Source: Tausonia pullulans
Lineage: Eukaryota > Basidiomycota > Tremellomycetes > Cystofilobasidiales > Mrakiaceae
Assembly: GCA_951802195.1 (NCBI GenBank)
Contig: OX637623.1
Coordinates: forward strand, 558,001 to 622,000
Direction: 5' to 3'
Length of the DNA stretch: 64,000 nucleotides
Position 1 is the first letter of the stretch; every line of letters begins with the position of its first letter. This document shows positions 1 through 64,000 of the stretch, in pieces. The notes beneath the pieces are model-generated. The model was not told the DNA's origin, did no database searches, and saw only the letters and a program-made list of their open reading frames with translations. Both the position numbers and the translations under genes were made by a program.

Positions 1-2094
1 GCGACTGCTCGCTCCGTCGCAGCCGACGAGGAGGATGCTCGAGATCGGGCATTTCCGTCCTGCAGAATGATTAAGAGGTCAGGCCATGGATGGCAAGGGG
101 GAGACGAGTGAGGCCAACGCACCCTGATCGTTAGATCTTCGGTCCGCTCCTCCTCGACACGGCTGAGCTCAGCAGAAGCCCGACCGAACACCTCGGGCGA
201 CGAGACACGCTGCTGCTCGACGGACGTTCCCCTAGTAGCGCTCCTCTCCACCATGACCCTCAGCTCGCCGACCTCCCCGGCAAGCCGACCAACCTCGTCT
301 CTGAGACGGGCAACTTCTTCGCCCCTCCGGGCGAGCTCGCGCTGGTCATCCCGTCGAGCGGCTTGTAGCTCAGCGATCAGCCGACTCTGATCCGCGAGTT
401 CGGCGGTGAGCTTGCTGAGTTGAGCGCGGAGGGAGGCGACGAGGGTTTCGAGGACTAGTAACGGGTAAGATTATGGGTGTCAGTAACTTGGCAGGAAAGG
501 CGTGTCCATGTGTGTCCCCAAACGTACCTTTCTTCTCCTCCACGACCTCCCAGTACCTCCTCTCCCAATCCCCTTCCCCACTCTTCGCCTTCTCCCTCGT
601 TTCCGCAGCCTCTCTCCTCAGCTGCTCCCTCTCCAACACCCACTCCTCCCTCGCTGCCTCCTCCCTTTCCCTCACCGTCCTCAACTCAACCTCCAGCTCC
701 TCCACCCTCCGCCCGCTGAGCGCATTATCCCTCTCGAGAGACTTGAGCCTTTTCGAGAGTTCCCCCAGGGCGCCTTCTCTCTTCTCCTCCTCCTCTTTCT
801 CCTGCTGGCTGCTGCCCGTGGAAGCGGCAGCCGTAGCGCCAGCGAGGTGCTTCCTCCCACCCGCCCGTGCGGGCGTCTGCACCATCTCCGTCAAGCCCGT
901 CACATCCGGGAGGAAGAGTCGGAGTTTGCCGTTGCCATCGCGGGATTCGGCGAGGGAGAGCATCGAGGTGTTGTTGCCCGGGCGGGCGGCGAGGGAGTGA
1001 TGGTAGAGCCCGTTGACCGCCTTGTTCTTTGCGGAGGCCTTGTTCGGGCCAGGTCGGGAAGCTGAAGAGGACGCCATGGGAAGCTCGCCGAGGGGCGTTC
1101 GAGACGCTTGATGCTGGAGCTGGTCCTCGAGATCCCTCGCGAGGAGCTCGAAGCGAGACTCCTGAGACCCCTCACGCGAGGACCTCGGTCGTCCTCCAGC
1201 CCCTGCGCCAGAAGAAGGCCCCCTGAGAGGGGAAGATACACCCACGGACGGTCGTCTGGGCGAGAAGGCACCCGCTGCAAGAGCGTCGGCGAGCTTACTT
1301 GAGGAAGGCCGGGGCGTCGGAGGGGCGCGGTTCTCGTTGTTGACGTTTTCACCTCCTCCGGATCGGAGAAAGTCCGGTTCGGTGACGGCCCTCCTCTGCT
1401 GGTGGTAGTGAGAAGACGACGGCGGAGGGTGCTTGGGCGTGTCTCCCAGCAGCATATCGTGCAGCCCAAACGAGATCCCCGCCCCGGCCCCACCGTCGAG
1501 CATCCTCCCGAGCTCGCGATCGTCGTCAAATTCGCCCGTCGCGTCCTGGTGGCCGCTGGAGCCAGCAGCGAGACCAGCTCGGAGAGTGACGACGGAGGCG
1601 TGGTGGGCGGCTGTAGAGCCGGGGGAGGGAGGGCCTGGGATGCCGGTTGTAGATGCAAGGCTGCTTTGACCCGTCATCATTGAGTTCTGCTGGGAGGGCA
1701 TCATGCTTACCCCTCCTCCAAGGGTGGAGAGGTTCCCGCCGTCGTAAGCCCGTCCGAGCTCGATGGATGAGCCATCGTCGTCGTACCCTCGAGCGCCTCC
1801 GCCGCCCGTGAAGGACGACGACGCGCGCGAGGAAGAGAGGAGGGAGAGCGAGCCGAGCTGATGCTCGAGTCGGAGACGATCGAGGTCGTCAGATGAGTGG
1901 GGGATTGGGAGGGAGTGTTGATGTTGGTGTTGGTGAGAGGAATGAAAGGGAGCAGGCGGGTTGAAGAAGGATGACGAGTTGCGCGACGATCCACTCCCTC
2001 CGCCGCCGCCGTTTCCGCCGCTCGTGCGTCGCATCGACCGAGGGGAGGGAGAGGGAGAGGGGAGGTGGGCGGAGGAGGTAGTGGAGATGTCCAT
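1..2094 (-). CDS. Ser/Gly-rich coiled-coil protein, partial (possible spindle-pole-body/MTOC component)
   Basis: The start at 2094 (MDIST...) is preferred over an in-frame ATG at 2154 because the extra 20 residues look like translated leader. Exon 1 (2094-528) encodes a long low-complexity Ser/Gly/Pro region, then a conserved-looking LPDVTGLTEMVQTP segment and the start of a Glu/Arg-rich coiled coil. A GTACGT donor joins 528 to 454, the coiled coil continues in frame to 123 (VARLRDEVGRL), a GTGCGT donor follows, and a third exon begins at 59 and runs off the window edge, so the C-terminus is missing. The layout of disordered N-terminus, LPDVTGLT-like motif and long coil recalls fungal Cep57/Ppc89-like spindle pole body proteins, but that is a weak memory-based resemblance. 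The existence of the gene is well supported; the function is not. Confidence 0.6.
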
Positions 2095-3717
2095 CGCTCG
2101 ATGGATGGAAGGGAGAAAGGGGCAGAGAGAAAAGAGAAGGAGAGGGGACGGCAATCGGACCGAGGGTCGTGGTTTGTTGGCTGGTTGAGTGAAGGGTTGG
2201 CTCGCCCGAGGGACGCGCTGGACAACAAAACACAGGCGCGCTGGGCCAGCTAACTCGCAGCAATCGAGTTATGGGAAGGAGCGACGTCGCGTCATCGTCC
2301 GTCGAGGAAGGCGATGAAAAAATTGTGGCGGAATGCTACTTCCCTATTTTCATCCTTTTCAGTGTTCCTCCCTCATTCGGACTTGCTAGATACGAGGAGC
2401 TGGATCCGATTGTTGTCAAGGGCGGACAATCAACAGCTGACATATAAGAACGGGAGAGGAATACGCAGAGATATGTCCGTAACGCCACCAAACTCGATTA
2501 CCCGACAATCGAGATCCTGATCGATAAGGGTACATCCATCAAAGTTCAGATATCAAAATTGGAGAAGCAAAAAGGAGCAGGCAGATCGCAAGAGACTCTA
2601 GACAGAATCGGCAGCAACTATCTCCCTTGGCTCTTTCCATCCTCTCGAGTGAAAGAGGAGAGCAACGAGATGATGTGCGAAGGGCATCGTCAGGGGTCGA
2701 TGTTGAAACGTCGGTGGCGTCGCCCGCCGGGCAGTTGGGGGCTGGGCGCCGCACAGTGAACTGAGTCTGGCGGCACAGTGCGTCAGGTCATCGCGTCCTC
2801 AGTTCGAGTCCGAGACAGACCTTGGCCTACTATCACTCATTTACTTCCTGAACATGCGGGCTTAACCTGCCACCTGCAGGTCCAACACTCGGGCTAAGGC
2901 GGAGTGGTGGCACGCGACCCGCAGTTGTCCTCCCTCTATCAGTTGCTTACGAGCGGATATAAATGACTTTTGTTAATAAAATGGAAAAAAAGGGAAGGGG
3001 GGTCGGGGCAAGAGAATAAACAGAGGATCGAGGATCGAGAATCGAGGATCGCCTCGCCCGCTCGGTGTAATGGTTTGCTGCATAGCACGAGACGGAAGGC
3101 ACGATGAGGCGGGGGTGTCGCCGCGGGGTGCCCCGGCCGTGGGTTCGCTGGTTCCCCCGAGGCGTCCGCCCCGCTCAAGCGGAGAGGAGAAAGACGCCTC
3201 GTCAGCGTCGTTAGGGCTCCTCTCTCTCCTCTCACCTCCCTCTATCTCCGACCGCCAACTAGTTGCCAGCGCCTCCCATCCCAGGCACTCGTCCACACCA
3301 CCCCCTTCGCTTCTCGCCCAGCAGATCCCCTTCCTACGGATCCTGCTCTCACGCGTCCGCCAGGTGAGTCCAGCACGCAACAACCTCCTTATCAGCCGCC
3401 AGGCTTCGGCTGTGTGCGGCCAGCAGTGGCCAGACGCGCGCCCGCCCTCAACTCTCTTCTGGCTCTCCTTCTTTCGACTTCCTTCTCCTCCTCTCGGGGC
3501 CACGGGCTGAAGATCGACGTTCATCCTCTCGCTTGTTTGCTCGTTGACAGCCCGGCCTAGCCATCTCGATTGACTCGCTGGCACACCCAACCCACCGGTT
3601 GTCGTTCTCCGCCCTCATTCCGCCATCGTCCGCCCGCTGGTGCTAGTGTGCCTCGCATTCGGCGTTTCTCTCCCGACGCCTGCTCTCCTTCTCTCTCACC
3701 CCACGCTCAAGCCAACA
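2095..3717. promoter_or_regulatory. Divergent intergenic region, coiled-coil gene / SR-protein kinase
   Basis: About 1.6 kb separates two outward-facing genes. It holds no ORF with domain support. Around 3022-3052 there are short near-tandem GAGGATCGA-type units. A GTGAGT-type donor near 3363 suggests a spliced 5' leader for the kinase. Nothing else is recognisable. Confidence 0.4.
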
Positions 3718-6718
<3,001 letters not shown>

Positions 6719-7304
6719 CCCGCAGCGTCTCCACTGTCTTCTATTCGGGCTCTCTCGTTGTACCTCCCTCTATCCGTCCAGTCTTGCCTCTTTTCCCAAC
6801 AAGCAACTGTGACCCTCTCTTTCATCTCTTATTCTCCTGCTCTTATCTCCTCTGCGTTGTGGACGACACCCCTTCTCGTCTCTGTCTTTATAGTTGTCAT
6901 CTTCTAGTTTTTCACTTTTTTTCTTCTACATATTAGATCGAGGCTTCCCTTCTCGCCCACAGCAACGAGGGGAGGTCCCCTCGCGTATCTTCTTTACTCT
7001 CATACAAATCCTACAAAGGGATGGCTTACCCGGGTTATTCCTTTCTCTTTCTTGCTTCATCAAAGGAAGGCCATTGCGCCCACATAGAATACGTGATATG
7101 CTCCTGTTTTCTCCTTCTCCTGTGCCACAAGCAAGCAAGAAACCCGGAATGGTTGGGACTCATCTTTCTGGCCGTCGTCAAGGTTGTCAGGCGCACACGC
7201 ATCGCTCGAGAGGCCCGCCCTTCCCTCTGACCTGCCCCGCTCTCTCTCCCTCGCTCACTCAACCCCCGAACCACCAGCACCACCCAACTCTGCACCGACC
7301 CATC
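6719..7304. other. Intergenic, kinase 3' end to RRM gene 5' end
   Basis: This 586-bp tandem spacer is T/C-rich just after the kinase stop and holds the presumed terminator of the kinase and promoter of the RRM gene. No specific site is recognised. Confidence 0.4.
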
Positions 7305-10300
7305 ATGTCCGACCGTGCCGCCTCCCCCCTCCCCTCCGTCGATTTCCCCCCCGCCCAAAGCACCACCACCTCCGCGCCCGCCGCACCCATGGACGACGAA
7401 TACAACCCGGCTGACCCTGCGCCGCGCGACCGCGACCGCTCGCCTTCGCGAAGGGAGCGTTCGAGGTCGCGGGAGAGGGAGCGTGGGGAGAGGAGGCGGT
7501 CGCCGTCCTATGAGAAGGAAGAGCGTGCGTGCTTCGCTCTTGTGATGGGAGTTGGGCGGAGGGGGAGGGATGGAGGTGAGAGGATGGGGCTGATTGACTG
7601 ACTGACGGGGTACATGGGGTGCATCGACGGCGTCATACAGGCGACCACGACCGTGACGGTCGGAGCAGGAAGGACGACCGGTACGAGTCTGGGGATCGGC
7701 ACCGTGAGGTGCGTACTCGCTGTCTTTGTAGTGAGAAGCTCGCGTTGGAGCTGGCCCGCGGGAGAAGAGGGGGGAGGGGAGGTGAAGGAGAACGAAGAGT
7801 GAGACGAAACGGGCGAGACGCGTCTAAGAGAAGGCTTGCGTCAGGCGTGAAGTCGCCCGCTCGGAGAAGACGGCCGTCTCTTTGCCACTGGGAGGTTGGC
7901 AGATGCATACGGGGATGGGACACTTGCATCATGGACTGAGGGACGTGACCAGAAGGAAGGGATGGGACGCGGTCGAGAGTTCTTCCTTCAATGAAGCGAA
8001 GCGATGAGACGAGCTGTCCTAGTTGGTCTCCTCGCTCGTCTCGCCGACGACGCGTTTTACTATAAACTTCTACCTATTCCTTACCGGGTTTGCCCGATTG
8101 CGAACAAACCCAGGGATTGCCCCCCTGGTCATGGCGTTAGTCGGGCCTTGGCGGTAAGAAGACCCGACGACACGGGAGGTCCTCGTTCGCGCGCGACGAC
8201 TGGCCTCACGCTCGATCCATCTTTTCCCTCGCATCTCTCTCTTTTGTTATAAATCACCAAGGAGGCATCCTTCAGCTGACAACCAAACCCTTCACAACCC
8301 ACGTCTCTCCCAGAGCCGCCACCGCTCGCGTTCGCGCTCTCGTTCTCGCTCGCCCGCCCGTCGGTCCTCCTACAGACATCGCGTCGGTTGCTCTCGCCTC
8401 TTTCTTTCTTGGCTCTCTCACTCCATCTCTCCCACACATCGCCTTCTGACTCCCTGCTTCCCCTCTCCCGTTCCTAGTCCGAATCACCTGACCGCAACCG
8501 TGATCGCGACGCCCGCGACCGCGACTACCATCCCGCCGCTTCGAGCTACCGCTCCTCGCACGCTCAGTCCTCTTACGCTCCCCCTCGCTCGCTCGGCGGA
8601 CCCATGAACGCACCCGCAGAGGAAGCCGCCGCCCACGCGGCTGTCTCGGTCCGAGAGAACCGGGTCTACGTCGGCAACCTCAGCTACGACGTCAAGTACC
8701 GGGATTTGGAGAAGTTTATGACGGATGGTGCGTGGGGACAGAAATGGATGACGGAGATGGAGACGGAGCTGGGAAGGGGGGTCTGGACGGAGCGGACCGC
8801 CTTCGTTCCTATCGCTGGAGATGGTGGCGGTGCATGGTTGCAGGGGTGGGTGGGCTGATGGGTCTTTCTGGGTCTTTTTCCTTCTTCTTCCTTGCTTTGC
8901 ATGGGTTCTCTTCTCGTGGATCTGGTTTCGGTGGGTCTCCCTCTCTCCCTCTGTTGCTCCTCGGTCTTCGCCACGCCCTCTCCCAGCTGGTCTCGGCGTT
9001 GCCTTCACCGAGATCCTCGTCACCCCTCAGGGCATGTCCAAGGGCTGCGGGTGAGTCGTCCAGTCTCTTCCTCCCTATTTGCCTGGTGCAGGCCCCTGAT
9101 TCCTCTCTCGTCTATCCAGTATTGTCGAGCTCTCCTCGCGCGAGGACGCCCAGCGCGCCATCACCGAGTTCACTGACAAGACGCTCCTCGGTCGGGCGAT
9201 TTTCATCCGCGAGGTGAGGTTGAACATCAAGCCTCCCGCGCACGAGAGTGGAAGGCTCACTCTTTCGAAATTCCAGGACCGTGAGCCTGAAGCTCGCTTC
9301 GGAGCTCCCCCGTCCGCGGGACGTGGAGCCTTCGCCGGCGGCGTAGGCGCTGCGGGAGGCTTTGCTGGCGGTGTGATGGGCGGCGCTGGAACAGGCCAGA
9401 TTCGACAGATTTACGTCGGGAACGTAGGTGCTTGTGCTTCTCTACTCTGCCGGACATTCAACCGACATTGTCTCCCCCCCCCCCCCTTCCCCCACCTTGC
9501 AGCTCCCGTACCAGGCCAATTGGCAGGATCTCAAGGATCTCTTCCGCCCCGCTGGAGCCATCATCCGCGCCGACATTCAGATGGCACCTGACGGCCGGCC
9601 TAAGGGGTCCGGAACCGTTGTTTATGAGACATCGGAGGACGCCCAGAACGCCATTGGTGCGTTCCAATGCTTACTACGCTCTTCCCCATCCGTCACCCTC
9701 TGATCACGTTGAAATGCCATTCTTTCAGCCCAATTCAACGGCATGGAGTGGTTTGGACGCCGTCTCGAGGTCCGTGAGGACCGGTACGCTGCGTTCGGTG
9801 GCGGCCGCGGTGGCATGCGCGGCGGCTTCCGAGGCGGCATGATGGGTGGAGGCGGCATGATGCGCGGTGGGTTCATGGGTGGCGCTCGCGGTGGGTTCGC
9901 CGGTGGGTTCGCGGGCGGTATGGGCGGCTACGGAGCAGGTGAGAAGAACAGATCTGCCTTCCTCCGATGCTCGTCCTGGTGTAGCTGAAATTACTGCTTG
10001 CGAGATCCAGCTGCGGGAGCGATGGGCGGCATGGGCATGGGCATGGGCGGCTACCCTGTCGGACCTGCTGCGATGGGTGGCGCCGGAGGAGGCTATGTTG
10101 CTCGCCCGGGTACGGAGAGCAAGCAGATTATCGTCAACAACGTGGGTCTCTCATTCCCTTCTTCATCGTCTCCTGTTCATTCGTTCACGCCTTCCCCCCC
10201 CCCCCCCCCACCCCCCCTACCCAATTTCTTCTCCACAGCTCCCCTGGTCGACCTCGAACGAAGACCTCGTCGAGCTCTTTGAGACAACCGGCGATGTCGT

Positions 10301-10576
10301 GAGCGCCGAGATTCTCTTTGACGCTTCGGGTCGCTCCCGCGGCTCGGGCATCGTTGAGTTTGTCGCCGTCGACCAGGCGACGACCGCGATCGCTAAGGTG
10401 CGTGCATCTTGCCACTCTTGTTCCTTTGTCATTCAGTACGCTGAATCAGGCCACGCCCTCCCTAGTTCACCGGTTACGTCTACGGCGGCCGGCCCCTCGA
10501 GATCCGCTACTCGCCCCGGAACCACGTCTTCTCCGAGACGGCGGGTCGACCGGGCGTCGGGATGGACACGGCTTGA
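7305..10576 (+). CDS. Three-RRM SR/Gly-rich mRNA-binding protein (Gbp2/Hrb1-like, hnRNP)
   Basis: Twelve exons (7305-7524, 7641-7708, 8314-8382, 8478-8727, 8987-9050, 9120-9213, 9277-9423, 9503-9656, 9729-9938, 10011-10141, 10239-10397, 10466-10576) encode about 558 residues. The first 150 residues are rich in SR, RS and RD dipeptides. RRM1 starts at the RNP2 sequence VYVGNL near residue 183, RRM2 at QIYVGN near 299 and RRM3 at QIIVNN near 462. A Gly/Met/Arg (RGG-like) linker separates RRM2 and RRM3. This order matches yeast Gbp2/Hrb1, which couple TREX-associated transcription to mRNA export and surveillance; an hnRNP-M-like label is equally acceptable. Introns 2 and 4 are unusually long (605 and 259 nt), and introns 7 and 10 carry poly-C tracts before the acceptor. 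The exon 3 donor (GTCGGT at 8383) is the least certain junction. Confidence 0.9.
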
Positions 10577-11401
10577 GAGCGAGAGATTCGGATGCCCGTC
10601 GAAAGATCTTGTCATTTGTCTGTTTCTCCTCTCTATCCTTTCTGTACTTCACCCCCCCTCCCTCCCAAAAAAAAAAAGAATTATATTGCCATGGCTCGTT
10701 CGTCCTCTTGCGCCATGTCCCTTACCCCTTCCTCCCCACCTTAAGCTCGGTGTGTGAAGGCCGGCTGTCGCTTCCTGGACTCGTTGAGAGACGATGCGTG
10801 CCTATGCTCCTTTCCCCTGAGAAGTCGTGGCTGATGGGCAGAGGACGAATCGAGACGAGAACGCGATGAGACGAGACGGAGACATTTATCAACATAAAAA
10901 AAAAAAGATGCTGCGTACTGAACTAAGAAGAAAGAGAGCGAGCGAGCCGGATGTACGGACGGAAGGACGGATGAAGCGAATAAGCGAGCGAGAGGAATCA
11001 AAACAGACCAAGGGAGCTGAACCGTCATCGACAAACCGGAGAGACCGGGGCGAGAAGCGTGCAGCGGTGGGAGAGATAGGATCGGATAAGGTAGAGAAAT
11101 AGGATACGTTTAGTCGGGACTTCAATAGAACGGGAAACGGGAGGAGAGAGAGGAAGGACGGGGGAGGAGCGGAGAGGGAAGACTGTCCTGTGGGACGAGC
11201 CACGGGACGAACGAAAATGGACAGGGATACAACTAGGATGACACTAGCGAGAGAGTACCGGGAAGTCAGGATCGGGCACTCGTTGGAGTGTGGAGCGCGT
11301 CGAGCAGGGACTGACCTTGAGCCGAGGATGAAACAGGATGCCCTGAGTTTGTAAAGTGTGCGAAAGTGTGCGAAAGTGTGCGTTGCGCGCTTATGAGGTG
11401 A
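10577..11401. other. Convergent 3' intergenic region
   Basis: An 825-bp space between converging stop codons. It contains C-rich and A9-A10 runs (for example near 10667-10676 and 10897-10906) and GA-rich sequence, consistent with two 3' UTRs. A near-perfect tandem GCGAAAGTGT-type repeat lies at about 11357-11383. No gene is seen. Confidence 0.4.
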
Positions 11402-14400
11402 TCACCATCCAAAGGTGACCTCGTTCTCCTCCTCCTCCTCCTCCCCCACCATGTGCGACGGCTTTCGGTACTGAGTCTGCTCACCATCAGCCACCATCGA
11501 CCCTTGTTGAGAACCTCTACCACCCAGGCGGACCTCGCCAGCGCTGGAGGTGGATCCGACCGCCGTCCCGCTGCTCGGCCATAGCTGCTCGCCCTCAAGC
11601 CTCAGGGCATGCTGCGTGACCTCTCTCGGGAGCAGCGGTTCGTAACCGTCCGTCCCCGACGGGCCACCCACCCTGCCATCAGCAGCCCTGGGAGCCATGC
11701 CGAAGTCGGCGGGTCCAGGCTCTTCGTGCATCGGTGCGTACATTGTTAGCGCCGCGAACGGCGAGTTAGGCGTCGGGATCGACGCGTAAGTCGTCGCCGC
11801 CGAGTGCTGGGCCATGAGTGGGGGAGTCGGTGGAGGAGGGTTGGCGGAAGAGGAAGAGTGCTCCTGATACTCGCCTCTGCCGCTGCCGCTCTGGTCGCCA
11901 GTTGAGAAGTACCACGGCTCTGGGGCGGGAGGGTGGTGTCCGCCACCGCCTTGCGCGAAGTAAGCATCGTTGGCGGCAGCAGCAGCCGAGGAGGGGAGAG
12001 GAAGAGGCGCCGACGGAGGACCGCCGCGGCGGGCTTCGTACGGCGAGACTTGCCCTGGGTAATAGACGTAATGCGACGAGGAAGGGATATGATCGAATGA
12101 GGCGAGGTGACTAGGAGACTCGGACCAGCCTTGTGAGAGCGAGGGAGGCTGCGTCGGCGCCGAGTGGTACGGCTGGGGCGAGAATTCCTGCAGCTCGGTC
12201 GTCTGGCGCATGAGACCTTCACGCTCAAGGTGGTGGGAGGCCCCGGAAGAGGGGAAGTAGGACCACGTAGTGTTTGGCGGAGGAGGGCCGTAGGCATAGT
12301 CACCGCTGAACGAGCGAAGCTGGACCGAGGGATCTCCGAATGGGGAGGGCGGGTGAGCGGTGACTCGGCCCAGGTGATGAGAGCTCATCCGCAGATTTGG
12401 GACGCTCGCTCGTCTCGAGGGCCCAGGCAGATCCTGTCCGGAACCGGTAATCCCACTAGGCTCGCCTCCAGCGTACGGGTGGAACATACGAGAGCCACGG
12501 GAGGAGGCCAAGCCTCGTAGCCCTTGAGAAGGGACGCTATTGCCATAGTGAGGCAACCCGCGGTAGTCAAGCTCCTGGTTCGGGCTTGTCCGATTGCCGG
12601 CAATGGAGACTGGCTGCTCGGTAGCCGTCGAGGGCCGGCCGAGCGGATGAGAAAGGGACTGCGGCAAAGGCTGGGTGCTAATGGGGATGGAGGGGTACGA
12701 AGGGCGAGAAATAGGACCGGTGGCGGACGTGGCAGACGTGGCGGAGGTGGGCGGGGATGAGGAGGAAGCTTGGTTATTGAAAGGATCGATGAGATGCGAG
12801 CTGTGGGGACTGTGCAGGGAAGCAGGCGAGTCCAACGGTCCGGCACCACCGTTGATGACGACTTGGGTCTGCGCATGCGGAGAGAGCGGAGCCGGAATTT
12901 GGAGTTGATTGCGCTGGGCGAAAGATGGTCGACGAGATGCAAGATTGCTGTGGCCCAGTGTCGATCCCGCCGCACGCGAGCCACGTCGAGAGCGAGTAGA
13001 AGAAGGCGGAGGGCCGGATTGGGCGAGTGACTTTTGTTTTGGAGAGATGTCCTCATCTGGGCCGTCGCTGTGAAGAAAATGCATGGAAGTCGGAGTTGGC
13101 GGGCGGAGTGGCAAGAAAGGGGAGGCAGCAACGATCTTACTTACAGGCATTTCAGGACCCCATCCGACCCAATCTCGGTCTTGACTGGATACCGAATGTG
13201 TACGTTTTCAATCTGCATCACCGGTGAGGAGGACATGGGCCAATCAGCCAAGTGACAAACAGACCATCATCTCGCGCGCAAGTGACCAGGTTTTGAGCGG
13301 CCGGCGGGAAAAGACGCACATATTCACGGCCAATTTCAAGAGATGAGAGCTCTGGTAGCGTCGATGGTTGTCTCAGCCGGCCAGACGTGGCGTCGTTGAG
13401 CAGGTAATACGAGACGAGGTGTTGGGTCGTGCCCTTGAGGACGACGGAGATCGTCTGGTTGAGTGGGGATGGATTATGATGCGGGGGAGGGGGATGGAGT
13501 GAGGACAAGCGCAGGTCGAGCGAGCGAAAGCAAAGTAAGCTAGTGGGCCTACGCGGAGAGGAGACAGAGGGAGAGAGACAGGGGAGGGGAGGAGATTAAC
13601 GGAGGCCGCGGCCCGCACCTTTTTAATGAGTCCATCGACTTTCCATTGATGCGAGTCGTGTGTGAAGCTGCCTAGGAGCTGCCTCTCCCGGATCCTCTCC
13701 GCCGAGCCAGCCTGGTCGTAGGGAGCAGTTGAAGATTCGGGCTCGTCGTCGCCACCCTCGGAGCTGCCGCCGTCGGCGAACGAAGAGCTCTCCGAGCGGC
13801 CGCCAGAATCGCGACCATGAGAGCCTGAAGTCGACCCTGGTTGCGGGTAGGTCATCTGGGAGTGCGCCGAGACGGGGACCGTCGTTTGAGGCGACTCGCC
13901 GACGGAGGAGCGCTTCTTGCTTGTGCCCTTGCGACGGACGCGGGGATCGACTTCCCTGTAGATCTGTTTTTGTGACAGTGGCAACAGGGAAGAGCGGCAG
14001 TAGACGGGAGTTGACAGTAAGCGGAGAAGTAGGTAACGACAAGAGATATCCATGGACTTACTAGAAAGTTGCCCATGATCCTCGAAGGCGACCAACTGAG
14101 GCCATCGGTCCAGCGACGGATCCCGCTTTCCTCTTCGTCGAAGACCTGTGGAAAAGACGGAGGGAAGGGAGGTGATTGGTCAGATTGTCAGTATTTGGCT
14201 CTAAACCGACGACGGAGACCACTCGTCCGACAAGGCTGGTCTGTTGCTCACAAAGACGGCTCCCGAGCGGATCATGGCCTGTCGCTCGGCCTCAACCAGT
14301 CGCCGGGTCGTTCGCGGGATAACGCCCTGGCGGGCAGCCTCGAGAAGAATGAGAGCGTCCTTGGTGGTCTCGACGAGAAAGTTGGCCGGCTGAGTTGGCT

Positions 14401-14491
14401 CATCGGGGTTGCTCTCACTGCCACTGCCGCCGGGCATCGGTGTTGGTGGTGGCGGTGGTTCGACGGTAGTCGAGGAAGAGGGGAACGGCAT
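11402..14491 (-). CDS. WOPR-domain (Gti1/Pac2/Wor1/Ryp1-type) transcription factor
   Basis: Six exons (14491-14252, 14145-14062, 13963-13619, 13454-13320, 13212-13145, 13067-11402) give about 845 residues. WOPR part A spans roughly residues 25-120: ETTKDALILLEAARQG, ERQAMIRSGAVF, then SGIRRWTDGLSWSPSRI and MGNFLIYREVD. Part B lies at about 218-270: GLIKKTISVVLKG, HLVSYYLLND and LPELSSLEIGREY. A disordered Ser/Pro/Gln/Gly-rich tail of about 560 residues follows, as expected for activation regions. This fungus-specific family binds DNA through the bipartite WOPR fold and acts as a master regulator of morphology, mating-type-linked switching and virulence in ascomycetes (Wor1, Ryp1) and basidiomycetes. 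Intron phases are all consistent. The start codon follows noncoding leader-like sequence, but extra upstream leader exons are possible. Confidence 0.93.
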
Positions 14492-17400
14492 GTGCCACGC
14501 AGTGGGAGCCGCGTGCAGGCGGGGAGAGAGCCGAGAGGAAGGAAGGAGATGACGACGGTTTGTTGCAGGAAACAGTCTAGATGAAGGCGGAGAGAGGCGA
14601 GGAGTAGATGATGAGCGAGCCGCCCTTCCCTCGACTTGACGTAGCCATTTGTACAGGAATATGATCGATCGCTGTACATCCTTCCTCTTAGCCTAAGCTG
14701 GGAACCGCATCCCGGGCTTCGGGTAACGCCGGACGGGGAAGATGACACGGAGAATGTGAAGTATAGATGGCGAGAGGGGAAGGCACGACGTCGGCTTCCC
14801 TGTCGCTAGCTTAAACGCGAGGACTTGGCATCGCGAGCCAGTCGAGAAGGATAGCCAAACCCCCCGGGGGGGAGGGGGGAGAAAGGGGCCGGGACAACAA
14901 GAAGACGAGGCGGAGCTTTGGAAGAAGGCGGCCGCCCACGTCGCCCTCTCTTGGCTGATCGAAGTGTCTCTGGGATGGCTTTGGGCGACGGCGACGCGTC
15001 TCCGGACGAGCGAGAGCAGGGCAAGAGACGGGTTGCACCGCCGGCCACGAGTCCCGCCTCCGCGTAACACAGCACAGTAGACGCGCGTATGAGAAACAAG
15101 AGCACCGAGCGCGAGCAAAAAGACGAACCGCTTAGACTGCAGGAAGAATTTCCGGATGGATCCCGAAGCTTAGGAAGATCGGCAGGGTCCAGCGCGGCGG
15201 GTGGCGGAGAGAGGGAGGATACGGGGGAGGGACGAGTGCGTGCCGACGGAGAAGCGGACTTCGAGAGGATCTAAGGTGGCCACGCGGTGTCGTCGTCGTC
15301 AGAGGGTGGCAAGCTCAGGGTTCAGGCAGGATGTTGCTGATCCGTCGAGCGGGTCGACGAAGAAGGCGTCGTGGATGACGAGCAGAAAGTGGGATGGGGT
15401 ATAAACGTCGGTCCGTCGGTCCGTCGGTCGGTCGGAGTAGACAAGGGTTTGAGAGAAGGGAGAGAGCGGCTGAGGGGTGACGAGGGGAAATGGCGGGAAG
15501 GCGGGGTAAAGGTGAGAAGTGGGTAGGCGCGAGAGGCCACACCGCCGGCATTTCGAAGGGCCACGGTTTCTCCCCCCCCCCCCCCCCCCCTCCCCTCAAA
15601 TCGACCGACCTTTTCCTTAGAGAGTTGCCGCTCGCACACTCCTCCGTCTGATGAGAGCGGGAGCCAGGCATGGAGAGAACGGGCGAGAGCGGGCGAGCGG
15701 GTGGGCGGGCGGGCGAGAGCGTGAGGTGGCGCGCGCGAGTCAAGGCGGGGAACAGGGGCGTCAACGCCTCCCACGTAAGAGTGAGACGCCAGCGTCAGGT
15801 CAGGGGCGGGTCTTCGGCCTACGCGTGCCCACGCACAAGCTTGGCCGAAAAGCTTAAATCGAAGCCAAAAAGGAGGGGGGCTAAGGAGAAAGGTGCAGGA
15901 TAGAGCGAGCGAACGAGTTTGGAGAGGCCGGCTCCGAAGTGGGGACGACGATCGCCTTCAAAGAGAAGGCGTTTCAGAGGTGTGAGGAGGAGCTTGCGGC
16001 ACGAAGGGCGGCCTGGTAAGAAGGAGACACAGACGACAGCAAGAAGGAGGCTGACTGCTTCCCGTTGTTGCTGATGAGTTTGCACCTCCTGCTTCCATCA
16101 CGCAAAAACAGCATCAATTTGCTGGCTGGATTGTCGGGCAATTCGCTCGTTTATCTTCAGGATAACGAAGAAAGACGGCAAGATGGGTGAGCACCTCCCC
16201 GTCGTCTACCCGACCTCCAACCTGCTGCCTCCTCTCTTTCGCTCTCGATGCGCGCGCGCGCAGAGACGACAAGTGGCTTCTTCATTCTCTCCTCGAGCAA
16301 TAAAGAGCCAGCGCCGCCCTGGTCTACGTTTTTCACAACGATCGAATTCTGTCGATTTCCCTTGAAAGAGCCGTCGGCAGATTTCGATAATGGATGCAGC
16401 GCGAGAAATGGCTAAGGAGAGAAAAAGCAAGAGGGGAAGAGGCCGCGCAATGTGTGGGGAAGGGGGATCATCGTCATCTGTCCGTGGCAAAGCCTCCGTA
16501 CGACGCACTCACTCACGCGCCATCGCTTTACTCGACGCCACGCGCCCTAAAATCCGTTGAAGCACGAACTCTAGAAATTTATAGACGAGCCAAGGGCGCC
16601 CAGTCAAGATACCAACAACCGGCCGGAACCAGGTTGCTGAACCTCCAGATGGGGAGCTGGCGTTGTGGAGACGTCGTCATCCAGGAGAGCCGCTAGGCAG
16701 GGGAAGGCCTCACAGTAAGGTGCAGATGATAATCGTTAAATGCACTCTTGTTCCACAGGCTAGCAGGCGCTCAATCAACAGGGAGGCCTCCCGAGCGAGT
16801 GCAACTGAGGTAGCGGTGGTTTCTCACTCTTACGTAGACGATCCTGAGATCTAGCTTCCCTATCTCCCTATATCTCTCTCTTCTTCCTCTTCTCCTTCTT
16901 CTTCCGTTTTTTTTTCTAATTCATTGCCCTCTCTTCTTACTCATGCGGCGCCGGTCGTCGTTCTACCAGCGTGCTGTCCCCAGTTGAATGAATCTCAGGG
17001 CGAATGTCGAGTAAGAACTCCGCCCTGGCACCGCAACTCCGCCGCCAAGCTACTGACTTTCACCTCCTGTCCTTCGTAATCTCATGACGACAACGCAGCC
17101 CTATCCGTGCCTTCAAGCAGCCCCCGAGCCCTTGTCATCGAAATTGAATCACGCCTTTATTCGGGGAATACGCCTCGATGACACAGGTCGATGGGAGGTC
17201 ATCGTCCTCGACTTTCGGGCCGCTTCCCTCGATCGCGACTTCGAAATTGCAAGAGCGTGCTTGATCACTCACGTCAATATATTCTCATTCCTCATCTTTC
17301 TCCACATGAAGGCAGTCCCCGTTTCGGTTGTTCTCCACGAAGAAAACCATGTGACACCAGATGGTGTGCTGCTTCAGCTAGCAAAGCGGCACGTCGGATC

Positions 17401-19879
17401 GTATGCCGATACTGCTCCGTCTGCTTTCTCGCGTCTACGACTCGTGTCGTCTTTCTCTCCTATTCCCAAGAGCGAAGATTATAGCGGTAGATAGGTCTAC
17501 TCGTCCTCCGTAGATTGTGGCTAGCCAGCTGAAGATCTTGATTCCAGTTAGGAAGGAGGCCGGCCGCCTACCTTTCTCAACTGAATGGTGTATATTTGAT
17601 ACGAAGATTGCAGACTGACTGAGGAGGAATAGTCAATAGGGCGTGAAAGTCATCACTAGCGCCCGTTGAGCGCCGTTGCAGTCGATCCTCAATTTTGCTA
17701 CTTCCTCTGCCCGCCACCTAACACGGAAATGAATGAACGCTTCATTTCCACTTAGATACCACAATCTCTAGCGTGATGACCGCACCGACCGGATCAGATA
17801 TACGATATGCCTTGCTTTTTTTTTTTTCCTGTTTCGCTCGAATCACATAGTCGTTGCGCCTTTTGTACGTGGTGCAGTGGGTAGAGATCGGCCGAGCGCC
17901 GGTAGCCGCGTCACGGAGGAAAAAACTTGCAAGAGAAAAACAATCGCTGCGAAGAACAACTTTGCACATCCCTGTTATTCCTCCTAGCTGCTTCGGCTGG
18001 TGGTCGGCCAGTGTTCCGTCAACAGGCTGATGAGACGGCTGCGATGGGTCGTGGGCAGAACCCGTCCTACTTCACGAACGGAGTAAGTCCGTGTGTGTTT
18101 GCGGCGGCCCCGGCCAAACCGGCCATAGCCTTCTTCGGGAAGACCGACTTGAGAGATCCCGCCCTCTTGGAAAGTTTGGAAGTTCGCACGAGGCGTCACC
18201 CGTGAAGGTTCACTTCCAGACTCAGGGGCCACACTGCACACGATCGTCGTTGAATAATTCGACATGTCACACAACATGGGCGTCTTTCGCTTCCGACTTG
18301 GGGTCCAGCACCTCATTCTCTCCAAGGAAAGCATGGAAGGAAGGGGACTCAGGCCCCCGCTCTCATACAGTAGGGTGTAGAGTGAAAATCACTCGTTTTG
18401 ATCCGGTTATGCCTCCGCCGTTCCGCCGCTGGCCTTCACAGGTCGACTACCCCACAGAAGGAAGGAGGAAGAGTGTGCACAGTTAGATATGTATGACAGA
18501 GGAACTCGCTAACGAAGAGCGTCAGCCCATGCAAACAGTTTCATGGATCGTCCAAGTTTGAGGGTTTGCGATGAGTCGATCGCATCCCGTTCTGTTCCTT
18601 CCTACACCACCCGCCCCGGCCGCTGCCATCATCGCGCGCGCACCATTATCGACCGCCGGATTTAGATGGGGAGAGGGTGAATTAGATCCGGCTCCCTGGT
18701 TGCGATGGCTCAGTTTTCAAAGGAAGGAGGGCCACACAAACAAGTAGCTAAAGCCATGGATGGCGGAGACAGAGTTTCGGTCGGATGAACCACAGTCCAG
18801 CCGAGTACCTCATACTAGTGCCTAGTGCTTGATGAGCGTTCCCGCCCCAGTGAGTGTCCAGTAGCAGAGCCAGCGGACAGCCTGTAAACCTCGCCAGAAC
18901 TATGCAAGGCCATGAGCTGAAGTGATGGGATCGCGCGGACTTACTATCACCACCAACCAGTCCTGGGCGTGTTTGCTAGCTTCAAAATAAACCGCTCTAG
19001 CTCTGAGCTCTGCTTCTCCCCGTCCGTCTCCTCTTCATTTCGTATTCAAGCCCCGGTACACGCGCAATAAACAACCGGGTGCCCTCATCCCGCTGGAAAG
19101 AGGGCACGACAGACCAAGCAGCAAATATGGCGGCGTGCCTATCACGCCAACCCCCAGCTCTTGTTTTCTCTTTTACAGACTCGACCCTCTCGCGATGTGC
19201 CAGATCACTTCGACGCATGCGTATGCGCACCGACCTTGCTCAGCTCATCTTAAATAGGTTGAGAACCTCCCAGTCCAGCCAGAGACAGTGAGTCGACGTC
19301 AATACTGGCCTCACTCCACTCATCAACCAGTTAGGTCCAGATCACAGCCCCAAAGCCCCACTGCTGCGCACCCTCCCAATCTGCGCTAGAGTCTTGCCAA
19401 TGTGAAACCTGAGAAGTACCCGGCCGCCTGTTCTCCCAAGCTCGACGGGGATGAAACGGCGCCCAGGGCGGCGTAACATCTATGGAGGGTTCGGAAGTCT
19501 CCTGATGTGAGCAATTTAGAGAGGCGATGTAGTCATAGGCTGCTCGGTGGCTGGGTGAGAGGGGTGGCGGGCGGGTAACACGTTGAGTGTGGCAGATAGA
19601 CGAGGTTGGCTGGCTGGTGTGACTGGGTAGGCTAGTCGTCAGAGAGAGAAGGGGTCCGGCCAGGATGAACAGCTGATCCGCCCCAGAATGAAAGCGATGG
19701 AGTAGCCAATAAGCTTGCAGAGGCGTGGGTGCGTGCGTAGCCTAACGAGCTGGCGAGAGAGTCCCAGGAGGCGCATACATCGTCCGCCGCCCGGACGCCT
19801 CAACACGCTCTGTCTGTCTGTCTGTCCTGTCTCCAACATAACGACCAGACGCGATGCCAGCCCACAAAACACGAACATC
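14492..19879. other. Gene-poor 5.4-kb region upstream of the WOPR gene
   Basis: I find no ORF with domain similarity, codon-like composition or a plausible exon chain on either strand. The region lies between the WOPR start codon and the bL32m stop. It includes a 19-base C run (15572-15590), a GGTCGGTCC-type short repeat (about 15410-15435), GC-rich sequence to about 16.1 kb and a less GC-rich stretch from about 16.1 to 19.6 kb. It could hold a long spliced 5' leader, upstream regulatory elements for the WOPR gene or a noncoding RNA; the sequence alone does not decide. Confidence 0.5.
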
Positions 19880-20566
19880 TCATGCATTGCTGCCCGGCGC
19901 TACCATCGGCGCTGCCTCAACGGCCAGCCGAGCGGAGTCCTCGCCGCTGACGACCTGCTGCTGCCTCGCCTCGAGGTCGGCAATCACCCTCCGCTCGTTC
20001 TTGAGGTCGCGGGTGATCTGCGAGTAGCAATGCGCGCAGATGTTGTGCATCAATTTGGCCCGGCCGCAGGCCTTGCAGTGGTCGATGTCTGTGGGAAGGG
20101 AAGAAAGCAAAGGGATTCGCGAGAGAGAGGAGACGCGTCGTCAGTCCAGGTCCCAGGCTCCCACAGCCATTCTCGCGAGTTTCGGCGAGAGCACGACTGG
20201 CGTCCTCCCATGTGCAAACTATGCAAGAGACGCACTCTGCTTGTCCTTGGGGCCCTTGCCGTTCTGCCTCATCCGCTTCTTGCGGTGTGTCGTCTGCTTC
20301 TTGGGAACCGCGAGCAGTATGGACGGGAAGAGTTCGAGGAGCTGTTCGAGGAGGCCGCCGAGGAGCGACCGCGGCTCAGCGAAGGGGGAGAGGGCAGCGG
20401 CGCTGCCTGAAGCGGCGATGTAGGAGTTGGACGTGGAGGGGGCGGAAGAGGAGGAGGCCCAGGCGAGAGGAGAGGAGAAGGTCGAGCGGAGGGAGGAGGG
20501 AGCAGCGAAAAGGGACCGGAGCGAGAGGGGGCCGCGGGCGATTGAGGTTGAGAGGGTGGCGGCCAT
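19880..20566 (-). CDS. Mitochondrial large-subunit ribosomal protein bL32m
   Basis: Two exons (20566-20236 and 20088-19880) encode about 179 residues. The N-terminal 50 residues are Ser/Ala/Arg-rich without acidic residues, as in mitochondrial presequences. The mature part carries AVPKKQTTHRKKRMR, the conserved bL32 N-terminus exposed by m-AAA protease processing in yeast. After the intron comes the zinc-binding HCKACGRAKLMHNICAHCY motif (two CxxC pairs). It is a structural protein of the mitoribosomal 54S subunit. The C-terminus continues past the zinc motif as a charged helix-like tail. It is transcribed divergently from the Mn-SOD gene. Confidence 0.92.
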
Positions 20567-20850
20567 GGCTGGCGATTTCGAAGGGCGCGGTGCGAGAGAG
20601 TAGAGGAAGAGACTAAGCTCGAGACGAAAGATACGAGTGGATGGTTGGTCGGTTGGGCGGTCGGGCTGTCGAAGTCGAGAGGAAAGAGGAGCCCGAGCCT
20701 CGGACGGTGCGCCGCCGCCGCTCTGCTCGTGCCAGCCCCGCGGCAGCCGGCCCTCAAGAGGGGGAAGGCAAGCTCGCCGGCGGCCTTCATCTCCAACGTC
20801 CATCTCCCCTCATCGTCGTCGCCGTCAACTTCGAAGCCAACCCTCAAGCC
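20567..20850. promoter_or_regulatory. Divergent promoter bL32m / Mn-SOD
   Basis: Only 284 bp separate the two start codons, so both genes must share promoter DNA. The segment contains an in-frame upstream ATG for Mn-SOD at 20641. No TATA box is evident. Confidence 0.55.
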
Positions 20851-22383
20851 ATGTCGACCTACACTCTCCCCGACGTGAGCTCCCGCCCTCTCCTCCGTTT
20901 CTCAGCCTTCCGTTGACGGCCTCTCGTCCGCTCTCGACCGAGCTCGCTGACCGACCGACCTCTTTGCCTGCCTGCCTGCCCGCCCTCGTTCCTCCATTCC
21001 CTCCAGCTTCCCTACGCCTACGATGCTCTCGAGCCCTACATCTCCAAGGAGATCATGACTCTCCACCACACCAAGCACCACCAGACCTGTCAGTTGCGCT
21101 CGCGGGACGCCCTCTTTTCCCTCCGTCGTTGTCGCTTCAAAGTCCGCTGACGCAACACTGTCCCATACTCCCTGCTCCACCAGATGTCGTTCGTCTTGGC
21201 TCTCCTTCCGTAGCCGGGTTAGAGAGCTCAACCTAGCTGTCCTCTCCTACCAGACCAACCTCAACGCTGCTCTCCAGTCGTATGCCGCCGCGTCCGACGT
21301 GAGTCTTGCCTTGCCCACCCCATGTCTTGCTCTCTCCTGCGGCAGCTAAGCTGCCGCCGCCCGGTCTCGCCATCTCACCCTTTTCTTTCCACGGTCTTCT
21401 CCGGCTTGCTGACTCGAACCTCCGCTCCCCTCGCGTTCGTTCGTTCATCCTTCAGATCAAGGCGCAGCTCGCCCTTCAGTCCGCTCTCAAGTTCAACGGA
21501 GGAGGTGAGTCCTGGTCGAATGGGAAAAGCCGAACCCGATGATGCAGCATGGGGCGACCCTCTGACGAGTCACCTCAATTGCTTAGGACACATCAACCAC
21601 TCCCTCTTCTGGTGAGTACCTACACTTTCTCCCTCACGGCGAGGTTCTGGCAATAACGATATATTCGTCCCCGCGTCTCCAGGAAGAACATGACCCCCGC
21701 CAGCTCCCCCGAGGCCCAGCTCAAGGACGGACCCCTCAAGTCCCAGATCGAGAAGGACTTCGGCGGCGTTGAGGGTCGGTGGGGCATGCACATTAGCAGC
21801 TGAGAACCCAACTGATACCCTGCGATCGCTCCAGAGTTCAAGAAGAAGTTCAACACTGCTGTGAGCTTCTCACGAGGCAGCGAGAAGCCCACATGGACCG
21901 TGCACTTACACTCTCCACCTTACTCAGACCCTCGCTGTCCAGGGATCCGGATGGGGATGGCTCGGATACAACACTGTGTCCAAGTCGCTTGAGATTGCCA
22001 CCACCGCCAACCAGGACCCCCTCCTCAGTGCGTCGTATCGTCCGGTGCTTCGGGATGCCAAAGATGATAATTCTGACTGCAACTCATTAGCTCTCGTTCC
22101 CATTATTGGCGTGGACATTTGGGAGCACGCTTTCTACCTGGACTACAAGGTAAGACAGATGAGCGTGTATTTTCTTGTCGAGGAAATCGCTGACGAAACC
22201 CTCTGGACGACACAGAACGTCAAGCCCGACTACCTCGTCCGTCCTTGCCCTTTTCTTGTTGACCTCTCACCCTTTCACCCAGCTGACCCACTCCCCATGA
22301 TTCAGGCTGCTTACTGGAACGTCAACAACTGGGCCGAGGCTTCTGCCCGGTTCGAGGCTGCCGCCGGCAACGCCAAGCTCTAA
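20851..22383 (+). CDS. Manganese (Fe/Mn-family) superoxide dismutase
   Basis: Twelve short exons (20851-20874, 21007-21088, 21184-21188, 21254-21298, 21456-21504, 21587-21611, 21683-21774, 21835-21860, 21928-22027, 22091-22149, 22216-22236, 22306-22383) encode about 201 residues. Metal ligands are visible: His in MTLHHTKHH, His in [10 protein letters not shown], and Asp/His in [19 protein letters not shown] is the usual conserved core. The enzyme dismutates superoxide to peroxide and oxygen. The protein starts only a few residues before the fold ([14 protein letters not shown]), so this form lacks a presequence and should be cytosolic; an upstream in-frame ATG at 20641 could add 70 residues. 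The third exon is a 5-nt micro-exon needed to restore the conserved QTYVTNLN. Confidence 0.95.
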
Positions 22384-22900
22384 GCGATGGTTGCCGCTAC
22401 TTTCTTCGATAGCTCCTGCTTTTATATCTTCTTGAGTAAGCTGAGGCGATGAATGCTCGTGCCTCTTATGTATAAGAACGGGTGTATGCGAGAGGAAAAG
22501 CTGTACTAGCGATCAGTCGTATTCGCAGCGCGCGCTCGTCAACGAGCTATATCTCTTCGAATTTCGTTTTACTCTTCAATCACGGGCTTACGTGTAACAA
22601 TGCGGACTGTAGAAGAACACGCACCCGGCTCTGAGGACACGCCGTTGATTCGGACCGGACGGATCCGGCCTCCAAGTCCGCCATTCCTGGGCAAGGGGAC
22701 AAACAAGGAGGAGAGTACCGCTGATGCGCGCGCGCAGGCCTCGCCGGGTAGCGCCCGCTCGGCCTCTTCTATCCGTCTCAGCCTGTCTGAGTTCCCTCGA
22801 CCGTCACCTCGCCCTGCCCCTGCCCCCTTCTGCTTTTTCTCTCCCACCTTCCCTCTGCCCCTACTCGATCGCATCCTAACTTACACTTCCAGTCGCCAGC
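22384..22900. other. Intergenic, Mn-SOD 3' to ArAE-family gene 5'
   Basis: A 517-bp tandem spacer with T-rich 3' UTR-like sequence after the SOD stop and a C/T-rich stretch before the next start codon. No gene or specific site is recognised. Confidence 0.4.
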
Positions 22901-25900
22901 ATGTCCGCCGAGGGCAAGCCGGTCAACTCGAAGAAGCCTTCGACGGCTTCTCCCGCATCATCGTCCTCCCACTCCCCCGGGACGCGCACCTCGGCCCTTA
23001 TTCAGTCACTCGCTTTCGACTTTAGCTGGGTCAAGCCGGCGTGCACGCCCAAGAACCTCAAGATGCTGGTGCGATGTCTCGTCGTGTTCCTCGCGTGCGA
23101 GGTCTTGTTCCTCGTCAAGACGTCGCTCAGTGCCATGGGCCAAGCCGGGGTGCGTGTAACCTGACCTATCTGTCTCGGTCGCGCTCTCTGCGAAGACTTG
23201 GCATTTGTCTGACTGACGGAAGGACAACCGATATATCGTTTCCCTCCCAAATGCTAGTTCTTTGCGTGAGTCGCATTAGCAAAAACGGGCTAGAGCAACA
23301 AGAGGGCGGCTGCTAATCCCTGGGCGGCCGAGGCCATGTCTCTCCTTTCCACTTCCCGCACAATCAACAGCGCGCTCGTCTCCATCATGTTGACGCCGTC
23401 AATGCCCGTCGGCCTCTTCCTCCTCGTCGCCAGCACGCTCGCCATGGGTATGCTCGTCGGTTGGGCTTGGGGCGTCGCGGCCATGGCGGCCGCTTTGAGG
23501 GCTAGGAGCCAGCAGCTGCTGGCGACGACGACGCAGGCCATTCGACAGGAGTGCGTCCGTCTCACTTCCTGTCGGCTGGACTGTTGCCGGCTCTTTTCTT
23601 TTTTTTGCTTATGAGGAAGAGCTGACTTTTTGCTCTGAACTTGACGAGCAGGATCGGCAACGGCTCTGGTCTCACCTCGATAGGCTACGCCTACCGTGGC
23701 CGCTTCCTCGATACTCGGTGGGCGAGCGCGCGCCTCAGTTAACGACCGCACGCCTCTAACTTACACTATTCCCTTTTCATTCTCATAAGCTCTACGGCTG
23801 TGTACGGGGCGTTCTTTTTTGTGGGATGCCTGTTCTTCGGCCTCGTTCGGGCACGGGCACCCAAGCTCATGCTGTTCTCCATCTTTGGCACAAGTGAGTC
23901 AGGACTGCGCAATTACCTTTGTTGCCGGCTGACATGGTGTCCACATAGTCGTCCTGGACGTAATGTGCTCATATGGTCGTGAGTAAGAGGCTCCCCTTGG
24001 GTCACACAAGCGGAGTGATTCTGATGAACATCTCCACGACCCCAGCCCTTTTCCCAAGCCAGCAATATACGCTCGCCAAGCTCTTCCTCATCCCGACGGC
24101 CTCCTACCTGGCCATTGCGATCGTAGCCATCATCCTTATCTTCCCTGAGACGATGTCACACGCTTGGATGTGAGTGTCCAAGTCTTCCGTGTCCCTCTCT
24201 CGCGCGTTGACCCTTGCCCAACATCCAGGGACCTCGTCATCAACGGTTACTTCAACGTGCGCTGTCACGCTATCCTACCCCCTCCCTTAAATATCCACTA
24301 ACTCTCCAATCCTTGCAAAAAGCTCTCCCTCGACCACCTCAAAGCTCAGGACGTTTTCCTTTCCTCCCCACTCAACCGCGAGTCCTGGATGGCCCGTTCC
24401 AACGGCACCCGCAAACTCCGTGCGAACATGGTTGCAGCCGTCCAGGGCGCGCTCGCTCAGGTGGGAATGCTCGATCTCGAGATGTCTTTTGGACGGTTCG
24501 GGCCAGGGGATATGAAAAAGATTTCGTCGAAGTTGAAGACGTTGACGGCTAGGACGCTGTGAGTCTGATCCGGGTTTGGGATGCTTGCGTGCTGTTGACT
24601 TTGTGTTTGTCTCATTAGTGCGGTCGGCTCGTTTAGCCTCATCGGTCAGTCGCCCCTTTCTTGCCGCGCTCATGACGGTTCTCACACCTTTCAATCTTCC
24701 TCAGTCGCCGAGTCTTTCAAAACGGATATCGCCGAGGAAGCCACTTTCCAACAGGCGAACCCCACGTCGACGTCCACTCTTCACGGCGGGCAGGCCGATC
24801 GACGCACTGAAGATCGGTACACTGCGTTCAGGCGGGAAATGCGGGAACGTGAAGGTGCGCGTAACGGAGCGTTCGATATTGTTCATCTCTGATCGTTGTC
24901 CGGCCGTCCCATAGCCCGCCACGGTCACAACCTCCAAGGTCTCCTTCCGATTCTTGCCGACAGCTCCTCTAGCCTTCGACAAGCCTGCACCGACAGCGTC
25001 ACCCACCTAACCGCCTTCCTCACCGAGGTCAACTCCGCGCGATACCGCTGGGGCGCCTGGCCGAAAGAGGACGCCGAGCTTTCCGAGTCTCAGCAGCGGA
25101 TCGAGGCGCTCGTTGAGGCGCTGGAGGTGTACCGGTCGAAGGAGAGAGAGAGGCTGGTAAAAGAGCCGTTTGAGAAGTTCTTTGCGGAGGGTCAGGGGCA
25201 GGACAAGGACAGATGGACGATTAAGCCTGAATTGAAGAAGGAGGTGCTGGACACTGAAGTCTTTGCTGCTAGAGTGAGTTGTGTTCCAGCAGTGATCTTT
25301 CAAGGAAGATGCTGATTCTCGAGCTGCAGAGCCTTTACATCTGCTTTGTCTTTACGTAGGTCCAAAATGTCAGGACAGCGAAACCTCAACCTGACCATCC
25401 TCTTCTTTGATTTCATTTTATCAAGGACCACAATCGAAGCCTACGCCGAGTCCCTCATCGAATTCCTCACCCACTGCCACGACCTCCGCCAGAAGCGACC
25501 GACGTCAAGGCTCTGGTTCCCGACAGGATTCGGCAAGATTTGGCGCAAGATGACTTCTCGCGGAACCAGCGGCGTCGGCGGGATCTCGCCTCTTGGCGGT
25601 GTTTCAGACAACTTCGAAAGGCGCGCGGCGGAGAGAAATCTCGCTGAGAATGCGGATGAGGATGACGACGAAGATGATGTTGAGGAGGGCGACAGCACGA
25701 AGAAGGACACATCGGACGATAATCCCCTCGGAGCGCTTGTCAACGATAGTAAGCCCCTGCGTTATCCCTTTATCGCCTGGGCTAACTTTGGTTTACCTCG
25801 TGCTAGCCCGCGACCCAGACGCGAGCCCGCCGCGCTCCGCAAGCCAGCGATTCGCATTCAAGCTCTCCAAGGCCCTTCGCTTCTGGCAATCTCCGGAAGG

Positions 25901-28316
25901 CGTCTTTACTCTTCGTTATGCTATCGTCTCTCTCTGCCTCTGGAGTGCGACTTGCCCCGTTCTCATCTCACACACGGATACACCGACTGGCCCTGACTCT
26001 TCGATCCTGCCTGGCAGTTCCCTCCGTTCACCCTGCGACGTCTTACTTGTTCGTCTGTGCTGCGATTGCGCGCTTCGCCAGCACGCTGACGTTGTCTGAC
26101 CGTCATCTTTCATTAGCTGTTACTCAAATCGTGCTGTGTGGGCGCTCATCATGGCCCAAACAGGGCTTGGTGTTTTTGCTGGAGACCAGGTGTGTTTCGC
26201 GCGTCTTTCGGGACGACCCAGAGCTGAATCTACTATGGCAGATCGCGACTTTTATCAGTCCGTTATCTCGTTTTTCAAGCGTACAAGTTCAACTTGACCT
26301 GACTTACCTGCCCTCTAGCTCGATTCGGAGGAACGCTTGTAGGCCTCGTCCTTGGTGCGTCTTTCCGTGAACTGCTAAGGGATGGCTCCCGGCTAAACTT
26401 CCACGCTTGCTTTCAGGCATGGCTGTTTGGTACATTGGCGCTGGCCTCGGTCGAGGCAACCCCTATGGAGTGGCTGCTGCAAGCGTGCGTTCTCTCGCTC
26501 GCTCTGATTTTCGTCCACCCGGATAACCTATTGATACTCCCGCTTTCGTCTCAGGTTGTCTTCATGACTCCGTGAGTGCGCCTCGGCGGCAAAGTTCAAC
26601 GAGCGTCTCTGACTGAAGCACGACGGTCCTATTTCCTAGATTCTTCTTCGCTCGTATCGTCCTTCCGCCTCAGAAGTTCGCTTTCTGGCTTGTCCGTCTT
26701 CCACCCTCTTCCTTACACCTGGCATGGGACTTCATGGACTGACAAGGCCCCGACCATACGCAGATGGCGGGCGTAACGATCGTCTTCGGTCAGTTCAACG
26801 TGCTACTTTCTCCGCTTGGGGCCAATTTAAACCTTCTCTCCTCTCATTTACAGTTGTTGGGTACAGCTGGATCGATGCCAACCTGCCTCTCACCGGTGTT
26901 AACTCTGGATGGGGAGTCGAGGTTGCCTGGAAGCGCGCACTGCTCGGTGAGGGACGTCTGTTACCCCCCTCATTACCCTCTCTTACTAATGTCCCATTCC
27001 TCTAGTCATCATTGGTTTTACCGCTGCGTTCATCATCATGTGTAAGCCTCTCAAGGGCGCTAACCTCGGAGGAGAGCAAAGACTGACTCCCCCTCTTTCT
27101 TAGGTCTTCCCCGTCCCACATCGGCGCGCGTCATGGTGCGCAAAACGGCGGTCCGCATCACCGAAAACACACTCGCGGTTTTCGCTTCGGAAATCGAGAC
27201 CTTTCTCTTTGAAGAGGCCAGGTTTCGGTCGTCGGAGACGACCAAGGACATCAAGGATAAAGCTGTTGATGCCAAGCTCGCAGAGAAGCGCAAGGCAGCG
27301 AGGATGGCCAAGATCAGTGCTCAGTGGCTCAAGATTGCTGTGCGTCACGATCGCTCCTTCTCTTTGTTTTCTTCGTTTGACACATTGTCTGCGTGCTTTT
27401 GAATATAGGAGACCCTCCAGACAACTCCGGACATCATTGAGATGGCCGTCTTTGAACCTGCCCTCCGGTGAGTGAACAAACTCTCCTCCCCACGTCTGTT
27501 AGCTTACGCATGCTCTGCCTCTCGCAGTGGCAAATGGCCGAAAAAGACGTATGATCGCCTTTTTGACGCCCAATGGCGCCTGGTGATGGCTCTCTCGATT
27601 CTTTCGGGCTCGCTGGCGAAGCTCCCCTCGGAGTGGTGCTCGCTCCTCGTCCACAAGGTCAATCTCCACTTGCATGGCTCTTACTTGGCCCATCTTCAGA
27701 CTGACGTCCCCCCTTTCACAGACGCCCTTCCTCAACCCGAACGCCCTTGCTGACGTCTTTTCGGCCGTCTCGCTCGCTGCGCACTCCCTCTCGGGCTCGC
27801 ACCCTCTCCCAGCCTCGCTTCCCTCCCTCCGAGAACGTCTCATCTACCACGAGCGCCACTCTCATGCCACGACTGCGCCAGCGACATACTCCTCTTCGTC
27901 CCACAGCTCGTCCGCCCCGGAGGAGGACAACAACCAGCCGCTCGACCCTTCGCCGGAGAAGTTCGACGGTGTCTCCTTGGGTCTCAAGAACCTGACGTTC
28001 TCGACGCTGTCGTCGGAGCAGCTTCCCGTGTATGCGACGGCGGGTATCGCACTCGCAGCAGTGTATGTGTGCTTTGAAGAGATTATTCGGGAGACCCGGT
28101 GCGTCCACGTTGCCTCAATCGTCCCTGTGGGCATGCAGGCATCTGACACTGCCTGGACTTCTCAGGTCCCTCGTTGGAAGCTCCTCCAGGTCGCGAGGTT
28201 TCTCCGAGTGGGGCGGCCAGCATCTCCGTCGGGAGGAGGAGGGCTACCGATCCCGTGTCAATCAGGCGAGGGGACCGCCTTCTGCCAAAGGGGGTCAACG
28301 CCCGAAGGAGGATTAA
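22901..28316 (+). CDS. Fungal ArAE/FUSC-type multi-pass membrane protein (putative transporter, Bre4-like)
   Basis: A many-exon gene beginning MSAEGKPVNSKK. The first exon (22901-23149) ends in a transmembrane helix (CLVVFLACEVLFLV). An 8-nt micro-exon (23258-23265) and an exon from 23371 restore GQAGFFAALVSIM. Further hydrophobic segments follow (VGLFLLVASTLAMGM, AVYGAFFFVGCLFFGL, SYLAIAIVAIILIF). A long soluble middle holds SFGRFGPGDMKKI, and a second membrane block contains GGTLVGLVLGMAVWYIG and WKRALLVIIGFTAAFI. The tail carries LDTEVFAAR-type and QWRLVMALSILSGSLAKL segments and ends at 28316 after RSLVGSSSRSRG. Two membrane blocks around soluble regions match the Pfam ArAE_2_N/DUF2421 family of fungal FUSC-like exporters, including the brefeldin-sensitivity protein Bre4. 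Substrate is unknown. Several internal exon borders (for example 25.3-26.8 kb) are approximate. Confidence 0.85.
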
Positions 28317-28796
28317 GGGGAGGAGAAACAGGGAGAGAACAAAGAGAAAGAGGAGAAAGAGGGGGAGGAGAAGAAGGAGGGGAAGGAGAATCTGCCAGTC
28401 TCTATCTGTAAATAGCAAATCGACTCTCGTTTGTGTCTAGCTTAATCGGATGCGCTCTTGCTTGGCGGCTGGTTTGGGCGAGATACGAGATCGACAGTCC
28501 AAGGCCCCAGCCGGCGAGAGAACAACGCTCCGCGTCGGGCCGTCCGTCCGTCCTCGTTCTTCATCCGCGGCCGTCTACCGCCTTCTCTCTCGACCACCAG
28601 CACCTCGGTCCTCGTCTCTTTCTCATCTAGCGACCACGCTTCCATTTTCGATGGTTCGAGGCCGCCCAAGATGAGCAGCTGCCGTCTGCCCGAAGGGCCG
28701 CTGGGACGTCTCCTGCACACGCGGGGGGAACTAATAGGAGTAGACTAGCTAGGGATGGAAAGAAATCGGGAAGAGAGGGCGCGCGCGCATGATCGT
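28317..28796. other. Convergent 3' intergenic region
   Basis: A 480-bp space between converging genes, with a GA-rich tract at 28310-28390 that is presumably 3' UTR. No gene is seen. Confidence 0.4.
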
Positions 28797-31700
28797 CTAG
28801 TCCTCGTCGCTGTCGTTATTTCGGCCATAGCCCGAATAAGGCTAGAGGAGAACCATTTCGTCAGAATCTCGTGTCTTCTCGACCGGCCGCAGGGGAGCGC
28901 ACCTTGAAAAGCGCCATGATGTCCTCGAGGCCTAGCTTGTTGCCCGTCTTGAACTTGTCGCCGGAAAGGGCGGCAGCCGCGAGTTCGCGCTTCTTCTCTT
29001 GAAGCTAGTGGATTAATGGGAGATGGGTGAGCCTGGGGGCCCAGTCACACAGCGTCGAGAGAGGGAGCGAACCTGGAGGATACGGTCCTCGACGGTCTCT
29101 GGGATCGCGAGCTTGTAGATCTCGACGTTGCGGGTCTGGCCGAGACTATGGGGGAGACGGGTTAAGGTGAGTCAGTTCAGGCGGGCAGAAATGAGCGAAG
29201 ACATACCGGTGAGCACGGTCGAAGGCTTGGTCTGTAGGCAGGGACAATGTAAGCCAGGAAAAGCAAGGGAGGGAGATGCTGAGCGCGCCTTCCAGAGCCG
29301 GGTTCCACCAGAGGTCGACAAGGATGACATGATTGGCTGCTCGGGCGCGTAGTCAGGTTAGCGATGGGCGTCGTATGAGAGACAATAAGGCAGACGGACC
29401 ACAGGTGAGGTTGAGCCCAGTGCTTCCGGCTTTGAAGGAAATGAGGATGACTCGCGTCTCCGGGTCGTTCTTAATGGCGTCGAGGGAGACCTGGCGCTTG
29501 GCGTCGACCATGGAGCCATCATCTACGTGGAAGAGCGTCAGCGTCAGTAGCCACATATTCTTATGATACATCAATAGAGAGCACCTACATCGCACAAACT
29601 TGTGGCCATCCTTGCGGAGGAACGGCTCAATAACATCGAGCATCGACGTGAACTGGGAGAAGACTGCAGAGTCCTGGATCAGCAGCGTCCTGGCGTCCAG
29701 TGCTTCTAGCAAGCGAACCAACGTACTGATTGTCTTTTCAACGCCTTTGCACTTGGTCTGAATTTTGCTCAGGATCTTGAGGATCTCGCGGATCTTGGCG
29801 CTGCTCGGGGCCGAACCGCCCTCCTCGACCTCGGCGCTCATCCTCCTCGCCCGCCGAGAGACTTTCTCGCACTCTGTTGAGCAAAAGTCGCCACTGTACG
29901 ACTTCACCTCCCCGTCGTCCGAGGTCGAGCTTGGGAGAGCAGCGGAGCAGATGGTGCATTTGGGGACGGCCTTGGCGACACCGAGATCGCCAAAGAGGTC
30001 GGCGAGTTCATCGGCGATGTCCTTGTCCTCCTTTGCAGCGGATGGAGGCGGCGGAGCGGACAGGGCATCCGGGTCCGAGGTGAAGGACTTAGAGACGAGC
30101 GTGGGGTGATCGCAAGCTTGGCGGAGACGCAGCAGCATCGTCAAGATGGAGGTCTGGAGATCGAATCATCAGCGAGCCATTTCTTTGCGAGGCGCCTGAG
30201 TCCGACATACATAGTTGCTCATAACAGTTCCGGCCTTCATAAACTGCAGGAAGTTGAGTGAGGTACGTCAATACATAGCCTAATCGCCACGTCTCCGTCT
30301 CGCTCGCATACCTTGGACATGGTGAGTGCGGTCCGCTCGGCGAGAGCCCTGTAGAACGTGCGCTCGTCGTGGTCGAACGTGCAATTGACGACGGTCACTG
30401 TCCGTTCAGGCAGGTTGAGAATTCGCTTGCCGTTGAGCTCGGCTGTCTTGAGGCGACGGAGCATGATGGCCTTGAGGATGACCTGGATGGACACACAATG
30501 TAAGCGAGGTGGCAAAAAAAAAACAGGACGGTGGTGGGCTCCTCACCTGCAGCTTCTTCATGGCATACTTCGTCCGGCCAGCCTTGACGGGTTTGGAAAT
30601 CTGCTCCCGGAAGGTGTCCCAATCGTCGAGCGGTCGACACCGAAGGAAGGCGAAGAGGGAGAATAGCTCATCGACGTTGTTCTGCAGGGAGGGGTGACAT
30701 GAGTGAGACTCCGGAATGGGACAGCTGGGAGGGCGCTCACCTGGATTGGAGTACTTCAGGGGGGCAGAACAGAAGATCAGCTTCTCCGACGAGCGATGTC
30801 CAAGCGAGATTGCTTACCCAGTCAAGCACCAACGGAACTTGCCCGGCAAGTCTATGCACGCCTTCGCCGCCTTTGTCGTCCGATTCTTGATGTTCTGTGC
30901 CTCATCTATGGATGATCCGAGCTGATAAGCTTTGTGCATTTGGAATTCAGCACAGACACGGGCGCACCGAGGACAATGCGATGCCACTTGACGCCAAAGA
31001 GCGCGCAGAACGACTTGCCCGCAGCCTTCTTCTTCGTCGGCGCGGGCTTCTTTGTACCCTTCTTGTCGGGCTTGCCGAGACTCGAACCGAAGGAGTTCTC
31101 CTCCGAGTCCGAGTTGCCCGAGTCGACTTCCTTGGCCTTAGAGGCAAGGTAGGTGGCGTGCTCAGAGGCAACGACTTGATATGTGGTAATCTGGGAGAAG
31201 CAAAATAAGGGATAAGGGCTGGTAGGCAGGCAGCAGGACGGATGATGGGAGGGAACTGACGACAACGTCAAACTTCTCGAGGGCTCGAGCATCTGGAAGG
31301 TAAGAATGTTAGAATGTCTCGTAGCAAGGCGGTCGATCTGCACTGCGCACCCTCGAGTCGGCTGGGGCCATGATGGGTTGTGACCTTAAGAAGACCCTTA
31401 ACGGTCTTCTTCTTGACCTCGTCTTTCCACTGCTCCATGACGGCCCTGATGAATTGAACACCATATCAGCTGGAACTTTCTTTGTCTCAGATGTTGCGCC
31501 CATACTCACAAAGGGCAAACAACGCTGAAAGTGCGCGCTGATCAGCTCAAGTACAAAACGTGGAACGAAGCTGTACGCACAGAGTTCCCCCCTTGTAGCC
31601 AGCCTTGCGGTGTGCAGCCGTTGGCCGCCCCTGCAAGATAGTCGCCAGCGTCTGGACGGTCTTACCGAGACCCATGTCCTGATGAACGAAAGTGGGCGTC

Positions 31701-32675
31701 CGCCGGTCTCAGCCCTACTCAGTGTTGCAGGGGATCTCTGAACTAACTCGCTTCCGACTCACATCCGCCAAGATACCGCATGACTTCCGACCCGTCTCCC
31801 TCGTCTTCATCCAGGCGACTCCCTGGACTTGGTGAGGCATGAGAACGATGTTTTCCCTGAAGCCCGCGACCGTCGCGTCGTTCTCCTGCAAGTCGCGCGC
31901 GTCGAGACCCGTCAGTCGTCGTCCTCTACCTTGCGAAGCCTCCCATCTGAAGGGTGGACTCACATCGAACGCTGTATCTTGACCTAACGCCCCCTCAAGC
32001 AACTCCCGCATGTGCTTATCGGCATCCCCGGCAATCTCCCGGTCCTCGCTCGTCATCGGGACAGCCTCGACGTCGAAGTCCTCGCCTTCGTCGGGACTGT
32101 GCGACCTGGTTGCCGCTGCTGACCCGGAGCGAGGCTTTGAGGTGCTGAAATTTGAGTCTCCTCCAGAGCGGGAGGATGGTGCAAATAGATTACTGGAAAT
32201 GAAGGCCGGCTTGGAGTTGGGAACGTAGCCCCAGGGTTGGTTGACGGTGGGGCGCGGGAGAGGAGCGCCCGCCGAAGAGGAAGAGTGCCCAGAACGCGCG
32301 AAGGTGTTGAAAGCCGAAGGGGAGTAGAGGTCCCGGGTGACTGCTGAGGGGTTGTACGCAAAATGGGAGGTGGAGGAGGAGCTGGTTGAGGAGCTGGAGC
32401 TTGTGGGAACACGCGTCGACACTGGCTTGGAGCTCGTCGACGGTCTCGAAAGAGGTAGCGGAACAATCTCGTCGTCCGAGTCCGAGTCAACGCTGTAGAC
32501 GACTGGGGAGGGACGATGGGAGACCGCTGCCGCTGCCGCCTGCTGGGGTCTGTTGACGGGAACTGGGTCGAGGTTGAGGAGCTTCTTGCTGTACGGGCGA
32601 GAGCAGCGAAGGCAGGTCAGTCAGGATGCCTCTCATATAGAGTCGAATGGCCATGACTGACTACTGCTCGGCCAT
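28797..32675 (-). CDS. SNF2-family ATPase/helicase (Rad5/Rad16/Uls1-like group)
   Basis: A many-exon gene that starts MAE at 32675 (the second exon begins KKLLNLDPVPV) and ends SGYGRNNDSDED at 28797. The first 200 residues are Ser-rich. The helicase core opens with VLMPHQVQGVAWM, then GILAD joined to DMGLGKT (motif I) and VLDEAQNIKNR (motif II, DEAQ). After the LTGTPIQNN and RLKTAELNGKR regions comes a Cys-containing insertion (CTIC and FCSTEC, about 29.83-29.97 kb). The second lobe has AVFSQFTSMLDVI, STGLNLT and DRAHRLGQT (motif VI). SNF2 ATPases translocate on duplex DNA and remodel chromatin or displace proteins. The position of the Cys insertion between lobes matches the Rad5/Rad16/Uls1 group, which there carries a RING finger, but the motif here is not a full C3HC4 RING. 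The exact subfamily is unresolved. Confidence 0.88.
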
Positions 32676-33033
32676 GATGCGCGAGGCTTGACGGTGGGGA
32701 AGTTGATGGATGAGTCGCCTCGGGCGTGATGATGCTGGCGGTTGAGTGAAAGGGGCACGACGCGTCGGCGGAAAAGAAGTCAAGCTGGAACGCTCAACGG
32801 CGTCGTCCACGTTTCTCCGCTGCCTTGGCCACGTCGCGCTCTCTCTCTAGTAGAGAGTACTTAATTCGGCGGCAAATAAGGAGTAGGTCTTGAATCGAGG
32901 TGTAGTATTACATCAAAAGCTAAGAAGGACGTGTGCGAGCGTGCGAAGAGAGGGCTTATTATGGCGAAGGGAGGGATAACGAGAGAGCGTATTATCGAAG
33001 AGGGGAAGTAGGAAGAGATCTAAGAGAAAGAGA
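32676..33033. other. Intergenic, RING gene 3' to SNF2 gene 5'
   Basis: A 358-bp tandem spacer on the minus strand. It includes a slightly AT-richer section (about 32850-32930) likely to hold the SNF2 promoter and RING 3' UTR. No specific site is recognised. Confidence 0.4.
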
Positions 33034-36000
33034 TCATGCTTGAGGTGTTGGCACGGGGGCTGTCTCAGCGGCCGCCTCGCGGTCGGCGGCGACCTCGACA
33101 CCCTGGAAGAGCGCTGTCGTCAGCATTTTCCAAAGGCCGCAGGGACAGGAGAATACGACAGACCTTGGCGCGACAGGCGGGGCATGCGTTTCGGCCGACT
33201 TCGAGCCATCGATCGATGCACTCAAGATGGTAGACGTGCTCTGTGGGAGGAACCGAGGTCAACATCAATCCTTCCCAGCGCCAAGCGATCATACTCACTG
33301 CAACCCAGCAGCCTCAGCTTCTCATCGTCCTCATAGTCCCCCAAGCAGATCACACATCGGTCCGCCGAGTTCCCGAGCACCTCCCCCCTCCCCAGCGCTG
33401 CCTTTAGCTCCGACCCAGCAAAAGTCGGCAGAGACGACTGTTTGATCTCCTCGCTCGTCGCTGTCGGAGGCTTGGCTTGCCCAAGGAGAGCAGCAAGAGC
33501 CCAGAGGTCCTCGTGGTCAAGCTCGCCTGTGAAAAGCCCTGGGGCAGCGAGAATTGGGTGATCGGCCCTGTAGAGACCGCCGACGACCCAGAGAACGAAA
33601 GAGCTTGTACCGTTGGCACTGGGGCCACCAGCTCCAGTGTCGTCATCGGTCTCATTGTCGTCGGCGGATGCGTCCACGGGGGTGGGAGGCGCGTTGCTGC
33701 GGCGGTTCCGGATGTTCTGGAGGACGCGCCGCACGCGGTCGGAGAGAAGGTCGGCTGCTGACGAGGGATCTGCCATATCAACGTCGCCCCCCCGTTCTGG
33801 TTGCTGGGGGTCGGGGACAGGGGAGGAAGACGACCCGTTGGAGGAGCGGCGATTGGCGGAATTGCCTAGGCCAGCGGCGGGAGATGGGCGTGGCGTCACG
33901 GTGACGGAACGGACGCCGACTGTGAAAAGGAGAATATGGATTAACAACGATCTCTGTGACCGACAAAATATACACGTACCCATGATCATTGGCGTGACTT
34001 GCTGGGACAAAGATGCAGCAGCATCGGTCCCAGACCGGGACATAGAGGAGGACGCTGCAGCGGAAGACGAGGAAGGCCTATCGAAGCCCTGAACGGCCGC
34101 GTCCGCCTGCGAAGCGGTAGCCGACGCGGGCCCAGAGGCAGCAGCATCCTCTGATGACGACCGATGACTGGGAGCAGCAAGTGTGCCAGCGGCGTCTCTC
34201 GGCGGGAAGCGATAGATCCGCATCCAGTTTAGCCTCCGCGGCTCGGCTGGAGAGGCGACGTCAGCAGATGAGCTCGGTCCAGCTGAAGTAGCGCCCGCCG
34301 CAGGACGAGAAGTTGCCGCAGGAGTGGCAGCAGTGCTCGCCTCCGTCATCTCCTGGTCCTCGAGGGGGAGAAGAACACTCTCCACCGCCTCGGGCGAGCC
34401 AGGGGCCGTGACCATCGGCTGCTCCAACTCGGTCTCATCAGTTGGCGTCGCCTCCTCCTCCGGAGCGAGCCCGTTGTGCTCTCGGAGCGCGCGCACAAGG
34501 TCCACCCTGAGGTCCGCTAGGAACGCCTGAAAGCTCCCAGGTTCGGGCTCCGCCTCGTTTTCCTCATCCTCGCCACCAGCACCCTCACTCAGGTGCTGCT
34601 GCAAAACAGGCAGGTTCTCGTCTGGCTGCCGAGCGCCGGACGCTGAAGCATTACCACTGCCACCGGCACGACGAGCGAGGGCACTGGCCATGTACGATCG
34701 AAGGACCTCTTCGATGCCCGCCTCAGCGGAGCCACGGGCAGGCGAGTCGTCCTCGAGAGGGGAGGCAGCTGCAGGGCGAGACGTCCGACGAGCGAGACGT
34801 TCCCGGATGGAGGCGAGGGGCGAGGCGGTGGTGACGGCTTGGTGGGCGACGGTCGCTGGAACCGACGGGCCAGGAGGGGAGAGAAGGGAGGAGGCCGTCG
34901 CTGCCGTAGCAACTGCAAGCAAGTCCCCAAGCATAAGAGCCTGCGCCTCGTGTGAGAGATTCCCGTCGTCTTCCTCCGGACTTTCGTCACCCACCACGGG
35001 AGAGTGACTGTCCATCGCGCTGCCGAGACTCCGCGAAAGAGTGCGACCCGAGCGGGAGGAGCTACGAGCAGTGCCGGAGGGGAGTGTCGCCGAGCGAGGG
35101 TTGGTAGTCTGGACAAGGCCCTGGACGATGAGCGAGGTGCCGCTCGGGATACCTCGAGACGCGGGAACCGGGGGTTGTCGATGCGCGCGGACAGGCTCGG
35201 TCTGAGCGGCTGTCGCCATGCCAGCTCCCTCACCACCCGTGGCAGCGAGCAACCCAGAAAAAAGGCGCTCGCCCAGCCCGCGTCGTTCTGTGTGCGATGG
35301 CGGTGGTGGCAATCGCTGAGGAGATGGTGGAACAGCAGGAAGAGCAGCTGGCTCGGGAGCGGGGGTGGATGGATTGATGAACGCGGCTGTCGGGATAGAT
35401 GCGGATGTGGGCTCTTCCAACGACATTTGGGAGATGAGCGAGTAGGCTCGCGACCGTGGGGACCGGAGGGGGTCTATGTCGTCGACATTGGCAGCAGGCG
35501 TTGGCGGGTCCGAGGGCGGAAGGGTGATATCGGTGTTCAGACTTGATGGGCTGGCCGTGGCGGATGGAAGGGTCTGCCTGTACGTAGAGGGACCCGGCTC
35601 TAATGGGGTGGACGATGACGAGGGTCCCTGTGAGTGTGCGGCCGTCTCGTTCAGCTCGTCGTGGCGAGGCCTCCGCGACCGTCCGAGGCCGAGAAGATCG
35701 CTCATCCTACGACGTCTTTTGCGTCCAACGCTACCAGCCGTTTCTTCTCCCTCTGCAGGAGGTGCTGGAGCAGGCCCACGCTCCCTCACCGTCGTCGCTC
35801 GGCTGCGGAGTGTGGCGGCTAGCCGGGAAGACGTGCTCGTGGAGGCTGTGGTTTGCGTCGACGCGGTCGAAATGGCTGATGCGGAGGAGGACGAGGTAGG
35901 AAAGCGGGTTCGATGAGCATGGGGCAACGTCGATAGTCCTGGTGACTGAGATGCTGGTGGATCGACGTCCATCGTCGACGTCGACGACATTGAGCGAGGG

Positions 36001-36062
36001 CGCGGTCGACCGTCAGCCTGCGTGGGTGGAGTAATGGTGGGGCGGGAGGTTGAGTTTCCCAT
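33034..36062 (-). CDS. RING-H2 finger protein with putative N-myristoylation site (E3 ubiquitin ligase candidate)
   Basis: Four exons (36062-33980, 33919-33299, 33240-33164, 33102-33034) give about 949 residues. The start MGNSTSR fits the N-myristoylation consensus (Gly2, Ser/Thr at 6); an ATG at 36233 in the open frame is rejected because an acceptor (TTATGCAG, about 36083) sits just before 36062. Most of the chain is Ser/Pro/Ala-rich and probably disordered. The C-terminus has a conserved-looking block (SFVLWVVGGLYRADHPIL) and then a RING-H2: CVICLGDYEDDEKLRLLGC, KHVYHLECIDRWL and CPACRAK, with the Cys and His ligands in canonical order. RING-H2 domains recruit E2 enzymes. Membrane attachment through the lipid is inference. 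The first intron (33979-33920) is 60 nt with no in-frame stop, so retention would still be translatable. Confidence 0.85.
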
Positions 36063-37238
36063 GATGCTTGTGTGACTAGCTGCATAATAAGGACGCGAGT
36101 CAGTTCCAGCTGACGGGCCGGCCAACAGTCTGCTCAGTGTAAAGCGGCGGTAGCACACACGGTCCGTCCGCCCATAGGCCTCCGACAGTAGTCGTCGAAG
36201 ACGAAAGCTTAGGCGCTCAGAGCGAGCGTCCAACGGAGTAAAGGACTACTCCTCCATTCTCTACATTGAAAGGCCTCTCGAGAGGAGTTTCTGGGCGACA
36301 AATGTGCCCACCGCCAATGCAGACGGCTCGGTGGTCTCCGAACGGCCGGGTGTACGTCCGACGAGTGACCAAGCAGCAGGGCGCGGTTGGGACGCACACC
36401 AGTTCGACGAAACGATGAGGGACTCACAGAGGAGGAGAGGCCAAGGAGCTGGGCGATCCCGTCAGATGGGCAAGGTATAGAGCTAGGGCGGGCGACCGTG
36501 GCAAGTCGAGGTGGCACAGGAAAGGCGGAGGGGGCTTGGTAGATAGAGGCGGAGGGCGGAGGCTGAGTGGGTGTGGCTGACGGTGACGGGTGGCCCTGCG
36601 AGAAGCGCTCCCTTGAGCTGGATGTTGCACTAGTGCAGAGACAGAGCTAATCGTATCTGCTAGAGAGCTGAAAGAAGTAAGGCAGGCGCCAGCGAGGATC
36701 GCGATCAGCCTCCTCCACCGGGGCCAGGCGTATCAGGAGGGAAGGCCCGGGAGCGGGACACTCACCGAGATGGAGATGGGACGGCGCCGAAGAAGGGATG
36801 TCTCCAGGACTGGCAGTGGACTCTGTCCGGGGAGGCTTTGCAAGAAGAGAGTGGGCAAGAGGGTAAGGGTTGGGTGTGTTGCTGGTTGTCTGAGGAGAGG
36901 TCGAGGACGAGGCCAGCGGCCCCGCCTTGCCGATCCACGCGTCAGAGCACGAATCGCTCGTTCGCCGTGGTTCGGCGTAGCAATTGTGCGACAATTCACC
37001 AATCTCACCTTATCACAAACATCACTCCCCTTCCAATCTTCTATACTTGTAGACAGTATGGATGCTGGAAACTCATTCTACAGCGGGTCGTCAAGTGCGC
37101 TTGGACCGATTGAACGGGCCGATTTCCCTCTGATGACTCGTCGGCAACTTCCTCTCTAGCGGCCACCACCTTCTCCTAGTTCTTTCCCCGTATCCTTCTC
37201 TCTTTCTCGTCCAGTACGCCTCGATCCTTCCCTCTGCC
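36063..37238. promoter_or_regulatory. Divergent region RING gene / GNAT gene
   Basis: About 1.2 kb between outward-facing starts. The RING gene probably has a spliced leader here (acceptor near 36083). Minus-strand open frames in this region lack domain support. No other feature is recognised. Confidence 0.4.
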
Positions 37239-38063
37239 ATGACTCCTGAGCCCTTCGCCATTCGCCCCGCGACTGAGGAGGACGTCGTGCGTCAACTTCG
37301 CCTGTCTCTTGCTTTCGCCTTTGGCCGAATCCCCTGACGTGTCCACTTCTTGTTCGTTTAGCCTGCTATCCTTGGTCTCATCCGAGAGCTGGTGCGTATC
37401 CGCAATCGATCCCGATCTCTGGAGGGCGCAGTACTGAAAGTTCTTCGATTTGCCCGATGCGCCGCGTCCGATGATGCATGCACCCATCTCTTTGTTCGGT
37501 CTGGCAGGCCGAGTATGAGAAAAGCCTAGAATCTGCTAAGGCCACCCCAGAGCAGATGCAAAAGTACCTCTTCCCTCCTCCTCCCCAAGAGCCGTATGCG
37601 CGATGTCTCCTCGCTGAGCTCCCGAGTGGCGGAGGTGTCATTGGCATGGCTCTCGTAAGTGTCGCGCGCCGATCCTCAATCCTGTAAGCATCGCCTGATG
37701 TCCTGTTTGCCTCAGTACTTCTTCAACTTCTCCACCTGGACGGGCAAGCCTGGCCTTTACCTTGAGGATCTCTACGTCCAGGCGTCCCAGCGGAACCTCG
37801 GTGCGGGCAAGGCTCTCTTCCGGGCGCTCGCCCGGATCGCCCTCGAGCGCGGTTGTGGTCGGATGGACTGGAGTGTCCTCGACGTGGGTCTTCCTCAATT
37901 GCCTCCTGGTAGATCGCGTATCGCTGACCCCAATCATCTCCAGTGGAACCAGCCGTCGATTGATTTTTACGAGAAAAAAGTCGGTGCCATGATTATGCCG
38001 GAGTGGCAATCGGTCCGACTTGAGGGCACTGAGGCGCTTGAGGGGCTTGCAAAGCTGGCTTAA
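37239..38063 (+). CDS. GNAT-family N-acetyltransferase (SSAT/thialysine acetyltransferase-like)
   Basis: Five exons (37239-37286, 37362-37391, 37508-37654, 37716-37883, 37944-38063) encode 170 residues. The fold is complete: FAIRPATEEDV at the N-terminus, AILGLIRELAEYEK, YFFNFSTWTGKPGLYLEDLYV (strand 4), the acetyl-CoA loop QRNLGAGKALFRALA and the C-terminal DWNQPSIDFYEKKVGA. The YFNFSTWxGxxGLYLEDLYV pattern is characteristic of the SSAT-like branch (spermidine/spermine N1-acetyltransferase and thialysine N-epsilon-acetyltransferase). The enzyme should transfer acetyl groups from acetyl-CoA to a small amine; which amine cannot be told. It converges with the ETF-beta gene. Confidence 0.93.
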
Positions 38064-38924
38064 AGAGCAGGAGGATCAAGGCGCCGCTCATCTATTGGTG
38101 TTTGACGGATCTTTTGCAGACCGTGGTCCATCTAGCACCTGAAGGGGACAATGTCTGTCCCATCATATCATCGGCTTCAAGATTTGGGAGCCAGGCGAGG
38201 AAAGATAAAAGAGAAGACGGACAGCGATTGTGTCCAAACCGTCGGGGAAGTCCGGTCAGATGCCTCGGTGGCTCGCGCACATGTGGCATCACGCGTCGTC
38301 TTTCTCCCTCTTCTACCCAACCATCGCCTCCCCTTCCCCTTCCATGTCGCTCCTGCTTTGATACAGCTAACCTCCCCGGCCAGCCGCTCGGCGCGTCGTT
38401 TTTCGAGGTAGCTATTTTTGAGCATCCCGGGGCAGTCGCGGGCCCAGAAAACCGAAGTGGGCAGGCATGTAGCAGGGGAAGCGACGGGTTCCCCAACGAA
38501 ATGGGCAGCAGTAGATGATGCGAGGCGAACCATTGCTTTGGCTGAGCCTGAGGCAAGAAAGCTGGCCTCGTTCTCTTACTTGCAAAAGTTGGGACAAAAT
38601 ATTCGTGGAAGGTCGGCCCTCCCGAATTCGAATTCTGTACGAGCAGGACGTACAGAGAGTGGTGACGAAATTTTGGCATGGTCTTCGTCGTCTGCTCATC
38701 GCCCGCCTGAGTCCAAATCTTTCGTGGAAACGTTCTTGCTCTCTCGCAGCTTGCAGCCTTGAAAGACCCCCTTGTCGTTGTCCTTTGTCCTCTTACTCCC
38801 TCGTACAATGTCTACCATCCACCCCACTCCTCTCTGTCCTTGTCCAGATCTCCACGAGGCCCGCGCTTACTACCCTTTCATGCATGCATGTTATCATCCC
38901 CATCCTGCCCCTTTCTGCACACGT
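38064..38924. other. Convergent 3' intergenic region, 0.86 kb
   Basis: An unusually long space for two converging stops. Open frames of about 100-140 codons occur on both strands, but none has domain support or a recognisable composition. Nothing else is seen. Confidence 0.4.
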
Positions 38925-40792
38925 CTAGGCAAGTCCATCCTTCTTCAGTCGCTCCACAAGCTCCGCAACGCTCGTGACCTTGCCACCACCGACCCGCTTG
39001 GGCGGCTCCGTGAGCGTGACTGTCTCGAGTCGAGGGGTGACGTCGACGGAGAGGGACTCCGGGGTGATGGTCTCAACGGGCTTCTTCTTGGCCTTCATGA
39101 CTTTTGGCGGAGGAGAGTCAGCGAATGCGTACAGGGAGAGGGGAGGAAAGGAGGGAAGGCGGGACGGACTGTTGGGGAGAGAGGCGTAGCGGGGCTCTGT
39201 TGAAGTAGGGAAAGAGACAAGTCATATAAGTTGGGCCTGAAGCAGTCGAGACAAGGGCGAATCAACGGACCGTTCAACCTTGAAAGAACAGAAAGGCGCG
39301 CGCAATTTCAGCGATGATCCTCAACCCAGCTACTCTATCACATTACCCTGTCACTCACCGGAGGTCCGTCGAAACAACCATGGGCAACGTTCCCTCGACG
39401 GTCTCCAGTCCACCATCAATTTCTCTTGTCACCTTGACCTTCCCTCCCTCGCCGACCTCAACGGTCGACGCGAACGTTCCCTGGGACCAGCCCGCGAGAC
39501 CCGCGAGGATCTGACCAGTCTGGGAGGCGTCTGAGTCGATCGACTGCTTGCCGAGGAGGACAAGGTCGTAAGGGGTTGCGCCGTCCCGCTTGAGGAGGGC
39601 GTTGAAGAGCTTGGCAACGGCGAGGGGCTCGGGTGAGGGAGCGTTGTCCGGGAGCTTAATGTGGATCGCGTCATCCTTACGAGTGACAAGAGGGTATCAG
39701 CCGATGCCTAATACATATGTGAAAATAGAATAAGAGCAGAGGGGCACGACAAGAGACGACGAGAGGTGCGAGGGGCAGGTCTCGCAGACGACCGATCCCG
39801 GCTGAGGAGAAGCCGGAGCGCATTCCGGCTGCTGATTTCAAGCTTGAGGAGGATCCTTCCCTCTCTGGCTCTCTCAGGGTATGCGATGAAAGAGCCCAGA
39901 AGGAGTTCATTAGTTCGCCCTCGTTCGTGGCCTGAATTGACGGCCATCCGAAGCATCCGGAGGGAGGACGGAGGAGCGGTATGACATCGGCCGAAGCGCC
40001 GCCTGGATCGCGAGCGGAAAGCTCGACCGACCGCTCGACACGCCTCTTTGGCCGAATCACGACGTTTCCGAGCGTCCCTCCATCCCCCCACCAGATCGCC
40101 GAGAGCACTCCTAACGAGCGAGAGAGGTAACACCCGACAGAAGAGAGATATAAGCAACTCACGGCACCCATCGCGAGCGCGGTGCGGAGCGTCTCAACGC
40201 TCTTGGTCGGACCGACAGTGACGGCCGTGATTTTCTCGACCTTGTTGGGCCCCGAGGCGTGCTTGGCACGGAGACGAAGAGCCTCTTCGACAGCTGTGGA
40301 AGTGCGGCAGGGTCCAAGTGAGCAAGGCTAAGAGGAGTGCGAGAGAGAAAGAGAGTAGGACCCCGCGCCCTCGCCAGACAGGGACGCCGCTCCCAGCTCC
40401 GAGATGTAGAGAAACAAATCGACAAGGCAAAGCCCTGGAACTGACCGATCTCGTCAAAGGGGTTCTAGTTTGAGGGCAGGGAGAAGCATCAATGAACGTT
40501 AGTCAGGTCGCGTCCGAGGGATCGTCTCTGAGCGCAGGAGGCAACGGCGACGCACCATTGAGTGCTTGACATTCTGGTCCACACTCTGTCCTCCGGCAGC
40601 AATGCGAACTTTGCTGTGGGGCACGAGATAGGCCGAATGTGTCAGCACTGATCTTGCCTAATGCGAGACAAAGAATGCATGCGGCTAGACGGATGACAAG
40701 GGAAGGACAGGACGGCCGACTCACACCGTGTAGTCAATCGAGCGCTTGACCGGAACAAGGATGTTGAGGAGACGCGAGGCCGTGGGACGCAT
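38925..40792 (-). CDS. Electron transfer flavoprotein, beta subunit
   Basis: Eight exons (40792-40725, 40613-40556, 40464-40446, 40293-40163, 39675-39359, 39278-39271, 39196-39170, 39100-38925) give about 267 residues. Recognisable blocks are LLNILVPVKRSIDYTVKVR, NPFDEIAVEEALRLR, VETLRTALAMGADDAIHI, LLGKQSIDSDASQTGQ (AMP/FAD-binding side), the ETF-beta signature REIDGGLETVEGTLPMVVS, and TDLRLNEPRYASLPNIMKA. With the alpha subunit it carries electrons from mitochondrial acyl-CoA dehydrogenases to ETF-ubiquinone oxidoreductase. ETF-beta typically lacks a cleaved presequence, consistent with this short N-terminus. Exon 6 is an 8-nt micro-exon (39278-39271) that supplies the conserved Leu-Asn, and exon 3 is only 19 nt. 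The acceptor of exon 5 is TAAG rather than a CAG/TAG form. Confidence 0.94.
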
Positions 40793-41367
40793 TTCAGGAA
40801 GTGGAAGGTGAAGAGAGACTGGGGGTTAGACAAGGGGTATTGGTGGTTGGAAGATAGAGCGAGAGCGCGACTCACTCTTGCTCGTTCCTGTCTCCGACGC
40901 GGCAGGCACGTCTTCGTCGCCATGGCTGCATTCTCATCATCTCTCGATCCGGCATTCTTTCTCCCCGTCCGGCCAGACGCGGAAACCGACGAAGACGGAG
41001 TAAGAGACCAAGCGGCACTCGCTTTTTGATCAAGGTCATTGTCTGGCTCGAAGAGGCCACAAGAGGCAGGCAACGCTCACCAGAACAGTAACATCTAAGA
41101 CAGAAGATAAATAGGAGGCGCATCTACAGATTAAGTTGTAAAATACGTATAGCAGGGAAGGAGAGCAGGCTAAGGCCTACGCAAGGAGAGAGAGCGGGAC
41201 ACGTAAGACACCAGAGACAGGTCGTTGGCTAACAGGAAAGCGCGGCTGCGTCATAACTTGACTCTCTTCAACGCCTTAGTACGAGGGGATTCAGAGTGGC
41301 AGGTTACAGACGGGCTTGATTCTTGAGGACGAGGGGGAGAGGTGCAAGAGTGGGTGGACGGGGCGGC
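40793..41367. other. Intergenic, small unknown gene 3' to ETF-beta 5'
   Basis: A 575-bp tandem spacer on the minus strand. It holds an ATG (40922) with a short basic open frame and a GTGAGT donor, which could be a leader exon of ETF-beta, but the only joined frame does not give a convincing presequence. No other feature is recognised. Confidence 0.35.
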
Positions 41368-41835
41368 TTAAGGCTTGACGGCGGGGGCGCCACCGATTGT
41401 CGTCGATCCCATGTGTCCCTCGGACTGGGAATTGAGGCCCGCTACTTCACTGGTCGAAGCTACGCTCGCTTTCTGAGTCGAGGAAACGAGCGCGAGAGGT
41501 GGAGTCAGATTATCCGTCTCTCGGAGAACCGACCTACCAACGCTCGACTCATAAAAGGGGCCGGCAAGACGACTCACCCGCTGTTCGGCCTCGGCCGCCT
41601 CAGTCAATCTCACGATATTCACCATGCTCATAAAGCTCGACCGGGCGCGGAACATCATCGTTGGTCGCATAGGTGTCGACGAGATAGCGACGAGCTCCAC
41701 CGGCAGCGGGACGGGTGACGATGGGGACGAGAGAGTGCCGGTGGAGGAGGCGGTCGAAGACTGGCTACCGGCGTGCGGGGCTGGGGCGTCAATCGGGACG
41801 GAGAAAAGGGCAATGTACTGGCTGAGGAGGCCCAT
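41368..41835 (-). CDS. Small protein of unknown function
   Basis: Probable two-exon gene of about 122 residues. It starts MGLLSQYIALFSVPID at 41835 and continues through Ser/Pro-rich sequence to MFRARSSFMSMVNIVRLTEAAEAEQR. A GTGAGT donor there and an acceptor CTCAG about 99 nt later join to KASVASTSEVAGLN, ending GGAPAVKP at 41368. The intron has no in-frame stop and a length divisible by three, so the unspliced frame also stays open and would give about 155 residues. I do not recognise the family. The ATG and the absence of frame-breaking stops over 468 bp in GC-rich DNA are modest evidence, so it could be spurious. It is divergent from the zinc-cluster gene. Confidence 0.45.
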   Translation of the reverse strand: MGLLSQYIALFSVPIDAPAPHAGSQSSTASSTGTLSSPSSPVPLPVELVAISSTPMRPTMMFRARSSFMSMVNIVRLTEAAEAEQRVSRLAGPFYESSVGRSVLRETDNLTPPLALVSSTQKASVASTSEVAGLNSQSEGHMGSTTIGGAPAVKP

Positions 41836-42384
41836 GGTGAGAGAGAGGTAGGAGACGTGTGGTGGTTGGAGACGATTGACAGGGTGGCCGGGCGGAACGA
41901 GCCAAGGTGCTGTCTCACGGGTCAATGGAGGGATTGTTTTACTCTAGAGAAGGGGCGGAGGGTCTCGCAACCTCCTTCAAAGTTCGATGCTACGCAGGCA
42001 TCCCGAACATAGTTCGCTCCTTCATATTGCAGCATACCTTTCACTCTGTGAGATGATGTGGCGCATCGAGGACCAGGATGGGCCGTGCGCTCCTAGTCCT
42101 TGGTCGCCGGCCCTTCCTCTCTACCTGCGTCTGGTCTCTACGTTCGCTCATCATCGACCATCCACTCCCCGCCTTGTCAATCCTGGTCGGCTTTGCATCT
42201 CCCCTTACCTGCCATCTCTATCATTTGCTTCCGCACCCGCACACCCCTGGCGCGAGTAGCCGACGGTCAGACGCGACGCTCGCCCAGTGACTTCGGCATC
42301 GCCCATTAACTCGACTCTTGCCCTTCGTCTCCTCTAGCTCACACGCCACGCCGGCTCAGCACGCCGATCGAAGGCTAAGCACAC
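41836..42384. promoter_or_regulatory. Divergent intergenic region before the zinc-cluster gene
   Basis: A 549-bp region between outward-facing starts, C-rich on the plus strand from 42090. No specific site is recognised. Confidence 0.4.
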
Positions 42385-45300
42385 ATGGATACTGGCCCCT
42401 CTCAGCAAGCTGCCCGGACAGGCCCCTTGTGGACGAATACAAAGGCCGGGCCCGCCCGCTCGGATAGCGCCGCTGTTGGAGACGCGAAGAAGCGCTCGTA
42501 AGTCGCTGTGCACTGCTACACTTTCATCCTGCGACAGTGCATGGAACGCATGGGAAACCGCGGAAGAACGGCAGATGCTTTCTCAATGCTACAAGTTTGG
42601 GCAATGGGTGGTGCTGTTGTTAAGCAAGGATGCTTGGGCTCTACGCGTCCTGTCACCTAGGCTCGCGTCTGGCTCGGAGGTTTCGATCTCCCGTTGTGAC
42701 TTTGGGCCAGGCAACAAATGTCTGATCATCTCGACCTTGCCCTCTGCATAGTGCTCCTGCGAGTGCCGAAGCCCCGCTGTCTCGCGCTCCCCCTCAAACC
42801 CAGAGCGCCTCGCTGAGGGAGATGGCCGGTCTCGAGCTGGTCCCCATCCGACGCAGGGACAAGATCATCGAGGGCGACCCACCCAAGAAAAAGCACAAGG
42901 GATGGGCCTTTGTTCCAGTAGAGTGAGACCCTCTCTCGGGTACATTCCGATGTGCCAAGCTGAGACACGCTCTCATACATTATCGATAGCGAGGAAGACC
43001 AGCCCGTCGGCTCACTAGACCAGCCCCCGGCGCTACCGGTAGATGTCAAAGAGCGGCAAGACCGTCAGAAGCGGCGGCTCTTTGGTATCGACGGACGCTT
43101 AGCGGCATCTTACCAACAGGGGAAGAAGATTATGTCGGAGAGCGCGTCGGACGCGAGCCACGAGCGCAGCCGTCCAACGAGCCCGGAGAATCCGTTGCGA
43201 TCTGCGTCGACTGCACGTGAGTCGCTGTCACCTCGCTCTGCTACCACCACGGAAGCTCTCTTCGTCTGACGTAAACATGCCGATACTACAGCCACCTTCA
43301 ATATTATGCACAACCGGCGCCAGTCTCTCCCCGTCGCCCCAAACGGATTATCGAATGGGGCAGTAACATCTTCAGCACCACCCTCGACTTCTGCGGCTGG
43401 TCCCCCACCACCTGCAACCCCGCCTTCGCCTCCAGTTGCAATCTGGGTGCCGATCATGTCGACGCTCAAAAAGTTTAGGCTCGAGGATCGCTCGAGCTGC
43501 CGGTGCATCTATGAGACAAATGGCAGGACTCAGCGACGCTGTCGATGCAACAAGGAGGGCAAGCGGATCAGCGAGGTGCCCATCAGGGTCGAGCGCGTCT
43601 CGCTCCCATCCGAAAAGCCGGTCTTCCGTTTGATTGAGCTCCCTGACGAGATAGTGAGTCATCGTCGTTGAACCAGTCGTGCCCACGTTGTTCCAGTTCT
43701 GACTAGCATCCTTCTGCGTATCCCCCAAGCAGGCGGCGGCGGATCATCCCGTGGCCCAAGATGCTCCCTCGCAGAGACTTCTCTCTTCAGCTGTGACAAA
43801 TGTCGACGCGACTCAATCGACTTCCAGTACGACCGATAGTATGGACATCAACGCCGCTCTGTCTCAAACCCGCGCCCCTGCTTCAGAGAGCAGCCTTCTC
43901 AAACCAGGCCACCCCACACTCGCTACTACCACCCCTCGCCCGTCTAGAGCAGCGCCAGCGCCAATCTCGAAGCTCCCACTACAGCGTGCTTCATCCCAGC
44001 TCGCTGGGAGAGGCGGCGTCGCGCCCCAATCTGAGCGCGAGTTGTCGCTCAGCTCTGCTAGATCAAGCCTGTCCCGGGAACAGTCGGGGGCTGCGTCCTT
44101 GTCGCGCTTTACGAACGAGTTGGTGGGGGCGCCGCTGGCGGACAGGAAGGAGGATGACGACGATCAGCCGCTCGCCTTTCGCTTGCGAGACAAGGGCAAG
44201 AGAAGGATGATCGTCTTGCCTGAACCGGAACCGGGTAGGCAGCGTAGACCGTGCGGAGAGTGCTTCGCCCGGGGTCTCGAGTGCGATGGCGAGCCGTATC
44301 TCGCTTGCTCGGCTTGCGAAACCGCTCAGACACCTTGCTCCCGTGAGTTTTCTTCTCCCTTCGATCCCCCGTCTGGTGCGCTTCGCTCGTTTTGGTGTTG
44401 AAAATTTCACCTCAATCTACCACCACTTTTAGACGTTGTCTGCGCGCGTTGCCTCGACAAGAAGCGTGACTGCAAGAGATCGAGCTACGGTGAGGCGTGC
44501 TCGCCGTGCGGTCAATGGCGGCTGGTCTGTCTACGTGAATTGCTATTCTTCGTGTGGACATTTACCCCCTCGAGCAATCAACTGACCTGAATGCGATGGC
44601 GGTAGTCCGTATCATCCCTGGTTGCGCTGCGTGCGTTGAACATGGGAAGACTTGTGTCCAGCGTCCAGGCGAGCCTTGCTCGCGATGCAAGCAAAGGCGC
44701 AAGCCATGCAGTCGTATGCCCCCTAGATTCCTTCGCTTGCATGGGACTAAGCACTTATCATCCTTACTTCACTCGTGTGATCAGTCGTTGATGGCTCTCT
44801 CGAGGCAGCAGCCGCAAGCAGAGCAAACCTGCTCGACCCTTCAATCACCTCGATTCACGATTCGTCCACATCTCCCGTGGACAACGACCCGGTCTCGACC
44901 TCCGTCGAGGACCCACGCCCCCAGTTCAAGGTGGAGGACGAAGTAATCGCAGAGGCTCAACGCCAGGCCATGCATGTGAGCTAATTTAAGCTATGCTTAG
45001 TCTTTAACTTGAATCGCTGACCTGTCCATTCCTTTCAGCTCGGTATGCTCTGGGGCGCGGGTTTCTCGAGAGTCCGTCCAGATTTCTCTTGGCTGGAGCC
45101 CTTGCTTGGGCAAGTTGTCCAGCTGACTCTGTATCTCTCCAGCCGGAAGACCTACGACGACCGGAAGGCGTTCTTGTCAGCAAGTTCGATCCAGAGGTGA
45201 GCTCTACCAAGGCTCCGAAGGCCTCTCCAGCAGCTGACTGCCCTCCCCTCCCATCGTAGCCTCCTCGCAAGGCTCTCGTGCCCTCCGCCTTCCGACGACA

Positions 45301-47636
45301 ACAGCTCGAGATCGAAGGCCTCCGCAAGGGTGTCCGTCGACAGCGAGACCAGCTCCACCAGAGCGAAGAGAAGCTCCGGGCTCGACTCAAGGAGCTCGGT
45401 CTTCCATCAGTCGAGGAGGAAGGTGCGGCCAAGGAGAAGGACCAGTTGCCTCTGCTTGTCCCGCCCGCGGACGCCAACGCGGGCAAGGTGCGCTCGTTCT
45501 TCCTTTAGCTACATCTTCCAACCCTTTCAAATTGGCTGAATGCTTCAATTCGATTTCTCCAGATAGCTGAGCTCCAGGCGTTCGCCGAAATGCAGAAGAC
45601 GACGATCCGCCGCCTAGAGAGCCGTATTGCCAATATGGATATTCGCGTCCAGCATGCGGCGGAGGGGCCTGCCATCCGTGCGGTTGGTACGGAGATCGCG
45701 GACCTCAAGAAGAAGCTTTTGGAGAAAACCCAAGCGGAATGGCGCACGACAGAGCAACTCGAGTACGAGAGAACAGAGCGGCGGCGGCTCGAGTCAGAGG
45801 CGCAGCAGTGGAATGGGTTACAGGTCAATAGAAGATGGATGTCGGTTTAACGCGCTCCTGCTGACACTCGTCCATTCTTTCGCAGGCTCACCCAGCGGAC
45901 CATGAGACTTTAGTAACCATAACCGCTAAGCAGGAGAAGGCGCTCGTCGACTGGGGGCATAAATTCAATCAGGTAAACGGGCCATTTGGTATGAGCTTCT
46001 CTCGACAGGGACGGGCCTAACGTTCCCCTTGCTGTCCAGACTAATGTTGCCCTAGAGACATGTCAGAAGAAACTCAAGATAGAGCGCGATTCGCGGTCGT
46101 GGCTCGCTCGCGCCATCCTGGAGAAGCAGCGAAACGTGAGTGCCTCGCCTCATCTCAGCACAATTCAGCAACGCTGAGGCGTGATTCCTCCCAGCTCGCC
46201 AATGCCCAGACGACCATCGCTACGCTCAACACTGAAAATTCAAAGCTCAAAGAGTCTCTTCTCAGCAGCATGAAGCCTGGCCTTCAGGCATTGCGAGTGC
46301 GCTTCTCGGGCCGGCTCAACCTTGCTTTTGTGTCCTCGCGTCAGGCCGCTGATCGCATCGTTGTCTTTCACAGAACCTCGAGCTGGCGACGGTGCATCGG
46401 GAACACAATGTCCGTCCGTGGGTGCAGATGTTGCTTGCCGTCTCGGCCTCCTTTGACTCTAGTTCTTTAGCTCGTCGAGGCTCTGCTCGAGGTCCCCAAG
46501 GCCAAGCAGGCCCGCGATGAGGCGAATAAGAAGCTTCAGAAGACCAAGAATGAATACGACGGAGTGAGTCCTTCCCTCATCCCCTCGCATGTTTTGGATT
46601 GAATCTGACCCTGAGTCGGTCAATTCTGGCACATCAAGGCTAGCCAGATCATGAATGAGGACTGCCGGATAATTTCTGCTGAGGCCGAGGACGTGAGTCG
46701 TCATTCGGGCACGACTCCTGCATTATCTGACTCATTTGGCTTCCTCAGCTCGAGAAGCAGCTCGTGCAGCAGAAGGGAAAACTCGTCACGCCGCCTCCTC
46801 AGATTACAAAGAGCAACCCGCCGCCGCAGCCTCCTTCAAATCGCGCCTCGGAGACGAACACCGAGACTGTCGCCAATATTCTGGACATCGTGAGTCGTGC
46901 TTCGTGCTGTTCTCGCTTCGCAGCACTAGTCACCGACTCATATGTCGCCCACCACTGGCAGATCAAGAAGTCCGCCAGCGTCCTCTCGCAACTCTCTGGT
47001 GTCTCGATCACTGCCATCCTGGCGATGCAGCTTCCAGCGTTCCTAGATCTCTGCTCGACCCAGGTACGTCGCTTTGAGCTCCATCCCCCATGCCTATCGC
47101 CTTGCTGAGAGCCTCTCGAACGGTCATTCTCTGCAGCTCCAGGAAGCGGAGCAAGAGATCAAGCAGCTCCGAGAGGAGAAAATCCAGCGATCCGCCGAGA
47201 TTGACACTCTCCGCAAGGCGAAGGAGCAATCCGGGGCTCAGGCGCCAGCCAAATCAGACGCTGTAAAGTCTCTTTCCTTCTTCTCCACTTCCCGCTCGCG
47301 CTTGCTGGCTCATGCGGATGTCCACCGCTGTCTCTCTACAGGTCAATAGTCCTACCACCGAAGTGAGCGCCCGCCTAGGCGTCACGCTTCTCTAAGTATT
47401 ATATTTTTTCCCACTGAGGCTTGTCGACGCTCGTTCTCGAGGTCCACAAAGACACCGTGGGTCTCTGTGCTCAGGAAAAGGCGCTGAACGTCGGGGTGTG
47501 TAACTCCCCCCCCCCCCCCTATAAAGACCTGGCTTGGCTGCCTAGCAAATCCTGACCTAATTTTGCTTGCTTGCTACAGTGGATCGCCTGTGAGAGAGAG
47601 GCCACCCACATCGAGCGCCAGGTCGCGATCATCTAG
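42385..47636 (+). CDS. Protein with three tandem Zn2Cys6-type clusters and long C-terminal coiled coil
   Basis: A many-exon gene. Exons 1-10 are 42385-42497, 42752-42922, 42990-43216, 43292-43653, 43733-44342, 44433-44534, 44606-44713, 44785-44975, 45039-45071 and 45143-45196, all phase-consistent, with about ten further exons to the stop at 47636. The N-terminus (about residues 1-460) is disordered with a basic PPKKKHK patch (possible NLS) and a short CRC...CRC segment. Clusters lie at about residues 464-492 (CGEC...CSAC...C), 498-527 (CARC...CSPC...C) and 535-563 (CAAC...CSRC...C). Each has the spacing CX2CX6CX7-8CX2CX6C of fungal binuclear zinc clusters. The remaining half is charged and helical (RRLESRIANMDIRVQ, LQEAEQEIKQLREEK), a coiled coil for oligomerisation. 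No fungal transcription-factor middle homology region is evident. DNA binding is plausible but unproven. Confidence 0.8.
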
Positions 47637-47969
47637 GGGAGAGACATCAAGTGCCGGCTGGGTGCCAAATGCCGGGCGACGACGCTGTTGCAAGCGTTTG
47701 TGGTCGAGCTTGCCCAGGTCAATCGATGTGTTGAAGCAGTCGATCTGCATCCTGCCAGAGAAGCCGACGGCGTCGATGGCAGCGGTTGAAGCGACGGCGA
47801 CGGGAGGGAGAGCGGTATGAGGGGGAAGGAAGGTGGTGGCACTGGCTCTCTCCCCTTGCATGATCTTTCTCTCATTTCTGTCTCTCTTAAATCTCTCGAG
47901 CGGAACAACCAGTTCATTCAACCAAGTATGTGTGTGTGAAAGAGGGGGGGGGGGGAAACGACAGAGAAA
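47637..47969. other. Convergent 3' intergenic region
   Basis: A 333-bp space between the zinc-cluster gene and the leucyl-tRNA synthetase gene, including a 12-base G run at 47944-47955. Minus-strand open frames here lack support. Confidence 0.4.
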
Positions 47970-50900
47970 TCAAACAGCCTGATAGAAGACCATGCCCGGC
48001 GAAGCAGGCTGAGCGTTCTCAATGTCCTGGACGGACCACCCGGCCTCCTGGTCCTTAGCCTTTCCGGCCTCAAGAGTCGCGAGCGCCTCCTCGACTGTAA
48101 GGATCTCGAGGTCGACGAGGTTGAGCTCCTTCTGCATCTTGGGGACCGCGAGCTTGAGAATCTCAAGCTCGTCGAAGGGGAGCGTCCGGGAAAAGGCGGC
48201 CTCGGCTCCGAAGTCGGTGATGCGTTTCTGTAGTGGTGGCACAGTAACAGGGAGTTCAGTAAGGCGTCTGCTTTAACAAGAGACGTCCAAGAACAACGAC
48301 GAACCTTGAACTGGACGACGTAGGGCATCGCCTTTTTGTTCTTAAGGAGACCGTGGGCGGCGAGAGCCTCGCGGACCTTGACGTCGTCGACGGAGCCCGT
48401 TTCGGCGTTGAAGTTGTCCTTGACGGCCTGGACGATCTGGTTCTGCCACTCCGGGTAGCTCTTGGCAATAAAGAGCCTCAGCTTGAGCGGCAGCTTGCGG
48501 TCCGGCGGAGGCGCGAAAGCCATGTTGTTCTTGCCCCCCGACTTCTTGAACTTGGCAAACGCCTTGTCGAGCCCGATGTGTCGATCCCGGACGTCCTTAA
48601 GGACGGACCGCGTGTACTCAAGCGAAGCTAGGACTGAGGGGTCCGCAGCTCGGACCGGAGGAAGCTGGGCGAGCTGGATCGATGTTGAGTGCTGGAGGAC
48701 CGACGTCCAGATGTGGTCGGCGAAGTGAGGGGCAATTGGGGCGACGAGGAGCGCCGTGAGGGAGAGACAGCGCTCGATGAGCTCCCGGTGGGGCTTGATG
48801 TCTGACGTGGCCTCGGTGTAGGCCTTACGGGCCGAATCAAGCTCGTAGTAACCGTACTGAAGGGCCTCCTTGTACCAGGTCCTAGAGAGCGGGCGGCGTC
48901 AGCAAGAGAGGCAGACAGTCAGGCCGTGGGAAGGGGCAGACTCACTTATCGTACGCCTCACGGGTGCGCTCAGTGATGTCGAACATCTCCTCCGCGAACG
49001 CTTTGTCCCAGAACGAGTCGGCTGCGCCGGTACGGAGGGGAGCCTCGGGATTGGAGAGGACGCCCTGTGGAGGAGACCTAGGGCATCAGCAAAGAGCTAA
49101 AGAGAACCGATGAGGACTCACGTTAGCCCAAATGATTTGGGTGTGGAGACGCTGGATCGCCGAGTTGGCGGTGAGCTCCTCAAAGTTGGCGTCTTCCATG
49201 CCGTCACCCGCATCAGCGAGCGTGAGTCGGGTGGCGTCGGCGCCAAACTTCTCGATCGCGTCGCGGAGGGTAAGTGAGTTGCCCGTCGATTTGGCCATCT
49301 TCTTGCCGTTGAGCATGAGGTGGCCATTGGCACGCATCGAGAGCGGCCAGTGGTGCTCCGGGAAGAGGGCAGCATGGACATAGATGCAGAAGGTGAGATG
49401 GTTCGGGATGAGATCCTTGCCGGACGAGCGCACGTCCATCGGGTAGAAGTAGTTGAACTCGCGTTTGAGGATGTCAAACTTCTCTTGGGCGACGGTCGCG
49501 TCCTTGGGGAAGGGACCCGAGCCAAGGACGTAGTCCCAAACCTCGTCGGTCATGTCCTCGGGGGTAATACCGAGGGGAGCAGTGGTGTGCCCGGTGATAT
49601 CGCCACCTGAAGAAATGGACAGGTCAGTCAAGTGCGCGCGCGGCGACAACCGTGAGCGTGGGAGGAGGCAACGCACCCTGGAGGAGGTGAGCAACCGTGT
49701 AGTACGACATGTAGATGGTCGAGTCCGAGAGAGACTCGACAAGGAACTGCGGATCCCAGGGAATCTTGGAACCGAGACCGTACGAGCGGGAGCAAGCCCA
49801 CTGCTTGAGCCATGCGAGGACACCCTCGAAGCCGTGGCGGGTCTCAGGGAAGTATGTGTTCATGCGGGCGAGAAGACTGCAAGGCAGGACGGGGCGAGCG
49901 AAGAGTCAATGAACTTGAGTGACACGGTGTCGTGAAGGGAGCCTTCTTCCCACTTACGTCTCGGCGGCCTTGCGCCATTCGCTCTCTCCGTAGTCGATGT
50001 ACCACTGATCGACGAGCGCGACAACGCACTCGTCTCCAGAGCGGGACATGACGAGGTTCTCCGGCTCGGCGTACTTGAACGCAAGGCCCTGCTCGACGAG
50101 AAGCTGCTGGACTTTGGGCTTGGCGGCCTGGACGGTTTCGCCCTTGAAGAGGCCGACGAGCATAGTACCGCTGAAGAAGCCCTCCTTGTAGGCGATCTCC
50201 TTGGCCTCGGCGAGCGCCTTGACGTCCTTCTGGGACTGGATCTTGAACTGTTTAACGAGCGAGACCGCAATAAGGTCGCCGTATTTGGGCGTCGAAATGA
50301 GACTGATTGGCTCGTTGGCGACCCACTCGGCCTCAATGCCGTAATATTCCGGCTTCTTGCGGAGGTCGAGGATGGTGGCATAGTCGTCGGGCGAGTCGGA
50401 CGTGCAGCAGGTGACGATACCGGTTCCCTAGGGGAGGAAGGACAAATTTCTCAGCATGACAAAGCCACTTGGCACGCACTCAAGGCCTTTCTCTGCCCAC
50501 CTTTGTAGCGAGGACCCCCTCCATGGGGACGACATAGACCTCCTTGACCTGGCTGAGAGGTGGGGCGACCTTGGTACCGACGAGGTCTGATCCCTTGATC
50601 TCGGCAAGCTTGACGACCTTGCCCTCCTCCTCAAAGATGCCCTGGAAGGCCATGTTGCGCGCCGCACGGTCCGTCATGACGTAGACCTCCTCCGGTGAGA
50701 CCTGGAAGACACCATACGTGATCGAAGGGCCAACGAAGCAGTTGGTCTGACCGTAGCTATGAACGAGCAAGGGTTCAGCGTCGGCGCTTTTGCAGGCAGA
50801 ACATGCACGAGGGCACCTACACAGTCTCAGAACGGAGGGTGGCCGCAACGAGCGAGACTTTCTTGCCTTCGAGCTTGCCATTAAGAACGTCTTGGGCCTT

Positions 50901-52560
50901 ACTGGACCACTGAACGAGGGTCATCTTGAGACCGGTGTACTCCTGTGGCCCGACGGCCTCTCCGCTCGAACGGTCGTGGTCCATACAGGGCTGGCCATCC
51001 TTGGGCGAGTAGATGGTGTTGCGACGACCAAACTTGATCTTCTCGGTCGCGTGAAGCTTGTTCATCTGCCAACGGACGAAAGAATCATAGAAAGGGTTGA
51101 CGTCGGTGGTCTAGGAGGAAATCAGACAGGTGGTAGATCAGCAATCACGTGAGTAGGCGAGCGAAAAATGGCGCGAAAGGAGGGGCGCTCACGATGAAGG
51201 AGCGACGCCAGTCGATACGTGCACCGAGGTCAGTGCAGTCGGCCTGTTTGAGACACAGAGAATGAATAAGGGACGACGAAAGGGCGTCCGACAGCGAGCA
51301 AGAAGACAACAACTCACACGAGCGATGGGAGGGAAATACTCGAGCCAGTAAAGCGGGTCGGCGAACTTCTTGATCTCCGCCCGCGGGACGCCTGGATAGC
51401 CGTCGTACAGCAAAGATCAGCAAGGAGCGCATGCCCGAGATAGATTAGAACGAGCTGTGCACCCACCAATGCTCTCCATGATCTGGAACTGGTAGGTGAG
51501 TCCTGTCGCCTTGTTGGCGATCTTGCCCTTGGTGGCCTTAGTGACATCGGCCGACTTGAAGGCCTCGGCCTTCTCCGGCTGGGCAGCCTCCGGGTCGTAT
51601 CCAGAGAAGTCCTCGCCAAACATCTCCATCTCACGAATAAGCTTGTCCGAGGCGGACTGACGGACGATGATGGAGGGATGAGAAGGCGGTCAGCCCAGCG
51701 TGGTGTACTTCACTTTTCAGTCATCCCCATGCAGACAACGCGTTGCGCACCTTGATGGGCATGCCGGAGCAGTGAAGACCCATGGGGAAAAGGGCGCGCT
51801 TGCCACGCATGCGCTCGAAACCAGCAGCAAACTCGATCTTGGAGACGGTGAAGGCGTGTCCGAGGTGGAGGGATCCGTTCATGTAGGGGTAGCTGAAGGG
51901 GCCGACCAGAAGAAATGAGACATCAGCAGCATGCCTCGTCTCCTGTCTAGCCAGTGGAGCAAGCAAGCGAGCAAGCGACTCACGGGAAGGTACCCATCCA
52001 CTTGGGCTGAGCCTCCTGGATCTCCTTGGGCGAGAGGTCCTTGCCGCCGAGCTCCTCCTTGGTCGGTGCGTTGATCTCAAAGACCTTTTCGTCCGCCCAT
52101 CGCTTCTGCATCGCCTTCTCAATCTTGATTAGGTAGTCGCGTTTTTGGGTCTATGGGAAGCAAGCGTCAGCTAGGGAATTGAGGGGGGTGCAGAACGGTC
52201 GATGCGCGCCGGCACTTCCGAGGGGAGAGGCGGCCCTGCTGAAAGGGCACTACATGCAGGGTCTCCAGCACGATATGGAAGAGCAGAAGTATAGCGTCCA
52301 TAGGAGAAGGGATGTGGACTGGCACGGCCAAGAGACAAGCATGGAGCGTAGCTTAACTCGTCGCGCGCGCCCGACCGTCAGGGCCAGACGCGAATTGTCA
52401 GGGTTCTCTCCTGGGCCTGTCCTCCCCTCACCTGCCCTTTCGAGAACGAAAGTTGCCGTAGAGGGCATCATAGCAATACAGAGTACTCAGTACTCACGTT
52501 CTCAAGGACGAGAGGTCCAACCTTGACCTTGTCTTGAAGGTCGACTTTTTCCGTCGCCAT
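47970..52560 (-). CDS. Cytosolic leucyl-tRNA synthetase
   Basis: A multi-exon gene starting [14 protein letters not shown] at 52560 and ending [16 protein letters not shown] at 47970, in the size range of eukaryotic cytosolic LeuRS (about 1,090-1,180 residues). The HIGH-type motif is [16 protein letters not shown] near 51.9 kb. The following segments fit the archaeal/eukaryotic-type enzyme: [36 protein letters not shown] and TLRSETVYGQTN (editing domain, CP1). The C-terminal half has [16 protein letters not shown], the class Ia block [11 protein letters not shown], and KMSKS as [12 protein letters not shown]. It charges tRNA-Leu and in yeast also signals leucine to TORC1. The first intron (about 52497-52151, 347 nt) is several times longer than the others. 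It is divergent from the HSF-type gene. Confidence 0.95.
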
Positions 52561-54106
52561 GGCACGCGAGAGAGTCGGGAGGAACGAGAAGGGGGTTCTG
52601 GGGAGGGCGGCAAAAGCGTTTGGGACGCGTCGAAGGAGAGGCGTTATGGTGAAGTCTTCCTGGAGCGAGGTCGACGGGCTGGGTTGGTGGTCGAGGGAAG
52701 AGAGAGGCTCGGCCGAAGAGGTGACTCGCAAGAGAGCAGAGACGCGCAAGCCCACAGAGAATTCGAGACCGTGGGAACCGGACCTCACTGCTGTCTTTGA
52801 CAGCTGACGACCACCTGTCACTTTCAGATCAGCTCGCCTCCAGCTCCAGTCTGCCATCCTCTCTCTGTCTCTCTCCTTCTCAGTCTTTCTCTCTCAGTCT
52901 CTGTCTCTGTTCCCCTCTCTTTCTGTTTCTCTTTCTGTCTCTCTCGCGACGCGAGCGGTTCTTGTGCCTCGCTCGCACGCACTTTCCGCTTCTTGAAGGC
53001 ACATGCAGCTGATTCTCCTGATCCTCCCCGTTGCCTCAAGAGCGAAGACGCAACGGGACGGATCTTTGGTTATCTACCCGTCCAAGGAGGTAGCCAGGTC
53101 CTTCCGTCGACTTCCTCCGCATTACAGGATCCTTAACTTGAATGCTCCGAGCCCATCTCAAATCCCTTGTCACCTTGGAAGAAGGACAGAAGCCTCATCA
53201 AGATGTGGGCTCACTCACGTGCGGGTCGTCGTCGCCCCGAGTCGACTCGGCTCGAGCATCGTCCCTCAGCCCTCGCATCTTGCCTCGCTTGACTAACCCT
53301 CGCAGAATGGCGGCGCCCATAGATTCATCGGAAATCTCGAAAGGAGGGGCCAGCGCCGAGCCTGCCTACCCATATGAGAGCTGTACCATTCTTCCCTTCT
53401 CTTGCCTCCCTGATGACGCTGCTTTCTATGCATCTAAGCGTGTACTTACCTCACTTTCCTGCAACTGACGAGCGAGAGGAAGCCGCGCGCGCTCATCGCG
53501 TCTGATCGTGCGTTCGAGGGGAAAGAAACTCTTCCTTCTTCTAATCTCCTCCTCTCTCTTCTTCCTCGACTTCCCCGTGCTCACCAATCCCCTTCGCTCG
53601 TGATCTGGGGGAGCTTGTGTACTCGCCTCGGTCGGAACAAGGTTACGCACTTGTTGACAAGCGGGTGAGAGCGGTGGTGGGTCCGAGATCCGGCCGCTGC
53701 TCATGTGTTTGGGCAGCGGATGGAAAGAAGACAAGGGGACTCTCTTACGAACCTTCAGGGACAGAGGGAGGTCTCGCCCCTTTGAGAGCCTTCTTTCAAG
53801 TCTAGCCGCGCAGCTCGGCGCAGCGGGCGGCGGGGCGGAGTTCGTCGATTTCGAGCTGTCAGTCGTCTCTCAGCCCCTTTGCCTTTCACGTCCGCCTGAT
53901 TCTGTCAAGCATCTCACACTCTTCACAGCTCTTTCTCTCTCAGGGTGACCTTCCTTCTCCTCTTTTCCTTTCTTCTCTTCACTTCAACCGCATCTGGCCA
54001 TCCCAGCTTCTCCTTCTCGCTTCCCTCCTCTCGCCTTCCTCGATCTGCTCTCCCTCCGCGCTATCCCTGCTCTCTCTCCAGTTCTCCCCTCTCCCTCCCT
54101 TTGATC
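52561..54106. promoter_or_regulatory. Divergent region LeuRS / HSF-type gene with CT-rich tract
   Basis: About 1.5 kb. From 52850 to 52960 the plus strand is an imperfect CTCTCTGT repeat, and C/T-rich sequence continues close to the HSF-type start, typical of pyrimidine-rich fungal promoters or leaders. An ATG frame at 53307 (about 53 codons) has no domain support. No credible gene is seen. Confidence 0.45.
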
Positions 54107-56512
54107 ATGGTCCAACACGCGGCTGCGTCTCGCCGTGCCTCATCTTCCTCTCTCTCTTCGTCCGGTCGGCGTCGCTCATCCTGCGCTGCCACGATCGCGC
54201 CTGCCAGCCGTCAGGACTCCAACTTCTTGACCAAGCTCTTCATGTGAGTGTCTTATCCGTCGTCCATCAAACATCTCTTGCCTTCTCTGTCTGTCTTTTT
54301 GGACTCTTTTCCTTGCTCACCGTCTAAGCCACCAGCCATCACGGATGTTGACTAATGCGCGCTTGCCCGCCTACTCGGTCCCCTCTTTCTCCCATCTTTC
54401 TTTCTTCTTATCTCTTCCTCACCGTCCTTTCTCACCCTCCAGCCATCTCCAGATGGTTCCTTCCCCCAAGGATATCCGCTGGAGCAGTGATGGCAAGTCG
54501 CTCATCATCGGTAAGGTCACCCATCATGAACGAGTTTTGCCTCCTCTCATCTCGCTCACCCCGTGTCTCCGACCCGCCACCATTCCTTCCCTTCCACCCT
54601 CTAGACGACCTCTCCATCTTCTGCAAGAACTCGCTCGCTATCGCCTTCCCTAATCAGGCCGATCACACCTCCTTCTTCCGCCAGGTGCGTCGCTCTCTTC
54701 TCCCTTTCATTCTTCGCCAAACCTTCCGCTGACACCGCATCCCCTGTTGTTAGATGACCCTCTACGGCGTGCGTTTCATTCGACCCCATCACCTTCCCTT
54801 CCTCCGTGCACGGCAGTTGTTGATCGACCTTCCTACGACGGCCGCTCTCCCTTCCAGTTCTCTCGCGTCAAGACAAAGGTCGGAGAGTGAGTATGAGCTC
54901 TCAGACGAGCTTCTGTCACACAACAGCGCTGACTTGTTGGTTCGTCTTATCCTTTCACTTATCCTCCCTCTTCTCCAGTGACGAGGGTCGCGCCGACTTC
55001 GAGCACCCGCTCTTCAACCGCAAGTCCACCATCGCCGAGTCCGTTGTTCAATGCACCTTTGCTCTCTCTGCCTCGAAGATGAATCCTGATATCTCATAAC
55101 CCCCCCCTCTCCTCCTCTTCCCCCTCCAGGCTCCTCACTTTTAAACGACGCGCAAATCCCAAAAGGCGTGGCGCTGTGGCTGCTCGTAAGAGTGTGGCAT
55201 CACATAAGCGTGCCCGCGGGCCTTATGCCGTCTGGCAGGGTCGTCGCCCAAGTATCGACGATCTGTCTGAGGGGCCCTCTTCTCATTCCGAGTCTAACGC
55301 CGACGAGTCACCCGACAGCGGCATCGATGTCGAGAGCTCCTCTTCCTCCTCGCAGACGGACGACGACAGCGCCACCGACGACTGCGAGGACGACATCTCC
55401 GACAATGACGATGATAATAAGGCCCTCTCTTTCTCCTCTAGTAACAGCTGGCCCCTCCCTACCAGCCTCATCCGGGTCTCCTCGAATACCACAGCCACGG
55501 GCTCCTTCGATTCAACCCTCTTTGGCTTCGCCGACTTCTCCGTTCCCTCTACGGAGCAGCTCAGCCCCTCACTTCCATTTCCCTCCCTTGAGGCCATGAC
55601 CCTCTCTCTTCCTCGCCCCATCCCCTCGCTCGACCTCTCGGCCTGTTCCCTCAACTCCTTTGGATCGCAGTCGCCCTCTTCGGCCTCGTCCCCTCCCTCG
55701 TCCCCGATTTCGCCGGCCTCGCCCCTTATCCCTTTTAATAACAAGCCCAGTTCCATGCCCTCTACCCGCGGCACCTCTTTCAGCTCGATCCGCAGCACGG
55801 CCTCATGGATCAAGGATGGTTTCCAGTCACTCGAGCTCGAACGTCCGGACGTCTGGACCCGGATCGACGGTACTGCTCTCGACCTTGCTCGTCCGGCGGC
55901 TGCACCCAGGCCGTCCTTCTACGTATCTGAGCATGAGTCTCCTGTCCACAGGAGACGGTCGGCCTCGGCTTCCAACCTCCGTGAGTCGGTCGCTCGCTCT
56001 CACTTTTTGTGGCATGCATCCGAATGACCTCATCCCTCCGCTTTTCTCCAGTCCTCGGCCAGTATTCGTCCCACCCGGCCGCCAAGGACCAGCTTCTTAC
56101 ACGCAAGCGCACTTTTTCCATGAGCGAGAGCTTTCACGACGAACGCCACCCCTCGTTTGCGTCGTTCGCGCGCGGCGGCCAGCTGCACGTCCCTCCCGCT
56201 ATGCCTCTTCACAAGGCCGTTGCTACCGTCTCCCACTACACCTCTAGCCCGCTTGGACATTCGTATTCGATGCCCTCGCTTTCTCCGGACCAGCCTCCGA
56301 TCGGATATGGTCGACAGCTTCGCCTCGTCCTCAGACATGAGCAACAGGACGATCTCGAGATGGAAGAGCCGATGACGAGGGCGGCTAAGAGGGTTCGGGT
56401 AAGGTTTTTCTCCTGGTTCTCGCTTTATTCGTCGTGCTGAACTTTCTCTCCCTCTTTCTCCCTCTCCTCTCAGTCCTGCGCCGGACTCGGCGAGCAGTTC
56501 CAGTGGTGCTAA
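54107..56512 (+). CDS. HSF-type DNA-binding domain transcription factor
   Basis: The start MVQHAAASRR at 54107 is followed by exons carrying an HSF-type winged helix: DSNFLTKLF, SPKDIRWSSDGKSLII, DLSIFCKNSLA, DHTSFFRQMTLYG (recognition helix), FQFSRVKTKVGDDEGRADF and EHPLFNRKSTIAES. A long Ser/Pro/Asp-rich tail and a basic ending (MTRAAKRVR) precede the stop at 56510-56512; if the last intron is retained, translation stops at 56440. HSF-type proteins bind inverted nGAAn-like sites; in fungi the group includes Hsf1, Skn7, Sfl1 and Mga1. No Hsf1-like heptad trimerisation repeat is obvious, so a Sfl1/Mga1-like regulator is possible. The junction after MTLYG (near 54769-54817) does not join in frame with ordinary GT-AG sites, so that border is unresolved. 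Confidence 0.82.
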
Positions 56513-57683
56513 CGGCCGTCGACCCAACTTCCTCTTCTCTGTCTCCCTCTCTCTTTCTCTCCCATTGTTCTCTCTCTGGGCCTTTCTTTCTACCTCTGCC
56601 TCTCTCTACCTTGTCGTCGATCTCCTTCCCTTCCCATTGCTCTATCTTTTGTCACTTTCGCTCTCCCACCCCTCGCGCAACCCCTCGTCCTGTCTCATCC
56701 AGACAGATCTCTCCCTCTTCTCTAGATCAACCTCTCTGCCTTTCAATCTCTTCCGGTCCCTCAGTCAGTCGGATCGGCATTCGCTCTAAGTTTGTTGTAG
56801 ATCTCCCTCCGTCTTGTCTCCTTCCTCCATCCCCTCTCTCGACGCTACGTCGTGTTTGTTGTTTTTCTCTCCTCTTCTCTTTGGCTCGAACGCGATCGCC
56901 TTTCGTGCCTGTCTTCTCTTCCCTCTTCTCTCCTTTTTCTTGCCTCGTTTCGATTTCCTCTACCTGTGCTCTATCCTCTACGCACTACCCCACCCCTTCC
57001 CTTCATTTTAACCCTCCCCGAACATTGCGATACCTCACTCACTCAGATGGATTTTCTCCCAATACAACCGAGTGATGAGACTGCGGTGGCATTGTGGCGT
57101 CTTATCCAACAAACAATCGAAAGAAACTTCAATAAACAAAGCACACGCGCCTACGCGCGACCTTCTTTCTCGACGCGCCCCGTCGAGAGTGGGAATTCTC
57201 GAACTCCCACCTTCCTCTCTCACTTCAATTCCTCTTGGCTGGCCCACTCTCTCAGTACGGCAACACATTATCCATGCCGCCCCCTACAGACCAATCGAGG
57301 CTTGGAATTGAGCAGATACAAGCTAGGTGCGTATGCTTGCATCTCCTGCCCAAAGGACAGACCGCTCGGACCAAGACGAACTACGACAGGCATGGCTGAC
57401 TCAGTGTCTCCCGCTCCTGAATGTGTAGGACTTTCTGCAAATGGTACGTGGGAACGATGAACTTCTCAGGAGATTTGTGTATGATAATTAGGGGGCGAGA
57501 GAAGGCAGGGATGGGGGAAAAGGACGTTAAACCGACAGAACCGTCCGTTGAGCACGACGGCGACCGACGTCCTTCAGACCCCAGCGCCGGCGGCCTCATC
57601 TGAGCACTCCATTCAACCTTAACTGGATGACGGTACTCATTTGTGTTTGAAGAGGGGGCTGGACAACCTCAGCGGAGTGCCAG
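56513..57683. other. Intergenic, HSF-type gene 3' to alpha-actinin 5'
   Basis: About 1.2 kb. It is strongly C/T-rich on the plus strand to about 57000 (likely 3' UTR) and then mixed. Open frames on both strands lack support. It holds the alpha-actinin promoter. Confidence 0.4.
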
Positions 57684-60600
57684 ATGGACGGTAGGCTATC
57701 CAGGTGCTGTCATCGAACGCGACGACGGCCTCCCTCTATAGACACGTCGCGTCTCGCCCCCGGCTCGCCGGTGCTCTTTCTGTCCACGCCTCTCCTTTCG
57801 AGCCTCCAGGCGGCGTGGCTGACATTTCACCTCCCCTCGCTCGCTCGCTGGCCGGCAGGCTCAACTCAAAGCTCGAGACGCGAGGCATCCCGCCGATGAC
57901 GAGCCTCGCGACGGATCTCAGCGACGGGGTCCGGTTGATTCAGGTGAGCACAGGAGTCCTCCCATCCTTTCCCTCGGTTTCGCTCAAAGGATGCTCGAAA
58001 AACCTCTTATGGAGAGATTGGGTGAAGAAGGAGTTGATCTCGCTGGGTTGCTCCTGCTCCTCTTAAAGGCTTGATCCTTGGGGTAGGTTGGTGGGTACAC
58101 CCATGTCTTTGGGCACGCGGCGGCGCACGGCATTGTCCTTTCCTGCTTGCTCGCTCGTTCCAACCACACTCGAGCTTCAGTACGGGCAAAGATCCAGGGA
58201 TTCAAGCACTGTGTAAAGAATAAATGCACCGCAAGCTGACTTACTGCTCTTCTTGCCTCTCACAGCTCATGGTGTGTATCGCCCATGAAGTGTGAAATGC
58301 GGCGCTCTTCAGAGGCGCGGCGACTGACGAACGATGCCACTTCACTCTACACAGGAAATCATGGGCGACTGCTCTTTGGGTCGATATGTTGCCAACCCTC
58401 GGATGCGTGTCCAGAAAGCCGAAGTGAGGTCCCTCGGGAAAACACGGTCGTAACAAGAGCTGACGTCGATCTTCTCTGCCATCAAGAACGTCACAAAAGC
58501 CTTGGCGTTCATCAAGGACCGGCGGGTACACCTCACCAACATCGCCGCGGAGGACATCATTGATGGAAATCTCAAGCTCATTCTCGGTCTCGTGCGTCCC
58601 ATGTATGTTCTCTGACCAAACGTATCAGATTGACTCAGCATCCTGACCCCAGATCTGGACCCTCATTCTCCGCTTCACCATCGCGGACATCTCCGAGGAA
58701 GGTCTCTCAGCCAAAGACGGCCTACTCCTTTGGGTCCAGCGCAAGACTGCTCCTTACGCCCCGCGAGTCGATGTCAAGGACTTCACCTGGAGCTGGACGG
58801 ACGGTCTGGCGCTGTGCGCGCTCATCCACCGGCATCGGCCGGATCTGCTCGATTGGGATAGACTTGACCTCGAAGATAGGGAGGTCAACACGGAGCTGGC
58901 GTTCAGCATCGCGCAGGAGAAGCTCGGCATTCCTGTGAGGAAACAACCTTCTTTGACTTGAGCGCGTGAAGGTCGAGGTTGGCTTATCTTCTTCATGTGC
59001 TTCTAGCGACTGCTCGACGTCTCGGATCTTTGCGATGCCCGGCCGCCAGACGAGCGAAGTGTTATGACTTATGTCGCGGCCTTCTTCCACGCTTTCTCCT
59101 CCATGGGTTCGTCGGAATCTCTCCATGTGGAAACTGTCGCAGAGCTGAGATTGCAGGGAAACGAACAGACAAAGCAGAAATCGTCACTCGACGAGTCGAG
59201 AAGTTCGCGCTCGTCATGCAGGGCATCTGGTGCGTGTCTCTCCCCGGCTCTCAGGTAATCGGCAGCGACTGATCGACACTTCCATCAGGTCAAATCGAAA
59301 CGACTATGAGCGCCGCTGTCTTGCTCTCCTCGCCTCCCTCTCCTCCCGCACCACCTACCTCACCACCACGGCCCTCCCACCCACCTACCCAGACGTCCGC
59401 GCGCTCGCGACCTCCTTCGCCGAGTACAAGAAGAGCGAAAAACGAACGTGGGTCGTCGAGCGGCAGGAGCTCTCGGACCTTTTCTCGAACATCCAGAACA
59501 AACTGAGGACGTACGGCATGTTACCGTTTGAGCCGAGGGAAGGGTGCGAGGTGGAGGCGCTCGATAGATGCTGGGAGGTGTTGCTTGGGGCGGAGGAGAA
59601 GTGGAGTCGAGGGATCAACAAGAAAATCAGGGAGTCAGTGGCGACCCGTCCTCTTCTTCTCGCTCTTCCTACTGACCTGCTCGCTTTTCCTTAGGATCAA
59701 AGATCTGCTGATGCGCAGGGTTGCCGCCGTCGCCGAGGACTTCCATCTCCGGCTCCGAGACCTCGAGCGAGAGCTCGCGAGCCTGACCGGTTCTCTCGAA
59801 GTCAGGGAACATTTGACAAGTCGCATGTCTATCCCCTGCTGACGAGTCTTCACTCCCGCCTGCTCATTAGGACCAGAAGGACCACGTCCTCTTCATCCAG
59901 CAGACCAAGCTTCCGCCGCTCACGGGCCTGCTCGACACGCTCGCCGGCGCCGAGGCCGAGTGCATCGCAGCCAACGTCGAGGGGAACGACTACACGATTC
60001 TGACCGCGGAGGACCTCCGATGGGAGTTGGAGCTGTTCAAGGGAAGCCTCAGTCGGAGGGTCGCATTCATCGACAACCAGGTGGGTCAGGCAGCCATTTC
60101 TGATATAGGAACCCCAACTGACGCTTGCGCTTGCTTCCTAGATTGTCTCACGCGAGACGACCAATGTCCGTGTTCCGTTCCAAGCCCCTTTAGGCAGCGG
60201 CCAGCAAGCTGACTTGATGACGCCCACTCGACCAGCTCACCCCGGCCCAGCTCGAGGAGTTTGAATCGACGTTCCGCCATTTCGACACCGACGACACCAA
60301 TACGCTCACGATCGAAGAATTTACCGCCGCCCTGGCGTCTCTGTCTATCGCTTATTCCGTGCGTTCAGTCGACTCTCGCCCTGCCTGCTTTCTCGCCCCT
60401 AACTCAACATCGCTCTCCCCTCCCTCTCTGCAGGACGAGGAGATCGATCGGATTCACGAAACGCTCATCGCCGACTACGGCGCGATCAACTACAAGGCGT
60501 TCACGAGTCTGCTCGTCGAGATCACCGAGGACACGAGCTCGGTAGAACAGCTCAGGGACGCATTCCGAGAGATGGCGAGGGACAAGGTCAGGGCGGATGA

Positions 60601-60965
60601 GCACCTCTACTCTCTTGTTCTCGCTCAGTGAAGGCTGACGACGAGCGATTCTAGCCATACATCACCGAGCTCGACCTTGAGTTTGCCGCGGTCCCGAAGG
60701 AGTCAATCGAATTCCTCAAGTGCGTCTATCGCCCATCACCTCCCCTGGAGAACGCAGCAACTGATTATACTTGTGAGGGAGCGCAGAGAGCAGATGCCCT
60801 CGCAGGAACTCGACACCGCCGGTCACGAGAATGTCGATGATCGAGAGAAGGTGGCGTTTGATTACGAGGTGAGTCGAAAGGAGACGGCGGAAGAAAACGA
60901 GCCCAGGCTGACGATCTATGTTCCCCGGTCAGCTCTTCCTGGAGGACGTGTTTGACTTTGAGTGA
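57684..60965 (+). CDS. Alpha-actinin (actin cross-linking protein, Ain1-like)
   Basis: The best start is ATG at 57684: a 7-nt first coding exon (57684-57690) spliced to about 57822 gives an in-frame chain through [13 protein letters not shown]. Calponin-homology domain 1 holds [16 protein letters not shown] and [18 protein letters not shown]; its middle uses a 6-nt micro-exon (58266-58271). CH2 holds [41 protein letters not shown] and FHAFSSM. A spectrin-like rod ([17 protein letters not shown] onward) of about two repeats follows. The EF-hand-like region [20 protein letters not shown] continues through TNTLTIEEF to [10 protein letters not shown]. This short-rod layout matches S. pombe Ain1. 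Alpha-actinin bundles actin filaments, in fungi mainly in the cytokinetic ring. It converges on the cofilin gene. The N-terminal 20 residues are the least certain part. Confidence 0.88.
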
Positions 60966-61564
60966 GACTGGCTCCAAGCGACGGCTTGATCGATACGCCA
61001 AGGGTTGAGATATTATCCACAGCGTGCACAAATGGCCCATGTTAGACGGACCCTTGCCCCTTGCTCTTCCCCAGCTATCTTCTTACTTCTTGCCCTAGCC
61101 TTTCTTTCTTACACATGCTCCGCTCGCCCTTCCCATGTTCTAAATGGCTGGCTCTTCGCCCGTTCTCGATCGATTTACCAATTTGCTTGTACAAGACATA
61201 CTCGCTCTATCCCGTCTCTCTGGGCCGGCCTGTCTGTTCACCTGCCATTCTCCGCTCGCATGCATCCACTGAGCTTGACTGAAGGTCTCAAGGAGTCGGA
61301 GCAGAGAGGAAAGGAAATCGTTCATTCGATCGAAACGATCTATTTGGCCTTGCCAACTAACCAACTACCAACGACACACCGCGTTCGCTCGTTTGTTTGT
61401 GCGCGTAGGTGGAGGTTCCGACCGAGAGAGAGAAATCGTCGCTTTGCATTTAAACGGGATGAGGATAGGAGGGGGGAACAAGAGGGCAAGGGAAGGAGGT
61501 AGGGAAAAGGTCGTAGGTGGTGGGAGGGAGAGGAAAAAGGACGAGCTAGAGAGGAGCGAGCAAT
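60966..61564. other. Convergent 3' intergenic region, alpha-actinin / cofilin
   Basis: A 599-bp space between converging stop codons, T-rich after the alpha-actinin stop and GA-rich before the cofilin stop, consistent with two 3' UTRs. No gene is seen. Confidence 0.4.
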
Positions 61565-62988
61565 CTACTTGCGCTTGACCTTCTCGAGAACTATAGGGAA
61601 GCGGGCAGGAAAAAAGTGTCAGTCTCGAGCTGGAAAAGGCTAGGTCGAAGCATAAAGTAGAGCTTGGACAACCGACGCGCCGTTTGAACGACGACGCGCG
61701 AGTGCGTTCGGGCCAAAGGAGGGGCGGGGGAGGGAAGGAGGCACGAGACCATTGAGGTCGCGAAAGAGAAAGTCATCTGCGTGAGCCCGACCGACCGCGT
61801 CCGGTCAAGGAGCAAGAGTCGAGTCTCCCTGTTCTAACCAGCATCTGGATGACTGGACTGAGGCAATCCGACCGACATCGACGACATCGACGCCTCGCAT
61901 CCTCTCAACTCGCTTCTTGAGGAGCAGGCAGGGCAATCCATCCCTTCGCCTCTCATCTCGTCTCGCGCTGCTCAGACATGACAAACGAGACAACTCACCG
62001 GACTGCTCCGAGACCTCGTCGTAGTCGGTTCCCTGAATCTCTGTGCGCACGGGACAAGGACGGGTGCGGCGTACGCGATGGATGGTCAGCCTGAGAGGCG
62101 CAAAGAGGGCCAGCAGCACCCGGGCTGGGTTGGTTGGGAGAGCAGGGACGCGACGGACCGGTGGAGATGCCAACGAGACCCTTGCGGAGGGCATCCTTGG
62201 AGGCGGCATAGACCATCTTGGGCTTGATCTTGGCACCGTCGGGGGTCCTGGTGGGGCAAGAAAGAAAGAGAGGAGCGTCAGATGGCGGAAACAAGCGGGA
62301 AGGCGGCGGTCGGACGCGACTGAGGGCGAGGGCAGGGGGGAGAGATGCAGGAGAAAAGAGCTCGGGGTTGCGAGTCCGCCTTGAGAAGGGAGTCCCCATT
62401 GGGAAGGAAACGGGTTGCTTCCCTCGAGGGGCTGGGAAGATGCCTATAGAGCTTAAAGGAGGGCAATAAGAAGGGTCGTTGACACGTCCCTCGTCTCCTC
62501 TCGCGGCGGTCCCTCGTCCTCTCTCTCTTCTCGCCCCCTCGCGCTCATCACCTTCCCTTCTCTCATCCACCCGGCGAACAGGCGCATTTCTCCAGCAGCG
62601 CAGAGACTACTGGGGTCTCTCCGTAGAACATGCCACGACAGCGAAGGGAAGGACTCACCACATGTAGAAGCAGAGCTTGTTCCTGATGCCCTCGCCCGAG
62701 TCGAACTCCATGTCGTAGACGGCCCACCTGCACTCGGACTCAGGGAGCTCCTCGAGGAACTTGTCGTACGACTGGTCGGTCGACTCCTTGAGGACAATGA
62801 TCTCCGAGTTGTCGGCGTTCATGCCAAAGATGATGTACTTGATCTTCTTGCCCGTCTTAAGCTCCTGGAACTTGGAGAGGCACTCCGCGTTGACGCTGGC
62901 TCCTGAACTCTGAGGTGGAGTCGGCGGGCGAGTTTCAGCCTGATGGGCAGGGAGAGAGGAATATGGAGGTGCAGAGGGGCCCAACCAT
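61565..62988 (-). CDS. Cofilin (ADF/cofilin family)
   Basis: Five exons (62988-62986, 62909-62659, 62247-62159, 62040-61999, 61590-61565) give 136 residues, the usual cofilin length. The first coding exon is the ATG alone, followed immediately by a GTTGGG donor; exon 2 begins SSGASVNAECLSKFQELK. The conserved core includes KKIKYIIFGMN, SYDKFLEELPESECRWAVYD, KLCFYMWTPDGAKIKPKMVYA and SKDALRKGLVGI (actin-binding long helix), ending TDYDEVSEQSVLEKVKRK. Cofilin severs and depolymerises ADP-actin filaments; Ser near the N-terminus is the family's regulatory phosphosite. The intron after the start codon is a known feature of ADF/cofilin genes in several lineages and supports the start. Confidence 0.95.
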
Positions 62989-63316
62989 GCTGTGTGGATA
63001 GAAAGAGGATGAGGTAGGGAAGAGGGAGGAGGGAAAGGTCGTGGTTGGATGATGGCCGGGCACGCCCTCTCCTCTCTCCTCTCGCCTTCCTTGCGCCGCG
63101 TGTGGGCCGGGGCAGCGAGGCAGCGGGAGGAGGCTGAGCCCGTGCGCACGCAGTTTCCGAGCCCTTTTCTTTCTCATTTCATTTATTGTCCTTTTTGATG
63201 CCAGTCGTCGATACCGGGTCGTGTGCAAGCAGGATAAAGGGAGTGTATCTCGAGAAGCCTGGAACTCTTGCTCTCATCCAGGGATTGCACATGGCTGATC
63301 GCGCACGCATGCATCT
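62989..63316. other. Intergenic, DEAH helicase 3' to cofilin 5'
   Basis: A 328-bp tandem spacer on the minus strand that must contain the cofilin promoter. No specific site is recognised. Confidence 0.4.
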
Positions 63317-64000
63317 CTACTTCTCCATCACCCACCGCCCGCCCCGCCACACCTCCGTGAGCTTCGCCGGCGGTAGCTCGACGGTTGGCATCGACCCATT
63401 GCCCGCAAAAGTGCCAAAGTCGAAGCGGGGGATGACAAACGACTCGCGGCGCTCCCCCTCCTTGGAGCCGACGAGTTTGGCCTGAGCGGCCGACTTGGGC
63501 GTGTCGATCGGCTTAGAAAACGAAATAAACTGCGAAGGCGCGAGTGCAGGGAGCCACGCAGGGTTGAGTTTGGTCACGGCTGGTACAGGCAGGCGGAAAG
63601 ATGTCAGCGATATGTGCATGGTGGTCGGGCACACCACGAAGCAATGACCACCCACTCTTGATCCAGACCTTGCTCGTCCGCACCACGTCCTGCCAGACGA
63701 CCCATTCCGGCGGCGCCGAATGGAACATGACTGAACTCGGGTGAATATAGACATCCTCATCGACGCCCATTGCCCGGTAAGCAACCCCTCGTGTCGAGGT
63801 GAACTTGGCGCCCGCCGAGCCCGATGATGGGTCGATGATGTCCTTGCGGACGGCGATCTGGTCGATGAACGCCGCGGTGATGAGCTGCCGGATAATCTTG
63901 AGCTGCGTCACATTGGGCGGGCCAAGCTTGGGCGAGAAGAGCGGCTCGTTCTTGGAGGAGGACGACGCCGCGAGTGATGGTAGAGCTGAGGCAGCGATGG
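63317..64000 (-). CDS. DEAH-box RNA helicase, C-terminal part (DHX37/Ecm16/Dhr1-like), partial
   Basis: Two exons are visible (64000 to 63656, continuing beyond the window, and 63579-63317). The C-terminal OB-fold/DUF1605-type region reads LKIIRQLITAAFIDQIAVRKD, RGVAYRAMGVDEDVYIHPSSV, PEWVVWQDVVRTSKVWIK and, after the intron, VTKLNPAWLPALAPSQ. The pairing of VRYRALGV-, HPSSVLF- and VVRTSKVWMKGVT-like blocks is typical of DHX37/Ecm16 (Dhr1), the helicase that removes U3 snoRNA from pre-40S particles in the nucleolus. The helicase motifs themselves lie outside the window, so this rests on the C-terminal region only. Confidence 0.85.

Follow-up and report, generated by a model that had tools for sequence, protein, structure and literature searches.

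Three tandem Zn2Cys6-like cysteine modules, probably multiplied by exon duplication, in the middle of a protein of Tausonia pullulans

A gene on the forward strand of the analysed DNA (hereafter the window; 64 kb, GC content 58.6%, from a genome of 23.86 Mb in 21 contigs) appears to encode a protein in which three complete cysteine modules of the form CX2CX6CX7-8CX2CX6C follow one another in tandem. Module 1 (44252..44338, CX2CX6CX7CX2CX6C) lies close to the 3' end of exon 5 (43733-44342), module 2 (44441-44530, CX2CX6CX8CX2CX6C) in exon 6 (44433..44534) and module 3 (44623-44709, CX2CX6CX7CX2CX6C) in exon 7 (44606..44713), all on the + strand, with the first Cys codons at 44252, 44441 and 44623 and middle loops of 7, 8 and 7 residues. 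Residues 465-563 thus contain 18 cysteines with the successive spacers 2-6-7-2-6-4-2-6-8-2-6-7-2-6-7-2-6. The three-module motif is real and not a product of chance: the complete six-Cys motif was present in none of 60 windows simulated with a first-order Markov model, which confirms the tandem modules proposed in an earlier note on this DNA, and the half motif CX2CX6C occurs 12 times in the window, six of them in the array, against 1.7 expected. The spacing of about 34-37 residues given there needs a slight correction, the first cysteines (residues 465, 498 and 535) being 33 and 37 residues apart. Our preferred interpretation, held tentatively, is that of a single-copy, perhaps lineage-restricted and perhaps nuclear protein whose three Zn2Cys6-like metal-binding modules go back to the tandem duplication of a single exon and act as a multivalent scaffold.

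The array-bearing gene (42385..47362) begins with an ATG at 42385 on the + strand and was modelled by manual splicing into an open frame of 21 exons and 1095 amino acids, with GT-AG borders at all 20 introns and a provisional C-terminal end after 47362. As judged by eye, Pro, Ser and Ala are abundant in the N-terminal half of the protein, where the basic run PPKKKHK at residue 81 may suggest a nuclear protein; the C-terminal half has a charged, helix-like composition. Exon 4 (43292..43653) adds another cysteine motif, CRC-X11-CRC (residues 240-256), which may be an additional metal site; a Pfam search with the 80-residue piece around it found no family at E<=10. The array is followed by a linker and a charged, coiled-coil-like C-terminal region (44785..47362). 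The long coiled coil suggested earlier for this region is plausible from the composition, but the heptad measure does not rise above the shuffled protein: the top window scored 3.77, and the 95% point of the highest score per shuffle, taken over 500 shuffles, was 3.89, the shuffles being scanned every 7 residues and the real protein every 14.

Binuclear clusters are a leading class of fungal DNA-binding domains and usually occur once per protein. Zn2Cys6 transcription factors carry the cluster near the N-terminus together with a fungal-specific transcription-factor domain, and the basic first half of the cluster contacts DNA. All three modules show the spacing of this class (CX2CX6CX5-12CX2CX6-8C), module 2 only if intron 6 is 44535..44605. 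Against the Pfam family Zn_clus (PF00172), with a cut-off of 21 bits, the modules alone gave 16 bits, no match and 19.3 bits, and the whole array 18.2 bits; an ordinary Zn2Cys6 cluster from the same genome, used as a positive control, gave 43.7 bits. A search with residues 1-701 found no Pfam family at E<=10, and no Pfam family reached its cut-off for any single module. The search of the genome for the Zn2Cys6 family gave 37 matches, 27 of them over the cut-off and none inside the array-bearing gene. A profile of the three modules matched, weakly, three entries of the PDB at E<=10, all of the Zn2Cys6 class: LAC9 (0.11), CBF3 subunit B (0.74) and GAL4 (1.1). When an ordinary cluster was used as a control in a phmmer search of the PDB, 21 sequences were returned, with LAC9 first at 1.6e-5 and one ferredoxin among them. 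AlphaFold models of modules 3 and 2, made singly with a three-row alignment, were poor (pLDDT 62 and 70), and Foldseek returned 0 and 11 chance-level matches for them, mostly defensins, with no zinc cluster. The modules are best termed Zn2Cys6-like, as likely distant kin of this class, on whose pairing register the comparisons differ.

Apart from the shared cysteine spacing, the array differs from the Zn2Cys6 family in its three tandem copies, in its mid-protein rather than N-terminal position, in the reversed order of its halves in the two PDB alignments displayed, and in lacking the basic DNA-contacting first half. Profiles of first and second halves were built from the clusters of the same genome, in which the DNA-contact signature is seen, and were right in 28 of 31 leave-one-out assignments, one sequence having been entered twice. 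Each of the six array halves fits the second-half profile better than the first-half one; on the latter they range from -8.9 to 1.5, compared with 13.1 for the first half of GAL4. Partial basic runs are present in halves 3 and 6, the latter being the most like a first half, with 1.5 bits (p 0.012 in comparison with random fills). The suggestion that the clusters read long DNA sites is not supported, given the missed Pfam cut-off, the absent DNA-contact half and the lack of a transcription-factor domain, none being found by Pfam in residues 1-701 or the C-terminal piece of 435 residues. Without the recognition half of GAL4-type clusters, reading of specific DNA sequences is not the most likely role. 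That the protein is a transcription factor whose three classical GAL4-type clusters read long or repeated CGG-type sites is a possible but doubtful alternative, less likely than the scaffold: the cysteine spacing, the weak profile matches to LAC9, GAL4 and CBF3 subunit B, and the basic runs (KKR in one half, KQRRK in another), with the score of half 6, speak for it, whereas the half scores, the sub-threshold Pfam values, the position of the array and the missing transcription-factor domain speak against it.

The reversed alignments bear on a second alternative, in which the unit boundaries are shifted and the array is either a ladder of six CX2CX6C half-knuckles or a circular permutation with halves 2+3 and 4+5 pairing canonically. 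The spacers between the half-units (7, 4, 8, 7 and 7 residues) allow every neighbouring pair to fit the six-Cys motif; the LAC9 and CBF3 subunit B alignments match the first half of the module to the second half of the known cluster and vice versa; halves 4+5 form one stretch covering Zn_clus positions 2-31 at 15.1 bits; and the best Zn_clus stretches of modules 1 and 3 span one half only. On the other hand, the introns delimit the units as halves 1+2, 3+4 and 5+6, the half-order scores are mixed (the reversed order being better for modules 1 and 3 and the canonical one for module 2), halves 2+3 fit neither order, and the scores all lie below the cut-off. We regard a shifted register as rather unlikely. 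A bolder form of the idea, in which a ladder of six half-units grew by exon duplication and neighbours share zinc, would make the array an extended multi-zinc rod instead of three GAL4 domains and the pseudo-symmetric half the true evolutionary unit; this appears quite improbable. The introns favour the register of the earlier note.

In the gene model, the three modules are each followed by an intron: intron 5 at 44343..44432, intron 6 at 44535..44605 (71 nt, with CTGAC 20 nt before a TAG acceptor) and intron 7 at 44714..44784 (71 nt, with the weak donor GTATGC, 1.8 bits), all on the + strand and of phase 1. The GT dinucleotides at 44343, 44535 and 44714 each lie 5 nt past the last base of the sixth-Cys codon. 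On the splicing proposed in the earlier note, exons 6 and 7 are symmetric 1-1 exons of 102 and 108 nt, as claimed there, and the introns are identically placed (offsets 5, 5 and 5); the latter claim is weakened by in-frame rivals at introns 5 and 6. If that splicing is correct, and only then, the chance of two further introns matching the first can be put at about (1/105)^2, or ~1e-4, by our own arithmetic for uniform, independent positions in a unit of ~105 nt. Retention of intron 5 would lead to a stop, and that of intron 6 or 7 to a frameshift.

With a branch-point filter, 38 in-frame paths through the three introns were obtained, among which the proposed path ranks eighth with a summed splice score of 15.1, the best reaching 21.0; the matrix used to score splice sites was built from only 16 introns, all of the manual model of the same gene, and is thus small and not independent. 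In the better-scoring paths, intron 5 starts at donor 44376, intron 6 is replaced by 44525-44574, or intron 7 gives way to a rival, and the path that differs from the proposed one only by intron 44525-44574 scores 20.6. A further alternative is therefore that the splice model errs at intron 6, with or without an error at intron 5, in which case the intron coincidence vanishes; both changes are in frame and occur in top-scoring paths. For intron 5, donor 44376 (7.7 bits) and donor 44343 (7.3 bits) are tied, and 44376 is an equally good alternative that keeps modules 1 and 2, shifts the intron by 33 nt and lengthens the linker between the two modules; donor 44343, however, is a full GTGAGT, the commonest donor form of the gene. 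For intron 6, the rival 44525-44574 scores 8.0 bits against 2.5 bits for 44535..44605. It removes the sixth Cys of module 2, leaving five cysteines, and the exact placement of that sixth Cys would become a coincidence; it also needs a GAG acceptor, a form found in none of the 17 other introns (CAG in 12, TAG in 4, AAG in 1), is 50 nt long where the shortest other intron has 56, and has TTTAC at 10 nt as a poor branch point, compared with CTGAC at 20 nt. Because of the acceptor, shortness and branch point of the rival, and because of the CTGAC and the exact sixth Cys on the other side, intron 44535..44605 is preferred in our judgement from these sequence features, and an error of splicing is considered unlikely. 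The third-position GC of exon 7 (0.56) shows no excess, compared with 0.74 in exon 6 and 0.67 in the gene, which mildly counts against exon 7 as an exon.

The choice of donor at intron 5 also bears on another alternative, in which part of the array would be a ubiquitin-ligase domain of RING-like type with a coiled coil after it. The stretch C-S-H-V-V-C-A-R-C-L (CSHVVCARCL) at the exon 5/6 junction resembles a RING core such as that of zf-RING_5 (PF14634), seven RING-type families gave 10.5-19.6 bits for a piece around this junction, and RNF4 was the sole PDB match of a 111-aa fragment (E 5.4). All these families nevertheless stay below their cut-offs (the best with 19.6 of 27.9 bits), the match depends on one CXHXXCXXC stretch that is present only with donor 44343, and the regular cysteine ladder would be left without explanation. 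A RING-like domain is highly improbable.

On the splicing of the earlier note, exon duplication of the modules is probable, and it would be old. The shared offset and phase of the introns support the tandem exon duplication proposed earlier, and the protein sequence adds weakly to this: compared in the same register against within-module shuffles, the non-Cys residues of modules 1 and 3 (p=0.017) and of modules 2 and 3 (p=0.031) resemble each other, but those of modules 1 and 2 do not (p=0.19). The longest direct repeat of the region (32 nt, 72%) has an offset of 179 nt, equal to the distance between donors 44535 and 44714. Little similarity is kept at the codon level (p 0.054, 0.19 and 0.22), and no homology was found among introns 5-7, whose similarity is no greater than that of shuffles (z -0.06 to -0.32); a control comparison of intron 6 with an intron beyond the array, intron 10, reached z 3.15, above every pair within the array. 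The weak codon tests and the introns no more alike than shuffles imply that the duplication, if real, is old.

Ordinary Zn2Cys6 genes of the same genome share the cysteine class with the array; among 30 of their loci, read unspliced, four carry one contiguous cluster, 26 none and not one carries two. At four of 12 such loci examined (L009, L011, L028 and L031), an acceptor-like AG stands directly before the third Cys codon, and for this reason the Pfam cluster matches are split in two there. This place differs from the intron place of the array, and no intron place common to the array and the ordinary clusters was found at the 12 loci; the AG before the third Cys thus indicates that the array did not simply inherit its intron pattern from such a gene.

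The gene is single-copy at the sensitivity used, since the genome, when searched with the full-length protein, with the array, with the modules singly and with a 74-aa piece of exon 4, returned only the gene itself and no paralogue. In the protein collection, residues 420-600 gave 763 candidates and none at E<=10, and the whole length gave none at E<=1 among the best 7993 candidates by shared words, which were scored. A 199-aa query gave 208 candidates and one match at E<=10, the 221-aa metagenome reading frame P0001. The absence of another species' orthologue from this collection is weak evidence. P0001 spans the greater part of exon 5 and continues into intron 5; over 215 aligned residues it shows nine differences from the window, one of them beyond the donor, and a 5-residue indel. 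Module 1 is unchanged (29/29 residues identical), which, with so few changes overall, is only consistent with constraint on this module.

As far as the sequence goes, the most likely role would be that of a multivalent zinc scaffold for the binding of nucleic acid or of protein. With introns 44343..44432, 44535..44605 and 44714..44784 taken as those used, one exon bounded by phase-1 introns would have been duplicated in tandem to give the three modules, each predicted to bind two zinc ions. The array would offer a multivalent binding surface, for nucleic acid possibly through the basic stretches CLDKKRDCKR and CKQRRKPC, and the charged C-terminal region might present it as an oligomer. If true, three tandem clusters, each on a duplicable exon, would show how this domain multiplies, and the array would show whether clusters without the DNA-contact half act as binding scaffolds. 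Domain databases contain further proteins with two Zn_clus domains, and some basidiomycete proteins carry CX2CX6C pairs of reversed flavour in mid-protein; both would make the array less new.

A regulator of Alternaria brassicicola is described as having two Zn2Cys6 domains and a transmembrane segment (PMC10305253); it and the present protein are alike in having more than one Zn2Cys6 domain, two there and three here, and the multiplicity of the domain within a protein is therefore not new as such. PMC5415576 lists zinc clusters that are combined with DNA-binding domains of other kinds. In the portions of the open-access literature on tandem, double or triple Zn2Cys6 that were covered, no description of three tandem clusters was found, and such wording mostly refers to several separate factors. 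For tandem exon duplication in fungi, as for Zn2Cys6 in Microbotryomycetes, the literature searches gave nothing usable.

Several other features of the gene and its surroundings were observed. Introns 8-20 (44976-47341), thirteen in succession, are all of phase 0 in the manual model, with small exons of 36-261 nt between them, four of which start with CTC, and the C-terminal part of the gene may also have grown by exon duplication. Alternative splicing is possible at intron 8 (44976-45142), where an earlier acceptor at 45038 would open another frame (LGMLWGAGFSRVRPDFSWLEPLLG...). An Rfam search of the whole window found no family reaching its gathering score. Downstream of the array-bearing gene, on the minus strand, lies a leucyl-tRNA synthetase gene (47918-49859, its extent to 49859 being a by-eye reading of the ORF list), with Anticodon_1 and RBD_LARS1 in the piece 47921-48898. 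A protein kinase gene is located at 4535-5983, with Pkinase in two stretches separated by a long low-complexity insert.
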